From positions 1 through 64,000 of the forward strand of contig FZQV01000011.1 in NCBI GenBank assembly GCA_900199505.1: DNA of 64,000 bases, in the 5' to 3' direction. Position numbers and translations under genes: made by a program. The first letter of the stretch is position 1; the number at the start of each line of letters is the position of its first letter. This DNA is from Ruaniaceae bacterium KH17 (GTDB lineage Bacteria; Actinomycetota; Actinomycetes; Actinomycetales; Actinomycetaceae). The notes beneath the pieces were generated by a model that saw only the letters and a list, made by a program, of their open reading frames with translations, ran no database searches and was not told the DNA's origin. Positions 1 through 64,000 of the stretch are shown here, one piece after another.

Positions 1-36
1 CTTCAGACGCCGTTCATGCGCTCGGCGCGGGCGCAC

Positions 37-300
37 GACTCAGGCTGGGGACGGCGCGAGGCCTCACTGGCGGGGTTACCCGTGCGGAGCTCCAACGCTC
101 CACTCGAGGCCATTGATAGTTCCGAGGCGTTATCAGGAGCCGGAATGTGCGATCAGACGCCTGATCGGGAACCCGAACGTTCACTCCAGGCCCTACCCCA
201 GGCATCGGGAGCCCGGACGTACACTTTTTGGACATTCGGATTCCAGATAACCGATGTGACTGCCAGATTGAACATTCGGGTTCCCGATAACGCTTGGGAG
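37..300. repeat. Composite palindromic repeat block, copy 1 (family R7)
   Basis: The stretch holds about five degenerate units of a 20-base motif, best written TATCGGGAACCCGAACGTTC, in both orientations (near 128, 162, 203, 231 and 269). Positions 41-183 match 27073-27214 in direct orientation, including the shared flank CAGGCTGGGGA and GCTCCAACG. Positions about 160-240 match 27247-27322 in inverted orientation. No convincing gene lies here: the open frames overlap on all strands and have no ribosome binding site. Function unknown; the units can form hairpins. Confidence 0.75.
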
Positions 301-588
301 CCGGCCAGACGCCTCAGGACTCCACCATCCCCAGCCGGGGAATGTGCGGGCGCACTGTCCAGGCTGGGGACCGTGGGCTACTCCCCGCCGCCACACACCC
401 TTACCGTACGTTTGGCACTCATGTGAGTGGCAAACGTCCGCAACGCGGCGCGAAAGCGTACATTTCGCACTCATGTGAGTGGCAAACGGCCGGGGCCGTC
501 GCGCTCATCCGCGTACGCGAATTAGCTGAGGGGATGACCGCGAACAGATACGGATCTGTGGCGGTCATCCCCTCAGATAAGGAACCGG
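301..588. other. Gene-free region with palindromic repeats
   Basis: No gene is supported. 409-436 is a palindrome built on CACTCATGTGAGTG flanked by CGTTTG/CAAACG, and a second copy of the same core lies at 461-488 (family R3, also at 33139-33217). A hairpin with arms around GGATGACCGC (532-541) and GCGGTCATCC (561-570) lies just beyond the end of the oxidoreductase gene and could terminate its transcription. Confidence 0.6.
409..488. repeat. R3 palindromic repeat pair, copy 1
   Basis: Two copies of the core CACTCATGTGAGTG sit 50 bases apart. The first is bounded by CGTTTG and CAAACG. A matching pair (CACTCAGCTGAGTG and CACTCACGTGAGTG) is at 33139-33217. The central two bases vary while the arms are kept, as expected for a structured repeat. 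Confidence 0.7.
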
Positions 589-1452
589 TTAGGCCTGGAG
601 CGACTCGGCGAGGGTGTCCCGGATCGGCGTGGTCGGGCGGCCGATGAGACGCGAAAGGGTGCCGGGCGCGGGATCGGCCAACTCGCCGTCGGCAATCGCG
701 GCATCCGTGCTGACGAGGAAGCCAATGACGCCCTCCGGCAGGCCCGTCGCGGCGAGAGCCGCCTGGTGCTCTGCCGCCGAGACTTGCTGTACGGCCACGG
801 CCTTGCCCGAGAGTTCACTAATGATCTGCGCGAAGTCATCCTGGGTCCAGCCCTCGTCACCCGCGAGCTCGTAGGTAGCGGGCTCGACCGTCTCGGCTGT
901 GAGCACCGCGGCTGCGGCGGCCGCGTAATCGGCACGGGGAGCCGTGAACTGCTGGCCGTCGCCCGCGCTCGTGAGGATGACGCCGGTGGCGGCGGCCTGC
1001 TTCGCAGCCTCGACCACGTTCTCCGAGTACCAGCCGTTACGCAGGAGTACCACGTCGAACGGCGCCTCGGCGAGCAACTGCTCGGTCGCGACGTGTTCGG
1101 GGGCGACGGCGAGCGTCTTCGCCGTATCCGCGTGAAGAACGCTCGTGTAGGCAACGAGCGGCACTCTGGCGACCGTCGCGGCCTCGATCACGGCAGTGTG
1201 CTGCTGCACGCGCTGGCCAATCGCATTGCCTGAGATCAGCAAGAGTCGGTCAACGCCGTTGAGTGCTGCCGCCAGGCCTTCCGGCTGGCTGTAGTCGAAG
1301 GCCCGCACCTCGACGCCGCGCTCCGCGAGATCGGCGGCCTTCGCGGTGTCGCGTGCGAGTGCCACGATCTGATCCGCGGACGCCCGTGCGAGCAACTCGT
1401 CAATCACAAGGCGACCGAGCTGTCCGGTGGCGCCAGTAACGGCAATAGTCAT
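589..1452 (-). CDS. NAD(P)-binding, NmrA/QorB-type quinone oxidoreductase
   Basis: A 287-residue Rossmann-fold protein of the atypical SDR (NmrA/QOR2) family. The N-terminus shows the nucleotide-binding glycine motif GATGQLG (about residues 7-13). Family members bind NADP(H) and many reduce quinones in the cytosol. I start it at the ATG at 1452 because GAGAGGA lies 7 bases upstream; an upstream in-frame start has no such site. It is divergent from an HxlR-type regulator, the same arrangement as the qorA/qorB-regulator pairs known in Gram-positive bacteria. Two 17-base palindromes in the shared promoter suggest direct repression by that regulator. The substrate is inferred from family and context only. 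Confidence 0.8.
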   Translation of the reverse strand: MTIAVTGATGQLGRLVIDELLARASADQIVALARDTAKAADLAERGVEVRAFDYSQPEGLAAALNGVDRLLLISGNAIGQRVQQHTAVIEAATVARVPLVAYTSVLHADTAKTLAVAPEHVATEQLLAEAPFDVVLLRNGWYSENVVEAAKQAAATGVILTSAGDGQQFTAPRADYAAAAAAVLTAETVEPATYELAGDEGWTQDDFAQIISELSGKAVAVQQVSAAEHQAALAATGLPEGVIGFLVSTDAAIADGELADPAPGTLSRLIGRPTTPIRDTLAESLQA

Positions 1453-1474
1453 AGTGGTCCTCTCAATGTAACTC

Positions 1475-1508
1475 ACTTACGTTTCGTAAGTACTTACCAA
1501 TCGTAAGT
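1475..1508. promoter_or_regulatory. Twin HxlR operators
   Basis: Two adjacent 17-base inverted repeats, ACTTACGTTTCGTAAGT (1475-1491) and ACTTACCAATCGTAAGT (1492-1508), share the arms ACTTAC/GTAAGT and touch end to end. They fill the promoter region between the oxidoreductase and the HxlR gene. A TACGAT hexamer at 1515-1520 is a likely -10 box for the regulator. The arrangement indicates autoregulated divergent control. Confidence 0.75.
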
Positions 1509-1546
1509 GTGAGGTACGATGGTGTCAAGCAGGAAGGAGTTCGCAT

Positions 1547-1888
1547 ATGCCACAGCCCACATCATTCGAGTTCGACGCATTCAGCGCACTCTGCCCGTCG
1601 CAATCCGCATTACGCGATCTCACGGGACGCTGGGCACCGCTCGTGCTCATCGCACTCGATGACGGCCTTACCCGCTTTGGGGAGATTTACCGCCGCATCG
1701 GCGGCTCGAGTGAGCGGATGATTGCGCAGACCCTGCGCACTCTCGAGGCGGATGGCTTCGTGGAACGCTCGATCGAGAACGGCCGCCCAGCGTACGCACT
1801 CACCGACGGCGGCCGCGCCGTGGCCGCAAGCTTCCGCGGCCTGATCAACACCCTCTACGCGCACCTCGGGACTCAGCCTCAGGCGTAA
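1547..1888 (+). CDS. HxlR-family transcriptional regulator
   Basis: A 113-residue winged-helix protein. The N-terminal pattern CP-x4-LRDLTGRWAPLVL is the HxlR (MarR-like) signature, with one cysteine at residue 16 where redox-sensing members such as QorR carry their reactive thiol. The helix-turn-helix runs through LTRFGEIYRRIGGSSERMI. Start supported by AGGAAGGAG 7 bases before the ATG. Divergent from a quinone-type oxidoreductase, with two palindromic operators between them, so it probably represses both genes until oxidised by quinone or diamide-like compounds. That last point is inference from the family. Confidence 0.85.
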   Translation: MPQPTSFEFDAFSALCPSQSALRDLTGRWAPLVLIALDDGLTRFGEIYRRIGGSSERMIAQTLRTLEADGFVERSIENGRPAYALTDGGRAVAASFRGLINTLYAHLGTQPQA

Positions 1889-1891
1889 CCC

Positions 1892-1925
1892 GCTCCCACA
1901 TCCCACCACCACGCACTGTGGGAGC
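1892..1925 (+). terminator. Stem-loop after the HxlR gene
   Basis: GCTCCCACA (1892-1900) pairs with TGTGGGAGC (1917-1925) across a 16-base loop, starting 3 bases after the stop codon. No T-run follows. A second small hairpin with arms GTCATGC/GCATGAC lies at 1931-1957. Confidence 0.65.
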
Positions 1926-2138
1926 GCCCTGTCATGCAATTGCGTATCTGGCATGACATAGCACTCGAAGAAGATGCCGGGTCGGATTGTGATGCCTGCC
2001 AAAGTCGTGGCAACCACACGATCGCACGGGCCACCCGATCTGCGCGGGCCCCGTCCGCTGGTCCCCCAAGTAGGCCACGTCACCGCGACTCCACGATCGA
2101 CCCATCATCCCGTCGCTAGTTGAGCCACCAGGCGCGAG

Positions 2139-3464
2139 CTAATCCTCGGTGGGGTTGGCAGCGAGGTCCGCGCCGTCGCCGTCGGACTCGAGGGCCGGCT
2201 CCGGCGGCAGCAGCACATCCAGGTCCACGATCCGGCGCCCCTCGATCCGCGCCACCCGCAGAATCACGCCGCCTTCCAGCGGCACCTCGTCCCCCACCAC
2301 GGCCATCCGGCCGAGCCGATCGAGCACGAATCCGGCGGCGGTCTCGAAGTTTCCGTCGTCGGGAAGGGCGATTCCGGTGGCCTCCTCGAACTCCTCAAGA
2401 TTCAGCCGCGCGTCCGCATTCATCACGCCGTCCACGGTGGGGAGCCGCACGGCGTCGTCCGCGTCGTACTCGTCGCGAATATCGCCCACGAGCTCCTCCA
2501 CAAGGTCCTCGAGCGTCACGATGCCATCGGTCCCGCCATACTCGTCCAGCACGACGGCGATGTGGATCCCTTCCGCTCGGAGCTGCGACATCGAAGGCAG
2601 CACTCGGTTCGTGTTCGGCAGCATCGGAATCGGCCGCATCAGATCGCGCACATGCGCCCCCGGCTCCACCTGGAGCAGGTCCCGCACGTGAAGGAAGCCG
2701 AGCACATCATCGAAGTCCTCGCCGATCACCGGGTAGCGCGAATACGGCCCATCCGCGACGACGGCGCGCGCCTCCTCAGAGGAGAGGTCGGCGTGAATAA
2801 AGGACACCTCGGGGCGCGGCGTCATCACCTCGGCGAGGGAACGATCGGCCGCATCGAGCACGTCGGAGAGGATCTGCTTCTCGTTCTCCTCAAGCCCTTC
2901 GTGTCCCTCCACGATGCCACGCAGCTCCTCCTCACTCATCTCCTCGGGGCGCGCGTTCGGATCCATCCCGAGCAGCCGGACCACGCCGTTCGTGGAAGCC
3001 GAAAGGAGCCACACCACGGGCCGCATCAGCCGGGCAAAAAAGTCGAGCGGAGGCCCCACGATCCGCGCCAGCTTCTCGGCGTACTGCAGCGCGATCCGCT
3101 TCGGCACCAGTTCGCCGAACACGAGCGAGAGGTAGGCGATGAACAGCGTGAGCAGGATGAACGCCGTCGTGCTGGCCACACTTTCGGAGAGCCCGATCCC
3201 CTCAAGCACTGGTGCGAAGCTTGGGGCGATGGTCGAGGCGCCATAGGCCGCAGAGAAGAACCCGGCCACCGTGACGCCGATCTGCACCGATGCGAGGAAG
3301 CGGTTCGGATCCCGGGCGAGCGCGGCGGTCCGAGCGCCGCCGTCCCTTTCGATGCGATCGATCTGGCCCTCGCGAAGGGATACCAGCGAGAGTTCCGTGG
3401 CGGCGAAGACGCCGCCGATCAGCACGAAGGCAACGACGAGCAGGAGGTTCAGCCAGGTGTCCAT
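2139..3464 (-). CDS. CNNM/HlyC-type membrane protein with CBS domains
   Basis: A 441-residue hemolysin C/CorC-like protein. It has an N-terminal DUF21 (CNNM) membrane domain of three to four helices (first helix about residues 4-25), a pair of CBS domains in the middle (for example PRPEVSFI and PIPMLPNTN regions) and a C-terminal transporter-associated CorC_HlyC domain ending in an acidic tail. Family members are linked to Mg2+/Co2+ transport or its regulation at the cytoplasmic membrane. The ATG at 3464 is chosen because it opens directly into the first membrane helix; a GTG at 3485 in the same frame remains possible. Neither start has a clear ribosome site. Confidence 0.85.
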   Translation of the reverse strand: MDTWLNLLLVVAFVLIGGVFAATELSLVSLREGQIDRIERDGGARTAALARDPNRFLASVQIGVTVAGFFSAAYGASTIAPSFAPVLEGIGLSESVASTTAFILLTLFIAYLSLVFGELVPKRIALQYAEKLARIVGPPLDFFARLMRPVVWLLSASTNGVVRLLGMDPNARPEEMSEEELRGIVEGHEGLEENEKQILSDVLDAADRSLAEVMTPRPEVSFIHADLSSEEARAVVADGPYSRYPVIGEDFDDVLGFLHVRDLLQVEPGAHVRDLMRPIPMLPNTNRVLPSMSQLRAEGIHIAVVLDEYGGTDGIVTLEDLVEELVGDIRDEYDADDAVRLPTVDGVMNADARLNLEEFEEATGIALPDDGNFETAAGFVLDRLGRMAVVGDEVPLEGGVILRVARIEGRRIVDLDVLLPPEPALESDGDGADLAANPTED

Positions 3465-3560
3465 CAGGCCGTGCCCGCTTCGCACCGGGGGCCGCGAGTG
3501 TTTCTGTCCATGGCATACAGGTTACGGCCCAATGTCGGCGGCCTCGGAGACAATAGCGAG

Positions 3561-4679
3561 ATGCAAGATCGCAGCCTGCTACGGATCGTGGCGCAGGGCC
3601 TCGTGCCCGCCACGATGTCCGAGAGTGTGCACGGCGTCGTCGGCCATATGCTCGCCACGCAGGGGCAACTGGCCAGCGGGGTCCCCCATTCGCTCGCGAT
3701 TCGCACACGCAGTTCCGGCGCCGACGACGTCCACGCCAGTTTCGATGAGGGGCGCCTCGTGCGCTCGTGGCCCTTCCGAGGCACCTTGCACATCGTGACG
3801 GCCGCAGACCACCACTGGCTCCGTGCATTGTGGCGTAGCCGGCGCGATAGCTGGTGGGAACGCGAGGCCGCTCGCCTCTCGCTCACCCCGGAGGCGATCC
3901 AGAAGGCGCGAGACCTCGCGGCAGAGCTGGTGGCAGCAGGTCCGCGAACGCGGGCGGAGGTGGTTGCGGCCTGGCGAGAGGAAGGCGTTGCCGGCGCCGT
4001 TCCCGAGACAGAGCGCGCCCGGATGCTGCGCCTCCTCTTCGTGGAACTGCATCGCGACGGGACGATCGTCTCCGGCCCGCCCGGAAAGAACGACTACCTC
4101 GTGATCGATGCCGCCCGCGTTCCCTCCGACGCACGCGCAGGGCGGATCGAGGCGGGCGACTCGGCCACGATCCGGGAGGCCCACGCCGAGGTGGCGCGCC
4201 GCTATGCGACCTCGCGCGGGCCGGTCACCACGGACGATCTCACGAGATGGGCGGGAATCGGGAAGCGGATCGCGCAGCGGGCACTCGATGACGCCGTCGA
4301 ACTCACGAATGTTCCTGGCTCGGGCTCGGTTCCGCTCACTACCGTAAATGACGGCTCCGCTCACTACTACCTCCGCGCGGACCTCGAGGATCTTCTGCAC
4401 GAGAATCGCAAGGCGGCCACTGGCACGCATTTCCTCGCGCCCTTTGACGAGCTCTACGTGGGATACAAGGACCGCACCGGCATGGCAGACGCCACTGCAG
4501 ATGGCCTTATTTGCCCCGGAAAGAACGGGATGTTCCGCGCATTTGTCGTCGATCGCGGTCGTGTCGTTGCGGCGCGCCCCGCCGGAGGCGAGATGATGTG
4601 GGCGAAGCCGCCAAGCATGTCACTTGCGGCGAGAGTGGACCGAGCAGTTCGCGCCGTCGATGGGCGCCTCGGGCGCTGA
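3561..4679 (+). CDS. AlkZ/YcaQ-like winged-helix protein (HTH_42 family)
   Basis: A 372-residue member of the winged-helix family that includes DNA glycosylases AlkZ and YcaQ, which unhook interstrand crosslinks and excise bulky alkyl lesions. The family's catalytic Q-x-Q motif appears as Q34-G-Q36. The segment SWPFRGTLHIVTAADHHWL (about 73-91) is a typical HTH_42 stretch. The frame stays open far upstream over the CNNM gene, but the family alignment begins at the ATG at 3561. The next gene, a helicase, starts 16 bases after the stop, so both are probably cotranscribed and concerned with DNA repair. Whether this paralogue is an active glycosylase cannot be told from sequence. Confidence 0.75.
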   Translation: MQDRSLLRIVAQGLVPATMSESVHGVVGHMLATQGQLASGVPHSLAIRTRSSGADDVHASFDEGRLVRSWPFRGTLHIVTAADHHWLRALWRSRRDSWWEREAARLSLTPEAIQKARDLAAELVAAGPRTRAEVVAAWREEGVAGAVPETERARMLRLLFVELHRDGTIVSGPPGKNDYLVIDAARVPSDARAGRIEAGDSATIREAHAEVARRYATSRGPVTTDDLTRWAGIGKRIAQRALDDAVELTNVPGSGSVPLTTVNDGSAHYYLRADLEDLLHENRKAATGTHFLAPFDELYVGYKDRTGMADATADGLICPGKNGMFRAFVVDRGRVVAARPAGGEMMWAKPPSMSLAARVDRAVRAVDGRLGR

Positions 4680-4695
4680 GGTACGGGAGCGACGC

Positions 4696-7014
4696 GTGGA
4701 CACCGAGTATCTTCATCCTTCGGGAGTGGTGATCACCCCGGAGTTCACCGCCGCGCTCGGGTTGCTCCACGCCGGCCACAACGTCTTCCTCACGGGCAAA
4801 GCGGGCACCGGCAAGTCCACGCTGATCAGGTTCTTTCAAAACGAGACCCGGCGCCGCATCATGACCGTGGCGCCCACGGGCATCGCCGCGCTCAACGTGG
4901 ACGGCTACACGATTCACCGGCTCTTCTCGTTCAGTCCTTCGATCACGCCCGACGACGTTCGCTTCGGCAGCTACCGACCGGGCCGTTTTGCGAAGGCGAT
5001 CACGGGCATCGACACGCTGATCGTGGATGAGGCTTCGATGGTCCGCGCGGACCTGTTCGACTCCATGGCGGCCGCGCTGGAGCGGTTCGGGCCACACCCC
5101 GGCCAACCGTTCGGGGGAGTGCAACTCGTGCTGGTGGGCGATCTGTACCAGCTCCCACCTGTGGTCACGGACGCCGAGTCTCGCTACTTCGAGACCACGT
5201 ACGCCTCGCCCTTCTTCTTCTCCGCAGATTCCTACAGCCCCGAGCAGTTCCCCACGATCGAACTCACGCGCGTGTTTCGCCAGATCGGCGACGACCGCCT
5301 CGTGGACCTCCTGAACGCCGTCCGCGAGGGCGCGCTCCTCGATCACGCACGCGCCGAACTCAACCAGCGCACGGACCGGTACTTCGAGCCGCCCACGGAC
5401 GAGTACTGGCTCACTCTTGCCACCACCAACCGCATCGTTACCTCGCGCAATCGGGAGCAACTCGAGCGCCTGCCGGATCCGCTGTTCCAGTTCCGCGCCA
5501 CGGTCCACGGCGAGACGGACGGCTTCGAGTACCCCACCGATACCGTGCTCCAGCTCAAGGTGGGCGCGCAGATCATGCTCCTCAACAACGACCCGGCGGA
5601 CCGCTGGGTGAACGGCAGCATCGGCCGGATCGAGTGGATTGACGTGGATGGCACGCACCCCGAGATCGGGGTCCGCCTACGCGAGGGCGGCCTCGTCACC
5701 GTGGCCCCGCATCTCTGGGAGATCACCCGCCCGGCCGTGCGCGGCGGCCGGCTCGAACACGATGTGATCGGCACGTTTACGCAATTGCCCATGAAGCTCG
5801 CCTGGGCGATCACCATCCACAAGAGTCAGGGGCAAACACTCGAGAACGTCGTGGTCGATCTGACCGGCGGCACCTTCGCGAACGGGCAGCTCTACGTGGC
5901 ACTCAGCCGCTGCACCAGCCTCGACGGCCTCGTGCTGCGCCGGGACGTGCTCCCTCGCGATCTCAAGACAGATATCCGGGTGCGGCGCTTCCTCGCCAGT
6001 CAATCTGATCCGAGCGGCTCGCTCGGGACCGTCAGCATCGCGATCCTCACCGTGGGCACGGAGGGCGACAAGTACCGCCCCCGGCCGGTGGAGATTGCCG
6101 TGGTCACGGACGACGGCGATGAGGCCGTCACGATCGTGAATCCCACCTGCGATCTCTACGGGGCCGAGCGCGAGTTTGGGATCACCACGCGCGATGTTCA
6201 GCTCGCGCCCGTGCTGACCGAGGCATGGGCGGCGCTCTCGCCACTCCTCGCGGGCAGGATCCCGGTGGGGGTCGATGTGGACCGCACGCTTGGCCTGATC
6301 GACTTCGAGCTGAAGCGGAACGCGTCCGTTGAGGCGATGCCTCTGGGCGCCGAGATCGGCTGCGGCTCACTCACGGCGGCGGAGCGTGCGCAGCTGCAGT
6401 CACCGAACGCCCTCGATCGTGCCCGCGCCATGCAGTCCGCTGCCCGCCGCCTCGGACTCGCGGACGTGGCCGCCGCACATGCCCAGGGCGGGGCAGCCTT
6501 CCCCACTCATCCGCGCGGCCGCGGCTATCTCCAAGCGCGCCGGGACGTGCCTGCGGAGGAGCGGTTCGTCGTCGGCGGAAATCTCCATGCCGACGACGAC
6601 GCCGCACAAGTCCTCGCCGAGTGTCTCACCACAGCATGGGAGCGCGTGATCGATCGCGACGAGGCCGTGGTGGCGGAGCTGAACGGCCTCGCGCGGCACA
6701 TCGGGGTCGAGATCCTGCCCGAGGGATTCGAGCTCCCACCGGAAGCGGATGGCACCGATTTCCTCACCGCGGGCGCCCGCGTGTGCTTCACCGGGGACGT
6801 GCTCGATCCCGTGCACGGTTGGCTCTCCCGGGAGCAGATGTGGGCGATTGCGATGAGACGCGGCCTGGTGATCTCGATGAACATGACGAAGACGCGCACG
6901 GATGTGCTCGTGGTGGCGCAGCGCGGCACGCAATCGGGCAAGGCGAAGAAGGCCTACGAATGGGGCAAGCCGGTCGTCTCAGCCTCCGAGTTCCTCGACT
7001 GGGCGCTGGGCTAG
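4696..7014 (+). CDS. Pif1-like helicase with degenerate DnaQ-like segment and BRCT domain
   Basis: A 772-residue protein. Residues 34-42 are a Walker A motif (GKAGTGKST), followed by Walker B DEASM, the GDLYQLPPV motif and the helicase motif TIHKSQGQTLENV with LYVALSRC: this is the Pif1/RecD-like superfamily 1B core. The middle (about 440-560) looks like a DnaQ exonuclease fold (VEIAVV, GITTRDVQLAPV, then VDVDRTLGLIDFEL in place of the usual HNxxFD) but lacks the acidic DxE residues. The last 80 residues (GARVCFTGDVLD to FLDWAL) are a BRCT domain. GTG at 4696 is chosen because GGGAG lies 6 bases upstream. It follows the AlkZ-like gene in an apparent operon. A likely role is DNA repair or processing of structured DNA. 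Confidence 0.8.
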   Translation: MDTEYLHPSGVVITPEFTAALGLLHAGHNVFLTGKAGTGKSTLIRFFQNETRRRIMTVAPTGIAALNVDGYTIHRLFSFSPSITPDDVRFGSYRPGRFAKAITGIDTLIVDEASMVRADLFDSMAAALERFGPHPGQPFGGVQLVLVGDLYQLPPVVTDAESRYFETTYASPFFFSADSYSPEQFPTIELTRVFRQIGDDRLVDLLNAVREGALLDHARAELNQRTDRYFEPPTDEYWLTLATTNRIVTSRNREQLERLPDPLFQFRATVHGETDGFEYPTDTVLQLKVGAQIMLLNNDPADRWVNGSIGRIEWIDVDGTHPEIGVRLREGGLVTVAPHLWEITRPAVRGGRLEHDVIGTFTQLPMKLAWAITIHKSQGQTLENVVVDLTGGTFANGQLYVALSRCTSLDGLVLRRDVLPRDLKTDIRVRRFLASQSDPSGSLGTVSIAILTVGTEGDKYRPRPVEIAVVTDDGDEAVTIVNPTCDLYGAEREFGITTRDVQLAPVLTEAWAALSPLLAGRIPVGVDVDRTLGLIDFELKRNASVEAMPLGAEIGCGSLTAAERAQLQSPNALDRARAMQSAARRLGLADVAAAHAQGGAAFPTHPRGRGYLQARRDVPAEERFVVGGNLHADDDAAQVLAECLTTAWERVIDRDEAVVAELNGLARHIGVEILPEGFELPPEADGTDFLTAGARVCFTGDVLDPVHGWLSREQMWAIAMRRGLVISMNMTKTRTDVLVVAQRGTQSGKAKKAYEWGKPVVSASEFLDWALG

Positions 7015-7030
7015 GGAGACACGCCCTACC

Positions 7031-7106
7031 TGGAGCCGCCTATCGGACTCGAACCGATGACCTGCTGTTTACAAGACAGCTGCTCTACCAACTGAGCTAA
7101 GGCGGC
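7031..7106 (-). tRNA. tRNA-Thr (anticodon UGU)
   Basis: The minus strand folds into a full cloverleaf: acceptor GCCGCCT paired with AGGCGGC, D arm GCTC/GAGC, anticodon arm GCTGT-CTTGTAA-ACAGC with anticodon TGT reading ACA, and a T arm containing GGTTCGAGTCC. CCA is encoded at 7033-7031. It lies between the helicase and the DsbA-like gene. Confidence 0.97.
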
Positions 7107-7155
7107 ACACCGCGGCACTGCCGCGGGCACCAATACTAGGTGACGTTAGCGAAAA

Positions 7156-7953
7156 CTACTCGCCCTCGACCAAGGCGCGGATGCCGCCCTCATCGTAGAT
7201 CTCGTTGCCGAGCTTGTCGCCGTCGAGAATCACGGTGGGCGTACCCGAGTTGCCATCAGCCAGGAACTGCTGCGTGCTCAGCTGGACCCACTCAGTGAAC
7301 TCGCCATCCGCGAAGCGGTCCACCACGTCCTGCGGCACGCCGAGCTCGAGCGCCATCGCGCCTACCTCATCCCGCGTGGGCAGCACATAGTCGTTGGCAT
7401 CCCCCGACTCCTGGTAGGCGGTGTAGACCTCGTAGTACGCCGCGAAGAGCGCCGAGTTCAGCTGCAAGACGTGCTCGGGAGAGTACTCGGCCACGGTCGC
7501 GAGAGCGTTCGCGGCGTAGACGTTGTAGTCATCCGGCGCGGTCAGGAGCGAAACAGGGTGGAGCGACAGCGTGATCAGCCCCTCGGCGGTCATATCCTCA
7601 AGATCCGCCGCGTTCAGGTCTTCAAACGTGGCGCACCAGTGGCACGTGAAGTCCGCGTACACGTTCAGTACGGGCGCGCCCTCGTTCACGGTGCCCGCCT
7701 CGAGGCTGGAGCCGATCGAGATGCCGCCACGGTTATCCGCATTCGCCGGGCCGTCGATGCCATCGAGGTACGACTTGCCACCGCTCGAGACAATCGCCCA
7801 GATCGCGATGCCCACCAGCGCGAGCAACGCCACGATGCCACCAATCATCAGCGTGCGGTTGCGCTTCTCGCGCTTCTCCTGCTCCGCCTGGAGGACGCGT
7901 GCCTTCTCGCGCGCGATTTCGCGCCGCTCAGCCTTGGTGAGTTTCTCTGCCAT
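7156..7953 (-). CDS. DsbA-family membrane-anchored thioredoxin protein
   Basis: A 265-residue protein with a charged cytoplasmic helix (residues 1-33), one membrane helix (about 35-57) and an extracytoplasmic thioredoxin-like domain of the DsbA/DsbG family. The active site is C104-H-W-C107 in FTCHWC. It probably oxidises or isomerises disulfides of exported proteins, as related actinobacterial proteins do. GGAGG lies only one base before the ATG, too close for normal use, while TACGCT seven bases upstream suggests a leaderless transcript. The next gene on the same strand upstream (a Ser/Thr kinase) ends 42 bases away. Confidence 0.85.
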   Translation of the reverse strand: MAEKLTKAERREIAREKARVLQAEQEKREKRNRTLMIGGIVALLALVGIAIWAIVSSGGKSYLDGIDGPANADNRGGISIGSSLEAGTVNEGAPVLNVYADFTCHWCATFEDLNAADLEDMTAEGLITLSLHPVSLLTAPDDYNVYAANALATVAEYSPEHVLQLNSALFAAYYEVYTAYQESGDANDYVLPTRDEVGAMALELGVPQDVVDRFADGEFTEWVQLSTQQFLADGNSGTPTVILDGDKLGNEIYDEGGIRALVEGE

Positions 7954-7995
7954 GCCTCCAAGCGTAACTGAAAAACCCAGTAGTTGACGATTCAA

Positions 7996-9594
7996 TCATG
8001 GCCAGGGGTAGAAGCGGTCCGTCGGCACTCCCCCAACCCAACTCACATCGATCCCATTCAGAACCAAAAGCCCGATTGCGATCACGCCCAGCCAGGCGAG
8101 CACGATCAGCACCACCCGCATGGCCCGGAGCGGGAACAGATCTCGCACAGCCAGCCGGGCGCCGTCGCGCAGAAACCGCGAACCGGGGCCTACCCACACG
8201 AGAATCGCCAAGAGTCCAGCGGCCGCCCAGAGCGCGGGTGCCGCCGGGAAGCGATACGGATTGGAGAGGTACAGGCCGCCAACAATCAGGCCACCCACCA
8301 GCGCCACCGGAATCAGCATCGTGAGTGCCGCGCGCACCAGTTGCACGGGGATGCCCGCGAGTGAGCGTGCCCCGTCACCGCGCCGGATGCCGCGTGTCAT
8401 GGTGGAGACGCGGCGCGCGTTCGCGACGCGCCCCCACGTCCCTGCGATCAATGTGAGCGCGAGGATCGCCACGGCACTCCAGAAGGGCCAGATCGCCGCA
8501 GCCGCGACGCACAGCACGGCCAGGGAGAACACCACGAACCGCGCTGGCGGCGCGGGCAGTGCCCACGCTGGTGGCTGAAGCGGCGGCGGCGCCGGGGCGG
8601 GCCATTGCTGGCCCGGCGCGGGCCAATAGGGACTCGCTGCGGCCCCCGGCGTGTGCAGCTGCTCCGTGCTCCGCACCGCCGGAGTGGGATACCTCGCCGT
8701 CCCACCTGGCAGCAGATCGGTTGCACCAGCCTCGGCAGGCATGACCCGGGTGGGCGGAATCATTGCGGGCTTCTCGGCCTCCAGTTGCGCAATGGCAGCC
8801 GAGAGTTCCAGTTCGCCCCACTGCCCGCCGAGCACGGCGATCACGGAATCGGGATCGAGCCGGTGTTCCGCCTTAGGGTGCAACGCTGCCCGGATCGCCG
8901 TCGCGATCAGCGGATCAACGCCGTCGAGATCCACCACGTGATCGCTCATCCGCTTGATCACGGTCAGCGCCGGCCCGGACCCATATGGAGCCCGCCCGGT
9001 CGCGGCATACGCGAGCACCGCCGCCCATGACCACCAGTCACAGGTACTCGTGACCTCGCCGCCGTTAATCACCTCCGGGTCGAGGTAGCCGGGCGTCCCG
9101 GTGACCATACCCGTCTGGGTAAGCCGCGTATCGTCCGCGATCTGCGAGATCCCAAAGTCGATAATCACCGGCCCGTCGGGACTCATCATCACGTTGCCGG
9201 GCTTCAAGTCACGGTGCACCACGCCCACGCGGTGGATCGAATGCAACGCCTCCGCCAGCCCGACGGCGAGCCCCTCCAGTTCGCGTTCATTGAACGGGCC
9301 TTCGCGGTCCACATCCTGGGAGAGAGTGGGGCCATCGATCAGTTCGGTGACGACGAAGGCATCGTCGTCGTCCACCTCGGCATCCACGACCTGGGCCACC
9401 CGTGCCCCACGGACCCGGTGCAGGAGTTCCACCTCACGCTGGAGCCGAGCCCGCGCGTTCGGGTCCTTCGAAATGTGGGGATGCAGCAGCTTGAAGGCAA
9501 CGGGGTGATCGTCCGCGTCATAGGCGAGCCACACCGTGCCCATTCCGCCGGCGCCAATCTGACGCTCGAGGCGGTACCCGCCGATCTCCTGCAT
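7996..9594 (-). CDS. Membrane Ser/Thr protein kinase without PASTA domains
   Basis: A 532-residue Hanks-type kinase. The N-terminal 260 residues carry the glycine loop GAGGMG, Lys35 in VAFK, HRDLKPGN (catalytic Asp129) and DFG (146-148), and the activation segment ends GTPGYLDPEV. A Pro/Ala-rich linker (about 290-380) leads into a C-terminal block of roughly five membrane helices instead of the single helix plus PASTA repeats of PknB-type kinases. All catalytic residues are kept, so it should be active; its signal and targets are unknown. Placed just upstream of the DsbA-like gene on the same strand. The ATG at 9594 matches the start of the kinase fold; weak ribosome site. Confidence 0.87.
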   Translation of the reverse strand: MQEIGGYRLERQIGAGGMGTVWLAYDADDHPVAFKLLHPHISKDPNARARLQREVELLHRVRGARVAQVVDAEVDDDDAFVVTELIDGPTLSQDVDREGPFNERELEGLAVGLAEALHSIHRVGVVHRDLKPGNVMMSPDGPVIIDFGISQIADDTRLTQTGMVTGTPGYLDPEVINGGEVTSTCDWWSWAAVLAYAATGRAPYGSGPALTVIKRMSDHVVDLDGVDPLIATAIRAALHPKAEHRLDPDSVIAVLGGQWGELELSAAIAQLEAEKPAMIPPTRVMPAEAGATDLLPGGTARYPTPAVRSTEQLHTPGAAASPYWPAPGQQWPAPAPPPLQPPAWALPAPPARFVVFSLAVLCVAAAAIWPFWSAVAILALTLIAGTWGRVANARRVSTMTRGIRRGDGARSLAGIPVQLVRAALTMLIPVALVGGLIVGGLYLSNPYRFPAAPALWAAAGLLAILVWVGPGSRFLRDGARLAVRDLFPLRAMRVVLIVLAWLGVIAIGLLVLNGIDVSWVGGVPTDRFYPWP

Positions 9595-9706
9595 GCCACT
9601 ACTGTCCCATACACGACAAACGTGGCGTGGGTAACTCTGGGCGAAACGGCCTATGCGTGGGCCAGAAGCTGTGCGAGACTTAGCAGTGGTTGCCATACGG
9701 CGGCCA

Positions 9707-9722
9707 GTGTCAAGGTTGACAC
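9707..9722. promoter_or_regulatory. Palindrome in the msiK promoter region
   Basis: GTGTCAA-GG-TTGACAC is a perfect 7-base inverted repeat, 58 bases before the msiK start, with a further CTGACACC at 9723-9730. The right arm contains TTGACA, a possible -35 box. It is a good candidate operator for a sugar-responsive repressor; the regulator is not in this window. Confidence 0.5.
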
Positions 9723-9780
9723 CTGACACCTTTACAACGGATCGTCCGGCACGTACCTGCCGGTGAAGGGAAGTTTTCTC

Positions 9781-10899
9781 ATGGCAACAGTTACCTTTGA
9801 CAAGGCAACGCGTCTGTACCCCGGCGGCGAGCGCCCCGCGGTTGATGGACTCGACCTCCACATTGAAGACGGCGAGTTCCTCGTTCTCGTTGGTCCTTCC
9901 GGTTGTGGAAAGTCCACCTCGCTTCGTATGCTCGCCGGCCTCGAAGAGGTCACCGCGGGCCGCATCATGATCGGCGACCGCGACGTCACCGACATGCAAC
10001 CCAAGGACCGCGACATCGCGATGGTGTTCCAGAACTACGCGCTGTACCCCCACATGACCGTGGCCGACAACATGGGCTTCGCCCTGAAGATCGCCGGCAC
10101 CCCGAAGGCCGAGATCCGCGAGCGCGTGGAAGAGGCCGCCCGCATCCTCGACCTCACCGAGTACCTCGAGCGCAAGCCGAAGGCGCTTTCCGGTGGTCAG
10201 CGTCAGCGTGTTGCCATGGGCCGCGCGATCGTGCGCCAGCCGCAGGTGTTCCTCATGGACGAGCCGCTGTCGAACCTCGACGCCAAGCTCCGTGTGCAGA
10301 CCCGTACGCAGATCGCATCACTGCAGCGCCGCCTCGGCGTCACCACCGTCTACGTCACGCACGACCAGACTGAGGCCCTCACCATGGGTGACCGCATCGC
10401 GGTCCTCAAGGACGGCCTGCTCCAGCAGGTCGGCACCCCGCGCGACATGTACGACACCCCGGCGAACGAGTTCGTCGCCGGCTTCATCGGCTCCCCCGCC
10501 ATGAACATCGGCAAGTTCCACATCGAGGGCGACGAGGCCGTGCACGGCGATGCTCGCATCCCGCTGACCCGCGCCGTGATCGATTCGCTGAGCGGCCCGG
10601 CCATCACGGTCGGTTTCCGCCCCGAGTCGCTGAACGTGGTTGCCGCCGGCACCCCGGGCGCGATCCCGATGAGCGTGGATCTGGTCGAGGAGCTCGGCTC
10701 GGACGCCTTCGTCTACGGCGCCGTGACCGGTTCGGCCGGTGCGGACGGCAAGGTCGGCTCGGGCGACGACTCGAACCAGTGCGTGGTTCGTGTGGACCCG
10801 CGCGACACCCCGAAGATCGGCGACGTTCTCAACGTGGTCGTGAAGCCGGGCGAGCTGCACCTCTTCGACGCCGCCACGGGTGAGCGTCTCGCGCAGTAA
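9781..10899 (+). CDS. msiK: MsiK/UgpC-type sugar ABC transporter ATPase
   Basis: A 372-residue ABC ATPase of the MalK/UgpC/MsiK group. Residues 38-45 form Walker A (GPSGCGKS); FQNYALYPHMTV is the Q-loop region, LSGGQRQRVAMGRAI the signature, FLMDEPLSNLDAKLR Walker B, and VYVTHDQTEALTMGDR the H-loop. The C-terminal 130 residues are the regulatory OB-fold (TOBE) typical of carbohydrate importers. No permease or binding-protein genes are nearby, which fits MsiK, an ATPase shared by several sugar importers. Start supported by GAAGGGAAG upstream; the gene is followed by a strong terminator. Third positions favour C in a way typical of a highly expressed gene. Confidence 0.88.
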   Translation: MATVTFDKATRLYPGGERPAVDGLDLHIEDGEFLVLVGPSGCGKSTSLRMLAGLEEVTAGRIMIGDRDVTDMQPKDRDIAMVFQNYALYPHMTVADNMGFALKIAGTPKAEIRERVEEAARILDLTEYLERKPKALSGGQRQRVAMGRAIVRQPQVFLMDEPLSNLDAKLRVQTRTQIASLQRRLGVTTVYVTHDQTEALTMGDRIAVLKDGLLQQVGTPRDMYDTPANEFVAGFIGSPAMNIGKFHIEGDEAVHGDARIPLTRAVIDSLSGPAITVGFRPESLNVVAAGTPGAIPMSVDLVEELGSDAFVYGAVTGSAGADGKVGSGDDSNQCVVRVDPRDTPKIGDVLNVVVKPGELHLFDAATGERLAQ

Positions 10900-10907
10900 T
10901 CCCTCAT

Positions 10908-10946
10908 AGAAGAAGGGCGGTCCCATCCTGGGGCCGCCCTTCTTCT
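10908..10946 (+). terminator. Rho-independent terminator after msiK
   Basis: AGAAGAAGGGCGG (10908-10920) pairs perfectly with CCGCCCTTCTTCT (10934-10946) around a 13-base loop. It begins 9 bases after the msiK stop codon. Confidence 0.85.
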
Positions 10947-10995
10947 GCCTCCACCCGCATTCAGCCCCCCGCCCGGCCCCAGCCCCGCCCACTCT

Positions 10996-11069
10996 CCAAA
11001 CTTGTGCTGTAGGTGCACATTCTGAGGCAATGTGAGCGGTCACGCCGTGCACCCACAGCACAAGTTTGG
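10996..11069. repeat. R1 palindromic repeat, copy 1
   Basis: Outer arms CCAAACTTGTGCTGT and ACAGCACAAGTTTGG are complementary and enclose a second pair GGTGCAC/GTGCACC. The same outer arm, AACTTGTGCT, occurs at 17391, 37176, 46631 and 61865. It lies in the intergenic space before the DUF4032 gene. Confidence 0.8.
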
Positions 11070-11125
11070 CTGGGGCGGTGGCGGAGGGCCTTGGGGTGGC
11101 GGCACTGAGGCAATAGGCTTAAGCC

Positions 11126-12373
11126 GTGCCAAGCAGACTCAAGATCACCGCCGCGACACTCGACCCCGCGTTCCTCGACCTGCCGTGGAGTACTCCGCTC
11201 GAGGAGTGGCCCGAGAACGTCCTGGCGCCGCTCCCCCGCGGTATCTCGCGGCACGTGGTGCGCTTCGCCCGACTCTCCGGCCAGGTTGTTGCCGTCAAAG
11301 AGATCTCCCACGAAGTGGCACAACGCGAATACAACCTCCTGCGCCTCATCGACAAGATGGACGTGCCCTCCGTAGAACCCCTCGCCGTCGTCCATGGCCG
11401 AACCGATGCCAACGGCGAGGAACTGAACGCCGCGCTCGTCACGAAACACCTGCAGTATTCGCTGCCCTACCGCGCCGTGTTCTCACAGCACATGCGCCCC
11501 AAGACCGCCTTCCGCCTCATCGACGCGCTCGCCGTGCTCATGGTGCGGCTACACCTGCTCGGCTTCTACTGGGGCGATGTCTCGCTCTCCAACACCCTGT
11601 TCCGACGGGATGCCGGCGCCTTCGCGGCCTACCTGGTGGACGCCGAGACCGGCGAACTCCACGAAAACCTAACTCCCGGCCAGCGCAACTACGACATCGA
11701 CCTCGCGCGCACAAACATCATCGGCGAACTCTTCGACCTTCAGGCCGGTGGGATGCTCGATGAGAGCGAGGACGCAATCCACATCGGCGACCGCATCCAC
11801 GAGCGCTACCACGAGCTGTGGGAGGAGGTCACCGGCGAAGAGGTAATCGCAACCAATGAACGCTGGCGCGTCACGGATCGGATCAACCGTTTGAACGATC
11901 TCGGCTTCGAGGTGGACGAGCTGGCCATCACGTCCGACGACGACGGCACCCGAGTCCGCTTGCGGCCGAAGGTTGTGGACGCCGGCCACTTCCACCGCCA
12001 GATCATGCGCCTGACCGGGCTCGACGTGGAAGAGAACCAAGCGCGCCGGATGCTCAATGACCTCGACGAATACCGGGCGATCACGAATCAGCAGGATGAG
12101 CCGATCGAGCTCGTCGCGCACGAATGGCTGGCCACGATCTATTCGCCCACCATCCAGATGGTGCCGCGTGATCTGCGGGCGCGTATCGCGGGGCCGGAGC
12201 TCTTTCACGAGATTCTCGAGCACCGTTGGTACATGTCCCAGAAACTCAAGCGCGATGTGCCCACATGGGAGGCCGTCAAAGACTACTCGGAGAAATTCCT
12301 CGTGCGCCGGCGCGACGAGCGCGTCTATATGGCGACCACGCAGGAACTCCCCCGCATCGCAACCGAAGAATAG
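11126..12373 (+). CDS. DUF4032 protein with kinase-like N-terminal region
   Basis: A 415-residue protein typical of the actinobacterial DUF4032 family. The first 200 residues resemble small kinase folds of the lipopolysaccharide-kinase type: QVVAVKEI carries a lysine at a VAxK-like position, a glutamate-rich helix follows, and GDVSLSNTLF resembles a catalytic HxDxxxxN loop, followed by YLVDAETGE in the position of the metal-binding loop. The C-terminal half (about 250-400) is the DUF4032 region proper. Function is not known. A GTG start is used; TAGGCT sits six bases before it and no ribosome site is present, so the transcript may be leaderless. Confidence 0.75.
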   Translation: MPSRLKITAATLDPAFLDLPWSTPLEEWPENVLAPLPRGISRHVVRFARLSGQVVAVKEISHEVAQREYNLLRLIDKMDVPSVEPLAVVHGRTDANGEELNAALVTKHLQYSLPYRAVFSQHMRPKTAFRLIDALAVLMVRLHLLGFYWGDVSLSNTLFRRDAGAFAAYLVDAETGELHENLTPGQRNYDIDLARTNIIGELFDLQAGGMLDESEDAIHIGDRIHERYHELWEEVTGEEVIATNERWRVTDRINRLNDLGFEVDELAITSDDDGTRVRLRPKVVDAGHFHRQIMRLTGLDVEENQARRMLNDLDEYRAITNQQDEPIELVAHEWLATIYSPTIQMVPRDLRARIAGPELFHEILEHRWYMSQKLKRDVPTWEAVKDYSEKFLVRRRDERVYMATTQELPRIATEE

Positions 12374-12382
12374 GGCGTGCCG

Positions 12383-13555
12383 CTACCAGTTCCGTGCGGG
12401 GCGATTCTCGCGGACCTCACGCAGTAGCTCCGTGATCGAAAGCCCGGCGACTCCATTCGCCACGATCGTGCCGCCCGCACCCATGAAGAGCGCCTTTGAC
12501 AGCCCCTTCGAGCGCGTGAGGCCGACCGCAATCAAGGCGCCTCCGATCACGATCGCCGCAGCAGAGGGCGCGCGCGTCGCCACCGGATGGTCACGCTCGA
12601 GTCCCTCCAAGCGATCGGCAAATGGTGCCTCCTGAATGACATCATCCACCAAGTAGCTCAGCGTCTCGCCAGCGGTGGGAGGGGTGATCACCACGACGTC
12701 GTCGACCTCGTGGGCGGGCGTCGAGCCCGCGAAGAATCCACGAACCGCCTCGGGCGCGCCAAGCGCTCCCAGGAGTTGCTGCGCGTCCCCCACAGCGGGA
12801 TCGAGCGCCCGCGCGAGGGCCTCGCTTTCGCCGCCAAAGACGGCAACGGCGTCCACCAAGTCCTGGTCCTGCGCCAACTCCGACAGTGCATCCGCCGCAG
12901 CACCGTCGAGCTGGAGCGGGATGAGTGTGCGGGCCACACCCCACCCGACGCCCATGGTGAGATCCTTCGACTCGAAGAACATCGCGGAACGGTGCTCGAG
13001 GCTGAGCACCTGGACGGAGGCCGTATCGGTCACGATCGGAAGCGAATCGCCTTCCTCGGTGAGGATCACGCTGCGATCGCCCAATGGGAGCACCACGATC
13101 GGCTCGCCCAGATTGCGCGCAACGGCCGCAACCTCGGCCACGCCACCATCGAGGAAGGTCACCGCGCGGATGCCATCACCGTGCGCATGGGAGCAGCCCT
13201 CCTCACCACAGCTCTCGCCGTGCTCGTGCTCCTGCTCGTCGATTGAGAGATCGCCTTGGGTCTCGTCCTCGGGCTCCTCGACGTTCGTGTAGCGGCCCAC
13301 CTCGATCCCCACGTCAAAGGTGATCCCGATATCCGCCACCAGATCCTCGAGCTCGATGCCCGAGGCGAGCTGATCGTCCTCACGCGCGATGGCCACCCGC
13401 TCTTCGTCATCAATCAGGAAGCGCAGCGCCACGATGTCACTCTCGGCGCCGTCCACCACCGCGAGGATTCGGTGCCCGTCGAGGTAGTTGATGAACGTAT
13501 CGAGCGGCCCGTCCCAACCGATGAGGGCGCCGTCGGCCCGCTGCCAGGACGTCAT
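12383..13555 (-). CDS. Uncharacterised protein with His/Cys cluster and C-terminal membrane helix
   Basis: A 390-residue protein I do not recognise. An acidic middle segment contains a dense His/Cys cluster, H110, H112, C116, C121, H123 and H125, within EHEHGESCGEEGCSHAHG, which looks able to bind zinc or another metal. The C-terminus has one or two hydrophobic helices (about 335-375: AAIVIGGALIAVGL and ALFMGAGGTIVANG). Its start codon overlaps the rlmB stop as ATGA, so translation is probably coupled; GGGAGAAG precedes the start. The shared transcript runs cysS-rlmB-this gene. A link to translation is suggested by context only. Confidence 0.7.
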   Translation of the reverse strand: MTSWQRADGALIGWDGPLDTFINYLDGHRILAVVDGAESDIVALRFLIDDEERVAIAREDDQLASGIELEDLVADIGITFDVGIEVGRYTNVEEPEDETQGDLSIDEQEHEHGESCGEEGCSHAHGDGIRAVTFLDGGVAEVAAVARNLGEPIVVLPLGDRSVILTEEGDSLPIVTDTASVQVLSLEHRSAMFFESKDLTMGVGWGVARTLIPLQLDGAAADALSELAQDQDLVDAVAVFGGESEALARALDPAVGDAQQLLGALGAPEAVRGFFAGSTPAHEVDDVVVITPPTAGETLSYLVDDVIQEAPFADRLEGLERDHPVATRAPSAAAIVIGGALIAVGLTRSKGLSKALFMGAGGTIVANGVAGLSITELLREVRENRPARNW

Positions 13556-14520
13556 TTCTTCTCCCGCAATTGAGTGACTTGGTAGAGGCAAATACCGGTG
13601 GCGACCGCGGCGTTCAGAGATTCCACGTTCGCGGAAATCGGAATCGCGGCCGTGACGTCGCAGGTCTCGCGCACGAGCCGCGAGAGGCCAGCGCCCTCCG
13701 CACCAGTCACGAGCACCAGGGGCTGGTCGTACAGCTCAAGCGTGCCGATGTCGATCGCACCCACGCCGTCCAGGCCCACCACGAAGTAGCCCTGCGTCTT
13801 CAGGTCCGTGAGGGCGCGCACCAGGTTGGTCACGCGAGCCACCTCGACGTGCGCGAGTGCGCCGGCGGAAACCTTCCAAACTGACGCCGTGACCCCGGCG
13901 GCTCTGCGCTCAGGGATGATGACGCCGTCGGCCCCAAAAGCGCCGGCACTACGGATCACCGCGCCGAGGTTATGCGGATCGGTGACGCCATCGAGCGCCA
14001 CGAAGAGCGGCAGGGTCAGCTTCTCGCTCGCGCGGGCCACGAGGTCATCCAGATCCGCATACTCATGCGGCGGCACCGCGATCGCGATGCCCTGGTGCGA
14101 CTGGCCAGCCGAAATCGCCTCGAGCTCGCCGCGCGTCACCTCGTACAGCGGCGCGCCCGATTCGGTGGCTGCACGCAGGACCTCGGAGACGCGCTCGTCA
14201 CCGGACAGGCCACCCGCGGCATAGACGCCGAGAATCGGGATCCCCGCGCCCACAGCCTCGGTCACGGCGTTGCGCCCCACCACGAACTCGGTGTCACGCG
14301 GCAGCGCCTTCACCCAGCCGGGCGTGCGGCGCTTCGGTGCCGCGGCCTCACGGCGGTCCGACTCCTGCTTCCTCTTGTGGGCCGCGTGGTAGGTGCGATC
14401 CTCCGCCTTCGGCGTGGGACCCTTGCCTTCGAGCCCGCGCCGGCGCTGCCCGCCCGAACCCACCTTCTGGCGCGAACCGCCCTTACGGACGGCGCCCTTG
14501 CGTTGCGAGTTTCCAGCCAT
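13552..14520 (-). CDS. rlmB: 23S rRNA (guanosine-2'-O)-methyltransferase RlmB
   Basis: A 322-residue SpoU/TrmH-family methyltransferase. The first 70 residues are a basic, probably unstructured extension. Then follow the substrate-binding N-domain (FVVGRNAVTEAV) and the SPOUT knot: DGVTDPHNLGAVIRSAGAFGADGVI, LVLVTGAEGAGLSRLV and IPISANVESLNAAVATGICLYQ. It methylates G2251-type positions of 23S rRNA with S-adenosylmethionine. The start codon overlaps the cysS stop by one base (TGATG) and its stop overlaps the next start (ATGA). The position next to cysS, ispF, ispD and carD is a conserved actinobacterial arrangement. Confidence 0.92.
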   Translation of the reverse strand: MAGNSQRKGAVRKGGSRQKVGSGGQRRRGLEGKGPTPKAEDRTYHAAHKRKQESDRREAAAPKRRTPGWVKALPRDTEFVVGRNAVTEAVGAGIPILGVYAAGGLSGDERVSEVLRAATESGAPLYEVTRGELEAISAGQSHQGIAIAVPPHEYADLDDLVARASEKLTLPLFVALDGVTDPHNLGAVIRSAGAFGADGVIIPERRAAGVTASVWKVSAGALAHVEVARVTNLVRALTDLKTQGYFVVGLDGVGAIDIGTLELYDQPLVLVTGAEGAGLSRLVRETCDVTAAIPISANVESLNAAVATGICLYQVTQLREKK

Positions 14521-15917
14521 CAGCTCCCCTTCACCTGCCAGCGCGCGCCGTCCACGCCGTCCTCCACGAGGATGCCTGCGGCTGCGAGCCGGTCACGAAT
14601 CTCATCTGCGCGCGTCCAATCGCGCTCCTCGCGGGCGCTGACCCGCTCGTCCAGCAGCGCCTCCACCAGGGTGGCGAGTGCCGCATCCGAGGCCGACGAC
14701 GACTCCTCGGCCCAGTCCTTCGGGTCCAGTCCCAGCACGCTCAGCATGGCGGTCACGGCGCCGAGCTCGGCGAGCACGGCCTCGTGATCCTCGTGGGTGA
14801 GCGCGATGTTGCCGCGGCGCACGTGCTCGTGGATCGCGGCGAAAGCTGCGGGGGTGCCGAGATCGTCGTCCATCGCCTCGGTGAACTCCGCGGGGAGCGT
14901 CTCGAGGTCCACTCCGCTGATCGCCGAGCCCACGAACTCGGTGGCGCGCTCCACGAAGCCCGTGAAGCGCTCCCAGTTCGAGCCGGCCTCGGCGAGTGTG
15001 ACGTCCGAGAACTCCATCATGGTGCGGTAGTGCGCGGAGATGAGGGCCAGCCGAACGACCGGCGCCGAATACTGCTCCAGCACGCTGGCGGCCGAGAGCG
15101 AGTTGCCGAGCGACTTGCTCATCTTCTCGCCGGACTGCGTCACCCACGCCGAGTGAACCCAGTACTTCACGAAGCCCCAGCCGGCCGCCGTGGACTGCGC
15201 TAGCTCGTTCTCATGATGCGGGAAACGTAGGTCGAGACCGCCGCCGTGGATGTCGAAGGTCTCGCCGAGGTAGCGGTGCGCCATGGCCGAGCACTCGAGG
15301 TGCCAACCCGGCCGACCGCGGCCCCATGGCGTGGGCCAGGAAGCGGTCTGCGGCTCGCCCGGCTTGGGCGCCTTCCACAGCGCGAAGTCGCGCTGGTCTC
15401 GCTTGTCCGAGACCTCATCTTCGCCCTGCGTCACCTCGTTCTGGTTCGTGAGCTTGCCGTACTCGGGCCAGGAACTCACGGAGAAGTAGACGTTGCCACT
15501 GTCCCCCACGTAGGCGTGGCCGCGCTCGATCAGGAGCGCGATCAGCTCCACCATCTCGGTGACGTGACCGGTTGCGCGCGGTTCGTAGGTGGGCGGCAGG
15601 ATCCCGAGTGCGGCGTAGGCGGCGGTGAACTCCTTCTCGTGGCGGTACGCCCATGCCCACCAGGGCGCAGCGTGCTCGGCCGACTTCGCCAGAATCTTGT
15701 CATCGACGTCGGTCACATTCTGTACGTGCGTCACCGCGTAGCCGCTGCGCTCCAGCCAGCGCCGCAGCACATCGAAGGTGAGTGCCGTGCGCATGTGGCC
15801 CACGTGCGGGGACGACTGCACGGTGGCACCACACACATACATTCCGACGGCGCCGGGGACCAGCGGCTCGAAAAGCCGCACGGTCCGCGATTGGGAATCG
15901 TAGAGGTGAAGTGCCAT
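14520..15917 (-). CDS. cysS: Cysteinyl-tRNA synthetase
   Basis: A 465-residue class I aminoacyl-tRNA synthetase. It shows the zinc-site cysteine in [12 protein letters not shown] as the HIGH motif (SPHVGHMRT), WHLECSAM and [14 protein letters not shown] of the cysteine pocket, and KMSKS in [12 protein letters not shown]. It ligates cysteine to tRNA-Cys in the cytosol. The start at 15917 opens the family's usual LHLYDS beginning. TACCCT six bases before the ATG and no clear ribosome site suggest a leaderless transcript. It heads the cysS-rlmB unit and is divergent from an MFS gene that separates it from ispF. Confidence 0.96.
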
Positions 15918-16023
15918 GTTCCAAGGGTATCGTCCTGCTGGACATTGGTTGAGCGTGGGCGCAAGCGCATGATCACGGAGTCCAGATCCGGGCATTCTGG
16001 CGGGAGTTCGGTAGCTTTGTGCC

Positions 16024-17385
16024 ATGAGCACAGTTGTCGCTGAGAGCGCGCCGTCCCCCGTCTCGAAAAAGAAGATCGTCTCCTGGGCATTTTGGGACTG
16101 GGGCACACAGCCCTTCGACACCGTGATCACCACGTTCGTGTTCTCGGTCTATCTCACGGCCAGCCATTTCGGCTCGGAGAACTTCACTTCCCAGGCGCTC
16201 GCGACGGCCACGGCGATCGGAGGAGTATTCATTGCGCTCCTCGCCCCGGTCCTCGGCCAGAACGCGGACCGTACCGGGCACACCGTCAAGAACCTGAGAT
16301 GGCTCACGTGGGCGTTGGCGGCGATCTCGATGCTGCTGTTCTTCGTGAAGCCCGAAAACTCCCCGGTGCTCAACCTCTTCGGCACCGACTTCCCGGTATA
16401 CCTCCTGCTCGGTCTCACCCTACTTGCAACGGGTTCCGTGATTTCAGCGATCGCAGGCGTCAACAACAATGCACTGCTCAACACAATCTCGACGCAGCAG
16501 AACATCGGACGTATCTCGGGCTTCGGCTGGGGCATGGGCTACCTTGGCGGCATCCTCGTGCTCCTCGCGATCTACTTCCTGTTCATCCAGCCGGAGAAGG
16601 GCCTGTTCGGCGTCACCAGCGAGAACGGAATGGACATCCGCGTCTCGATGATCCTCTGCGGACTATGGACGCTGATCTTCACGATCCCCATGTTCCTCAA
16701 CCTGAAGGACACCCCCAAGATCCCGCCCGCGGAAAAGGTGGGCGTGGTCGAGTCCTACAAGATGCTCGGCCAGTCGATCGCGCGGATCTGGCGCGCCTCC
16801 CCGCACACGATCTACTTCCTGCTTGCCTCGGCACTCTTCCGTGACGGCCTCGCGGGCGTGTTCGCGTTCGGTGCCGTGATTGCGGCCGGAACCTTCGGTT
16901 TCACGGCCGGCGAGGTGATCATCTTTGGCGCCGCCGCGAACATCATTGCGGGTGTCTCCACGATGCTCTTCGGGCTACTGGATGACAAGATCGGACCGAA
17001 GACGGTCATCATGATCTCCCTAAGCATCCTCGTGGCGCTCGGGATCGCGATCTTCCTCTTCCACGATGGCGGCCCCACCGTCTTCTGGATCTGCGGCATG
17101 GCGATGAGTTCGCTCGTGGGGCCGGCGCAGTCCGCGTCACGCTCCTTCCTCGCCCGGCTGATCCCCGTGGGCCGCTCCGGTGAGGTCTTCGGACTCTACG
17201 CGACCACCGGGCGAGTGGTCTCCTTCCTCGCCCCCGCCATGTTCGGCCTCGCGATTGGTATTGGCCACACCGTCACTGGCGAGGCGAACACCCAGTATTG
17301 GGGCATCCTCGGCGTCGTGGTCATCCTCCTCGCCGGCCTTCTCGTGATGATCCCGGTGAAGGGTAAGCAAGACCAGATCGCCTAA
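16024..17385 (+). CDS. MFS transporter, UMF1 (Atg22-like) family
   Basis: A 453-residue membrane protein with about twelve hydrophobic helices. The opening [25 protein letters not shown] is the hallmark of the UMF1 family (WAxYDWxxxxF), related to yeast Atg22 amino-acid effluxers. Another family stretch is [14 protein letters not shown]-like [15 protein letters not shown]. Bacterial members are poorly characterised; the substrate is unknown. TAGCTT lies six bases before the ATG, so the message may be leaderless. The gene lies in opposite orientation inside the otherwise conserved carD-ispD-ispF-cysS-rlmB series, which suggests insertion at this site. Confidence 0.85.
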
Positions 17386-17390
17386 ACCCC

Positions 17391-17462
17391 GAACTTGTGC
17401 TGCTCATCCCAGATCTGAGGCCGTATGGACCCCTATTTCTGGGATGAGCAGCACAAGTCTGG
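17391..17462. repeat. R1 palindromic repeat, copy 2
   Basis: The arms AACTTGTGCTGCTCATCCC and GGGATGAGCAGCACAAGT pair over more than 20 bases (17392-17413 with 17438-17459) around a GC-rich loop. It begins 6 bases after the MFS stop codon and could double as a terminator. Confidence 0.85.
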
Positions 17463-17789
17463 AGAGAGCGCCTCGCCATCGGCAGTCTGCGCGAAATGGG
17501 CGAGCGCATGAGTCTGCGGAATCCCGCGGCGCAGAACAGCTCCGGCTCACGGCACGAGGCTGGGGACGGCCTGGGTTCTGGGTGTGGCCGGTCTGTTCGT
17601 ATGTCGCTCGGGTGTTCGATCAAGGCTGGGGACGGCCTGAGCTCGGCGACAACGCAATCGTGCGCGTCCTGCGATGCGCACACGAGGCGGGGGCTGGCAG
17701 TGGGCGCCCGCTACCCTGATCTTGGCACCTGACGAACGCTATGCGTTCGCTGAGTGCCACGTTGTTACACGCGGCGCGGGCGGGGGTGG
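17463..17789. other. Gene-free region with dispersed motifs
   Basis: No gene is supported. The motif AGGCTGGGGACGGCCT occurs twice (near 17561 and 17623); the same AGGCTGGGGA core is found at 42, 360 and 27074 and in reverse near 48230. The right end carries the R4 hairpin at 17717-17762. Confidence 0.55.
17717..17762. repeat. R4 hairpin repeat, copy 1
   Basis: TGATCTTGGCA at the left and a GTGCCA-type arm at the right enclose a near-perfect inner hairpin GCGAACGCATAGCGTTCG on the reverse strand. Related copies lie at 34230-34284 and 56404-56452. Confidence 0.65.
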
Positions 17790-18263
17790 CTACGGGCGCG
17801 TGAGGAGGGCGGTGGCGGTGGCGGCAAGGCCTTCGCCGCGGCCGGTGAAGCCGAGGCCGTCCGTGGTGGTGGCCGTGACACTTACCGGTGCACCCAGGGC
17901 GGCGCTCATTGCGGCTTCCGCCTCGGCGCGGCGGGGCGAGAGCTTCGGGCGTACACCAATGATCTGGACGACGGCGTTGCCGATCTCCCAGCCATTCTCG
18001 CGCACCATTCGCGCGGCCTCCTGAAGCATCGCGGAGCCAGCCGCCCCGGCCCACTCCGGGCGAGAAGTGCCGAACTGCGAGCCGATATCACCCAGTCCGG
18101 CCGCGCTCAGCAGTGCGTCGATCACGGCATGAACCGCCACATCGCCGTCAGAGTGTCCTGAGAGGCCGATCTCGCCCGGCCAGTCCAGGCAGGCGAGCGC
18201 CAGTGGCGACTCCGCGTCAAAGGCATGCACATCCGTGCCCAGCCCCACCCGAATCTCAGTCAT
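17790..18263 (-). CDS. ispF: 2-C-methyl-D-erythritol 2,4-cyclodiphosphate synthase
   Basis: A 157-residue IspF of normal length. GLGTDVHAF supplies the metal-binding Asp and His, [12 protein letters not shown] the second histidine region, and GDIGSQFG and [12 protein letters not shown] are further family signatures. It forms the cyclodiphosphate in the non-mevalonate isoprenoid pathway. The ATG at 18263 is preceded by AGAGG at 8 bases. It follows ispD on the same strand, but 198 bases holding an R2 repeat separate them, so coupling may be loose or a separate promoter may be used. Confidence 0.95.
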
Positions 18264-18276
18264 ACGAACCGCCTCT

Positions 18277-18354
18277 CGCTGATATTCGTACACCAGTGGG
18301 TCATTCTGCCCTGTCTGGGGCACCTATCGGCAACTGATGTACCGATCTCAGCGG
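18277..18354. repeat. R2 palindromic repeat, copy 1
   Basis: CGCTGATATTCGTACACCAGT at the left pairs with the right arm AACTGATGTACCGATCTCAGCG. The arms recur at 32857, 33010 and 62600. It separates ispF from ispD. Confidence 0.78.
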
Positions 18355-18461
18355 CTACACCCGGAGATCCGGCAAATGACGACACCCAGATCGGAATTCT
18401 GCCCCCATCAGGGCACGAGTTCGCATCGAGGCGACGGTTTGGTCCGGTCGCGGAGGGTGAG

Positions 18462-19166
18462 TCACTCATCGAAGTGTCCCTTCGCCATGAGTGATTCCGC
18501 GAGCGCGAAGTCCCGCGGGGTCGTCACCTTGAACGCGTCCTCGTGGCCCGGGATGAGCTGCACCGGCTCGCCGAGAGCCTCGACGAGCGCGGCATCATCC
18601 GTTGCACCGGTTCCGGCGCCTTCGGTGTGCGCGCGCTCGAGCAGTTCGCGCCGGAACCCCTGCGGCGTCTGCACCGCCCAGAGTTCGGATCGATCGACGG
18701 TTCCCGTCACGCGAAGTTCGGCGTCCGCGCGCTTGATCGTGTCCACCACTGGGAGCGCCGGGATCACCGCCCCGTGGCCGCTTTCGAGCGCCGCCACCGC
18801 GTCCCGGAAGAGCGCCATCGGAGCGAAGGCGCGCGCGGCATCATGCACGAGCACGAGGTCTACATCGCCCAGCGCCGCGAGTCCGGCGTTCACCGAGTCT
18901 TGCCGCGACGCGCCGCCACGTACGACACTCAGAATGGTCTCCACATCGCGCTGCTCGCTTTGCTCGACCAACGGGTTCACGAGCGTGCGGACGTGCTCCA
19001 GGTGGGATTCGGGGGCGGTCACGACGAGTTCGTCGGCAACACTGAGCGCCCGCGCCACCGCATGCTCAAGCAGGGTTCGCTCCCCCACGGTGACAAGCGC
19101 TTTGGGGACAGCCGCGCCAAGCCTCGCGCCGGATCCGGCGGCAGTGACAATCACACCAACGCGCAT
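18462..19166 (-). CDS. ispD: 2-C-methyl-D-erythritol 4-phosphate cytidylyltransferase
   Basis: A 234-residue IspD. The N-terminal VTAAGSGARLG is the CTP-binding glycine-rich loop; SRQDSVNAGL, VLVHDAARAF and VQTPQGFRRELL are family motifs. It couples CTP with methylerythritol phosphate in the non-mevalonate pathway. GAGGAG stands 5 bases before the ATG at 19166. It lies 93 bases downstream of carD on the same strand, as in mycobacteria and many other actinobacteria. Confidence 0.95.
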   Translation of the reverse strand: MRVGVIVTAAGSGARLGAAVPKALVTVGERTLLEHAVARALSVADELVVTAPESHLEHVRTLVNPLVEQSEQRDVETILSVVRGGASRQDSVNAGLAALGDVDLVLVHDAARAFAPMALFRDAVAALESGHGAVIPALPVVDTIKRADAELRVTGTVDRSELWAVQTPQGFRRELLERAHTEGAGTGATDDAALVEALGEPVQLIPGHEDAFKVTTPRDFALAESLMAKGHFDE

Positions 19167-19259
19167 CTGGCTCCTCAAGATCTACTCACCTCACGCAAGG
19201 AGGACAACGCTAGGCGACGTTGAGTGGCCGGGATAGTAGTTCCAGCCACGCGCATGGCG

Positions 19260-19742
19260 CTAGGAGGCGAGAACTTCGTCGATGCGGATCTTCGCCTCGT
19301 CCTCCGTGGCGTGCTCGGCGAGCGCCACCTCGGACTCAAGAATCTGGCGCGCCTTGGCTAGCATCCGCTTCTCTCCCGTGGAGAGACCTCTGGCGGCCTC
19401 GCGCCGCGAGAGATCACGCACGACCTCGGCGACCTTCACGACATCACCGGACGCAATCTTCTCAACGTTCGCCTTGTAGCGCCGGGACCAGTTCGAGGGC
19501 TCCTCGGTGTGCGGCGCGCGGAGCACCTCGAAGACGTGCTTCAGGCCTTCTTCACCCACCACATCGCGCACCCCGACTACGTCAACGTTGTCAGCGGGAA
19601 CCTCGATCGTGAGGTCACCCTGGGCGACTCGCAACTTCAGGTAGACCTTCTCTTCGCCCCGAATAGTGCGCTTCTTTATTTCTTCAATTAGTGCGGCACC
19701 GTGGTGCGGGTAGACGACCGTTTCGCCGACATTGAAGGTCAT
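19260..19742 (-). CDS. carD: CarD-family RNA polymerase-binding regulator
   Basis: A 160-residue CarD protein. The N-terminal Tudor-like RNA-polymerase-interaction domain starts [17 protein letters not shown], and the helical DNA-contacting C-domain includes the conserved [15 protein letters not shown], whose tryptophan wedges into the open promoter bubble in characterised homologues. CarD stabilises open complexes, notably at rRNA promoters. GGGAG lies 6 bases before the ATG. A TAGTTA hexamer embedded in a GGCC palindrome gives a likely -10. A divergent lipoprotein gene shares the upstream region. Confidence 0.95.
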
Positions 19743-19755
19743 AATGCTCCCAATT

Positions 19756-19895
19756 TTGGCCCAATAACTAGGCCAATCCTAACATGCGGACAACTTGGGC
19801 CTTCTGGCGGCACCGCATTTGAGACGGCCCCCTCGGTGGCTAGCGCCACCTCGTGCGGGCGACAGATACCGACCTTGTGGCCTAAAGTTGGCCAC
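19756..19895. promoter_or_regulatory. Divergent promoters in paired GGCC palindromes
   Basis: Two similar inverted repeats flank the carD/lipoprotein intergenic space: TTGGCC..GGCCAA (19756-19776) and GTGGCC..GGCCAC (19877-19895). Read toward each gene both begin TGGCCTA and contain a likely -10 box, TAGTTA for carD and TAAAGT for the lipoprotein, about 23-25 bases before each start codon. A shared regulator is possible. Confidence 0.45.
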
Positions 19896-19911
19896 GTAGA
19901 AAGGGAGTTCA

Positions 19912-20364
19912 ATGACGCGTAAGATCGCCTCGCTCTTCGTGGCCCTCACCGCCACTGTGGCCCTCCTGACCGGATGTGGCGCCTCCAACCCGATCACCAC
20001 CGCCGAGCCGTATTCGCCCTCGGATGGGGTGCGCATCGAACTCAGCGATGGCGTCCGATTCGAGAACCTGTTCTTCTTGACCGCCGAGACCGGCTCCACG
20101 GTGCGCCCGATGGGCTCAATCGTCAACGGCTCCGCGAACCCGGCTCAGGTTACGATCACGGTTGCGGACGTCAGCGCCACTTACGATGTTCCGGCCAACG
20201 AGGTCTTTAGCCTCCAGGATGAGGGCGGAGTGCTCGACGGCGCGTCGCTCACCCCCGGCACCAACGCACCCACCACGGTGACCACAGCTGGCAGCGTCAC
20301 GAGGGATGTTCCCGTGCTCGACGGCACCATCCCACCGTACGACCAGTTCCTTCCGCAGAACTAG
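19912..20364 (+). CDS. Putative lipoprotein
   Basis: A 150-residue exported lipoprotein. The signal peptide MTRKIASLFVALTATVALLTGC ends in a lipobox LLTGC with the modified cysteine at residue 22. The mature part is a small beta-rich domain without an obvious enzyme motif; similar short lipoproteins with a VRIELSDGVRFENLF-like segment (here 41-55) are found beside carD or in other actinobacterial loci and may be copper-chaperone-like folds, but no metal ligands are evident. AAGGGAG precedes the ATG. It is divergent from carD and ends at a bidirectional terminator shared with pckG. Confidence 0.7.
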   Translation: MTRKIASLFVALTATVALLTGCGASNPITTAEPYSPSDGVRIELSDGVRFENLFFLTAETGSTVRPMGSIVNGSANPAQVTITVADVSATYDVPANEVFSLQDEGGVLDGASLTPGTNAPTTVTTAGSVTRDVPVLDGTIPPYDQFLPQN

Positions 20365-20366
20365 GC

Positions 20367-20412
20367 GCATAAGTAAAGGGCCGAGGACTTCTCCCCGGCC
20401 CTTTACTTATGC
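20367..20412. terminator. Bidirectional terminator between lipoprotein and pckG
   Basis: GCATAAGTAAAGGGCCG (20367-20383) pairs with CGGCCCTTTACTTATGC (20396-20412), a 17-base perfect stem with a 12-base loop. It lies 3 bases after one stop codon and 5 before the other, so it serves both convergent genes. Confidence 0.9.
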
Positions 20413-20416
20413 CTGA

Positions 20417-22255
20417 TTACTTGGCGTCTTCGATGCGCTCGCGCAGCTTGCCGAGCTCCTCGGCCAGCTCCGCGGGCAGCTTGTCACCGAACTGCGCGAA
20501 GTACTCCTCGGTCAGGTCGGCCTCGCCGGCCCACGCGGCCGGGTCGAGTGCGAACAGGGCGTGCAGATCGTCCTCGGTCATTTCCAGACCATCGAGGTTC
20601 AGGTCGCCCATCTTCGGCAGGCGGCCCGAGATGGCGTCGTCGGCCTCGACCTCACCGTTCACGCGACGCAACGCCCACTCGAGCGCACGCGCGTTGTCGC
20701 CGAAGCCCGGCCACAGGAACTTGCCATCCGCGCTCTTCCGGAACCAGTTGACCTGGAAGATCCGCGGGGCCTTCTCGCCCAGCTTCTCACCCATCTCAAT
20801 CCAGTGGCCCCAGTAGTCGGCCATGTTGTAACCGCAGAACGGGAGCATCGCGAACGGATCGCGGCGAAGCGAACCGACCGAACCCTCAGCGGCAGCGGTC
20901 TGCTCAGAAGAGACCGTGGCGCCCACGAACACGCCGTGGTTCCAGCTGTAGGACTCCGAGATCAGCGGCACGTTCGTGGCGCGGCGGCCACCAAACAGGA
21001 TGACGTCGATCGGCACACCCGCCGGGTCCTCCCACTCAGACGCGATGGACTCGGCCTGGTCCGCACGAACCGTGAAGCGGCTGTTCGGGTGCGCGGCCGG
21101 GGTCTCCGACTCGGGCGTCCAGTCATTGCCCTTCCAGTCGATCAGGTGCGCGGGCTTCTCCTCCGTGAGCCCCTCCCACCAGACGTCACCGTCGTCGGTC
21201 AGAGCAACGTTCGTGAAGATCACGTCGTGGCTCAGAGCGTGCAACGCCGTCGGGTTGGTCTGCTCGGAAGTGCCAGGGGCAACGCCGAAGAAACCGGCCT
21301 CGGGGTTGATAGCGTAGAGGCGGCCATCCGGGCCGGGGCGCATCCAGGCGATGTCGTCACCAACGGTCTCGACCTTCCAGCCTTCGATCGTGGGACGCAG
21401 CATGGCGAGGTTGGTCTTGCCACAGGCGCTCGGGAACGCAGCGGTCACGTGGTACACGCGGCCGTCCGGGCCAGTGATCTTCAGGATCAGCATGTGCTCG
21501 GCCATCCAGCCCTCGTCACGGCCCAGGACCGAGGCGATGCGCAGGGCGTAGCACTTCTTGCCGAGCAGGGCGTTGCCGCCGTAACCCGAGCCGTACGACC
21601 AAATCTCGCGGGTCTCCGGGAAGTGGGTGATGTACTTTTCGTCGTTGCACGGCCAGGCCACGTCCTCGCGGCTGTTGCCATCGGCGTCGACCAGCGGGTA
21701 GCCAACCGTGTGGACCGCGGGAACCCAGTACTCGCCAGCGGCAATGCGCTCGAGTGCGGCGGTGCCCATACGGGTCATGATGCGCATGTTCAGCACCACG
21801 TAGGGGGAGTCGGAGATCTCCACACCGAGCTTCGAGATGTCGCCGCCCAGCGGGCCCATCGAGAAGGGGATCACGTACATCGTGCGGCCACGCATGGAGC
21901 CGTCGAACAGCGGCTGAAGCGTCTTCTTCATCTCGACCGGGTCGGCCCAGTTGTTGGTGGGGCCGGCGTCCTCTTCCTTCTCCGAGCAGATGAAGGTACG
22001 GGACTCGACGCGCGCCACATCCGAGGGGGCGGAGCGGGCGAGGTAGCAGCCCGGGCGCTTCTCTTCGTTGAGCTTGATGAACACGCCTGCGTCCACCAGC
22101 TCCTGCGATAGGCGATCGCGCTCTTCGACGGAGCCATCGGCCCAGTACACACTGTCCGGCTTCGTCAACGCGGCAATCTCGGTCACCCAGTCAACGAGCT
22201 CTGCGGGGGCAATCGACGGGGCCCCTGCCTTGATGTCAGTCGCTTCGACAGTCAT
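20417..22255 (-). CDS. pckG: Phosphoenolpyruvate carboxykinase (GTP)
   Basis: A 612-residue GTP-dependent PEPCK of usual length. [13 protein letters not shown] is the P-loop containing the reactive cysteine, [13 protein letters not shown] the metal-binding kinase-2 motif, and [11 protein letters not shown] and [14 protein letters not shown] are further GTP-PEPCK signatures. It interconverts oxaloacetate and PEP at the junction of glycolysis and C4 metabolism. GAGGAG lies 6 bases before the ATG. A second, PPi-type enzyme may be encoded at 48871-52239. Confidence 0.97.
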
Positions 22256-22462
22256 TTTTCTCCTCAGTTGGCGCTCGCGGAATGCGGTTCATCGGGCGAG
22301 CGAGTCGGTCTGTACCGCTGTCTCTATCCTGGTGCAGAGTGCTACCCCGCGCGTCAGACGAAGGGCCTAGAGCACCGTGCACGCTAGTCCTATTGTTGCG
22401 GATGAGCGTGAGCCATGCCACGAGTTTGGGGAGAAAGTCCCGCCCCATGTGCCCGCGTACGC

Positions 22463-22497
22463 GAACGCCGTCGGGCAAGGCTCTCCCGACGGCGTTC
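22463..22497 (-). terminator. Terminator after purA
   Basis: GAACGCCGTCGGG (22463-22475) pairs with CCCGACGGCGTTC (22485-22497) around a 9-base loop, just after the purA stop on the minus strand. Confidence 0.8.
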
Positions 22498-22505
22498 GGC
22501 TGAGT

Positions 22506-23969
<1,464 letters not shown>

Positions 23970-24031
23970 TCATTCGTGCGGGCGGTGCGTGAGCGCCGCG
24001 GAATGGGGTGGGTACGGCATAGGCTGGAGCC

Positions 24032-24784
24032 ATGGCACGAGTCATTGGACACCGCGGCGTATCCGCTATCGCCCCTGAGAACACGCTCGCAGCGTTCCGC
24101 GCTTGCAGGGAGAACGGCGTGCGCTGGTTCGAGTTCGACGTCGGTTTGATATCGGACGGCACAGCCGTGGTCATTCACGATGACACGCTCGATCGCACCA
24201 CGGACGCCACCGGCCCCGTGGCCGTCCTCACCGGTCCGGACCTCGCCACGATCGACGCTGGCGCCTGGTTCGGCCCAGAATTTGCGGGCGAGCGGATCCC
24301 CACTCTGCGGCAGGTGCTCGAGCTGATGAACGAGCTTCAGCTCGACGCCAACCTCGAGATCAAGCCCGGCCCAGATCACAGCCTACTTGTCGCGACGATC
24401 ATGACCGAGCTCGAGCGGCTCGATCCAGCGCGGCACGTGATCATCTCCAGCTTCGACCCGCGGATCCTGCAACGCGTGAAGTGCGCACTCCCACGCTGGC
24501 GTGCGCACGAGGGGAGGGCCACCCTGGAACTCGCGTTCCTGTTCGAGAAGCCCACGATGGAGAAGGCGTGGCGAGTACTCGGAAAGGCAACGGGGTCCGT
24601 GGCACTCCATCCCTCCGGAAAGGCTCTGACCGCAGCGAAGGTGGCAACCTACACGAGCGCGGGGTACGCGGTCCGCCCGTGGACCGTGAACGACGTCGGG
24701 CAGGCACTTGAGCTTGCCAGCTGGGGCGTGGACTCAGTGTTCTCGGACAACCCGCACCTGTTCCCGGAGGACTGGCGGCAGTAA
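24032..24784 (+). CDS. Glycerophosphodiester phosphodiesterase
   Basis: A 250-residue GDPD-family TIM-barrel enzyme without signal peptide, so cytosolic. Active-site motifs are GHRG with PENT (residues 6-17), EFDV and VIHDDTLDRTT, followed by LEIKPG and a C-terminal VRPWTVND and GVDSVFSDNP. It hydrolyses glycerophosphodiesters to glycerol 3-phosphate and an alcohol. TAGGCT lies six bases before the ATG; the gap also contains GGAG, so leaderless or normal initiation are both possible. A terminator follows at 24806-24838. Confidence 0.9.
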   Translation: MARVIGHRGVSAIAPENTLAAFRACRENGVRWFEFDVGLISDGTAVVIHDDTLDRTTDATGPVAVLTGPDLATIDAGAWFGPEFAGERIPTLRQVLELMNELQLDANLEIKPGPDHSLLVATIMTELERLDPARHVIISSFDPRILQRVKCALPRWRAHEGRATLELAFLFEKPTMEKAWRVLGKATGSVALHPSGKALTAAKVATYTSAGYAVRPWTVNDVGQALELASWGVDSVFSDNPHLFPEDWRQ

Positions 24785-24805
24785 CGCCACACCCGTAGAC
24801 GGCGA

Positions 24806-24838
24806 GAGGCCCCGCACCGGCGAACCGGGCGGGGCCTC
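24806..24838. terminator. Terminator between GDPD and aldolase genes
   Basis: GAGGCCCCGC (24806-24815) pairs with GCGGGGCCTC (24829-24838). It lies between the convergent phosphodiesterase and aldolase genes and can act on both. Confidence 0.78.
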
Positions 24839-24840
24839 GT

Positions 24841-24883
24841 GGTTTCGACGTCAGCCTAGGGCCTCCGCTCAACCAACGGCTAG
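24841..24883. repeat. R6 repeat, half copy
   Basis: GGTTTCGACGTCAG followed by CCGCTCAACCAACGGC matches the right half of the full R6 element at 37879-37963. It touches the aldolase stop codon. Confidence 0.7.
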
Positions 24884-25903
24884 TTACATCTTGGTGCCGG
24901 TGGAGCCCAGGCGCTCGCACGCCTCGACCACGCGGGCGGCCATGCCGGCTTCGGCGGCCTTGCCCCACGCGCGCGGGTCGTACATCTTCTTGTTGCCGAC
25001 CTCGCCGTCAATCTTCAACATGCCGTCGTAGTTCTTCAGCATCCAGTCCGCAACGGGGCGCGAGAATGCATACTGCGTATCCGTGTCCACGTTCATCTTG
25101 ATGACACCGTTGGCCACAGCGGTCGCGATCTCCTCGGCGGTGGAACCGGAGCCGCCGTGCATCACGAGATCGAACGGCTTGTCCTTACCGAACTTCGCGC
25201 CAACCTCCTTTTGGATGTCACCAAGGATCTCTGGACGCAGCTTGACGTGGCCCGGCTTGTACACGCCGTGCACGTTACCGAAGGTGAGGGCGGTCAGGTA
25301 ACGGCCCTTCTCGCCGAGCCCCAGCGCCTCGATGGTCTTGATGCCGTCCTCGGCGGTGGTGTAGAGCTTCTCGTTGATCTCGCCCACAACGCCGTCTTCC
25401 TCGCCGCCGACGACGCCGATCTCGACCTCGAGGATGGTGTTCGCCTTGACGGCCAAGTCCAGCAGCTCCTGCGCGATCACGAGGTTCTCCTCGAGCGGCA
25501 CGGCCGAGCCGTCCCACATGTGCGACTGGAAGAACGGAAGGCGGCCAGCGGCGACTTCCTCGGCCTCCAGCTCAAGCAGTGGGCGTACCCACGAGTCAAT
25601 GTTGCCCTTCGCGCAGTGGTCCGTGTGCAGAGCCACGGTCACGCCGTAGTTCTTGGCGACCTCACGCGCATATGCGGCGGCGGCCAGCGAACCGGCAACG
25701 CGGTCCTTCACCGTGGCGCCCGACCAGTACTCGGCGCCACCAACGGACACCTGGATGATGCCGTCCGACTCCGCCTCGGCGAAGCCCTGCAGGGCCGCCG
25801 TGAGGGTCTGGGACGAGGTCACGTTGATTGCCGGGTAGGCAAACGCGCCAGCCTTGGCGCGGTCAAGCATCTCGTTGTATTGCTCTGGGGTTGCGATGGG
25901 CAT
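24884..25903 (-). CDS. fba: Class II fructose-bisphosphate aldolase
   Basis: A 339-residue zinc-dependent aldolase. HTDHC carries the catalytic and metal-binding residues, with GVVGGEEDGV, FGNVHGVYKPGHVKLRP and LVMHGGSGS as the other zinc and phosphate-binding segments, and KMNVDTDTQ near the end. It cleaves fructose 1,6-bisphosphate in glycolysis or joins the trioses in gluconeogenesis. The ATG at 25903 is preferred over the one at 25915 because GGAGG lies 5 bases before it. Confidence 0.97.
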   Translation of the reverse strand: MPIATPEQYNEMLDRAKAGAFAYPAINVTSSQTLTAALQGFAEAESDGIIQVSVGGAEYWSGATVKDRVAGSLAAAAYAREVAKNYGVTVALHTDHCAKGNIDSWVRPLLELEAEEVAAGRLPFFQSHMWDGSAVPLEENLVIAQELLDLAVKANTILEVEIGVVGGEEDGVVGEINEKLYTTAEDGIKTIEALGLGEKGRYLTALTFGNVHGVYKPGHVKLRPEILGDIQKEVGAKFGKDKPFDLVMHGGSGSTAEEIATAVANGVIKMNVDTDTQYAFSRPVADWMLKNYDGMLKIDGEVGNKKMYDPRAWGKAAEAGMAARVVEACERLGSTGTKM

Positions 25904-25984
25904 GCCAGCCTCCATGTCGGTGTTGTGCTTAATGCGTTTTCGATTATCTCACCGCGGGGCCGCAGAGACTAGGACGATTGGGCA

Positions 25985-26017
25985 GTGAGACGCCCCAAAA
26001 TCTCACGCGTTTAGACT
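25985..26017 (+). promoter_or_regulatory. Inverted repeat and -10 box of the small membrane protein gene
   Basis: GTGAGA (25985-25990) and TCTCAC (26001-26006) form an inverted repeat, followed by TAGACT at 26012-26017, six bases before the ATG at 26024. The layout suggests a leaderless promoter with a possible operator over its -35 region. Confidence 0.45.
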
Positions 26018-26023
26018 GGACGC

Positions 26024-26383
26024 ATGGTGGACAAGGCAATCTATGCAGAGAAAGCCGCCCGAGAGGCTGCCACCGCCCGCAAGTTGGCGCCGCTCGGCTG
26101 GCTCGGACTCGCGGCCAATCTCGTTGCGCTCGCGCTCGTCGCGAACCGCTTCGTCATCAACATTGCGGAAGTGGGGGAGAAGTCGGACTCCTTCATCGCC
26201 ACGACCGTCACGGCATTCGTGCTGTTCATCGCGCTGGCTATGCTGATCGGCTGGATTCGTTGGCTCCGGAAGCACGGCACCGCAGACGGCCTCTCGGTCC
26301 TCTGGATCAGCACGATCGTGCTCCTGATCGTCTCCTTCAGCCCGCTCCTGACCTCGGACTTCTACGACGTCACGCCGCTCTGA
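26024..26383 (+). CDS. Small three-helix membrane protein
   Basis: A 119-residue protein with a charged N-terminus and three hydrophobic helices (about 25-44, 57-78 and 91-108). No family is recognised. Its last 22 bases overlap the end of the convergent TrmH-family gene. No ribosome site is present; TAGACT six bases before the ATG points to a leaderless message. Confidence 0.7.
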   Translation: MVDKAIYAEKAAREAATARKLAPLGWLGLAANLVALALVANRFVINIAEVGEKSDSFIATTVTAFVLFIALAMLIGWIRWLRKHGTADGLSVLWISTIVLLIVSFSPLLTSDFYDVTPL

Positions 26384-26979
26384 AGCCACGCCCACATCGC
26401 CACGGACGCCGCCGCGCCCACGTTGATCGAGCGGGTGGATCCGTACTGCGTAATGTGGACGACGTCGTCGGCCCCCACCATCATCTCCTCGCTGAGCCCC
26501 ACCGATTCCTGGCCGAACACCAGCACACATTCGCGGGGGAACGCATAGGTTTCCATGGGGATCGAGGTCTCGGTGATGTCAATCCCGACGACGGCGAGGC
26601 CCTCCGCGCGCGCCCAGTCCAGGAATGCTTCGACCGACTCGTGATGCCGGATGTGCTGGTAGCGATCCGTGACCATGGCGCCGCGCCGGTTCCAGCGTTT
26701 CCGCCCGACGACGTGCACCTCCTTGGCCCCGAAGGCGTTCGCCGAGCGGACCACCGAGCCGATGTTCGAATCGTGCTGGAAGTTCTCGATCGCCACGTGG
26801 AATGAGTGGCGGGCGTGGTCCAAGTCCGCGCGGATTGCCTCGACGGTCCAGTAGCGGTACTTGTCGATGACGTTGCGGGCGTCCCCGTTGGCGAGGAGTT
26901 CGGGGTCCCATTGCTCCCCCTCAGGGAGCTCCCCCTGCCAGGGTCCCACCCCCACGCGTGCGCTCGTCTCGTCAGTCAC
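26362..26979 (-). CDS. SpoU/TrmH-family RNA 2'-O-methyltransferase
   Basis: A 205-residue SPOUT methyltransferase. The three motifs are visible: IENFQHDSNIGSVVRSANAFGAKEV (N-x-G and the invariant arginine), VFGQESVGLSEEM and ITQYGSTRSINVGAAASVAMW. It transfers methyl from S-adenosylmethionine to a ribose 2'-OH in tRNA or rRNA; the exact nucleotide cannot be told. A GTG start is used. It overlaps tail to tail with the upstream small membrane protein gene. Confidence 0.88.
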   Translation of the reverse strand: MTDETSARVGVGPWQGELPEGEQWDPELLANGDARNVIDKYRYWTVEAIRADLDHARHSFHVAIENFQHDSNIGSVVRSANAFGAKEVHVVGRKRWNRRGAMVTDRYQHIRHHESVEAFLDWARAEGLAVVGIDITETSIPMETYAFPRECVLVFGQESVGLSEEMMVGADDVVHITQYGSTRSINVGAAASVAMWAWLQSGVTS

Positions 26980-27072
26980 GGACCCATTCTCTCGCGACTC
27001 GATTGGGGCCGGGGAGGGTTGGACACGGCGTGGGACGCGGGGCCACCTGCCCGTGACCCGGGATTGCAGTTC

Positions 27073-27322
27073 CAGGCTGGGGATGGTGCGAATCCTTCAG
27101 CATGAGGTTGCCCGTGCGCAGCTCCAACGCGCCGCTCGAGGCTGTGGCTGGTCCAGTAGGCTATCGGGAATCGGAATGTGCGATCCGACGCGTTATCGGG
27201 AACCCGAACGTTCGATCTGACGGGCGCCCTGGTTATCGGGAAGCGGGATGTCCAAAAAGTGTACGTCCGGGTTCCCGGTGATTGGGGTAGGGCCTGGAGT
27301 AAACGTTCGGGTTCCCGATAAG
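27073..27322. repeat. Composite palindromic repeat block, copy 2 (family R7)
   Basis: Positions 27073-27214 repeat 41-183 in direct orientation; 27247-27322 repeat about 160-240 in inverted orientation, including the shared CCAAAAAGTGTACGTCC and GGGGTAGGGCCTGGAGT segments. About five units of TATCGGGAACCCGAACGTTC are present. The whole gap from 26980 to 27372 between the methyltransferase and LemA genes holds no supported gene. Confidence 0.78.
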
Positions 27323-27372
27323 GGCTTCGTGTCTTCCCAGCCTCCGCGCCCCTTCGGACGCGGAACTCGCGA

Positions 27373-28395
27373 CTACCGCGGGTTGTAGGGCTCACCACCA
27401 GGCTGGACCGGGCCATCCTCCGGGCCGGGCTCCGGCTCGGCCGGCGGGGCGTCCTCCTGCGGGAGCTCGTACGGCAGGTCCTCGGCGGGCGGCGCGGCAA
27501 CCGGATCGACCGGCGGGGCCTGCGGGGGATCGACCGGAGGCTGGACCGGCTGGGTAGGCGGCACATCGACGGGCGGCTGAACCTGCGGCTGCTGCCACGA
27601 CGGGACGTCCGGGTTGTAAGGCGGGTACTGCTGCTGCGTCGGCGGAACCTGCGGTGCGGCCTGCGGCGGAGCGAACTGGCTGTTGGCGCTCGGAGCGCTC
27701 GGTGCGGCGGGTCCGCCGAAGGGCCCGGCCGTCGTCTGCTGCTGGTTGAACGGGTTGTTCTGTTGGCCGCCGGCCTGTCCCGGAGGCGCCTGCCAGCCGC
27801 CACCCTGCGTGGCGCCAGCGACCGAGCCTCCGCCCTGACCGAAGTCCACCGAGACGACGTCGCGTGAGGCGCCCTCGGCCTCGAAGTAGGCGGCGCGCTT
27901 GAAGTTGAAGATGCTCGCCACGATCGAGCTCGGGAAGGTCTCAGTCTTGGTGTTGTACTCGCGCACCGTGGCGTTGTAGTAGCGCCGGCCGTTCGCGATC
28001 CGGTCCTCAGTGTTGGTGAGCTCGGTCTGCAGCGCGAGGAAGTTCTGGTTCGCCTTCAGCTCGGGGTATGCCTCGGCAACGGCGAAGAGCCGACCGATCG
28101 TTGCGGTCAGCGCGTTCTCGGCGGCCGCGCGGGCCTCGAGACTCGGTTGCGGCTGAGCTGCCGCCGCGCGCGCCTGCGTCACGGCCTCAAACACGCCCTT
28201 CTCGTGCGCCGCATAGCCACGCACGGTCTCGACCAAGTTCGGGATCAAGTCATAGCGGCGGTGCAGCTCGACGTCGATCTGCCGCCACGCCTCCTCGATC
28301 TGGTTGCGCATCTTGACGAGCGAGTTGTAGACGCCAATCGCCCACAGCACGATCGCGATGACCGCAACGAGAAGAATCAGTCCGATGAACTCCAT
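27373..28395 (-). CDS. LemA-family protein with long Pro/Gln-rich tail
   Basis: A 340-residue protein. The first 190 residues are a standard LemA domain: one N-terminal membrane helix (about 4-24), then helices with NSLVKMRNQIEEAWRQIDVELHRRYDLIPNLVETV and QTELTNTEDRIANGRRYYNATVREYN. The rest is a low-complexity tail rich in Pro, Gln and Ala, about 150 residues longer than a minimal LemA. LemA proteins sit in the cytoplasmic membrane with the helical part probably outside; their biochemical role is unsettled. It lies downstream of the MMPL exporter gene on the same strand. Confidence 0.85.
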   Translation of the reverse strand: MEFIGLILLVAVIAIVLWAIGVYNSLVKMRNQIEEAWRQIDVELHRRYDLIPNLVETVRGYAAHEKGVFEAVTQARAAAAQPQPSLEARAAAENALTATIGRLFAVAEAYPELKANQNFLALQTELTNTEDRIANGRRYYNATVREYNTKTETFPSSIVASIFNFKRAAYFEAEGASRDVVSVDFGQGGGSVAGATQGGGWQAPPGQAGGQQNNPFNQQQTTAGPFGGPAAPSAPSANSQFAPPQAAPQVPPTQQQYPPYNPDVPSWQQPQVQPPVDVPPTQPVQPPVDPPQAPPVDPVAAPPAEDLPYELPQEDAPPAEPEPGPEDGPVQPGGEPYNPR

Positions 28396-28537
28396 AGCTA
28401 CCTCCTGGTTGAGCTACACCAATCCAACCACATAGCGTGTCTCACGCCACATAAGTCCAGCTCGTGGCACACACGTTGCCACTGCCCGCGGGGGCACGGG
28501 CGCGCCTGCTGCACGAGTACGCAGCGTCCGCACCGCA

Positions 28538-30745
28538 TCAAGCGAGAGTCTCCTCGCGGTGCTGGAGCCTCGAAGGCCACCACACGCGCGGCCCGATCTC
28601 ATACATCAGCGCGGGCACGAGCAGCGCCCGCACAATGAACGTATCGATCAGCACCCCGAACGCCACAATGAACGCGATTTGCACCAAGAACAGGATCGGG
28701 ATCACCGCGAGCGCCGCGAACGTGGCCGCCAGCACCAATCCGGCGGACGTGATCACGCCACCGGTCACCGAGAGCCCACGGACGATGCCCTCCCGCGTCC
28801 CATGCAGCTTGGTCTCCTCACGCACGCGCGTGGCGAGGAAGATGTTGTAATCGATCCCCAACGCGACGAGGAACACGAAGCTGTACAGCGGCACCGCCGG
28901 ATCGACACCCGGGAACTGGAAGATCCCACTGAAGATCAGCGACGAAACCCCGAGCGCGGCCACGAACGAGAGCGCCGTGGTCGCCACCAACAGCACGGGT
29001 GCAAGCACCGAGCGCAGGAGCAGCATGAGGATCACGAGGATCACGGCGAGCGCAATCGGCACGATCGTGTTGCGGTCACGGATCGAGGCGTCGTTGGTGT
29101 CGATTGCCGTGGCGGTCGCCCCACCCACGAGGACGCCGTCGGCATCCGCGAACTCGGTCCGGAGATCCCGCACCGTCTGCTGCGCGGCTGCAGAATCCGG
29201 CTCCGCCACGAGCGTTGCCCGCAGCAGCACGAGACCGTCCACCACCGTGGGCACCGGGGGTTCGGTGCCCGGCGGCCCGACGGCGGCGATGCCTCCCTCG
29301 GTGACCGGCGCCTCCCCAGAGGGCGAGCCGGCGCTGACCACGCTCACCCCATCGATTCCCTCGTTGGCACGCAGAGCATCGGCGATCTCCTGGAGCTCCG
29401 CTTCCGGCGCGGTAACGAGCACCGGGGATCCGGAGCCGCCGGGGAAGTGCGCGGCGAGGGCGTGCTGGCCATCGCGTGCCTCGGAGGCTCCAATTACGAG
29501 CTCCGATTGCGGCACGCCTTCCGCCTCGAACTGCGCCATCCCGGCCGCACCGACCACGAGCAGCGCCGTGGTGGCGAGCCAGATCGCGCGGGGGCGACGG
29601 CGGATCTTGGTGCCAAGCCACACCCACGGGCCCTTGCTCGGCATGCCGCCCTCGGCTGCCACCACCTCCGGCTCGTACTTGGGTAGGCGCGGCCAGAACG
29701 CGACGCGGCCGAACAGGAACAGGATCGAGGGCAGTAGCGTGAGGGCCGAGAGCATCGCGAACACGATCCCGATCGATGCCACCGGGCCAAGCGTACTGTT
29801 GGACTTCAGATCGCTCAGCAACAGGCACATCAGGCCCACAATGACCGTGCCGCCGGAGGCGAGGATCGGCTCGACCGACGCCTTCAGCGCACGATGCGTC
29901 GCCACCCACTTCACGCGCTCCTTGCGCAACTCCTCGCGGTAGCGGGCAACGTAGAGCAGCGAATAATCCGTGGCGGCGCCGATCACCAGGATGAAGAGGA
30001 TTCCCTGAGTCTGGCCGCTCAGTAGCAGAATCTCAGCCTTCGCCAGCCACCACACCGCCAGCAGCGAGACCGTCAGTGCGAACATGCTCGTCGCCAACAC
30101 CGCGATCGGCAGGAGTATCGAGCGATAGACCACGATCAGGATGATGAACACCGCCACCAGCGCCACCGCCAGCAGGATTCCGTCAATCCCGGCGAAGGCC
30201 GCCACGAGATCTGCAGTGAATCCGGCGGGACCAGTCACAAAGGACTCGACCCCGGTCGGCGTCTCGCCAGCCAGCTCATCCGAGACGGCGTTCACCGTCT
30301 CCGCGATCTCGCCGTCGGCATCGATCAGCACAATCAATTGGAGCGCGAGACCGTCCTCCGAAGGGATCAAAGGCGAGACACCGATCACGCCGTCGAGATC
30401 TGCCAGGCCCGCCACCGCGCCCTGGATGGACTCACTGCGATCCGCACCCAGTTCGTCGTCGGCCACAAAGACCACGATCGCCGGTATCCCCTCGGAATCC
30501 GAGAACTCCCCCTGCAACTCCTGCACGCGCGCGGCTTCGGAGGAGGATGGGAGGTAGCTGCTCTGATCGTTGGCGGAGACCTCGCTGACCCGGCCGAAGT
30601 ACGGCCCGCCGATCGCCGCGCCCGCGAGCCAGGCGAGGATCAGGAATGAGGGGATCAGGATCCGCAGCCACTTGGGTGGATAGCCACGACCTTCAGGCTC
30701 GGTACTAGCGGCGGATGCGACGCGGGGATTGCTAGGCTTGCTCAT
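28538..30745 (-). CDS. MMPL-family RND transporter
   Basis: A 735-residue exporter with the duplicated MMPL layout: helix at about 30-50, an extracytoplasmic domain, then five helices (about 185-345), a second helix near 385, a second outer domain and five more helices (about 545-715). Conserved GAATDYSLLYVARYREEL and LGIDYNIFLATRVREE are the paired proton-relay segments of MMPL proteins. Relatives export lipids or hydrophobic compounds. ATG at 30745 is preferred over the GTG three codons earlier, because GAGAGTG then has normal spacing. A divergent MarR gene next door is the probable regulator. Confidence 0.9.
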   Translation of the reverse strand: MSKPSNPRVASAASTEPEGRGYPPKWLRILIPSFLILAWLAGAAIGGPYFGRVSEVSANDQSSYLPSSSEAARVQELQGEFSDSEGIPAIVVFVADDELGADRSESIQGAVAGLADLDGVIGVSPLIPSEDGLALQLIVLIDADGEIAETVNAVSDELAGETPTGVESFVTGPAGFTADLVAAFAGIDGILLAVALVAVFIILIVVYRSILLPIAVLATSMFALTVSLLAVWWLAKAEILLLSGQTQGILFILVIGAATDYSLLYVARYREELRKERVKWVATHRALKASVEPILASGGTVIVGLMCLLLSDLKSNSTLGPVASIGIVFAMLSALTLLPSILFLFGRVAFWPRLPKYEPEVVAAEGGMPSKGPWVWLGTKIRRRPRAIWLATTALLVVGAAGMAQFEAEGVPQSELVIGASEARDGQHALAAHFPGGSGSPVLVTAPEAELQEIADALRANEGIDGVSVVSAGSPSGEAPVTEGGIAAVGPPGTEPPVPTVVDGLVLLRATLVAEPDSAAAQQTVRDLRTEFADADGVLVGGATATAIDTNDASIRDRNTIVPIALAVILVILMLLLRSVLAPVLLVATTALSFVAALGVSSLIFSGIFQFPGVDPAVPLYSFVFLVALGIDYNIFLATRVREETKLHGTREGIVRGLSVTGGVITSAGLVLAATFAALAVIPILFLVQIAFIVAFGVLIDTFIVRALLVPALMYEIGPRVWWPSRLQHREETLA

Positions 30746-30781
30746 CAGTTTCACTCTCGGATATTTTGTCTAGGAATCAAT

Positions 30782-30809
30782 AGTAAAACATAAGTTACTA
30801 TAAACGTAA
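30782..30809. promoter_or_regulatory. MarR-type operator region
   Basis: AGTAA-N8-TTACT (30782-30799) overlaps TTAC-N7-GTAA (30795-30809) in an AT-rich patch between the MMPL and MarR genes. TATAAA at about 30799-30804 could be a -10 box. Such nested palindromes are usual for MarR repressors. Confidence 0.5.
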
Positions 30810-30833
30810 GGCTTGAGAGACTAGGATTGACAC

Positions 30834-31418
30834 ATGGAGAGCTCAAGCACGGCGGAACACGAAGACGCCATCGCGGCCAGCCTCTACGACGTCGACTCGA
30901 GCGACCCAAAGGGCACTCTGGTCGATCGATCAGGTCTCTCGCGTGAGGAGATCGGGCAAATCGCGCAGGTGATGAGTGCCCTCTCCGGGCTACGCAATGC
31001 CGAGCAGGCGGTCTCGGATGCCTCGCAGCGATACATGAAGCTGAGTGCTCAAGACATGCGCGCCCTGCACTACCTCATCGTGGCTCGCAACCGCGGCGAA
31101 ATCGTGACGCCGGGCATGCTCGCGAGCCACCTGGGAATCTCCGCGGCCTCCACCACCAAGCTTCTGAACCGGCTTGAGAAGGGCGATCACATCATGCGGC
31201 GCGTACATCCCGTGGATCGCCGCGCGTTCGCGATCGAGGTGACGCCGGAGACCGAGCGGTCCGCGAACGAGACCGTGGGCCGACACCAAGCCCGGCGTTT
31301 CCACGCAGCCGCGCGGCTCACGCCCACCGAACGCGAGATCGTGATCGGATTCCTCAATGACATGGCCAGTGAGCTATCGCTCTCAAAGGCCGCATGGGCG
31401 CACGACACAGAGCACTGA
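30834..31418 (+). CDS. MarR-family transcriptional regulator
   Basis: A 194-residue winged-helix regulator, somewhat long because of a 45-residue N-terminal extension. The DNA-binding part is TPGMLASHLGISAASTTKLLNRLEKGDHIMRRVHPVDRRAFAIEVT (about 96-142), with the DRR wing typical of MarR proteins. AGGA precedes the ATG at 8 bases. Divergent from the MMPL exporter, so it probably represses that exporter and itself. Confidence 0.87.
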   Translation: MESSSTAEHEDAIAASLYDVDSSDPKGTLVDRSGLSREEIGQIAQVMSALSGLRNAEQAVSDASQRYMKLSAQDMRALHYLIVARNRGEIVTPGMLASHLGISAASTTKLLNRLEKGDHIMRRVHPVDRRAFAIEVTPETERSANETVGRHQARRFHAAARLTPTEREIVIGFLNDMASELSLSKAAWAHDTEH

Positions 31419-31457
31419 ACGAGCGCGTCCGCCCGATCCGGGTGGCGCAATGAGCTC

Positions 31458-32021
31458 TCAGAGGCCCAGATCGTCGAGACCGAGGGCGTAGAAGTAGGGC
31501 AGTCCGGCGGCCTCCACGGCCTCCTTGGCGCCCGTGCCACGGTCAACGACGACGGCGCACGCCACGACCTCCGCTCCCGCCTCACGCAGGGCGGACACGG
31601 CCTCGAGCACGGAACCGCCGGTGGTCGAGGTGTCCTCCACGGCCACCACGCGGCGCCCGGCCACATCCGGGCCTTCGATCCTCCGCTGCATTCCGTGCGC
31701 CTTCGCCTCCTTGCGCACCACGAATGCGTCGAGATCCAAGGCGCGCGAGGCAGCCGCGTGCATGATCGCCGTGGCCACAGGGTCCGCTCCGAGCGTGAGT
31801 CCGCCGACGGCGTCGACCTCGCCCGGGCCAAACCCGTGCTCGTCGAGCAAGTCCAGCATCACGTGCCCGATCAACGGTCCCGCCTCGTGGTGGAGCGTGG
31901 CGCGGCGCATGTCCACGTAGTAATCGGACTCCTTGCCGGAGGCCAGAATCACCTTGCCGCGGACCACGGCGATCTCGTTGACGAGGGTGGCGAGGCGCTC
32001 GCGGTGGGTGTCGTTGCTCAT
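31458..32021 (-). CDS. pyrE: Orotate phosphoribosyltransferase
   Basis: A 187-residue type I phosphoribosyltransferase. YYVDMRRATLHHEAGPLIG, FVVRKEAKAHGMQRRIEG and the PRPP loop VVAVEDTSTTGGSVLEAV identify PyrE, which makes orotidylate from orotate in pyrimidine synthesis. Its start ATG overlaps the stop of the upstream SDR gene (ATGA), and AAAGGA precedes it, so translation is coupled. No other pyr genes are in the window. Confidence 0.93.
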   Translation of the reverse strand: MSNDTHRERLATLVNEIAVVRGKVILASGKESDYYVDMRRATLHHEAGPLIGHVMLDLLDEHGFGPGEVDAVGGLTLGADPVATAIMHAAASRALDLDAFVVRKEAKAHGMQRRIEGPDVAGRRVVAVEDTSTTGGSVLEAVSALREAGAEVVACAVVVDRGTGAKEAVEAAGLPYFYALGLDDLGL

Positions 32022-32803
32022 GGCTTTCCTTTGCGTTGGCGAGAGTGGGTGTGGGATCCGGCGATCGCGCGCACGGCGGATCGTGGCAGAACTCTGAGTG
32101 CGGCGTTGAGGACCTTGTAACCGCGGCCGGGAATGCAGATCACGGCGCCGCGGCGCACGGCATCGAGCGACTCCTCGACCACCTGCTCGGCGCTCAGCCA
32201 CACCCAGCCCGGCCACATGTCCGTGCGCATCTTCGCCGCGTTGTGGAACTCGGTATGGGTGAGGCCGGGTAGCACGGCGGTGGCAGTGACGCGTGTGCCC
32301 TTCAGCTCGGTGGCGAGGCCCTCGGTGAACGCGCGTAGCCACGCCTTGTGCGCGGTGTAGGTGCCGAGCGCCATGTTCTCGGTCATTGACGAGATGTTCA
32401 GGATTGCGCCGTGTCCACGCCGAGTCATCGCGTCCACGGCGGCCTTAGAGAGCATCATCACCGCGCGCACCATCACGTTGAGGCCACGCTCCTCATCGAT
32501 CAGCCGGTTCTTCGTGAAGCTCGACTTCAAGCCGAACCCAGCGTTGTTAACGAGCAGGCCTACGGGCGGGAGCGCGTCGTCGGCAATACGGCGGGAGACT
32601 TTGAGGACGTCCATCCTGCGGTTGAGATCCGCGGGGAGCACCTCCACGTTCACTCCGGTGACCGCGCGAATCTCCGACGCCGCCGATTCGAGCCGGTCCT
32701 TGCGGCGGGCCACCAGGATCACGTTGTGGCCGGCGCCCGCGAGTTGCCACGCGAACTCGAGCCCCAGCCCAGCCGAAGCCCCCGTAATCAGCGCAGTTCC
32801 CAT
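32018..32803 (-). CDS. Short-chain dehydrogenase/reductase
   Basis: A 261-residue classical SDR. TGASAGLGLEFAWQL is the cofactor-binding loop, LVNNAGFG the NNAG motif, NISSMTENM supplies the catalytic serine and YTAHK the Tyr-x3-Lys pair. An arginine-rich ARRKDRL after the second strand favours NADP(H). The substrate is unknown. TAGGCT sits six bases before the ATG (32815-32810 on this strand), suggesting a leaderless promoter. It is cotranscribed with pyrE through an ATGA overlap. Confidence 0.87.
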   Translation of the reverse strand: MGTALITGASAGLGLEFAWQLAGAGHNVILVARRKDRLESAASEIRAVTGVNVEVLPADLNRRMDVLKVSRRIADDALPPVGLLVNNAGFGLKSSFTKNRLIDEERGLNVMVRAVMMLSKAAVDAMTRRGHGAILNISSMTENMALGTYTAHKAWLRAFTEGLATELKGTRVTATAVLPGLTHTEFHNAAKMRTDMWPGWVWLSAEQVVEESLDAVRRGAVICIPGRGYKVLNAALRVLPRSAVRAIAGSHTHSRQRKGKP

Positions 32804-32856
32804 CCCCCGAGCCTATCGCGGGCGCGGGGGCCGCCGGTTCGGTGCCCCACACGGTA

Positions 32857-32941
32857 GGTTCGCTGAGATCCGTACACCAGTCAGGGATTCTTGCCGAAAA
32901 GGGCCGTCCCAGAGGCACTGGTGTACGTATTTCAGCGAACC
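32857..32941. repeat. R2 palindromic repeat, copy 2
   Basis: GGTTCGCTGAGATCCGTACA and the right arm TGTACGTATTTCAGCGAACC pair over about 24 bases including CCAGT/ACTGG, with a GC-rich 35-base loop. Confidence 0.85.
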
Positions 32942-33009
32942 TCGGACGTGACAACTCCGAGTAAGCCGTGCACCTTTCTCGCGCCTAGCGCGTCGTCTCT
33001 CGGCGAACC

Positions 33010-33086
33010 CGCTGAGATCCGTACAGGAGTGGCAAATGCGAGCGCTAACATCAGCAAAATCACTGACTGGTGTACGAATATCAGCA
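33010..33086. repeat. R2 palindromic repeat, copy 3
   Basis: CGCTGAGATCCGTACAGGAGT pairs imperfectly with ACTGGTGTACGAATATCAGC. Same orientation and length as the neighbour copy 70 bases to the left, with a different loop. Confidence 0.78.
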
Positions 33087-33138
33087 TTGCGGAAGTCCTC
33101 AAGCCACCGTCGCCACTGCGATGCGCGCCCCAGCGTCG

Positions 33139-33217
33139 CTTTGCCACTCAGCTGAGTGCGAAAAGCACGCTTTCACGCCGTGTTGCGGCCTTCTCCCACT
33201 CACGTGAGTGCGAAACG
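33139..33217. repeat. R3 palindromic repeat pair, copy 2
   Basis: CTTTGCCACTCAGCTGAGTG at 33139 and CCACTCACGTGAGTGCGAAA at 33197, with GCGAAAAGC between. Matches the pair at 409-488 in core and spacing. Confidence 0.7.
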
Positions 33218-33374
33218 CCCTCGGAATGACCGCGCGGTGTCTCGGGACATCGGTGACAGTTCTTACTGAGGACATTGGCGACGGTTAGTGTCCACGAGGT
33301 TGGCGTTCGAGACATAGCGGATGCCCGCTTCGGGCCAGGTGACTGGATGCGCCGCGCCACATAGTGTTGAGGGT

Positions 33375-34181
33375 ATGCGACTAGCCACCTGGAACGTCAA
33401 CTCCATCCGCACACGCGTGGACCGCGTGATTGCCTTCCTCAACGATTTCGACATCGACGTGCTCGCGATGCAAGAGATCAAGTGCCGCACGGACCAGTTC
33501 CCGCTACTCCCCTTCGAGGAGGCGGGCTACGAGGTTGCGGCACACGGACTGAACCAGTGGAATGGCGTGGCAATAGCCTCCCGCGTGGGACTCGATGGCG
33601 TGCAACTCGGCTTCCCCGGGGTGCCCGAGTACGAGGGGGTCTCGGAGGCCCGGGCGATTGGCGCGCGCGTGGGCTTCGCACCGCAAGGTGGCGAAGGCGA
33701 GCTCGCGGACGCGTTGACGCTGTGGTCGCTCTACGTCCCCAACGGCCGCGAGCTGGATCACCCGCATTACGCCTACAAGCTTGCGTGGTTCGAGGCATTG
33801 CGGGCCGCCGGGATCGGCTGGTTGCAGGCCGACGGCGATGCCAAGATCGCGCTCGTGGGTGACTGGAACGTTGCCCCTCTGGATGGCGACGTCTGGTCCA
33901 TGGACTTCTTCGCCGGGAAGACGCACGTCTCCGAGCCCGAACGCGCGGCGCTGCGCGGGATTGAGGAGGCCGGCTTCCGTGAGGTCACGCGCGAATTCGC
34001 ACCCGATCAGTACACCTATTGGGACTACCAGCAGCTTCGGTTCCCGCGGAATGAGGGCATGCGGATCGACTTCGTGCATGCCTCCCCCGCGCTTTCCGTG
34101 AGCGGCGCCGAGATCGTGCGCAATGAACGTAAGGGCAAGGGCGCTTCCGACCACGTCCCAGTGATCTTCGAAGTCCCGTAA
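33375..34181 (+). CDS. xthA: Exodeoxyribonuclease III
   Basis: A 268-residue AP endonuclease/exonuclease of the XthA family. LATWNVNSIRTR, LAMQEIK (metal-binding Glu), YVPNGRE, LVGDWNVAP and KGASDHVPVIFEV (catalytic His) are all in place. It cuts DNA 5' of abasic sites and degrades 3' ends. ATG at 33375; TAGTGT lies seven bases upstream and there is no ribosome site, so the message may be leaderless. Upstream in-frame codons are outside the family alignment. Confidence 0.94.
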   Translation: MRLATWNVNSIRTRVDRVIAFLNDFDIDVLAMQEIKCRTDQFPLLPFEEAGYEVAAHGLNQWNGVAIASRVGLDGVQLGFPGVPEYEGVSEARAIGARVGFAPQGGEGELADALTLWSLYVPNGRELDHPHYAYKLAWFEALRAAGIGWLQADGDAKIALVGDWNVAPLDGDVWSMDFFAGKTHVSEPERAALRGIEEAGFREVTREFAPDQYTYWDYQQLRFPRNEGMRIDFVHASPALSVSGAEIVRNERKGKGASDHVPVIFEVP

Positions 34182-34229
34182 TCGGCACTCGTTGACCGAG
34201 CTTTGAGCGTCGCACAGTGCGTGGCGCGC

Positions 34230-34284
34230 GCATGATCTTGGCATCAGGTGAACGCTATGCGGTCAGGGAGTGCCAAGATCATGC
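34230..34284. repeat. R4 hairpin repeat, copy 2
   Basis: GCATGATCTTGGCA (34230-34243) pairs with TGCCAAGATCATGC (34271-34284), a perfect 14-base stem, around CAGGTGAACGCTATGCGGTC. It stands 48 bases after xth and may terminate it. Confidence 0.85.
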
Positions 34285-34403
34285 GCAGAGTCCGGAGGGA
34301 GCGCCCCCGGGACATCCCTGGCCAGATCGGTGCACCAGCGACCAGTGAGCGGCGGGATGACACTGAGAGCGTAGTTGCCCGCTCCGCCCCCCGGGAACGG
34401 CGA

Positions 34404-35219
34404 TCAGTCCAGGACGGCGTATTCGGCGAGGATCCGGTCCGAGAGGTCCGGCCACACCTCCTGGTGCACCTCGGCGAACGGCTTCGAGCCGAGGAAGCAT
34501 GCCGCCAGGTGCACTTCCGGATCGATCCAGAGGAATGACCCGGACCAACCAAAGTGCCCGAACGTCGTCGGCGAATTGTTGTGGCCAGTCCAATGCGGCT
34601 CTTTGTTTCCGCGAATCTCGAAGCCGAGGCCCCAGTCGTTGGGGTCTTGAAGACCGTAACCGGGGAGGACGCCGCGCAGGCCGGGGTAGACCACGTGCGT
34701 GGCCTGGCGGAACGTCTCGGGGTTGAGCAGCGCGCCGTTCAAGACCGCGCGGCCGAACTCGGCGAGGTCCACGGCGGAGCCACGCATGCCGTGCGCGGGC
34801 GATCCCACGAGTTCGGCGGTGTCCATGCCGAGCGGGCCCGTGACGGTCTCGCGGAGCCAGGCGCGGAAGTCCTTCTCGACGCGCCGCTCCACGTGCGCGG
34901 CGGCCACCTCGATACCGCGGTTCGAGTAGATCCGCTTCTGCCCGGGCATTGCGAGGTTCGCGCCCTTGTCGAATGGCAGGCCGGACGAGTGAGAGAGGAC
35001 ATGCCGGAGTGTGCAGCCGTCCTCGCCCACGTAGTCGTTTGAGTTCACGATTCCACGATCGACGGCGATCAGGCAGGCGTACGTCACGACCAGTTTCGTG
35101 ACGGAGGCCCAGTCGTAGACGGTGGTGGGGTCGCCATACGTGGCGACGGCGTCCACCGGGTCCACCACCACCACGGCGGCATCGAAGTCGAGGTCACGTA
35201 GCGGCTCAAAGACGTCCAT
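34404..35219 (-). CDS. Serine hydrolase of the beta-lactamase/PBP (class C) family
   Basis: A 271-residue protein with the three active-site motifs of the PF00144 family: S-V-T-K (in DWASVTKLVV, about residues 38-41), Y-S-N (IYSNRG) and H-F-G (TFGHFGWSGS). No signal peptide is present, so it is likely an intracellular esterase or peptidase relative rather than a true beta-lactamase. It is shorter than AmpC-type enzymes (about 360 residues). The frame is open far upstream, but similarity starts at the ATG at 35219. Divergent from a TetR gene. Confidence 0.82.
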   Translation of the reverse strand: MDVFEPLRDLDFDAAVVVVDPVDAVATYGDPTTVYDWASVTKLVVTYACLIAVDRGIVNSNDYVGEDGCTLRHVLSHSSGLPFDKGANLAMPGQKRIYSNRGIEVAAAHVERRVEKDFRAWLRETVTGPLGMDTAELVGSPAHGMRGSAVDLAEFGRAVLNGALLNPETFRQATHVVYPGLRGVLPGYGLQDPNDWGLGFEIRGNKEPHWTGHNNSPTTFGHFGWSGSFLWIDPEVHLAACFLGSKPFAEVHQEVWPDLSDRILAEYAVLD

Positions 35220-35420
35220 GGCCCAAGCGTGCCACAGCGTCCTTCCGCGCGCACTCCCCAGCCGAGGAGGGTGCGCTCGAACGCAGGATGCACATGGCGC
35301 GGGGCGAGCGCTCCCCGGTAAGGCGGCCACAAGGGGAGCAAGAATCGACCCAAGACGCGTCTTGCGTCCAATCTCGCTCCGATAAGTGCACTGAGCGCGC
35401 GCGGGCCGGGCCCTACGTCC

Positions 35421-35450
35421 TATTGACACTATGTCAATAAGGCATAGATT
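35421..35450 (+). promoter_or_regulatory. TetR operator and leaderless promoter
   Basis: TATTGACA-CTA-TGTCAATA (35421-35439) is a perfect 8-base inverted repeat covering the -35 box TTGACA. The -10 box TAGATT (35445-35450) follows at 16 bases, and the GTG of the TetR gene lies six bases beyond it. This gives an autoregulated, leaderless promoter. Confidence 0.75.
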
Positions 35451-35456
35451 GGTCAT

Positions 35457-36128
35457 GTGAACAGGCCCCAGGAGCTCAACGGCGCGCCTCGCGCTCAGCG
35501 GATGAACGATCCGGACGAACGCCGCGCCGAGATCATCTCCGCCACCCGTGAACTCTTCCGCGAGAAGGGCCTGCGCGCCACCACATACGGCGACGTCGCC
35601 ACGCGCCTCGGCATTACCCGCGGGCTGATCTACCACTACTTCCCCACGCGCGATGATCTGATCGACGCCGCCCTCGCCGAGTTCACGGCAGAGATTGTGG
35701 ATAGCGTTGCGCGGTGGGACGCCCAGCGCGAACGCGGCCATGTGCGCGATGCGCTCCGCTCCGCCGTCGGCCTGATCCGCCGCCTCGTGCACACCAACGA
35801 TCCCTTCGCTGAGGACCTGAACAACCCGGATAACGCCCGCGTGTATGCATTGTTCCTGGACCGCGTGGTGGAGGCCGTCACACAAGAACTCGAGGCCCGC
35901 ACGGTGCGCGCCTACGCCGACGCCTACGGTCTGCCGATCTCCCACACACACGAGACGTTCCTCGTTCTCATTTACGGCCTCATTGCGCTACTTCGCGCGC
36001 GCCCCGAGGTTTCCGATGACGTTCTCTTCGACATCGCGTGGAGCACCCTCCACCTCGAAGAGCCTGGCGAGGAGCCGCCCTCGCAACTCCCCTCAGACGG
36101 CCGCGCGGCTGCGGCCGAGGAAAGGTAA
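35457..36128 (+). CDS. TetR-family transcriptional regulator
   Basis: A 223-residue TetR regulator. The N-terminal helix-turn-helix is IISATRELFREKGLRATTYGDVATRLGITRGLIYHYFPTRDDLIDAA (about 26-72); the rest is the helical ligand domain, with an acidic/Pro/Ala-rich tail. GTG at 35457 is preferred because promoter boxes place the transcript start at or next to it; ATG at 35502 is an alternative. The next gene starts 5 bases after the stop, so this regulator controls its own operon with a DUF5692-type membrane protein. Confidence 0.87.
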   Translation: MNRPQELNGAPRAQRMNDPDERRAEIISATRELFREKGLRATTYGDVATRLGITRGLIYHYFPTRDDLIDAALAEFTAEIVDSVARWDAQRERGHVRDALRSAVGLIRRLVHTNDPFAEDLNNPDNARVYALFLDRVVEAVTQELEARTVRAYADAYGLPISHTHETFLVLIYGLIALLRARPEVSDDVLFDIAWSTLHLEEPGEEPPSQLPSDGRAAAAEER

Positions 36129-36133
36129 GTCTC

Positions 36134-37117
36134 GTGTTCCTGTTCGAATCCATCCCCTGGTACTCATGGGTGATGTGGCTGGTGGTCCTCGCCGCCCTGA
36201 TCGGCCTCAACGAGGTCACGCGCCGCTGGAAGTGGGCGGGCCTCACGATCTTCGTGGCACTGCCAATCATCCTGACGATCTTCGTATGGCCGACGACGGC
36301 CGGCGAAGGTTCCTCGACCGGCACCTGGTTCCACTGGGTCAAGGTGTACTCGGCCCTCGCGGGCGTGCTCGGCTTCATGGCGATCCGCTACATTCCGCGC
36401 CTGCAGAAGAACAAGTGGGCGCTCCTCTTCCCGCCAGCGATCCTCGCAATCAACATCATAGAGGCCGTGATCCGCGACTTCCAGGTGGGCGCCATGGGCG
36501 CAACCGGTGAGGTGATCGACGGCGTCGTGATGGTCTCCGGTTCCTGGAACTACATGAACGGCATCGCCGGCATCATCAACGCGATCACGATCTGCGGCTG
36601 GATGGGAATCGTGATCTCGCGCGACTCCTCCAAGGACATGATCTGGCCGGACATGCTCTGGTTCTGGATCATCGCGTACGACATCTGGAACTTCGCATAC
36701 GTGTACAACGCGGTGGGCGATCACTCGTTCTACGCCGGCGCCGCGCTCCTGATTTCGTGCACGATCCCCGCGTTCCTCATCAAGAAGGGCGCCTGGCTGC
36801 AGCATCGCGCATCGACTCTCGCACTGTGGATGATGTTCACCATGTCCGTTCCCGCGTTCGTCTCGACCTCGCAGTTCGCCGTGGCGTCCTCGCACAAGCC
36901 CGCCGCCCTGTTCACGGTCTCGCTGCTCTCGCTCGTGATCAACATCGCGGTCCTCGTGTACCAGGCGCGCACGATCATCGTGCGCAAGCGCAACCCGCTG
37001 AAGCAGGAGCTGTACACGCACCTGCCGAAGTACCGCGAGGCGCTCGAGGCCGCTGGCTACACCGACGGCGTCTCCTCGGCGCACGCTGACGGCGCCCAGC
37101 CCGTCGCGGTCAGCTAA
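36134..37117 (+). CDS. DUF5692-like multi-helix membrane protein
   Basis: A 327-residue membrane protein with eight or nine hydrophobic helices. The opening FLFESIPWYSWVMWLVVLAA and the internal DMIWPDMLWFWIIAYDIWNFAYVYNAVGDHSFYAG resemble the DUF5692 family, whose function is unknown. Aromatic-rich helices and a conserved WNFAYVYN segment are notable. GTG at 36134 is preceded by AGGAAAGG. It is 5 bases downstream of the TetR regulator and ends in a terminator, so the pair is a closed two-gene unit, perhaps a regulated efflux or resistance protein. That role is inference. Confidence 0.68.
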   Translation: MFLFESIPWYSWVMWLVVLAALIGLNEVTRRWKWAGLTIFVALPIILTIFVWPTTAGEGSSTGTWFHWVKVYSALAGVLGFMAIRYIPRLQKNKWALLFPPAILAINIIEAVIRDFQVGAMGATGEVIDGVVMVSGSWNYMNGIAGIINAITICGWMGIVISRDSSKDMIWPDMLWFWIIAYDIWNFAYVYNAVGDHSFYAGAALLISCTIPAFLIKKGAWLQHRASTLALWMMFTMSVPAFVSTSQFAVASSHKPAALFTVSLLSLVINIAVLVYQARTIIVRKRNPLKQELYTHLPKYREALEAAGYTDGVSSAHADGAQPVAVS

Positions 37118-37130
37118 GCCCGCATAGCAT

Positions 37131-37164
37131 GAGGCCCGCGCTGCAGATACGCAGTGCGGGCCTC
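37131..37164 (+). terminator. Terminator after the DUF5692-like gene
   Basis: GAGGCCCGC (37131-37139) pairs with GCGGGCCTC (37156-37164); the inner bases GCTGC/GCAG extend the stem. Confidence 0.78.
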
Positions 37165-37175
37165 GTGCCTTCCTC

Positions 37176-37249
37176 GACTTGTGCTGCTCATCCCAGATCT
37201 CACCCTATGTGGGCGCTCACATGTGGGATGACGCGCAGCACACGTTTGG
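37176..37249. repeat. R1 palindromic repeat, copy 3
   Basis: GACTTGTGCTGCTCATCCCA and GGGATGACGCGCAGCACACG pair imperfectly. The left arm is identical to copy 2 over 20 bases, but the right arm has drifted. Confidence 0.78.
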
Positions 37250-37265
37250 AAAGGGGCTGGGTGCG

Positions 37266-37835
37266 CTACCTCTCGACGGCGTAGGTGACGCGCACGCCGC
37301 CCTTCTTGGTCACAGTGGTACCCATCACGCGGAGGTTGACAACTTTCCCGATCGCTCCGAACAGCGATATCCCGCCACCGAGGATCACGGGCTTAATCTG
37401 CACCGTGATCGTGTCGATGTAACCCTTCTTGAGGAACCCCTGGATGTTGCGTCCGCCGTCCACGTGCACGGAGGTCACGCCAAGCGCGTTCAGCTTCTCC
37501 ATGGCGTCGTCCGGCGTGCGGAAGACTCCGCTGATCCGTGGATCGCCGGGAGGGAAGGTGCGGCTGGCGATGTACACAGGGGTGTCGCCGAACGGCCACC
37601 GCTTCGCCGCATCGAGCCGCTCATAGGAGAGCCGCCCCAACATGACCACATCGAGACCTTCCGAGAATGTCGCCTTGTTCAGCGCCGGCGGATCTCCCGC
37701 GACACTCGCATGATCCAACCCCTCGGGAAGACGGTTCGGCCACAGCGCATCACCGCTTGAATCGGCGATGTAGCCGTCGAGGCTCATGGTCGTATAGACG
37801 TGCCCTTGCCAGGTGCGTTGCTGCTCGGTACCCAT
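37266..37835 (-). CDS. Dihydrofolate reductase-like (RibD C-terminal) protein
   Basis: A 189-residue member of the DHFR/RibD C-terminal superfamily: GHVYTTMSLDGYIADSSGD, VVMLGRLSYERL, PVYIASRTFPP and VHVDGGRNIQGFLKKGYIDTITVQIKPVILGGGISLFG follow the YyaP/YwjB-type pattern. It probably reduces a pterin or pyrimidine-like substrate with NADPH; the true substrate is unknown. TAGGCT lies five bases before the ATG at 37835 with GGAG between. Confidence 0.82.
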   Translation of the reverse strand: MGTEQQRTWQGHVYTTMSLDGYIADSSGDALWPNRLPEGLDHASVAGDPPALNKATFSEGLDVVMLGRLSYERLDAAKRWPFGDTPVYIASRTFPPGDPRISGVFRTPDDAMEKLNALGVTSVHVDGGRNIQGFLKKGYIDTITVQIKPVILGGGISLFGAIGKVVNLRVMGTTVTKKGGVRVTYAVER

Positions 37836-37878
37836 ACTCCAGCCTATCGAATCGGGACACCCGCGGAGCGAGAATTCT

Positions 37879-37963
37879 CGTTGGTTGAGCGAAACGAGCG
37901 AAGCGAGTGACGTCGAAACCATGGCGCGCGATGGTTTCGACGTCGGCTCCGCTCAATCAACGG
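37879..37963. repeat. R6 palindromic repeat, full copy
   Basis: CGTTGGTTGAGCG at the left end pairs with CGCTCAATCAACG at the right end, and GTCGAAACCAT pairs with ATGGTTTCGAC inside. Related copies: 24841-24883 (half), 55579-55665 (inside a gene), 57500-57592 and 48822-48856 (decayed). Confidence 0.85.
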
Positions 37964-37968
37964 TACGT

Positions 37969-38862
37969 TCAGTTGATCTCGGCCTTGCCGCGCTTCCAGT
38001 AGCCCATGAACGCGATCGCGCGGCGGTCCATGCCGAGGTCCCGCACGAGGTGCCGCCGCAGCCCTGTAATCACACCGGATTCCCCCGCGAGCCACGCGAA
38101 GCGGAAACTATGCCCGACGGCGTCGGGCACCTCCCAGAGCATCTCCTCGCCTTCGGGCACGGCCTCGGCCGGGCGCTGCGGCACGATCTCCCGCGCTCCC
38201 CACTCCCGCACTGCGGCATCCAGCGCGGCGCCGTGCTCGCGTTCGCCACGCACGAGCCAATTCACCGAAACTGCGGAGCGAGACCTGATGTCCGCGATGT
38301 CCGCCGCATCGGGAACTTCGAGATATGCAGAGCCGGTGAAACTCTCATCCAACGTCTCGAGGATCGCGCCGATCGCGGGCACGGCGGTCTCGTCCCCGGC
38401 GAGCAGAACGGAGCGCGCTTCGCCCGGGCGCCACTCGATGCCGCCGCCGTTCACGGTGGAGCGGGAGTCGGGCCCGATCACCACAAGCTCGTCCCCCACC
38501 GCGGCCGTGGTCGCCCAGGCCGATGCCGGCCCTTCGGTCCCGTGTAGCACGAAGTCGAGATCGATCTCCGCGGCCTCGGGCCGGATCGCCCGCACGGTGT
38601 AGGTGCGCATCGGGTTCCGCTCCTCCGGGGGAAGCATCCGCCACGCCGGGTACCACTCGGACATCGGCAGCTCGAAGAGGCTCTCGTCCGGCCGACCGGC
38701 GGTGGGCGTGGGCACTAGAATCTTGATCCGCTGGTCGAGGCCGCCGGTCCCAAAGTGCACCAGGTCCGGGGCGGAGAGGGTCATCCGCGTGAAGTGCGGC
38801 GAGAGCGCCTCGATCCGCGATACTCGTGTCCGATACGCCCGGCTGGGTGGGTACTCGGTCAT
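37969..38862 (-). CDS. Siderophore-interacting FAD-binding reductase
   Basis: A 297-residue SIP-family protein (FAD_binding_9 plus SIP domain, ViuB/YqjH-like). RTYTVRAI matches the RxYTxR flavin-binding motif, DFVLHGTEGPASAWA is the second flavin segment, and GDETAVPAIGAIL and WLAGESGVI the nucleotide-binding part. These enzymes reduce ferric siderophores to release iron in the cytosol. The ATG overlaps the stop of the ATPase gene (ATGA), making it the last gene of the siderophore operon. Confidence 0.93.
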   Translation of the reverse strand: MTEYPPSRAYRTRVSRIEALSPHFTRMTLSAPDLVHFGTGGLDQRIKILVPTPTAGRPDESLFELPMSEWYPAWRMLPPEERNPMRTYTVRAIRPEAAEIDLDFVLHGTEGPASAWATTAAVGDELVVIGPDSRSTVNGGGIEWRPGEARSVLLAGDETAVPAIGAILETLDESFTGSAYLEVPDAADIADIRSRSAVSVNWLVRGEREHGAALDAAVREWGAREIVPQRPAEAVPEGEEMLWEVPDAVGHSFRFAWLAGESGVITGLRRHLVRDLGMDRRAIAFMGYWKRGKAEIN

Positions 38863-39671
38863 GCACTCGCCCCATTGACCCGGTGCCGCCCAAGCGGCAG
38901 CATCAGCGGCCGCCCGCAGGTGGGATCGGTAATGATCGTGCTCTCCAGCCCGAACACCTCGCGCACGGTCCGCACGGTGAGTACCTCGTCCGGCTCCCCC
39001 GCGATCAGCACATTGCCCTCCGCGATCGCCACGAGATGATCGGCGTAGCGCGCCGCCATGTTGAGATCGTGCAGCACCATCACGATCGTGGTGCCGCGGG
39101 ACTCGTTCAAGTCCACCAGGAGATCGAGCACCTCCACTTGGTGCGACACGTCGAGGAAGGTGGTGGGCTCGTCGAGCAGGAGGAGATCGGTCTGCTGCGC
39201 CAGCACCATCGCGATCCACACGCGCTGCCGCTGCCCGCCGGAGAGTTCATCGATCGCCCGCTCGGCCAGGTCCACGGTGTTGGTGGCTTCGAGCGCGGCG
39301 GCCACGGCGTCGCCGTCGGTGGAGGACCACCGAGAGAAGATGCCCTGGTGTGGGTGCCGGCCGCGGCCCACGAGATCCGCCACCGTGATTCCCTCTGGCG
39401 CGATCGGCGATTGCGGCAGTAAGCCCAGCGTGCGGGCGAGTTCCTTGGCGGGCATCGAATGGACCGAGGCGCCGTCCAGAATTACCTGACCGCCGCGCGG
39501 AGCGAGCAGGCGAGACATCGAACGCAGGAGCGTGGATTTGCCACAGGCGTTCGCGCCCACGATCGCGGTGATCTTGCCCGGCGGAACCGGCAGGTTGAGG
39601 CCCGTGATCACCTCACGCTCGCCATAGCCGAGGTACAGCTCTTCCGCCGCCAGGCGGTGTGCAGTGGTCAT
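38859..39671 (-). CDS. fepC: Iron-siderophore ABC transporter, ATPase
   Basis: A 270-residue ABC ATPase of the FepC/FecE family. Walker A is GANACGKST, the signature LSGGQRQRVWIAM, Walker B LLLLDEPTTFLD, and VLHDLNMAARYAD the H-loop segment. It powers uptake of ferric siderophore through the two permeases encoded just upstream. ATGA overlaps occur at both ends of the gene. Confidence 0.93.
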   Translation of the reverse strand: MTTAHRLAAEELYLGYGEREVITGLNLPVPPGKITAIVGANACGKSTLLRSMSRLLAPRGGQVILDGASVHSMPAKELARTLGLLPQSPIAPEGITVADLVGRGRHPHQGIFSRWSSTDGDAVAAALEATNTVDLAERAIDELSGGQRQRVWIAMVLAQQTDLLLLDEPTTFLDVSHQVEVLDLLVDLNESRGTTIVMVLHDLNMAARYADHLVAIAEGNVLIAGEPDEVLTVRTVREVFGLESTIITDPTCGRPLMLPLGRHRVNGASA

Positions 39672-40696
39672 AGTGATTCTCCCGCGCGATTGGTTCTAAC
39701 GATGAGGTAGACGAGGTAGGGCGCGCCAAGCACACCCGTGACGATGCCCACGGGGAAGCGCGTGCCGAGGAGCCACTGACCGATGAAATCGGCGGCGGTC
39801 ACGAGCAGCGCACCCACGAGCGCGGCGGGGATCAAGAGCGAGCCGTTCGGGCCCACGATCCGCGCGGCGATTGGCCCCGAGAGGAAGGCGACGAATGCGA
39901 TCGGCCCGGCCGCCGCAGTACCGAAGGCGATTAGCCCGACGGCGGTCACGATCAGGATGATCCGGGTCCGCTCCACGCGCACGCCGAGGGCCGATGCCGT
40001 GTCGTCCCCCAGGCGCATCGCCCCTAGGTTGCGGGTCTGCGCCAGCAGGATCGGCGCGAGCACCAGGAACGCGATACCCACGGTCCGCACGTCCGCGTAG
40101 TTCGTGCCGTTGAGCGAGCCGGAGAGCCAGCGCATCGCGAGTTGCAAGTCCCACTCCCCTGCGCGCGAGAGCAGGTACGAGGTGACCGAATCGAGCATCG
40201 CCGAGATGCCGATCCCGATCAGGATCAGCCGCGTGCCGGCGACCCCCTGCCGGTACGAGAGTACGTAAACCAGGAGGCCGACGGCGAGCCCCGCGGTCAC
40301 CGCAAACATCGACACCTGCGCGCTGCTCAGCTTCAGCACGATGATCGCGAACGCCGCAGCAGCGCCCGCCCCGGCGGTGATCCCGATGATGTCCGGGCTC
40401 GCCAACGGGTTGCGCAGCATGGTCTGGAATGTGACGCCAGCGAGGCCGAAACTCAGCCCCACCGTCACGGCCACGATCGCCCGCGGAATCCGCAGCGTGC
40501 CCACCGTGAACGAGGCGCCGGGGACGTCCTGACCGAGGATCACGCGCCACACCTCCATGGGCGTGTACACGGTGTGTCCGTACATCAGCGAGCCCGCGAA
40601 ACAGATCGCGATCAGCACCACGAGGACGCTGATGATGATGCGGCGGCGGCGCGACCGCTGGGCCCGCCCGCGCGCAACGAGTTCTGCGGTGGTCAC
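39668..40696 (-). CDS. fepG: Iron-siderophore ABC transporter, permease
   Basis: A 342-residue FecCD-family permease with nine or ten hydrophobic helices. Family stretches are RIPRAIVAVTVGLSFGLAGVTFQTMLRNPLASPDIIGI and GPIAFVAFLSGPIAARIVG, and the cytoplasmic coupling region lies between. It starts with GTG overlapping the stop of the first permease gene (GTGA). Confidence 0.92.
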   Translation of the reverse strand: MTTAELVARGRAQRSRRRRIIISVLVVLIAICFAGSLMYGHTVYTPMEVWRVILGQDVPGASFTVGTLRIPRAIVAVTVGLSFGLAGVTFQTMLRNPLASPDIIGITAGAGAAAAFAIIVLKLSSAQVSMFAVTAGLAVGLLVYVLSYRQGVAGTRLILIGIGISAMLDSVTSYLLSRAGEWDLQLAMRWLSGSLNGTNYADVRTVGIAFLVLAPILLAQTRNLGAMRLGDDTASALGVRVERTRIILIVTAVGLIAFGTAAAGPIAFVAFLSGPIAARIVGPNGSLLIPAALVGALLVTAADFIGQWLLGTRFPVGIVTGVLGAPYLVYLIVRTNRAGESL

Positions 40697-41730
40697 AGTT
40701 CGCGCACCTTCTGCCGGCGCACGATCCAGATGAAGAACGGCGCTCCCACGAGGGCGGTGATGATGCCCACGTCGATCTCATTGGGCCGCGCCACCAGCCG
40801 CCCGACGACGTCGGCGGCAGTCAGCAGGATCGCTCCGCCCACCATGGAGAACGGCAGCAGCCAGCGGTGGTCCACGCCGATCAGCATTCGGCAGACGTGT
40901 GGAACGACCAGGCCCACGAATCCGATCGGGCCCGCGATCGCCGTCGCCGCCCCACAGAGCACTACCGCGCCGAACGCCGCGACCCCCCGCGCCAGGGCCA
41001 CCCGCTCGCCGAGCCCGGCGGCGAGCTCATCGCCGAGAGCGAGCGAGTTGAGGGAACGGGCGGAGAATACCGAGATCACGAAGCCCACGACCAGGAACGG
41101 CAGCACCTGCCGGATTGCCTCGAACGAGCCGCCGCCCACGCCGCCGATCTGCCAGGAGCGCAGCACGCTCGCGATGTCGTTGCGGCCGAGGATCAGGGCG
41201 CTTACGAAGGAGCTCAGCGCCACGGAGGTGGCGGCTCCTGCGAGCGCGAGCTTGAGTGGCGTGGCTCCGCCGCGGCCCATCGAGCCGACGGCGTAGACGA
41301 ACACCGCCGTGATCATGGCGCCCACGATCGCGGTCCAAATGTAGGCGGTGTAGCTCCACATGCCGAACACGGCGATGCCAATCGAAACCGCGAGCGCCGC
41401 GCCGGTGTTCACGCCCAGGATGCCGGGATCGGCGAGCGGGTTGCGGGTGACGCCTTGCATCACGGCCCCAGAGAGGCCGAGCGCGGCGCCCACGAGAATC
41501 GCGAGGAAGGTGCGCGGGATGCGTTTCGTGACGGCGGCCTCGCCGAAAGTCTCCGCCGAGCCGTTCAGCGCCGCCCAGATCTCCGCCCAGGTGACGCCGC
41601 GCGCACCGAGCGTGATCGAGGCGATCCCGACGGCGATCAGCACGCCGAGCAGGAGAAGTAGCCAACTGGCGCGAACGCCTAACGGGCGCCGCGTTGTCAC
41701 GGCGCCCGTCACTGCGAGTTCGCTAGTCAC
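40693..41730 (-). CDS. fepD: Iron-siderophore ABC transporter, permease
   Basis: A 345-residue FecCD-family permease. RIPRTFLAILVGAALGLSGAVMQGVTRNPLADPGILGVN and AGPIGFVGLVVPHVCRMLIG are the classic FepD/BtuC motifs. It starts with GTG 8 bases after the binding-protein stop codon. With FepG it forms the membrane channel of the importer. Confidence 0.93.
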   Translation of the reverse strand: MTSELAVTGAVTTRRPLGVRASWLLLLLGVLIAVGIASITLGARGVTWAEIWAALNGSAETFGEAAVTKRIPRTFLAILVGAALGLSGAVMQGVTRNPLADPGILGVNTGAALAVSIGIAVFGMWSYTAYIWTAIVGAMITAVFVYAVGSMGRGGATPLKLALAGAATSVALSSFVSALILGRNDIASVLRSWQIGGVGGGSFEAIRQVLPFLVVGFVISVFSARSLNSLALGDELAAGLGERVALARGVAAFGAVVLCGAATAIAGPIGFVGLVVPHVCRMLIGVDHRWLLPFSMVGGAILLTAADVVGRLVARPNEIDVGIITALVGAPFFIWIVRRQKVREL

Positions 41731-41738
41731 TGGTGCGA

Positions 41739-42824
41739 CTACTGCGCCTTCTCGGCGGCGGCAACGAGCTGGTCCACGTACCAGTCGATCAGGTACGGCA
41801 GCTGCAGCGGCGTGGGGTTGGACGCTGTGGCCTCGGCGCTCGAACCGTCGAGGAGTACCACGGCGCCGTTGGCGATCGCGGGCATCAGGCCGATCAGCGG
41901 ATCCGCCTTGAGCTCATCGATCATGGCCTGGTCGCCGTAGGTGACGATCACGTCCACGTCGTTGAAGGTGTCCGCGTTCTCGGCAGCGATCGAACCGGCA
42001 TAGGGGTTCGCGGCATCCGCCTCGTATGCGGCGATGCTCGCCGGGGTCAGCATGGTGAGGTCGGAGAAGTACTGCACGCGGGTGTCCGCGGTGGTGTAGA
42101 ACTTCACGGTGCTGAGGTCAGCGAGGTCCACGTGGGTGAGGAACATGGCCGAGGTCTCGGCAAGGATCGGGTTCGCGGCGGCCTTCTCGGCGATGAGGGC
42201 ATCGAGCTCCTCGATCAGTGCGTCACCTTCAGCGGCCATGCCCATGCCGGCCGAGTTGAAGCGGATCATGTCGCGCCACGAGGTGGTCCACGGCGTCTCC
42301 GGGTAGGCGACGACGGGTGCGATCTGCTCCAGTGTGTCGTAGTCCTCCTGGGTGAGGCCCGAGTATGCCGCCAGGATCACGTCCGGGTTGGTGTCCGCCA
42401 CGGCCTCGAAGTCGATGCCGTCGGATTCGTCGAACAGCACCGGCGTCTCCGCGCCAAGCTCCTCCAGCTTGTCCGTGACCCAGGGAAGGAGGCCATCGCC
42501 GTCGGGGTCCGCGAAGTTCGCGGCCGCCATGCCCACCGGCACCACGCCGAGGGACAGCGGAACCTCGTGGTTCGCCCAGTTCACGGTGGCCACGCGCTCG
42601 GGCTTCTCGGTGAGGACGGTGGTGCCGAGCGCGTGCTCAATCGTGATCGGGTACTGGGAGTCCGCGGCTTCCGTGGTGGGTGCTTCGGTCTCTTCGGCAG
42701 ACTCGGTGGTGGGGTCCGCGGCCGACGTCGTCGGGTCGGTGTCGGCAGAGCCGGTTCCGCAGGCGGAGACTGAGAGGGCTAGGGCGGCCGCCGCCACGAT
42801 GGCAGCGAGGCGAGGTGTGCGCAT
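41739..42824 (-). CDS. fepB: Iron-siderophore ABC transporter, substrate-binding lipoprotein
   Basis: A 361-residue lipoprotein. The signal peptide ends SVSAC with the lipidated cysteine at residue 22, followed by a Thr/Glu/Ala-rich linker and a FepB/FhuD-type binding domain (ITIEHALGTTVLTEKPERVATV, PDVILAAYSGLTQEDYDTLEQIAPVVAYP). It captures ferric siderophore outside the membrane. ATG at 42824 is preferred over the GTG three codons earlier because AGAGAGTG then has normal spacing. It heads a five-gene operon behind an iron box. Confidence 0.93.
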   Translation of the reverse strand: MRTPRLAAIVAAAALALSVSACGTGSADTDPTTSAADPTTESAEETEAPTTEAADSQYPITIEHALGTTVLTEKPERVATVNWANHEVPLSLGVVPVGMAAANFADPDGDGLLPWVTDKLEELGAETPVLFDESDGIDFEAVADTNPDVILAAYSGLTQEDYDTLEQIAPVVAYPETPWTTSWRDMIRFNSAGMGMAAEGDALIEELDALIAEKAAANPILAETSAMFLTHVDLADLSTVKFYTTADTRVQYFSDLTMLTPASIAAYEADAANPYAGSIAAENADTFNDVDVIVTYGDQAMIDELKADPLIGLMPAIANGAVVLLDGSSAEATASNPTPLQLPYLIDWYVDQLVAAAEKAQ

Positions 42825-42869
42825 GAGTGTCACTCTCTGGAGGAGGGTCAGGGGGCTGGCTCGCCGTGG

Positions 42870-42888
42870 TCAGGTGAGCCTTACCTTG
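42870..42888. promoter_or_regulatory. DtxR/IdeR iron box
   Basis: TCAGGTGAGCCTTACCTTG matches the DtxR/IdeR consensus TTAGGTTAGGCTAACCTAA at 13 of 19 positions, with both half-sites AGGTxAG and CTxACCT intact. It lies 46 bases before the binding-protein start, as expected for Fe2+-dependent repression of the siderophore operon. Confidence 0.8.
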
Positions 42889-42942
42889 TTGAACCCTAGA
42901 CCACCATTTAGCAACGATGCAATTGCGTATTTATCCCACCTT

Positions 42943-43043
42943 CGTCATCCTGTGCGAATTCGCCGGATCCAGGAACGTACGTTACGCCTTGCTGGCGGCC
43001 TGGATTCTGCGTCTCCGGTCTACGCCCTACGCGCAGAATGACG
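42943..43043. repeat. R5 palindromic repeat, copy 1
   Basis: CGTCATCCTGTGCG and CGCGCAGAATGACG form the outer arms; GGATCCAGG and CCTGGATTC the inner arms. Same layout as 56492-56636 and 58011-58109. It lies between the iron operon and the end of clpB. Confidence 0.8.
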
Positions 43044-43083
43044 GGAAGAGAGTGTGCCTCGGAATCGCGAGATGTGGCAGGCA

Positions 43084-45678
43084 TTACACCACCGTCAGGG
43101 CGAGGCCGGAGGTGGCCGGGTCGCCGTCGCCGAGGTCCACTCGGACCGTGGCGCCGTCGGCCACCTCGCCCGCGAGGATCATCCGCGCAAGCCGGTCACC
43201 GATCTCACGCTGCACGAGCCGGCGCAGCGGCCGCGCACCATACGCGGGGTCATATCCTTCGAACGCAAGCCACTGCCGGGCGCCGTCGGTCACGTCCAAC
43301 GAGATCTGACGATCCGCCAGGCGCGCCGCCATCGCGGCCACCTGCAACTCCACGATCTGCCCCAGGTCCTCAGTCGAGAGCGACTCGAACATGATCACAT
43401 CATCGAGCCGGTTCAGGAACTCGGGCTTGAACGCCTGCCGCACCACAGCCATCACCGCCTCCTGCTTCGCCTCATCGGAGAGCATCGGATCCACGAGGAA
43501 CTGCGAGCCGAGGTTCGAGGTGAGCACCAGGATCGTGTTGCGGAAGTCCACGGTGCGGCCCTGGCCATCGGTGAGTCGGCCGTCATCGAGCACCTGCAAG
43601 AGGATGTCGAAGACTTCGGGGTGCGCCTTCTCCACCTCGTCCAGCAGCACCACCGTGTACGGGCGGCGCCGAACGGCCTCGGTGAGCTGGCCGCCCTCCT
43701 CGTATCCCACGTATCCCGGGGGCGCGCCCACGAGCCGCGAGACGGAATGCTTCTCCGAGTACTCGGACATGTCGATGCGGACCATCGCGCGCTCATCGTC
43801 AAAGAGGAACTCCGCGAGTGCCTTCGCCAGCTCGGTCTTGCCAACGCCGGTGGGCCCCAGGAACATGAACGAACCTTGGGGGCGGTCCGGGTCGGAGACG
43901 CCCGCACGGGCGCGGCGCACAGCATCCGAGACGGAGCGCACGGCGGACTTCTGTCCGATCAAGCGCTTGCCGAGTTCGTCCTCCATCCGCAACAGCTTCT
44001 CGGTCTCGCCCTGGAGCAGCTTGCCAGTGGGGATCCCGGTCCAGGCGCTGACCACCTCGGCGATCTCGTCCGGGCCCACGCGGTCGGCGATCATCGGATC
44101 CTGATCGAGCACATCCTCGGCCTGCTCAGCCTCGGCGATCTCGCGCTCGATCGCGGGAATCTCGCCGTACTGGATGCGCCCGGCGGCGTCGAAATCGTAC
44201 TCGCGCTCGGCGCGCTGCATCGCAATTCGGGCCTCGTCAAGCTTCTTCTTCAGGTCACCCACGCGGTTGTGGCCGGCCTTCTCGGCCTCCCACCGCGCGT
44301 TCAGGGCGGCGAGCTCCTCGGACTTATCCGCGAGCTCGGCCTGGAGCTTGGCCAAGCGGTCCTTGGACTGCGCCTCATCCGACTCCTGGAGGTACGCCTT
44401 CTCCATCTCGAGCCGGTCCACCTGGCGGCGGAGCGTATCGATCTCAATCGGCGCGGAATCCAACTCCATGCGCAACCGGCTGGCCGCTTCGTCCATCAGG
44501 TCGATCGCCTTATCCGGCAACTGCCGAGCCGTGATGTAGCGGTTCGAGAGGGCCGCTGCTGCCACGAGGGCGCCGTCGGAAATGGCCACCCCATGATGCG
44601 CCTCGTACTTGGGGGCAATGCCGCGAAGGATTGCCACCGTGTCTTCGACGCTTGGCTCACCCACGAACACCTGTTGGAAGCGACGCTCCAGCGCCGGATC
44701 CTTCTCGATGTTCTCGCGGTACTCGTCCAACGTGGTGGCACCCACCATGCGCAGCTCGCCGCGGGCGAGCATGGGCTTGAGCATGTTGCCAGCATCCATG
44801 GAGCTATCGCCGCCGGCCCCCGCACCCACCACCGTGTGGAGCTCGTCGATAAAGGTGACCACCTCGCCATTCGAGTCGGTAATCTCCTGGAGCACAGCCT
44901 TCAGCCGTTCCTCGAACTCGCCGCGGTACTTCGCGCCAGCCACCATCGAGGGAAGATCGAGCGCGATCAGTCGCTTGTCTTTCAGCGACTCGGGGACATC
45001 TCCCGCCACGATTCGCTGGGCGAGGCCTTCGACCACGGCGGTCTTGCCCACGCCGGGCTCTCCGATCAGAACCGGGTTGTTCTTGGTGCGGCGCGAGAGC
45101 ACCTGGACCACACGCCGAATCTCGGCATCGCGGCCGATCACCGGATCGAGCTTGCCCTCACGCGCATCCGCGGTCATGTCGCGGCCATACTTCTCCAGCG
45201 CCTGGAACGTGCCCTCGGGGTCCGGGGAGGTGACGCGCTGCGAGCCGCGCACATTCGGCAGTGCGGCGGCGAGCTGGTCACGGCTCGCGCCGGCAGTGCG
45301 CAGGATGTCCCCCGCGCTCGAGGTTGAGGCGGCGAGGCCGAGCAGGAGGTGCTCGGTGGAGACGTAGTCGTCGCCGAGCGCGGAGGCTTCCTCCCCCGCC
45401 GACTGAATCACGGCGAGCGTCTGGCGGCTGGCCTGCGGTTGCGCGGTGGTTGCCCCACTTGCCCCCGGCAGGCGCGAGATTTCAGCGTTGGCCCGGGCAA
45501 CGACGTCGGCCGGATCCGCCCCCACAGCCTGCAGAAGCGCACTGGCCACGCCGCCATCTTGGGCCGCGAGCGCGGCGAGGAGGTGCACCGGCTCGAGCGA
45601 GGGGTTACCGCGCCTGGCGGCATTCTGCAGTGCGGCGGCCACCGCCTCCTGCGACTTGGTGGTGAGCTTGTCGGACAT
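43084..45678 (-). CDS. clpB: ATP-dependent disaggregase ClpB
   Basis: An 864-residue ClpB of normal length. The N-domain repeats come first (1-150), then AAA1 with Walker A GEPGVGKT and Walker [11 protein letters not shown], the coiled-coil middle domain (about 410-530; [24 protein letters not shown]), and AAA2 with [28 protein letters not shown] and a C-terminal NRLDDVIMF and [13 protein letters not shown]. With DnaK, DnaJ and GrpE it rescues aggregated proteins. GAAAGG precedes the ATG at 45678. A HAIR site upstream shows control by HspR. Confidence 0.97.
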
Positions 45679-45738
45679 GGGTGCCTTTCGTTGTCTGTGT
45701 GCGCGGCTATTCCACGCATTCAGTACAACGAACGGAGA

Positions 45739-45759
45739 GTTGAGTCTATTCCGCTCAAC
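45739..45759. promoter_or_regulatory. HAIR operator of clpB
   Basis: GTTGAGT-N7-GCTCAAC matches the HspR operator CTTGAGT-N7-ACTCAAG. It is 61 bases before the clpB start. Two further sites precede dnaK. Confidence 0.85.
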
Positions 45760-45773
45760 TTCTAGATCTTGGG

Positions 45774-46604
45774 CTAGAGCAGGCCTTCCTCCGCGAGCCA
45801 AGCTTCGAGCTGCGGCTGAAGCTTCTCGAGCAGCGCGGGACTCGCGCCCACTAACAATGCGTGCTGCGGTTGCTCGTTACCACGCGGCCCTCGGACGACG
45901 GCGCCCGCCTCCCGGGCAATCAACACACCAGCCATGTAGTCCCACGGGTTGAGGGTGCGGTCGTAATAGAAGTCGATGCGCCCCGAGGCGAGCATGACGA
46001 GGTCGATACAGGCAGCCCCGATCCGGCGCACATCGCGGGTGATGCCGAGCATCTTCGCGAGCACGCGCCCCTGCTTCTCGCGCAGTTCGGGATCGTAGGG
46101 GAAGCCGGTGCCGATCAGGGTGACCGGAAGTTCCGTGGTCCGGCTTGCGTGCATTGGAACGCCATCGCAGAACGCGCCGCGCCCCTCCGTCGCCGAGTAG
46201 ATGCGCCCCGTGAAAATGTCCACGACGACGCCAGCGAGTGCCCGCCAGTCGTCCCCAGTGGGATCTCCCTCGACCACCGCGATACTCACGCCGCAAGCTT
46301 CGATCCCGTAGAGATAGTTGACCGTGCCATCCACGGGGTCCACCACCCACGTGAGCCCAGATGTGCCCGGGGTGGGATCGAACTCCTCACCCAGGAAGCC
46401 GTCGTCGGGCCGGGCCTCGGCGAGGGCGCGGCGAATGAACTGCTCGGTTTCGCGATCACCCTCGGTGACGATGTCTGCGATCGAGGACTTCGTGGCCGCC
46501 ACCTCGATCCCGCCCTCGCGATAGCCGCGGGCGAGCTCGGCCGCCTTCACCCCAATCGAGATCGTCAGCTCGTACAGTTCACTGATCAACGCATCATTCG
46601 CCAT
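45774..46604 (-). CDS. Inositol monophosphatase-family protein
   Basis: A 276-residue Mg2+-dependent sugar/inositol phosphatase. GEE (FLGEEFD), [12 protein letters not shown] and [16 protein letters not shown] carry the metal ligands. Possible substrates are inositol 1-phosphate, histidinol phosphate or related compounds; sequence alone does not decide. GGAGGC directly precedes the ATG. The gene lies upstream of clpB on the same strand, with the clpB HAIR promoter in the 95-base gap between them. Confidence 0.9.
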
Positions 46605-46630
46605 GCCTCCAGCCTCTCACCTTCCCCTCA

Positions 46631-46702
46631 GAACTTGTGCTCTCGGTGCATGATCACGCGCAATGTAGGCGATCACAGTGTGCACCCTGAGAAAACAAGT
46701 CG
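46631..46702. repeat. R1 palindromic repeat, copy 4
   Basis: GAACTTGTGCTCTCGGTGCA and TGCACCCTGAGAAAACAAGT form imperfect arms around ATGATCACGCG..GCGATCACAG. It lies between the membrane-protein operon and the phosphatase gene. Confidence 0.72.
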
Positions 46703-46717
46703 GCGGAGAGGGTGTGG

Positions 46718-47719
46718 CTAGCCGGTGGCGGCGATGCGGCGGACCAGGCCAGTGGTGGCGCGGGCCGGTAGCGCGGCGAGCAGCACCCAGACGGCGATCG
46801 GCTGCTCCAGGTACACATTCGCGGCACCGAGGATGGCATAGATGGCGCGGCCGTCGATGTAGCTGAACGCGTAGACGCCCCAGATTGCCACCGAAATCGC
46901 GGCCACGATCAGCCCGAACCGCCAGCCCGCGATCGCAGGGAAGCGCCTCTCCAACGCGCCAATCTCGCTCCGCCCGGCCACCTGGAAGAAGACCATCCAG
47001 ACCACGTAGTGCATGAGTTGCAGGTACGTGAAGGACACGAGGAAGCGCACCGCCAGCTGTGGATCGGCGTGCGGCGGCGCGGCGCTGCCGAGGACGAATG
47101 CCGGGTCAATCAGCCCCGAGACGAACTCGGGAGCGGCGCTGTTGATGACGCCGTCGAACACCCCAGCGAGGATCAACGCGGGAATCCCACACGCCCAGAT
47201 CAGGTTCAGCACCGTGAACGCGAGGCCCGTGCCCGCGCGATGCCGCCGCGCCCAATCCCACAGGAACACCAGCGGAATCAGGTTGTGCGAATGGCTGAAC
47301 ACGTGCCAGTACCAGGGCACGTGCACGAACGATGAGAACGCAACGATCACCACAATCGCGAGCACCAGCCATCGTGCGCGGCCGCGCAAGCCGAGCCAGG
47401 CGGCGATCGCGATGATGGTCATGCTGCCGATCAGCTCCAGCCGCTGTCCGAGCGCCGGACTCCACGCCGAGGCCACGCGCACCACCATCATCGCGCCCAC
47501 AAACGCCGCAAGCAGCCAGCCGGTGGACTCCCCCACTGCGCCCACCACTCGCCCCGCGAGGTAACGCGTGGCGAGAAGCACATGGGCGGCGCCGAGAACC
47601 ATAATCCCCACGACGGAGATCGCATACGGCTGGGCGGACGCGGCCACCGAGAGCACGCCAGCGGCAACGAGGAGCGCCGAAGCGGGGAGGGCGATCGAGC
47701 GCCGGGCGCTTCCGCTCAC
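46718..47719 (-). CDS. Polytopic membrane protein of unknown function
   Basis: A 333-residue protein with about nine hydrophobic helices. Histidines lie in or near helices: GAAHVLLATRY (about 43-53), HVPWYWHVFSHSHNLIPLVFLWDW (about 133-156) and LQLMHYVVWMVFFQ. The spacing of histidines is somewhat like membrane di-iron or haem proteins, but I assign no function. Its GTG start overlaps the stop codon of a 41-residue single-pass protein (GTGA), the third of three such small genes, so the four are almost certainly translated together. Confidence 0.78.
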   Translation of the reverse strand: MSGSARRSIALPASALLVAAGVLSVAASAQPYAISVVGIMVLGAAHVLLATRYLAGRVVGAVGESTGWLLAAFVGAMMVVRVASAWSPALGQRLELIGSMTIIAIAAWLGLRGRARWLVLAIVVIVAFSSFVHVPWYWHVFSHSHNLIPLVFLWDWARRHRAGTGLAFTVLNLIWACGIPALILAGVFDGVINSAAPEFVSGLIDPAFVLGSAAPPHADPQLAVRFLVSFTYLQLMHYVVWMVFFQVAGRSEIGALERRFPAIAGWRFGLIVAAISVAIWGVYAFSYIDGRAIYAILGAANVYLEQPIAVWVLLAALPARATTGLVRRIAATG

Positions 47720-47841
47720 TTGCGCGTGCGGAAGTACAGCACCGCTCCGATCACGAGGACGAGCACCACCACCACGACGGCCACGATCAGCACCGGGGTC
47801 GATGCGGGTTCGGGATCGGCAAGTGCATCAAATGGCAACAC
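47716..47841 (-). CDS. Single-pass membrane small protein 3
   Basis: A 41-residue protein. The outer part is acidic and Pro-rich (LPFDALADPEPASTP), followed by one helix of Val/Leu/Ile (about 17-35) and a basic end, VLYFRTRK. GTG start; the ribosome site GTAGGAG lies at five bases and includes the stop codon TAG of the preceding small gene. Its own stop overlaps the start of the polytopic membrane protein gene (GTGA). Same build as the two preceding small proteins, suggesting duplication. No known family recognised. Confidence 0.75.
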   Translation of the reverse strand: MLPFDALADPEPASTPVLIVAVVVVVLVLVIGAVLYFRTRK

Positions 47842-47849
47842 AGCAACTC

Positions 47850-47972
47850 CTACTTTGGGCGCTTCCGAAGGTACACAATCACCGCAACGGTGAGCAGGAT
47901 GCTGGCCACGATCGCACCCACCCCAACTGCCGTGGTCGCTCCGTTCGGCGCCAGCATCAGATCACGGGGCAT
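47850..47972 (-). CDS. Single-pass membrane small protein 2
   Basis: A 40-residue protein: short polar N-terminus (MPRDLMLAPNGATT), one hydrophobic helix (about 15-33) and the basic end VYLRKRPK. The ATG shares one base with the stop of the preceding small gene (TGATG), and GGAAGAAG stands before it. Membrane orientation by the positive-inside rule is N-out, C-in. No family recognised. Confidence 0.75.
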   Translation of the reverse strand: MPRDLMLAPNGATTAVGVGAIVASILLTVAVIVYLRKRPK

Positions 47973-48097
47973 CACTTCTTCCGCCTGTTGAAGTAAACCG
48001 CAAGCCCAATTCCGAGTACCAGTGCCACCACGACGGCCGCAACCCCCACCACAATCTCCGTGGGGAACAACAGCGGAGGCACGTCCATCGGTTTCAT
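47972..48097 (-). CDS. Single-pass membrane small protein 1
   Basis: A 41-residue protein, first of three. The N-terminus MKPMDVPPLLFPTE is followed by one Val/Ala/Leu helix (about 16-34) and the basic end VYFNRRKK. ATG at 48097 has GAGG close upstream; a second ATG at 48088 is possible. Its stop overlaps the start of small protein 2. The three share length, N-out topology and a Y-[FL]-[NR]-basic tail. Confidence 0.74.
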   Translation of the reverse strand: MKPMDVPPLLFPTEIVVGVAAVVVALVLGIGLAVYFNRRKK

Positions 48098-48455
48098 GGC
48101 CTCAGACTACCGGACACGGCCCCGCCGGAGTCTCGCACGCATGATGTGGAGCGTCTGACCTTCTATTTCGCGGCATAGAGGGTCATTTGCTCCACAACGC
48201 ACTCGGATCACAGAAGCCGTTCGGCCGCGGCCGTCGTCCCCAGCCCTGCGACTGAACCCAACGATCGGGCGAGAATCACCACGAACTCACCGCACGCCGT
48301 CGTCCCCAACCTCTTGCCCGACGACATATACTCGGCGGAGTTGCTCACTCCGCTGAGCAATCAAGCCGAGTAAGCGCCCACCCGACTGCGACGGGGCTCC
48401 CTCTCGACGACCGATCCGTGCAGAGAAGACGCGCGGGCAGGGGGAGGATGGGTGC
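48098..48455. other. Gene-free region with long hairpins
   Basis: No gene supported. A hairpin with arms TGTGGAGC (48145-48152) and GCTCCACA (48189-48196) has a second inner stem GACC/GGTC. Another, ACTCGGC (48330-48336)/GCCGAGT (48365-48371), encloses TTGCTC/GAGCAA. Copies of GTCGTCCCCA near 48230 and 48299 are reverse versions of the AGGCTGGGGA motif. Promoters for the small-protein operon and for the gene at 48456 must lie here. Confidence 0.55.
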
Positions 48456-48815
48456 ATGGATCAGTGGCTGCCGGCATACGTACTCACGTGCGCCATCGAG
48501 ATCCCGATCGTGTTCGCTATGATCTCCGGCCTCGCCTGGCGCCTACGTAGCAACCACCCGCGACTCGAACTACTTGCCCTGGCTTGGGCGCTCCAACTCA
48601 CCCATCCCGTGCTCTGGCTCGTGAACCCATCCTTCCCGACGGCGGCCCTGCTCGCCGAGGCGGTCATCGTCCTTGTAGAGGGCGCCGGCATCTACGCCTG
48701 GGCAGTGGCGCGGACAGACGCACCGCGCGGGCGCGAGACCGCGACGATGGCGCTGGCCGTCGCGCTCTGCGCCAATGCCGCCTCCCTCCTCGCCGGCCTC
48801 CTCCTCAGCCTCTAG
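48456..48815 (+). CDS. Small membrane protein
   Basis: A 119-residue protein with four predicted helices (about 8-28, 39-55, 62-83 and 96-117). GGGGGAGGATGG lies upstream at suitable spacing, supporting the ATG. ELLALAWALQLTHPVLWLV is a distinctive middle segment. No family recognised. It is convergent with the 1122-residue gene to its right; a decayed R6 repeat (48822-48856) separates them. Confidence 0.68.
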   Translation: MDQWLPAYVLTCAIEIPIVFAMISGLAWRLRSNHPRLELLALAWALQLTHPVLWLVNPSFPTAALLAEAVIVLVEGAGIYAWAVARTDAPRGRETATMALAVALCANAASLLAGLLLSL

Positions 48816-48870
48816 CGCGCCTGTTTCGACTCGGGACCTCCGGTCCCTCACTCAATGACCTCTGTGGGGG

Positions 48871-51800
48871 CTAGCGGCGCCAGCGGATCTGGCGTCCCAG
48901 CGTGCCACTCAGCTCCGACGGCCGCGAGGTTCGCAACTGCTCAAGCTCCTTCACCAGCGTGTCGCGACGCTCGGCGAGGCCCAGCCTGCGCTGCGCATCC
49001 TCACCCTGCGGCCTCGAGAGGAAGTCTTCGACGGCGGCGAGTGACTTGCTCGCAAAGGCCACCTGACGCTCATGCTCACCCTCAAGGCGCTGTGCGTACC
49101 AATCGGAGTCGAGCACCGCGCGGCGCTCGAACTGCGCGCGGAACGCCGGGTCCTTCAGCGTGAGGCCGTCGGCGGTCGCACCGTTCGCCATGATCTCGAG
49201 CAGCGCGCGGATCGGCGGGCAGCCCAACTTGATCGTGCCGTCATCGATGTAGGACTGCGCCACACGGCGGTGTGTCTCGACGATCGTGGCCATCGACTCC
49301 GCGTAGGTCGCCGCATCCTGCAGTTCCGGCCGCAGCATCTCCTCGGTGAAGACGAGGTGCGGGTGCAGGAAGATGCGGCCGAAGTACTTCGACGCGAAAC
49401 GCTCCGTCATGCGGTAGCCGAGGCGCGACGCCTCCACAGTCTCACCATCCACCACGATGTCCGGCACCGCCTCCAGCGCACCTTCGGCGATCAGGTTGGC
49501 AGCCGAACGCTCCTCATCCCGCATCCGCGAGAACACTTCGGGGATCAGCATCGACACGTCGTGGTCCACCTTGTATTTCGGTCCCACGTACCCGGCACTC
49601 GAGAGCCAGCCGTCATACCCCGTCAGCGCGAACGAGAGGAAGGCCGCGTTCAGGTCCACGATTGAAGGCAGCGCGTTGAACGGCCCCTTCGTCATGGCGC
49701 CTTCCGAGCCCGCACCGGTGGTCGACGGCGACTTACCGGTCATCGAGGAGATGAACTCCATGAACAGCTCGGGAAGCTCCATGTAGTGGAGGGGAGCGTA
49801 CGAGGCCAACGGGGGAACGCCGTCGTCGGCCGGGTTGTTACGGCGGCCAGCGGCGATCACATCCACGGGCTGCTCGTACGCCTCGGTCATGGGGGTCCGA
49901 GAGTGCAGGCGCGAGGCCAGATCCGCGGCCGCCGTGGCAACGGGGTTGGCGAGGTCCGGACGCATCTGCAAGTAGCGCGGGTTCTTCGACGGCACCCCCT
50001 CCACGATGCGCGGATGCGCCGACGAGACCACGTACTCGGCCTCCCCCTCTCCGTCAGCCGCCTTCAGAAGGATCGAGCGCATCGGCTCGGTGTACTGGCT
50101 GAAACCGATCGCGTCCTCGACCAGCTCGCGGGCCATCTCGCGCGTGAGCGGCTCGTAGTTGGACAGGAACGTGCCCGGGGTGGCGATGTCCCGCTCGGCC
50201 TGCTTGTCATACCCACGGTGGATGGCGTCGTCGGGCCGCTGGAAGAGCAGCTGCTCGCAGTTCTTGACGTACTTGCGAGACAGGCCACCGTTCGCCCCAG
50301 GTGCCACAATGCTCGCGGTGATGTCATCCTCCGTCTGCACCTTGGCCGCCGGGTGGAAGTCATGGCGCAGCCCGAACGTACGCCATGAACCGTCCGGCTC
50401 GTAGCCCACGCGAAGCATCGAGACGCGCACCTTCGTGTTATCCACGCGTACCGAGGTGCCCTTACGACCGTTGACCATTCCGGTGGTGAAGTGGCTCAGC
50501 CAATCCTCGCCCCACTCGGGACGGTAGAAGCGCTTCACGATCAGGACCAGTTCCTTGATGTAGTCCGGAATCGTGGCGAGATACGCGTTGTGCTCTTCGG
50601 TGTAATCCGCGCTCGGCGTGAGCAGCTTGATGACCGAGCCGATCGAGCGCTGATCGGAAAGGATGGGGCGGCTGGTCTCGCTGATATTCGCGGGGTCCAC
50701 GAAGCGGTACTGGAAATCGTGCGCGAGGATCTCCGCCACGCGTTCCATGTCCTTGTCGAAATCGGGAGCATACGAGTCGCCATTGATCACCGCATCCGAG
50801 ATCGCCTTCGAGATCTCCGACTTTCCGCCACCGGAAACCGTGGCCGGCTTGTGGCAGGTGGTGGCCCGCGCGGACGTGCCGATCATGGTCCACTGTGAGG
50901 CATCGTTCTCCAGCTGCGTGAGTTCGACCTGGTATCCATCCGGCGCCACATACACGGTGTCCTTGCGCAGCGGGATGCTGTAGTCCTTCTCGCCGTCATT
51001 CCAGCTCACGGTGCTGGTGCGCGTCGAGTACGTGGCATCCGCGGGAACCAGGATGTTGCGCGGATTCTCGAGGTCGACGACGTAGCCATCAGCCCACTCG
51101 AAACGCTGCGGATCGCGCTCCACAATCTCGTCCAAGGTGTAGCTGGGGTCAAACTTCAGGTCCTGGTAGTGGGAGCCGAGGTTGTAGCGGGGGTAGACCC
51201 GGGCGCCACCGGCGTGCTCCTCCTCGACGAGGCCGAACAGGTTCGCCGAGTAGGAGATCTGCGCCTTCACTTCCTTCTTGCAGTAGCCGAAATAGTTGTC
51301 CGCGATCACGGTGGTGATCACGCCCGATTCGTCGCGGGCGCAGGCCTTGAAGGCGCTGCCGTTGTTGTAGAGCTCCTCCGGATCGCTCCAGCACTGGCCG
51401 TCGCGGCGCTGCCGCTCGGTGGCGTCGTCGTAATGCGGCAGGCCGAGCTCCTTCTTGGTGAGCTTGGTCAGGTGCGGTGCGAGCACCACGAGGCCGGTGT
51501 GCCCGGTCCACGCATCCGGCTCGAGCGAGGCGTCGTAATCCGGAAGGTACGGGTCGCCGCCGTTACCGAAGATGCCCTCAACGAAGTCCAGGTTCGCCAC
51601 GAGCGTGCCCGGAGCGAAGAAGCGTGTCTCCATGGTGCGCTGCTGACTGAACCCAGGAACCTCGGGCACCACAATCGGCCGCAGCAGAAGCGACACCCAA
51701 CAACCAACGGGATGGTCCGACTCGGAACTGTACGGCAGCGTCATCGCATCTTCAGGCTGCTGGAAGGCGTGCTCGAGCAACTTGCCAAAGACGGCCCTCG

Positions 51801-52239
51801 GGACCTCGATCTTGTCGTCCTGGACCGGCAGACCGCCGTCGGCGATGTGGAACACGCCCTTTGTGGTACGCCGGTCATTGGCCGGGTTGTGGAGTACGCC
51901 GTTCTGCAGGCGGTAGCTCGTCAGCAGGGGCGAGGCGAAGGTGTCTCCGTCCATTGGCAGGGAGAGCGTCCGCGCAAGGCCGGGCTGGTCCAGCACGAAG
52001 GTCTCACGCGGCAGTTGCGGGGCGGCACCGGTGCCTTCGAGATAGGAGTCGAGGAAGGCTTGGATGCGCCCGTCCACGGCGGGAAGGCGGTGCTTGAGCC
52101 GGCGGTCCAACTCGCGCTGGCGGGCGATGATCGGGTCCACAAGCTTGGTTTCGAGCTCGGACTTCGTGCCCTCCGGCGTGGGCAAGCCGAGGAGATCGAG
52201 GCGAAGGTTGACCGCAGCAATGTCGAGTGTGTTCCGCAT
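48871..52239 (-). CDS. Candidate PPi-dependent PEP carboxykinase (~1120 residues)
   Basis: A 1122-residue cytosolic protein without membrane helices. Its unusual length and the P-loop-like HKPATVSGGGKSEISKAI (about residues 480-497) match what I recall of the PPi-type PEP carboxykinase (carboxytransphosphorylase) of propionibacteria and Entamoeba, which makes oxaloacetate and PPi from PEP, CO2 and Pi. I cannot confirm this without an alignment. Other notable stretches are VGCWVSLLLRPIVVPEVPGFS and EADYVVSSAHPRIVEG-like EAEYVVSSAHPRIVEG. ATG at 52239 is used because TAGGCT lies six bases before it, a leaderless pattern seen repeatedly here; ATG at 52245 is possible. The family may otherwise be simply an uncharacterised actinobacterial protein. 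Confidence 0.55.
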   Translation of the reverse strand: MRNTLDIAAVNLRLDLLGLPTPEGTKSELETKLVDPIIARQRELDRRLKHRLPAVDGRIQAFLDSYLEGTGAAPQLPRETFVLDQPGLARTLSLPMDGDTFASPLLTSYRLQNGVLHNPANDRRTTKGVFHIADGGLPVQDDKIEVPRAVFGKLLEHAFQQPEDAMTLPYSSESDHPVGCWVSLLLRPIVVPEVPGFSQQRTMETRFFAPGTLVANLDFVEGIFGNGGDPYLPDYDASLEPDAWTGHTGLVVLAPHLTKLTKKELGLPHYDDATERQRRDGQCWSDPEELYNNGSAFKACARDESGVITTVIADNYFGYCKKEVKAQISYSANLFGLVEEEHAGGARVYPRYNLGSHYQDLKFDPSYTLDEIVERDPQRFEWADGYVVDLENPRNILVPADATYSTRTSTVSWNDGEKDYSIPLRKDTVYVAPDGYQVELTQLENDASQWTMIGTSARATTCHKPATVSGGGKSEISKAISDAVINGDSYAPDFDKDMERVAEILAHDFQYRFVDPANISETSRPILSDQRSIGSVIKLLTPSADYTEEHNAYLATIPDYIKELVLIVKRFYRPEWGEDWLSHFTTGMVNGRKGTSVRVDNTKVRVSMLRVGYEPDGSWRTFGLRHDFHPAAKVQTEDDITASIVAPGANGGLSRKYVKNCEQLLFQRPDDAIHRGYDKQAERDIATPGTFLSNYEPLTREMARELVEDAIGFSQYTEPMRSILLKAADGEGEAEYVVSSAHPRIVEGVPSKNPRYLQMRPDLANPVATAAADLASRLHSRTPMTEAYEQPVDVIAAGRRNNPADDGVPPLASYAPLHYMELPELFMEFISSMTGKSPSTTGAGSEGAMTKGPFNALPSIVDLNAAFLSFALTGYDGWLSSAGYVGPKYKVDHDVSMLIPEVFSRMRDEERSAANLIAEGALEAVPDIVVDGETVEASRLGYRMTERFASKYFGRIFLHPHLVFTEEMLRPELQDAATYAESMATIVETHRRVAQSYIDDGTIKLGCPPIRALLEIMANGATADGLTLKDPAFRAQFERRAVLDSDWYAQRLEGEHERQVAFASKSLAAVEDFLSRPQGEDAQRRLGLAERRDTLVKELEQLRTSRPSELSGTLGRQIRWRR

Positions 52240-52306
52240 ACTCATAGCCTAGGGCGTGATCCGCATCGACAGCTATGGCGTTCGGCCCATGCTCACCCCC
52301 TCACGC

Positions 52307-53716
52307 TCACCTCACTGTGGGCGCGAAGAGCGGCCACGGATCCGCCGCCTCAAGTTGGGCTGCCAGCGCAATCAGGTTCGCATCCTGCCCAATCGCCGTA
52401 CCGCCCAGCATCACGCCGAACGGGAGCAGCGCGCCGTCCACCCTCGCGCGGTGCAACGGCACCGAGATCGAAGGCGCACCGGTCATGTTCCACACGCTCG
52501 TCCACGGCGTGAAGCGCTTCTGCGCCTCAAAGTCCGCGGCCGGATCCGCGAGCTGAAGGTCCCCGGGATAGGCGGGCGGGCCGGCGAGCGAGGGCGTAAG
52601 GATCACATCGAACGGCAGCCACGCGGCGCCGATCTGGCGGGTGAGCCCTTGCATCGCCGCCGTGGCATTCGCATGATCGACGGCGCTATAGCCACGTCCC
52701 ATCTCGCGCAGGTAGCGCGTGAGTGGCATCAGGAACTGCTCCGCCTCAGGCGGGACCGGGGCGCTCGCCGCGCCCACGGACCACAGCGGCATGAAGCTCA
52801 TCCAGTCCGCGCCGGTCATGGGCCGCGGGGCGGGGAGCAGCTCGTGGCCGAGTCCCCTCAGCACCGCGGCGGCACGCTCCACAGCGGCCAGCGACTCCGA
52901 GTGAATCTCGGCGTCGTCACAGTTCAGCGGCTCGGTCAGCACGCCAATCCGAAGCGGCCGAAGCTCCCTCCCGACGGCGTCCAGGAGGCTCCCCTGCACC
53001 GGCGACGGTGCGTCTCCGGGCCAGCGGGCGGAGAGTAGATCGAGGAATGCCGCGGTATCTCGGACCGTGCGGCTGAGCACGCCGTGGCTCACGAGCCCGA
53101 TCCCAGGGGCGCCAATGGGCCCATCCGAGACGTGCCCGCGTGAGGGCTTCATCCCCACCACACCGCAGCAGGCGGCCGGAATCCGGATCGAGCCGCCACC
53201 GTCAGAACCGTGCGCCACCGGGACCACGCCCGTTGCCACGGCCAGCGCCGCACCACCGGACGAACCTCCGGCGGTGCGCCGCGGATCCCACGGCGTGCGG
53301 GCTGGCGCCGCGAGCGCCGGCTCGGTGTAGCAGGGCAGGCCGAACTCGGGAGTGTTTGTCTTGCCGATCATCAAGGTGCCGGCCTGATCGAGAAGGGTGC
53401 TGACGCCGTCATCCACGGGGGCCACGAAGTCCTTCATGATCGCGCTGCCGGCGGTGAACGGCAGGCCCTTCACCATCGAGAGGTCCTTCACCGGAACCGG
53501 CACTCCGGCGAAAGGCGGTAGCTCCGTCCCGGCCGCGACGGCGGCGTCGACCTTCTGTGCCTGGGCCGCCGCATGCTCGGGGGCAAGGTGGGTGAAGGCG
53601 CCCGCAACCGCGGCGGCGCGGTCGAGAGAGTGCTTCAGAACCGCCTGGGCGGTGACATCCCGGGCGCGGACCGCCGCGGCGAGGTCGAGGGCCGAAAGCT
53701 CGTGCAGATCACTCAT
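52307..53716 (-). CDS. Amidase-signature hydrolase
   Basis: A 469-residue amidase-signature enzyme. The Ser-cisSer-Lys triad is visible: lysine in GVPVPVKDL (about residue 76), GGSSGG (about 151-156) and the GSDGGGSIRIPA signature with the nucleophile. It hydrolyses an amide substrate that cannot be named; it lacks the gatB/gatC neighbours expected for GatA, so it is not the tRNA amidotransferase subunit. The start at 53716 opens the family similarity; GGGGA lies close upstream. Confidence 0.88.
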   Translation of the reverse strand: MSDLHELSALDLAAAVRARDVTAQAVLKHSLDRAAAVAGAFTHLAPEHAAAQAQKVDAAVAAGTELPPFAGVPVPVKDLSMVKGLPFTAGSAIMKDFVAPVDDGVSTLLDQAGTLMIGKTNTPEFGLPCYTEPALAAPARTPWDPRRTAGGSSGGAALAVATGVVPVAHGSDGGGSIRIPAACCGVVGMKPSRGHVSDGPIGAPGIGLVSHGVLSRTVRDTAAFLDLLSARWPGDAPSPVQGSLLDAVGRELRPLRIGVLTEPLNCDDAEIHSESLAAVERAAAVLRGLGHELLPAPRPMTGADWMSFMPLWSVGAASAPVPPEAEQFLMPLTRYLREMGRGYSAVDHANATAAMQGLTRQIGAAWLPFDVILTPSLAGPPAYPGDLQLADPAADFEAQKRFTPWTSVWNMTGAPSISVPLHRARVDGALLPFGVMLGGTAIGQDANLIALAAQLEAADPWPLFAPTVR

Positions 53717-53862
53717 TCCCCAAGTGTTGCACTGCCGCAGGCTCGCGGCCACGGCCACGGCTGCGGGCCAATATTCGAGATAACACCGTGCGCTTTCCGG
53801 CAGGAGGGTGCACTATGGACGTAGCCGGCTTCTGCCGGGTCACCCGACGAAAGGAGGTTCAC

Positions 53863-54099
53863 GTGCCAGTAGATGATCTCGTGAACAAGGGTAAGGACGC
53901 GTTCGAGTCTGGTAAGGACCAGGTCGAAGACCTCGTTCAGAAGGGCAAGGATGCTCTTGCGGACGCCACGTCAGAAGAGGGTAGCGATGCCCTCCTCGAC
54001 AAGGCCGCAGGATTTGTCAACAAGGTGACCGGCGATAAGTTCGCCGACAAGGTCGCGGAAGTCCGCGACGCCGTCGACGAAAAGATCGGTGACGAGTAA
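53863..54099 (+). CDS. Small helical protein, MT0933/Rv0909 antitoxin-like
   Basis: A 78-residue, charged, helix-forming protein with an internal repeat (VNKGKDAFESGKDQVED and VQKGKDALADATSEE). The end, DKAAGFVNKVTGDKFADKVAEVRDAVDEKIGD, resembles the small MT0933 (Rv0909) family called putative antitoxins, but no toxin gene is adjacent. AAAGGAGG lies 5 bases before the GTG, a near-perfect ribosome site, and a 14-base terminator follows, so strong expression is likely. A stress-related structural role would fit equally well. Confidence 0.65.
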   Translation: MPVDDLVNKGKDAFESGKDQVEDLVQKGKDALADATSEEGSDALLDKAAGFVNKVTGDKFADKVAEVRDAVDEKIGDE

Positions 54100-54125
54100 C
54101 GCAGAGTCGTTACCTACACGCGAGC

Positions 54126-54163
54126 GGACCGCCGCCCCACATCAACAGATGGGGCGGCGGTCC
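54126..54163 (+). terminator. Strong terminator after the small helical protein gene
   Basis: GGACCGCCGCCCCA (54126-54139) pairs perfectly with TGGGGCGGCGGTCC (54150-54163), 14 base pairs, followed by TGTGTTT. Confidence 0.88.
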
Positions 54164-54202
54164 TGTGTTTGCATGAACGTCAAAGAGTGATGGGATGGAA
54201 CC

Positions 54203-56368
54203 GTGACTGAGACGAACGAAGATCCCCGCGCCTGGCTCGAAGACGTCGAAGGCGAGGCCCCACTCACCTGGGTGCGCGAGCGCAATGCCGAATCCGCGGC
54301 CCGCCTCGCCAGCACCGCACGCTTCGCCGCGATCGAGAGCGAACTGCTCGAGGTCCTCACCTCGCAGGACAAGATCCCCGGCGTGAGTCAGCGTGGCGAG
54401 TTCCTCTACAACTTCTGGACTGACGCCGAGCACGAGCGCGGCCTCTGGCGCCGTACCACGTGGGAGCAGTACCGCACGGCCGAGCCCGAGTGGGAGACCG
54501 TGCTCGACCTGGACGCGCTCTCCGAGGCGGACGGTATCCAGTGGGTGTGGCACGGCGCCTCGCACCTCGCGCCCGATTACACCCACGCGCTCGTGGCGCT
54601 CTCCCGCGGCGGATCGGATGCGGACATCACACGCGAGTTCGATCTCGTCTCCAAGACTCTTACCGACGGCGGTTTCGAACGCCCGGAGTCCAAGGGCGGC
54701 CTGGGCTGGACCACCGCGGCGCCGGACGAAGTGTTCGTCTACACGGACTTCGGCCCCGGCACGATGACCCCCTCGGGCTACCCCCGCACGGTGCGCCGCT
54801 GGCGCCGCGGAACCCCAATCGAATCCGCCGAGTTGATTTATGAGGGCGCGCCCGAGGACATGTATATCGGCGCCGGCTCCGACCGCACACCCGGATTTGA
54901 GCGCGAGTATGTGCAGCGCGCGATCGCGTTCTACAACTCCGAGACGTACGAGATCCGCGGCGGCGAGTTGGCGCTCATCGACGTCCCCCGCACGGCCGAA
55001 TCCGGCGTGTGGCGCGAGTGGCTCCTCGTGAACCTCCGCGATCCGTGGCGCATCGACGGCTCCCACTTCCCCGCCGGGGCGCTCCTCGCCACGAACTATG
55101 AGCGATTCATGGCCGGCGAGCGCGAGTTCACGGTGCTTTTCTCTCCCAGCCCGACGACGTCGTTGGCGGCCGTCACACAGACCCGCCACCACGTGGTCCT
55201 CACCTTGCTCAACGACGTGGTGAACTCCCTCGAGCTCGTCACCCCACCGGGCCGAGCCGATTCCGGCGCGGATGATGACGGCGGCTGGCGGCGCCGAGGC
55301 TTGGACCTCGAAGGGACCGAGGTCCCCGAACTGGGGACGATCGCCGTCGGGCCGGTGGATGCGGTGAACTCCGATGACCTGTGGCTGACCACGGCCGGCT
55401 ACCTGGACCCCACCACGCTCTCGGTGCTGCGGCTCGACGAGCACGGCGAGACGATCGGGTTTGAGGCGCTGAAGTCGCTCCCGAGCTTCTTCGATGTGGA
55501 GGGCGCGCGGGTGGAGCAACACTTCGCCACCTCCGAGGACGGCACGCGCATCCCCTACTTCCAGGTCACGCCGGGACCGTTGCTTGAGCGCAGGCCGCGG
55601 GCCGGAGTCGAAACCACACGAGGCGATGGTTTCGAGTCCGCCGATGGCTCCGCTCAACCAACGGGTGGCCCCCGCCCCACGCTCCTTTACGGCTACGGCG
55701 GCTTCGAGATCCCGATGCTGCCGAACTACTCGGCTTCGATCGGCCGGGCGTGGCTGGAGCGGGGCGGCGTCTACGTGGTCGCGAACATCCGCGGCGGCGG
55801 TGAATACGGGCCCGCCTGGCACCAGGCCGCACTGAAGGAGAAGCGCCATAAGGCGTACGAGGACTTCGCGGCAGTGGCGCGCGATCTCGTGGCGCGCGGT
55901 GTCACCACGCACGCACAGCTCGGCGCGCAGGGCGGCTCGAACGGCGGGCTGCTGATGGGCAACATGTACACGCAGTACCCGGAGCTGTTCGGCGCAATCG
56001 TCTGCCAGGTGCCGCTGCTGGACATGAAGCGCTATTCGCATCTCCTCGCCGGGGCTTCGTGGATGGCCGAGTACGGCGATCCCGACGACGACGCCCAGTG
56101 GGAGTTCATCCGTACCTTCTCGCCCTATCACCTCGTACAGGACGACGGTGCGTACCCGCCCATCCTGTTCACGACCTCAACCCGCGATGATCGAGTGCAT
56201 CCCGGGCATGCCCGGAAGATGGCTGCGCTCATGCTGGAGAAGGGCGCGGACGTGACGTACTACGAGAACATCGAGGGCGGGCACGGCGGCGCGGCGACCG
56301 ATGCGCAACGGGCACATATGCAGGCCCTCGCCTACGAGTTCCTCTGGCAGAAGCTCGGCGCCAGTTGA
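54203..56368 (+). CDS. S9-family oligopeptidase with repeat-derived insertion
   Basis: A 721-residue prolyl-oligopeptidase-family serine peptidase. The N-terminal half is the beta-propeller; the C-terminal hydrolase has GGSNGGLLMG (nucleophile Ser), TTSTRDDRVHPGHARKM (Asp) and EGGHGGAA (His). It cleaves short peptides in the cytosol. Between VTPGP and PTLLYGYGGF, where relatives have about 10-15 residues, there are some 28 extra (about 460-488, including VETTRGDGFESADGSAQPT). The DNA of this insert, 55579-55665, is an R6 palindromic repeat. It lies at the hinge between propeller and catalytic domain and keeps the frame. GTG start at 54203 with GGGATGGA upstream. Confidence 0.9.
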   Translation: MTETNEDPRAWLEDVEGEAPLTWVRERNAESAARLASTARFAAIESELLEVLTSQDKIPGVSQRGEFLYNFWTDAEHERGLWRRTTWEQYRTAEPEWETVLDLDALSEADGIQWVWHGASHLAPDYTHALVALSRGGSDADITREFDLVSKTLTDGGFERPESKGGLGWTTAAPDEVFVYTDFGPGTMTPSGYPRTVRRWRRGTPIESAELIYEGAPEDMYIGAGSDRTPGFEREYVQRAIAFYNSETYEIRGGELALIDVPRTAESGVWREWLLVNLRDPWRIDGSHFPAGALLATNYERFMAGEREFTVLFSPSPTTSLAAVTQTRHHVVLTLLNDVVNSLELVTPPGRADSGADDDGGWRRRGLDLEGTEVPELGTIAVGPVDAVNSDDLWLTTAGYLDPTTLSVLRLDEHGETIGFEALKSLPSFFDVEGARVEQHFATSEDGTRIPYFQVTPGPLLERRPRAGVETTRGDGFESADGSAQPTGGPRPTLLYGYGGFEIPMLPNYSASIGRAWLERGGVYVVANIRGGGEYGPAWHQAALKEKRHKAYEDFAAVARDLVARGVTTHAQLGAQGGSNGGLLMGNMYTQYPELFGAIVCQVPLLDMKRYSHLLAGASWMAEYGDPDDDAQWEFIRTFSPYHLVQDDGAYPPILFTTSTRDDRVHPGHARKMAALMLEKGADVTYYENIEGGHGGAATDAQRAHMQALAYEFLWQKLGAS
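55579..55665. repeat. R6 repeat inserted in the oligopeptidase gene
   Basis: GTTGCTTGAGCG at the left, GTCGAAACCA and GATGGTTTCGA in the centre, and GGCTCCGCTCAACCAACGG at the right reproduce the intergenic element at 37879-37963 nearly end to end. The reading frame is open through it. Confidence 0.85.
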
Positions 56369-56370
56369 TC

Positions 56371-56401
56371 CTGCTGGGTGCTGTCATGCAACGCCCAGCA
56401 G
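56371..56401 (+). terminator. Stem-loop after the oligopeptidase gene
   Basis: CTGCTGGG (56371-56378) pairs with CCCAGCAG (56394-56401), directly after the stop codon. Confidence 0.65.
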
Positions 56402-56403
56402 CG

Positions 56404-56452
56404 TGATCTTGGCAGTTGACGAACGCATACCGTTCGCCAGCCGCCAAGATCA
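56404..56452. repeat. R4 hairpin repeat, copy 3
   Basis: TGATCTTGGC and GCCAAGATCA are the outer arms; GACGAACG and CGTTCGC the inner ones. Same layout as 17717-17762 and 34230-34284. It follows the oligopeptidase terminator. Confidence 0.82.
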
Positions 56453-56491
56453 GGACAGACTCAGGTCAGACTGCGCCGAGTCACCCCGCGT

Positions 56492-56636
56492 CGTCATCCT
56501 GCGCGAGACGCAGTGGAGTCGCAGGATCCAGGCCTTGCGTCGACGCGTGTGCATCGTCCTGGATTCTGCTGATTTCGTCTCTCTGACGAACGCTCAATCC
56601 AGGCCATTCGCTGCGCTCATTTCGCGCAGAATGACG
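56492..56636. repeat. R5 palindromic repeat, copy 2
   Basis: CGTCATCCTGCGCGA and CGCGCAGAATGACG are outer arms; GCAGGATCCAGG and CCTGGATTCTGC inner arms. This copy is longer (145 bases) through an extra ATCCAGGCCATTCG segment. Confidence 0.82.
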
Positions 56637-56647
56637 AATGCTGCGGG

Positions 56648-57436
56648 CTACTTTTCTTCAGTGGGCGGCTGGTACGGGTCGATCCGCTCGCCGTACTGCG
56701 GGGGCTGAACCGTCTCGCCGTACTGCGGGGGCTGTACCGTCTCGCCGTATTGGGGAGCCTGGCCGTACTGCTGCGGCGGTTGCTGACCGTACGGGGACTG
56801 CGGCTGCTGGTACGGCTGCTGCCCGTAAGGCGCCTGACCATAGGGCCCGTAGGGCGCAGCGCCGTAAGGTGCCTGACCATACGGAGGCTGGCCCCCGTAA
56901 CCGCCGGTAAGTGCCTCGCGGCGCTTCTTGTTCACCTTGACCAGCCAGATGATTCCCACGATCACGCCGATGAGTCCGAGGAATCCCAGGACGAATCCGC
57001 CGATCATCCAGCCGGCGGCGCCACCAAGGTTGTCGGTGAGACCACTTATCATTGACGACGGCGCAATCATCAGCGACGCGTCCTGAACATTGCAATCGAT
57101 CGTGTACGAGCCGCCGGCGGTGCTCGAGAAGGTCGGGATGACCTCGTAAATGCTGCCAGTCGGCACGGCCGAACCCGAGTCGTCGATCACGCTACAGTCG
57201 TATCCGGCACCCTCCACGTCGCCGTCGGAGGGCATGATCATCCACTCATCAGCGGTCGTGAGAGTCACCGTGCCGCCGTTGCTCACCATCTGAGTGTTCT
57301 CGAACGAGGACGTATCCATGCCACCGAACGCGTTCAGCGCGCCGGCGAGCAGTCCGACAATCGGGGCAATGATCATAAGCAAGGCGCTGATCACAATGGT
57401 CGCAATGGGGCCGCCACGGCCCGGCTGGTTGTTCAT
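56648..57436 (-). CDS. Two-helix membrane protein with Tyr/Gln/Pro repeat tail
   Basis: A 262-residue protein. Helix 1 (about 10-33) and helix 2 (about 142-167) enclose an extracytoplasmic domain of about 105 residues with two cysteines (YDCSVID and IDCNV) that could form a disulfide. The cytoplasmic tail (about 178-262) is built of APYG-, QQPY- and QYGETVQPP-type repeats. Such tails are common in actinobacterial envelope proteins; function unknown. It follows hspR on the same strand but 162 bases and a decayed R6 repeat separate them. Confidence 0.72.
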   Translation of the reverse strand: MNNQPGRGGPIATIVISALLMIIAPIVGLLAGALNAFGGMDTSSFENTQMVSNGGTVTLTTADEWMIMPSDGDVEGAGYDCSVIDDSGSAVPTGSIYEVIPTFSSTAGGSYTIDCNVQDASLMIAPSSMISGLTDNLGGAAGWMIGGFVLGFLGLIGVIVGIIWLVKVNKKRREALTGGYGGQPPYGQAPYGAAPYGPYGQAPYGQQPYQQPQSPYGQQPPQQYGQAPQYGETVQPPQYGETVQPPQYGERIDPYQPPTEEK

Positions 57437-57499
57437 ACAGGGACTCCTTGATTGGGGTACAGCGCTAAGTGTCTCATTACGCAGGTGATTTGGTTAAGA

Positions 57500-57592
57500 G
57501 ACTCGTCGGCGACCGAGCGAAGCGAAGAAGTGGAGACGCGGTTCACACGCGCTCCGTTTCGGTTCGTCGCAACGCTCCTCACTCAACGAGCC
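57500..57592. repeat. R6-like decayed palindromic repeat
   Basis: ACTCGTCGGCGACCGAGCGA and the right end CTCACTCAACGAG resemble the full R6 copy (GAGCGAAGCGA is shared). It lies between hspR and the next gene downstream. Confidence 0.5.
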
Positions 57593-57598
57593 TGAATA

Positions 57599-57991
57599 CT
57601 ACGGGTTCCAGACGACCATCGCGCGCGAGTTCGCTTCGCGAGTCACGCGGTGCGCTCCAGAGGTCACGACCACCTCGCCGCGAGGCCCCGCCGCAAAGAC
57701 GCGGTAGCGGCCAGGCTCGGCGATCATGCGAAGTTGTTGCAGTTCCTCTTGGACGTGTAGCAACGCGTCCTCCAGTTCGAGAATGCGCTTGATGCCCGCC
57801 AGGTTGATGCCCTCCTCTTGGGAGAGCCGCTGAATCTCGCGCAGCTTCTCGACGTCGCGCAACGTGTACCGGCGCCCACGCCCGGCCGTGCGAACGGGCG
57901 AGACGAGCCCGAGCCGGTCATACTCCCGCAGCGTCTGCGGGTGCATCCCGGCGAGCTCGGCCGCCAGCGAGATTCTCAGTAGCGGCCTCAT
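57599..57991 (-). CDS. hspR: Heat-shock repressor HspR
   Basis: A 130-residue MerR-family repressor. The helix-turn-helix and wing are RISLAAELAGMHPQTLREYDRLGLVSPVRTAGRGRRYTLRDVEKLREI (about 6-53), followed by a coiled-coil. HspR binds HAIR inverted repeats, with DnaK as co-repressor in Streptomyces. Three HAIR sites in this window precede dnaK (two) and clpB (one). It is the last gene of the dnaK operon, though an R5 repeat now separates it from dnaJ. Confidence 0.93.
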   Translation of the reverse strand: MRPLLRISLAAELAGMHPQTLREYDRLGLVSPVRTAGRGRRYTLRDVEKLREIQRLSQEEGINLAGIKRILELEDALLHVQEELQQLRMIAEPGRYRVFAAGPRGEVVVTSGAHRVTREANSRAMVVWNP

Positions 57992-58010
57992 CCCAAGACC
58001 CCGCAGCATT

Positions 58011-58109
58011 CGTCATCCTGCGCGGAACGAAGTGGAGTCGCAGGATCCAGACCTCTCGATCGGACTCCAGTCGAACGTCCTAGATTCTGAGACTTCGCGC
58101 AGAATGTCC
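58011..58109. repeat. R5 palindromic repeat, copy 3, inside the dnaK operon
   Basis: CGTCATCCTGCGCGGAACGA, GCAGGATCCAGA, then CTAGATTCTG and CGCGCAGAATGTCC. It fills almost the whole 133-base gap between dnaJ and hspR. Its stem could attenuate or stabilise the operon transcript. Confidence 0.8.
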
Positions 58110-58124
58110 AAAGGAGAGAAGCGA

Positions 58125-59123
58125 TCATTGCTGAGCCGCCTCCATGAGGCCGGCGCGCGGGTCGTCGTCGGCCATGGCAGCGGCGAGCGCCTCGACCGCC
58201 TTCTTGGCGTCTGCGCTCATGCGCCGCGGCACGGCTACCTCCACGGTGACGTGCAGGTCGCCCAGCCCCTTGGAGGTCTTCAGGCCGCGGTTCTTCACGC
58301 GCAAGGTCCTGCCCGACGGCGTTCCGGCCGGGATCTTGACCTTCACCTTCGAGCCGTCCAGGGTGGGCACCTCCACGGTTGTGCCGAGGGCAGCTTCGGC
58401 GAAGGTCACGGGGACGGTGAGCTTGAGGTTGTTGCCGGACATCGAGAACAGCGGGTGCGGATCCACCGAGACGGTGATCACGAGATCGCCCGCGGGACCG
58501 CCGTTCGAACCGGGCTGGCCTTTGCCGCGTAGCCGGATCTTCTGACCGTCATGCACACCCGCGGGAATGCGAACCGTCATCGACCGACCATTGATCTTGA
58601 GCTGTACCTGAGCACCTTCGGCGGCCTCCCGGAACGGGAGCCGCGTGCTTGCCTCGGTATCGGCGCCCTTCTGCGCCGGCTGGCGGCCGAAGCCACCGAA
58701 TCCGCCGCGGCCACCGCCACCGCCACCGCCACCGGCGAACATCCGCAGGATGTCCTCCATGCCATCGGCGCCGCTGGTTTGGAAGCGCGTGCCGCCGCCA
58801 CCACCGAACATCCCGCCAAGGATGTCCTCGAAGCCGCCGGCACCGCCTGTCGCACCGCCAGGCCCGGAGGTGAAGCGAGCCCCGCCTCCAGCCATCGCAC
58901 GGATCGCATCGTACTGCTTGCGCTCGCCCTCATCCGAGAGCACGGCATAGGCCTCGCCGATCTCCTTGAACTTGGCCTCGGCGGCCGTATCACCCGGATT
59001 CCGATCAGGGTGATACTCCTTGGCGAGCTTGCGGTACGCCTTCTTGATGTCGGAGGCGTCGGCGCTCTTGTCCACACCGAGCGTGGCGTAGAAGTCCTTC
59101 TCCATCCAGTCTTGGCCGGTCAT
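58125..59123 (-). CDS. dnaJ: DnaJ chaperone lacking the zinc finger
   Basis: A 332-residue co-chaperone. The J domain (about 9-75) has the HPD motif in [10 protein letters not shown]; a Gly/Phe-rich stretch (about 80-150) follows, then the C-terminal substrate-binding domains ([46 protein letters not shown]). The CxxCxGxG zinc repeats of type I DnaJ are absent, so this is a type II (CbpA-like) protein. AGGAGG precedes the ATG. It lies in the HspR-controlled operon after grpE. Confidence 0.94.
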
Positions 59124-59150
59124 TGCGCCGCACCTCCTCTCTGTTGTTGA

Positions 59151-59759
59151 TTATGCAGGCGAGTTCACCACGACTCGTGCTGGCCGCAATACCTTCTCGC
59201 CAATCCGGTAGCCCGGCTGGATCACTTGGGCGATCGAAGGCACCGTGACCTCACCGGAGGGCTGATCCATCAGCGCCTCATGGAAGGCCGGGTCAAACTC
59301 TTCACCCACGGTGCCGTAACGCACAAGGCCGAAGCCGAGCTCGAGCGTGTTCTCAAGCTTCTCTCCCACGGACTTGAACGGGCCGTCGAGTTCACCGTGC
59401 TCGCGGGCCAGGTGAACGTCGTCGAGCACACTGAGGAGCGACTCGGCGACCTTCTCCACTCCGGCCTGCTGCGCCGCCACAGCGTTCTCCTTGGCCCGGC
59501 GCACGTAGGCGCTGTACTCCTGGTTCACGTTGTAGGTGGCGGCGTTCGCGCGGGCGAGTTCGTCCGCGAGCTGGGCGTTCTCGGCCTTCAGCTCGGCGAG
59601 CCCGGGGGCCTCCGCTGGGGAGCCTGCCGAGGCCGACGACGCTGAGCTCGCGCTCGATGCGGAGTCGGCGGGCGCCGCAGCGCGCGAGTCGTGCTCGCGC
59701 GCTGCGCCCGTGGAATCGAGCTTCCGGTTGTCCCGGATGATCGGTTCTTCGTTCGTCAC
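59151..59759 (-). CDS. grpE: Nucleotide exchange factor GrpE
   Basis: A 202-residue GrpE. A Ser/Ala-rich N-terminal tail (about 25-50) precedes the long dimerisation helix ([36 protein letters not shown]) and the beta-domain ([33 protein letters not shown]). It releases ADP from DnaK. The ATG overlaps the dnaK stop (ATGA). Confidence 0.95.
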
Positions 59760-61609
59760 TTGTCCTCATCCTCGTCGACGATCTCAGCGTCCACTACGTC
59801 ATCGTCGTCGGCCGGAGCCTCGGACGCGCCGTCAGCAGCCTGAGCCGCGCCGGCCTGGTCCGCTGCGTACAGTGCCTGGCCGATCTTCTGCGACTTCTCG
59901 GTGAGCTCCTCGAACGCGGCCTTGATGGCGGCGTCGTTCTCGCCCTTCAGCTCGGTCTTGAGCTTCTCGACGGCCTCGGACACCTCGGCGGTGACGTCGG
60001 CGGGGAGCTTGTCCTCGTTGTCCTTGAGCAGCTTCTCGGTGGAGTAGGCGACCTGCTCCGCCTGGTTGCGGGTCTCGGCGGCCTCGCGGCGTGCCTTGTC
60101 CTCGGCAGCGTGCTTCTCCGCCTCCTGTACCATGCGGTCGATCTCGTCCTTCGGGAGGGCCGAGCCGCCGGTGATCGTCATCGACTGCTCCTTGCCCGTG
60201 CCGCGGTCCTTAGCGGAGACGTGCACGATGCCGTTGGCGTCAATGTCGAAGGTGACCTCGATCTGCGGCAGGCCACGGGGAGCCGGGGCGATGCCGGTGA
60301 GTTCGAAGGTGCCGAGCGGCTTGTTGTCGTGCGCGAACTCGCGCTCGCCCTGGTACACCTGGATCAGCACGGAGGGCTGGTTGTCCTCGGCGGTCGAGAA
60401 GATCTCCGAACGCTTGGTGGGGATCGCGGTGTTGCGCTCGATGAGCTTGGTCATCACGCCACCCTTGGTCTCGATACCGAGGGAGAGCGGGGTGACGTCG
60501 ATCAGGAGCACGTCCTTGCGGTCGCCCTTGAGGACACCGGCCTGGAGAGCGGCGCCGACGGCGACGACCTCGTCCGGGTTCACGCCCTTGTTGGGCTCAC
60601 GGCCACCGGTAAGCGACTTCACGACCTCGGTCACGGCGGGCATGCGGGTCGAGCCACCCACGAGGACCACGTGGTCGATCTCGGAGAGCTTGATGCCAGC
60701 ATCACGGATCACGTTATTGAACGGGGTCTTGGTGCGCTCAAGCAGGTCCTTTGTCATCTCCTCGAACTGTGCGCGGCTGAGGCGCTCGTCCAGGTGGACC
60801 GGGCCGTTCTCGCTCATCGAGAGGTACTGCAATGAGATCGTGGTGGCCATCGCCGACGAGAGTTCCTTCTTCGCCTGCTCAGCGGCCTCGCGGAGGCGCT
60901 GCATGGCACGGGAATCCTTGGTGAGGTCCACGCCTTCCTTGTTCTTCACCTGGGTGACCAGCCAGTCGACGACGCGCTGGTCCCAGTCATCACCACCGAG
61001 CTTGTTGTCACCGTTGGTGGCCTTCACCTGAATGGTGGAGAAGCCGTCCTCGTCCTTGCCAACTTCCAGCAGCGAGACGTCGAAGGTGCCACCACCGAGG
61101 TCGAAGACCAGGATGAGCTCGTCTTCCTTGCCCTTCTCGAGGCCGTAGGCGAGCGCCGCGGCAGTCGGCTCGTTGATGATGCGCAGCACGTTGAGGCCAG
61201 CGATCTGGCCGGCGTCCTTCGTGGCCTGGCGCTGGGCGTCGTTGTAGTACGCGGGGACCGTGATGACGGCGTCGGTGACGGGCTCGCCCAAGTAGGACTC
61301 GGCGTCGGTCTTGAGCTTGCCAAGAATGCGGGCGCTGATCTCCTGCGGGGTATATGCCTTACCGTCGATGTCGGCGGTCCAGTCGGTGCCGATGTGACGC
61401 TTCACGGACGAGATGGTGTGGTCCACGTTGGTGACGGCCTGACGCTTCGCGACCTCACCGACCAGCACCTCACCGGACTTGCTGAACGCAACCACCGAAG
61501 GGGTAGTGCGAGAGCCTTCAGCATTCGCAATGACGGTGGGCTCGCCACCTTCGAGGACGGCAACCACCGAGTTGGTGGTACCAAGGTCGATTCCGACCGC
61601 ACGTGCCAT
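59756..61609 (-). CDS. dnaK: Chaperone DnaK (Hsp70)
   Basis: A 617-residue Hsp70 of normal actinobacterial length. The start [21 protein letters not shown] is the phosphate-1 motif, [16 protein letters not shown] phosphate-2, and [13 protein letters not shown] the adenosine motif; the substrate domain ([20 protein letters not shown]) and acidic C-terminal tail ([17 protein letters not shown]) follow. GGAGAT precedes the ATG. Two HAIR sites upstream place it under HspR. Codon use is strongly biased, as for an abundant protein. Confidence 0.98.
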
Positions 61610-61651
61610 GTGTATCTCCTAGTTCCTACGGCCGCAGGGTCGCGGCCCATT

Positions 61652-61672
61652 GTTGAGTCTGTACCACTCAAG
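61652..61672. promoter_or_regulatory. HAIR operator 1 of dnaK
   Basis: GTTGAGT-N7-ACTCAAG, 43 bases before the dnaK start; only one base differs from the HspR consensus CTTGAGT-N7-ACTCAAG. Confidence 0.9.
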
Positions 61673-61715
61673 TCTTACTCCTCGGGCCCGCGAGATGCAA
61701 ACCCGAATCCCAAAA

Positions 61716-61736
61716 CTTGAGTCTGATGTACTCAAC
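61716..61736. promoter_or_regulatory. HAIR operator 2 of dnaK
   Basis: CTTGAGT-N7-ACTCAAC, one base from consensus, 64 bases further upstream (six helical turns) than operator 1. Confidence 0.9.
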
Positions 61737-61961
61737 ATTGTGTGCCGCCCCTCTATTCCCGACACATCCCCACTATTTCCTCTCCACACCCACTCGCACT
61801 CCCACTTCCCGTTACCTCACCGCTCCTGACACCCACACCCCGCCCCGGTCACCCCTCGCCCCCTCCAAACTTGTGCTATCTACGCAGCAGCACAAGGAAG
61901 TAGAGAGGGGCAAGGCGAGAGGCGGGCGGCGAGGATCGCGGCGAAGGGGCAGGATAGAGGG
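61737..61961. other. Intergenic region before the Nudix gene
   Basis: No gene supported. It is C-rich between 61740 and 61870 and then carries a short R1 repeat (61865-61896), where CCAAACTTGTGCT faces AGCAGCACAAG. Confidence 0.55.
61865..61896. repeat. R1 palindromic repeat, short copy 5
   Basis: CCAAACTTGTGCT and the right arm AGCAGCACAAG enclose only a few bases; the loop of the longer copies is missing. Confidence 0.6.
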
Positions 61962-62564
61962 GTGGATCTCGAGCGATTGCAGGAAGGGCTGATCCGGCCC
62001 GACGACGCCGTCCACACGGACGCTCTGCGGCGGGCCGCCGTGGCGGTACTGCTCTCGGACGGCGCAGACCCGGATCTGGTGCTCACGCGCCGTGCAGCCA
62101 CGCTCCGTGACCACCCCGGCCAGGTCTCGCTACCCGGCGGAATGATCGAGGCCGGCGAAGACGTGGTCACCGCGGCACTGCGCGAATCCGAAGAGGAAGT
62201 AGGCTTCGACCCCGAGAGCGCCACCGTACTCGGCGCGCTGCCAGGCTCCGTGCCCACGCGCGGCCGAATCATCGTCACGGCTATCGTTGCCAGCTGGCCG
62301 GGTACTCACCCCCTCAGCGCCGTGGATCGCGCCGAAGTGGCCAGTGTGCACCGCGTCCCGATACGCGATCTCGCCGATCCGGCGGCCCGCTTCACCGCCC
62401 ACCTACCGATCGGCTACAGCGGACCGGGCTTCATGGCCGATGGCCAGTTCGTGTGGGGCATGACCGCGTACGTGCTCGATCACTTCCTCCGGCTCGCCGG
62501 GTGGGAGCAGCCCTGGGATCGAAGCCGTCGCCGGCGCGTCCCGAAGGACGTCGGCGGCTGGTGA
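61962..62564 (+). CDS. Nudix hydrolase, CoA pyrophosphatase type
   Basis: A 200-residue Nudix enzyme. The Nudix box GGMIEAGEDVVTAALRESEEEVG fits G-x5-E-x7-REUxEExGU (about residues 59-81), and TRRAATLRDHPGQVSLPGG just before it is the UPF0035 motif of CoA-diphosphatases. It probably cleaves CoA or acyl-CoA to phosphopantetheine and 3',5'-ADP. GTG start at 61962; no clear ribosome site. Convergent with a DUF4870 gene; an R2 repeat lies between them. Confidence 0.87.
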   Translation: MDLERLQEGLIRPDDAVHTDALRRAAVAVLLSDGADPDLVLTRRAATLRDHPGQVSLPGGMIEAGEDVVTAALRESEEEVGFDPESATVLGALPGSVPTRGRIIVTAIVASWPGTHPLSAVDRAEVASVHRVPIRDLADPAARFTAHLPIGYSGPGFMADGQFVWGMTAYVLDHFLRLAGWEQPWDRSRRRRVPKDVGGW

Positions 62565-62599
62565 ACGCCTTTCACCACCACCACTGCTACTCCCCACTC

Positions 62600-62676
62600 C
62601 GCTGAGATCCGTACACCAGTGCGCAATTCCGGGCCCGATCGGGGCTCCCAGGCCGACTGCTGTACGGATTTCAGCG
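62600..62676. repeat. R2 palindromic repeat, copy 4
   Basis: CGCTGAGATCCGTACACCAGT pairs with CTGCTGTACGGATTTCAGCG around a GC-rich loop. It separates two convergent genes and may terminate both. Confidence 0.85.
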
Positions 62677-62685
62677 AGCAGAGAG

Positions 62686-63294
62686 CTACTTGAGGATCGG
62701 GATCTGGAGCGGGTAGGTGTACGGCTCGTCGTTGGCGGCCTTGACTGCTGCCATGATGTGCACCACGAAGAGTCCGAGACCCGCGGCGATCCAGAGGATA
62801 ATCGCTACCGGAAGCAAGATCACCGTCACTGCACAGACCCAGGCCACGGCGTTCGCCACCCAGAGCGTCGCCGAGAAGTTGAACGCCCCCGAAGCCGCCT
62901 TGCGGATCCGCGGTGAGCGGTCCTTGTAGACCAGGTAGATCACGAGCGGGCCAACAAAGTTGAGCCAGCCCACCGAAATCAGCGCGCCAACAACCGGCGC
63001 GATGTGCGCCAAGATTGACCACGTCCGCTCCTCGGACGCGGGCACACTGCTACCGGCGTTGACATAGGGCGCCTGCCCCGGATGTCCGTACGTGGTGGAT
63101 CCCGGCTGCCCGAACGGGCCGGCATTCGGGGCCTGATAGCCCTGCTGGTTGACGTACGGGCCGGAGGTCTCGTGGTAGGAGGGCGCACCCTGCTGGTATG
63201 GCGGAACACCGTTCGGACCCTGCTGGTACGGCGGAGTGCCGTGGGGGCTGTTGGCTCCCGTATCGGACGGCTGCTGATATGGATCGTGTGTCAT
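62686..63294 (-). CDS. DUF4870 membrane protein with Pro/Tyr/Gln-rich N-terminus
   Basis: A 202-residue protein. The first 85 residues are low-complexity (PPYQQGPNGVPPYQQG and similar). The rest is a DUF4870 domain with three or four helices: WSILAHIAPVVGALISVGWLNFVGPLVIYLVYKDRSPRIRKAASGAFNFSATLWV, then a helical hairpin ending AAVKAANDEPYTYPLQIPIL. Function unknown. The ATG at 63294 opens the low-complexity part; no strong ribosome site. Confidence 0.85.
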   Translation of the reverse strand: MTHDPYQQPSDTGANSPHGTPPYQQGPNGVPPYQQGAPSYHETSGPYVNQQGYQAPNAGPFGQPGSTTYGHPGQAPYVNAGSSVPASEERTWSILAHIAPVVGALISVGWLNFVGPLVIYLVYKDRSPRIRKAASGAFNFSATLWVANAVAWVCAVTVILLPVAIILWIAAGLGLFVVHIMAAVKAANDEPYTYPLQIPILK

Positions 63295-63388
63295 AGGACC
63301 AGTGTGACGTGTGCACACACATCGGGTCCATGGGGATATCCCCCGAATCTGCCGGAAGCCAGCACCATGAGGTCTCCGTCACCTCGAC

Positions 63389-63436
63389 TTGACGAGCCCG
63401 CCCCACCTCCCTACTATTTAGTTGAAAGCTCAACTA
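63389..63436 (+). promoter_or_regulatory. Promoter and operator of the YceI gene
   Basis: TTGACG (63389-63394), 17 bases, then TACTAT (63412-63417) form a near-consensus sigma-70 promoter. TAGTTGA-AAGC-TCAACTA (63419-63436) is a perfect 7-base inverted repeat right over the transcript start, so a repressor (MarR-type by its arms) probably blocks transcription. Confidence 0.78.
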
Positions 63437-63456
63437 CCCAACATCTGGAGAACCAC

Positions 63457-64000
63457 ATGCCCACCCTGAACGAACTCAACGGCACCTACGTCCTCGACCC
63501 TTCGCACACTGAGATCGGCTTCGTTACCCGTCACGCCATGGTGACCAAGGTGCGCGGCTCCTTCACCGACTTCTCCGGCACCGCCACCACCGGCACCAAC
63601 CTAGAGGGCGCCAAGATTGAGGTTGCCATCAACGTGGACTCGATCGACACCCGCAGCGCGGACCGCGACGCCCACCTTCGCAGCGCCGACTTCTTCGACA
63701 TCGAGAACTTCCCGCAGATCACCTTCACCTCCACGTCCATCGAGGCCAGCGACATCGCCGGCGACGACGAGGTGCTCCGCGTGACCGGTGACCTCACGAT
63801 CAAGGACGTCACCAAGCCAGTGACGATCGAGTTCGAGTACGCCGGCGAGGTCGTGGACGCCTTCGGCAACACACGCGTGGGCCTGGAGGGCTCCGTGCAG
63901 GTGCTCCGCTCCGAGTTCGGCCTCACCTGGAACGTGGCCCTCGAGGCCGGCGGCGTCCTGGTCTCCGACAAGGTGACCCTCCAGTTCGAGATCGCCGCAG
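63457..64000 (+). CDS. YceI-family protein (cut by window end)
   Basis: The first 181 residues of a YceI-like lipid-binding lipocalin-fold protein: LNGTYVLDPSHTEIGFVTRHAMVTKVRGSFTDFSG, SIDTRSADRDAHLRSADFFDIENFPQITFTST and VTGDLTIKDVTKPVTIEFEY are standard for the family. No signal peptide, so cytosolic, as in many actinobacteria. Members bind isoprenoids or other amphiphiles. GGAG precedes the ATG at 63457. The gene should end within a few codons of the edge. Strong, repressible promoter upstream. Confidence 0.92.
   Translation, partial: MPTLNELNGTYVLDPSHTEIGFVTRHAMVTKVRGSFTDFSGTATTGTNLEGAKIEVAINVDSIDTRSADRDAHLRSADFFDIENFPQITFTSTSIEASDIAGDDEVLRVTGDLTIKDVTKPVTIEFEYAGEVVDAFGNTRVGLEGSVQVLRSEFGLTWNVALEAGGVLVSDKVTLQFEIAA

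Follow-up and report, generated by a model that had tools for sequence, protein, structure and literature searches.

Small predicted single-helix membrane proteins encoded with two polytopic membrane proteins in actinobacteria: an apparently undescribed three-part module and its three-peptide form in Ruaniaceae bacterium KH17

The DNA analysed here, referred to as the window, is a 64-kb stretch from Ruaniaceae bacterium KH17. Three small reading frames (peptides A, B, and C) and a gene for a large membrane protein lie on its minus strand, and a gene for a four-helix membrane protein is encoded divergently from them, as listed below.

46718..47719, minus strand: large membrane protein, 333 aa, GTG start, ~10 predicted helices
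47716..47841, minus strand: peptide C, 41 aa, GTG start; motif P-F-D-A-x-x-D-P, one helix, tail RTRK
47850..47972, minus strand: peptide B, 40 aa, ATG start; motif P-R-D-L-x-x-A-P, one helix, tail RKRPK
47972..48097, minus strand: peptide A, 41 aa, ATG start; motif P-M-D-V-P-P, one helix, tail NRRKK
48098..48455, no strand: region between the divergent genes, containing two dyads; possibly a shared control region
48456..48815, plus strand: four-helix membrane protein, 119 aa, divergent from the peptides and the large gene

A previous sequence-only reading had reported three minus-strand frames of 41, 40, and 41 codons followed by a frame of 333 codons, and these coordinates were confirmed. Re-reading of the window gave the same junctions and basic tails as well: the TGA of peptide A overlaps the ATG of peptide B (TGATG), the stop codon of peptide B lies inside the ribosome site of peptide C (AAG-TAG-GAG...GTG), the GTG of the large gene overlaps the TGA of peptide C (CGCAA-GTGA), and the full tails are YFNRRKK (A), YLRKRPK (B), and YFRTRK (C). 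The same single-helix architecture is indeed repeated three times. The unit as first drawn, the small frames with the 333-aa protein, was correct but incomplete, since the divergent gene at 48456-48815 (+) had been overlooked. The GC content of A, B, and C by codon position was about 0.66-0.76, 0.34-0.47, and 0.75-0.78, which is the local coding pattern and is shared by the large gene. Four distinct small single-helix frames with basic tails were found in the real window, three of them being peptides A, B, and C, against none in 60 dinucleotide shuffles of the 64 kb, a null that is weak because shuffling destroys codon structure.

The dyads of the intergenic region, at 48145-48196 and 48329-48372, are imperfect, with arms of 22 nt and 19 nt, respectively, and are possible operators. 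A 16-nt direct repeat was also observed in this region, at 48230 and 48296. No credible riboswitch or other RNA element was matched in window positions 45500-49500, where one match fell below its gathering score, and only tRNA was found at the 11 of 48 related loci searched for RNA elements.

When 213 genomes of the family were searched with the large protein, its own genome and one clear relative, Actinomyces timonensis (genome G139, locus L021; 33% identity, E 4.3e-40), were obtained, together with two weak partial stretches in G001 and G010. A two-sequence profile of the large protein yielded three further genomes in a 296-genome sample of the class, and a five-sequence profile over the genome contigs of 84,980 species gave 48 loci, all actinobacterial; this contig scan rests on two short patterns, so that members may be missed. 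The same kind of scan with the window large protein alone gave no match. Most of the related loci were examined over about 12.8 kb. They belong to Streptomyces, Kitasatospora, Terrabacter, Catellatospora, Virgisporangium, Mycobacterium, Nocardia, Micropruina, Tessaracoccus, Microlunatus, and one acidimicrobial MAG, among others. Profile searches of two phylum samples found no further true member, one other genome matching over 43 positions only (E 0.004); distant members may be missed because such genome-sample searches score few candidates per genome. Plasmids contained no match to the window or Streptomyces protein, and viral contigs contained no match. The module is rare and scattered among actinobacteria, and no neighbouring gene family beyond it was common at a fixed place across lineages. 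In the 296-genome class sample, the large (E 0.001) and four-helix (E 0.01) families matched the same four genomes; the two 296-genome samples were taken as the same set, as their listings agree.

Subsequently, small frames at the 48 related loci were judged by a rule comprising a start codon, an Asp-hydrophobic-Pro motif, one helix, and a basic tail. The rule was fixed after a first inspection and was applied alike to regions near to and far from the large gene; a degenerate second peptide could escape it. It gave 45 matches near the large gene on its strand, compared with none on the other strand of that region and a single match, containing more than one hydrophobic stretch, in the remaining sequence. 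Counted by locus, a peptide was found near the large gene at 43 of the 48 by the rule and at L035 by eye, that is, at 44 of 48. Conservation of the triplet and of its order, put forward as a check in the earlier reading, held in part: the peptide is kept, but the triplet is not, and the position is not fixed. The peptide gene lay upstream or downstream of the large gene, always within about 0.8 kb, and a quick tree indicated at least four switches of side. At L026 and L027 it was situated beyond the four-helix gene, hence co-transcription of the peptide and large genes is not universal.

The peptides are mostly of 40-60 residues (range 38 to about 112 aa) and have no recognisable mature domain before the helix. 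An N-terminal motif, [L/P]-x-D-hydrophobic..P, is followed by the single helix and a basic (or extended) tail; typical examples are MNEVLADVAPEP-helix-RRNRQ (L025) and MSLLADVAPDP-helix-SRRK (L028). The motif Asp was the sole invariant residue in an alignment of 24 peptides, which consisted of window peptide C and 23 sequences selected from the 44 relatives because they are compact. With the peptide profile, the module peptide was the best match in nine of ten whole genomes, the known peptide of G259 not being recovered; among seven more genomes, three of which bear a peptide, it ranked first in those of L040 and L016 and third in that of L062. In combination, the module peptide was the top match in 11 of the 13 peptide-bearing genomes tested, several of the genomes in this test having supplied profile sequences. 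Three of the four peptide-less genomes gave weak matches (best E 0.0036), and that of L017 gave none at E 0.01. The strongest non-module match in the ten genomes (E 4.2e-5, positions 8-40) occurred in the genome of L035, and the lesser matches elsewhere were weaker and mostly helix-only. Because the module peptide tops the genome-wide matches, it is regarded as a dedicated partner and not as a tail common to many proteins.

In Pfam, no family matched more than three of the 24 peptides, among the best 25 of 43 families, and the window peptides matched Pfam and NCBIfam models only below curated cut-offs or at chance level. A search of solved structures with the peptide profile returned 12 sequences (best E 0.15); those listed were animal membrane-span proteins and one alga-type glycoprotein, and they were set aside as helix-only similarity.

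The number of peptides per locus was then compared over 51 distinct loci, which comprise the window, G259, and G282 in addition to the 48 related loci (G139 and G523 are L021 and L061, respectively, and were counted once). One peptide was present in 44 loci, two in 2, three in 1, and none in 4. Three peptides occur in the window only and the side of the peptide gene varies; the fixed three-peptide stoichiometry proposed from the window was not supported. The two-peptide loci are those of Micropruina (L015) and Tessaracoccus (L027). In Micropruina, TGATG joins the first peptide to the second, and the second peptide terminates in CGCAAGTGAG, where a GTG shares the reading frame of the large gene. 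These junction letters are identical to those of the window (TGATG, CGCAAGTGAG), the start codon of the Micropruina large gene at this place being putative. The two Tessaracoccus peptides overlap at ATGATG. Their motifs are PVDVLPP and PRDVVYPP, and those of Micropruina are PVDVIPP and P-L-D-V; the motif of peptide A resembles PVDVLPP of L027 and PVDVIPP of L015, and that of peptide B resembles PRDVVYPP of Tessaracoccus.

A profile built on 42 peptides, all of single-copy loci, matched peptide C at E 5.6e-6 and peptide B at 0.17, and peptide A was unlisted at E 10. Peptide C was also the best match of the peptide alignment in its own genome (E 2.2e-8), the alignment including C itself. The 42-peptide HMM detected both Micropruina peptides (E about 8e-4) and clearly just one of the Tessaracoccus peptides (E 1.9e-4). 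Used alone, the peptide HMM is unspecific in the window, where a hydrophobic frame (stretches at 56882-57010 and 57350-57427) reached 22.7 bits over its entire length, no less than C with 22.1 bits. These comparisons suggest that peptide C is probably the orthologue of the single peptide of the relatives. As a profile match is absent for A and weak for B, the case for these two depends on motif, architecture, and coupling, and their common descent with C is considered likely.

Selection on the peptide was estimated as pooled, uncorrected pN/pS in nine groups covering 31 of the 44 peptide loci. The values in eight groups were 0.45, 0.42, 0.60, 0.36, 0.38, 0.12, 0.32, and 0.29, and that of the ninth group, L051/L061 with long tails, was 1.02. 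The selection check that the sequence-only reading had put forward for the peptide alignments thus indicated purifying selection in eight of nine groups (0.12-0.60).

The four-helix family consists of divergently encoded proteins of ~112 residues. By profile, its gene was found at 41 of the 48 related loci, always directly upstream of the large gene on the other strand, and in two pieces at two of these loci. The seed of the profile was composed of 26 copies obtained by a motif search and the window copy, so that 26 of the 41 matches are seeds. The window four-helix protein was 44% identical to the product of the divergent gene in Actinomyces timonensis. T11, E15, P51, E68, E75, N107, S110, and G114 were invariant in 40 four-helix proteins, and N46 (Leu in the window), T49, and H50 were near-invariant. 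The structural model had a mean pLDDT of 86.8. Full Pfam and NCBIfam scans of the four-helix proteins gave no credible family, the profile matched no solved structure by sequence at E 1, and Foldseek with the model gave none at E 0.001 (best E 0.89). At the Catellatospora locus (L026:5872-5880), the four-helix and large genes appear to start back to back, with a spacer of three bases between their start codons (CAT-CGG-ATG); any promoters there would therefore lie inside each other's genes.

The large family consists of proteins of ~330 residues with about ten predicted membrane helices. In an alignment of 49 large proteins, H46, R52, Y53, R57, R81, E95, H145, W156, W175, H237, W241, Y303, and E305 were invariant. 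AlphaFold2 with these 49 sequences gave a model of mean pLDDT 88.9, in which the predicted helices fit ~10 spans, the sixth being broken at residues 146-147. According to the model and the alignment, H46, H145, H237, and residue 301 are located on helices 2, 6, 8, and 10, respectively; residue 301 is His in 46 of the 49 and Asn in the window. The window protein deviates at the near-invariant positions E50A, D286S, Y300A, and H301N, and its site may consequently be altered. It stands on a very long branch (3.45), at the sole three-peptide locus. Terrabacter-group large proteins (L016, L017, L023, L024, L029, L045, L047, L059, and L062) end in A-V-A-P-[D/E], recalling the peptide motif; these AAVAP-type ends were rejected as fused peptide motifs, being present both with and without a peptide gene.

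No credible match to the large protein was obtained in Pfam, NCBIfam, PADLOC, or PHROGs, all 49 large proteins being scanned with Pfam and NCBIfam; the few scattered matches fell short of curated cut-offs or, for models without one, were at chance level. Solved structures searched by sequence with the large-protein profile gave none at E 1; with the model, Foldseek gave none at E 0.001 (best E 0.43), and VIA-align reached a best Z of 5.6 over 48 residues. CtaA, MBOAT, and rhomboid proteins were absent among the PDB matches listed for the model, all of which were weak. Homology between the large and four-helix proteins was not seen either (profile-profile probability 0.6%).

We next consider the loci from which parts of the module are missing. 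A peptide was absent at L017, L045, L047, and L053. Retention of the large protein with loss of the small frames, which the sequence-only reading had named as evidence against itself, hence occurs at 4 of 48 loci, but the other 44 keep the peptide. The four-helix gene was missing at L017 and L055, both of which begin at a contig end, and at L040, L045, L047, L051, and L053. In a whole-genome search of these seven genomes, the only clear trace was a contig-end fragment in that of L017; the L047 genome matched weakly, over positions 16-52 of 110 only (E 0.006). Thus L045, L047, and L053 lack both the peptide and the four-helix gene. In their large proteins, N146 is changed to H (L045), H (L047), or L (L053), and residue 301 has become T (L045) or A (L047). 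Judging from a quick tree, these joint losses are probably two events, so the association rests on few events. L040 encodes the peptide and the large protein, with no four-helix gene in the genome at E 0.01, and the same pair without a four-helix gene was found at L055. L017 has no intact peptide and retains the four-helix fragment; a motif-like start and a tail-like stretch without a helix lie in the expected place (E 0.003, with weak statistics) and are a possible peptide remnant. Peptide and four-helix losses therefore tend to go together, with L017, L040, and L055 as exceptions; L055 and L017 slightly weaken the case for joint loss and leave intact the linkage that underlies the assignment of the peptides as subunits. 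At L051 (Streptomyces tardus, 5937-6867), only a short four-helix remnant was observed and the large gene goes out of frame just after E305. The L051 module is seemingly decaying, a sequencing error at the frame break being also possible, and its peptide, compared in one pair, gave no indication of purifying selection.

The three-part module is conserved, with selection on the peptide in relatives, recurrence of the junctions in Micropruina, and partial joint loss. Based on these results, we consider that the peptides are probably (at about 0.6) dedicated accessory subunits of one complex with the ten-helix and four-helix proteins. The small frames would encode single-span subunits of this predicted complex, and we infer both their translation and their physical association with the polytopic pair. 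By the positive-inside rule, the peptides would be oriented N-out/C-in, so that the conserved Asp/Pro motif would face outside, where it may dock on the large protein. In the window lineage, one peptide gene probably multiplied into three coupled copies, and the three peptides may share a role once filled by one; the module mostly has one peptide, and the window triplet elaborates on it in this lineage.

The placement of conserved histidines on helices 2, 6, 8, and 10 hints at a metal or redox site, at which these residues may come together; metal or redox chemistry in the complex is a tentative proposal. A bolder extension, which we regard as improbable, is that the module is a new three-part class of membrane enzyme. 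The His cluster of the ten-helix protein would lie mid-membrane, the four-helix protein would supply acids and a histidine, and the invariant Asp of the N-out microprotein would extend to the site from the outer side, serving as ligand or relay, much as the Tyr of DltX does from the C-terminus, one microprotein having become three. If this were true, the window lineage would show a single small subunit on its way to becoming several specialised ones.

The sequence-only reading had known of no described system of the same make-up, and none was found in the open literature searched or through the family models; the three-part module appears to be undescribed. In linkage to and co-occurrence with polytopic partners, the general pattern of accessory small subunits, the peptides conform to such subunits apart from L017, L040, and L055. 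The nearest precedent in anatomy is CydX. CydX, CydY, and CydZ are described as small single-helix proteins encoded with the polytopic cytochrome bd, lineage-dependent and often unannotated (PMC4325964). CydX is likewise a single-helix small protein encoded beside a polytopic complex, but it has a conserved Trp at the helix start, in contrast to the Asp/Pro before the helix of the module peptides. The CydX family did not match the window peptides in Pfam or NCBIfam at E 5 and was absent among the best 25 of 43 Pfam families for the 24 peptides; CydA, CydB, or cytochrome bd had no match among the 49 large proteins at E 1. In logic, DltX is the closest precedent; it is described as a membrane microprotein that acts through an extracellular terminal motif in the teichoic acid D-alanylation complex with a polytopic enzyme (PMC12148441). 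DltX, like the predicted module peptides, is a microprotein with a conserved extracellular motif beside a polytopic protein; the DltX motif is FXYXXF at the extracellular C-terminus, whereas that of the module is N-terminal and without Tyr. The FXYXXF C-terminal motif was absent from the window peptides, which end NRRKK, RKRPK, and RTRK, and from their relatives, with basic or extended tails. No MBOAT (DltB-type) partner was matched among the 49 large proteins at E 1.

KdpF is a one-helix accessory subunit of the potassium ATPase transport complex, similar to the role proposed for the module peptides. It did not match the window peptides in Pfam or NCBIfam, and no Kdp family, KdpA included, matched the large protein. 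By analogy, we read the peptides as resembling CydX, KdpF, and DltX in logic without being members of these families. As for the large protein, heme A synthase (CtaA) has a bis-histidine core in which four His on even helices bind heme. The His of the large protein fall on helices 2, 6, 8, and 10; CtaA was absent among the PDB matches listed, all weak, and Pfam gave no COX15-CtaA match among the 49 large proteins at E 1. Brp/Blh proteins (BCD, PF15461) are membrane dioxygenases and, like the large protein, polytopic bacterial membrane proteins with conserved histidines; this candidate was rejected by an hhalign probability of 3%, no PF15461 match among the 49 at E 1, and the absence of the G-x-PHGAxD and HFG motifs.

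The main rival explanation is that the peptides are substrates, with the polytopic pair processing, modifying, or releasing their short extracytoplasmic N-terminal segment, so that a peptide would be secreted or displayed on the surface, and the extra copies being diversified substrates. Sorting systems (LPXTG, PEP-CTERM, and GlyGly-CTERM) combine a motif, a helix, and a basic tail with a polytopic partner, and the module peptides share this order and such a partner, with sub-threshold matches to LPXTG, PEP-CTERM, and PEF-CTERM models. A substrate role is also consistent with copies that number one to three and diverge, with the motif Asp as the only invariant residue, and with potentially catalytic polar residues in both partners. 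Unlike sorting tails, however, the module peptides stand alone (38 to about 112 aa) in one dedicated copy, not many; no recognisable mature domain precedes the helix, and most genomes tested have one clear copy, with nothing of similar strength matched over the full length at other places. The large protein matched no protease or sortase model. A C-terminal sorting signal was rejected for the same lack of a mature protein, for the top rank of the module peptide in 11 of 13 genomes, and for matches that were sub-threshold only. We therefore regard the peptides as unlikely substrates.

It is also quite unlikely that the ten-helix and four-helix proteins form a transporter whose regulation or assembly is the task of the peptides, these taking no part in catalysis and buried Glu, His, and Arg serving ion or solute transport. 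KdpF and AcrZ provide models for such regulation or assembly, and the conserved helix acids of the four-helix protein (E15, E68, and E75), the conserved Arg and Glu of the large protein, and the patchy, accessory distribution are compatible with it. However, no credible transporter family matched, and no gene family, for example of an ATPase or a binding protein, was linked across lineages. That the small frames are chance or untranslated is very improbable: profile support is weak or absent for two of them and their translation is predicted from sequence, but such a frame occurs at 44 of 48 related loci, with 45 matches near the gene against one elsewhere, purifying selection, and a coding GC pattern, which upholds the original claim that the small frames are real genes tied to the large protein.

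Two membrane-protein families and a ~45-residue peptide family, none of them identified through Pfam or structures, form one tightly linked actinobacterial unit. The module offers a concrete, testable target for studying the function of single-helix microproteins within membrane complexes, and its series of one, two, and three copies offers a natural comparison for one small subunit becoming several. In the window, the module is adjoined by a 1124-residue frame at 48871-52245 (-), without a Pfam match at E 0.001, and a 103-residue protein at 53788-54099 (+) matches MT0933_antitox (PF14013) at E 1.7e-10.
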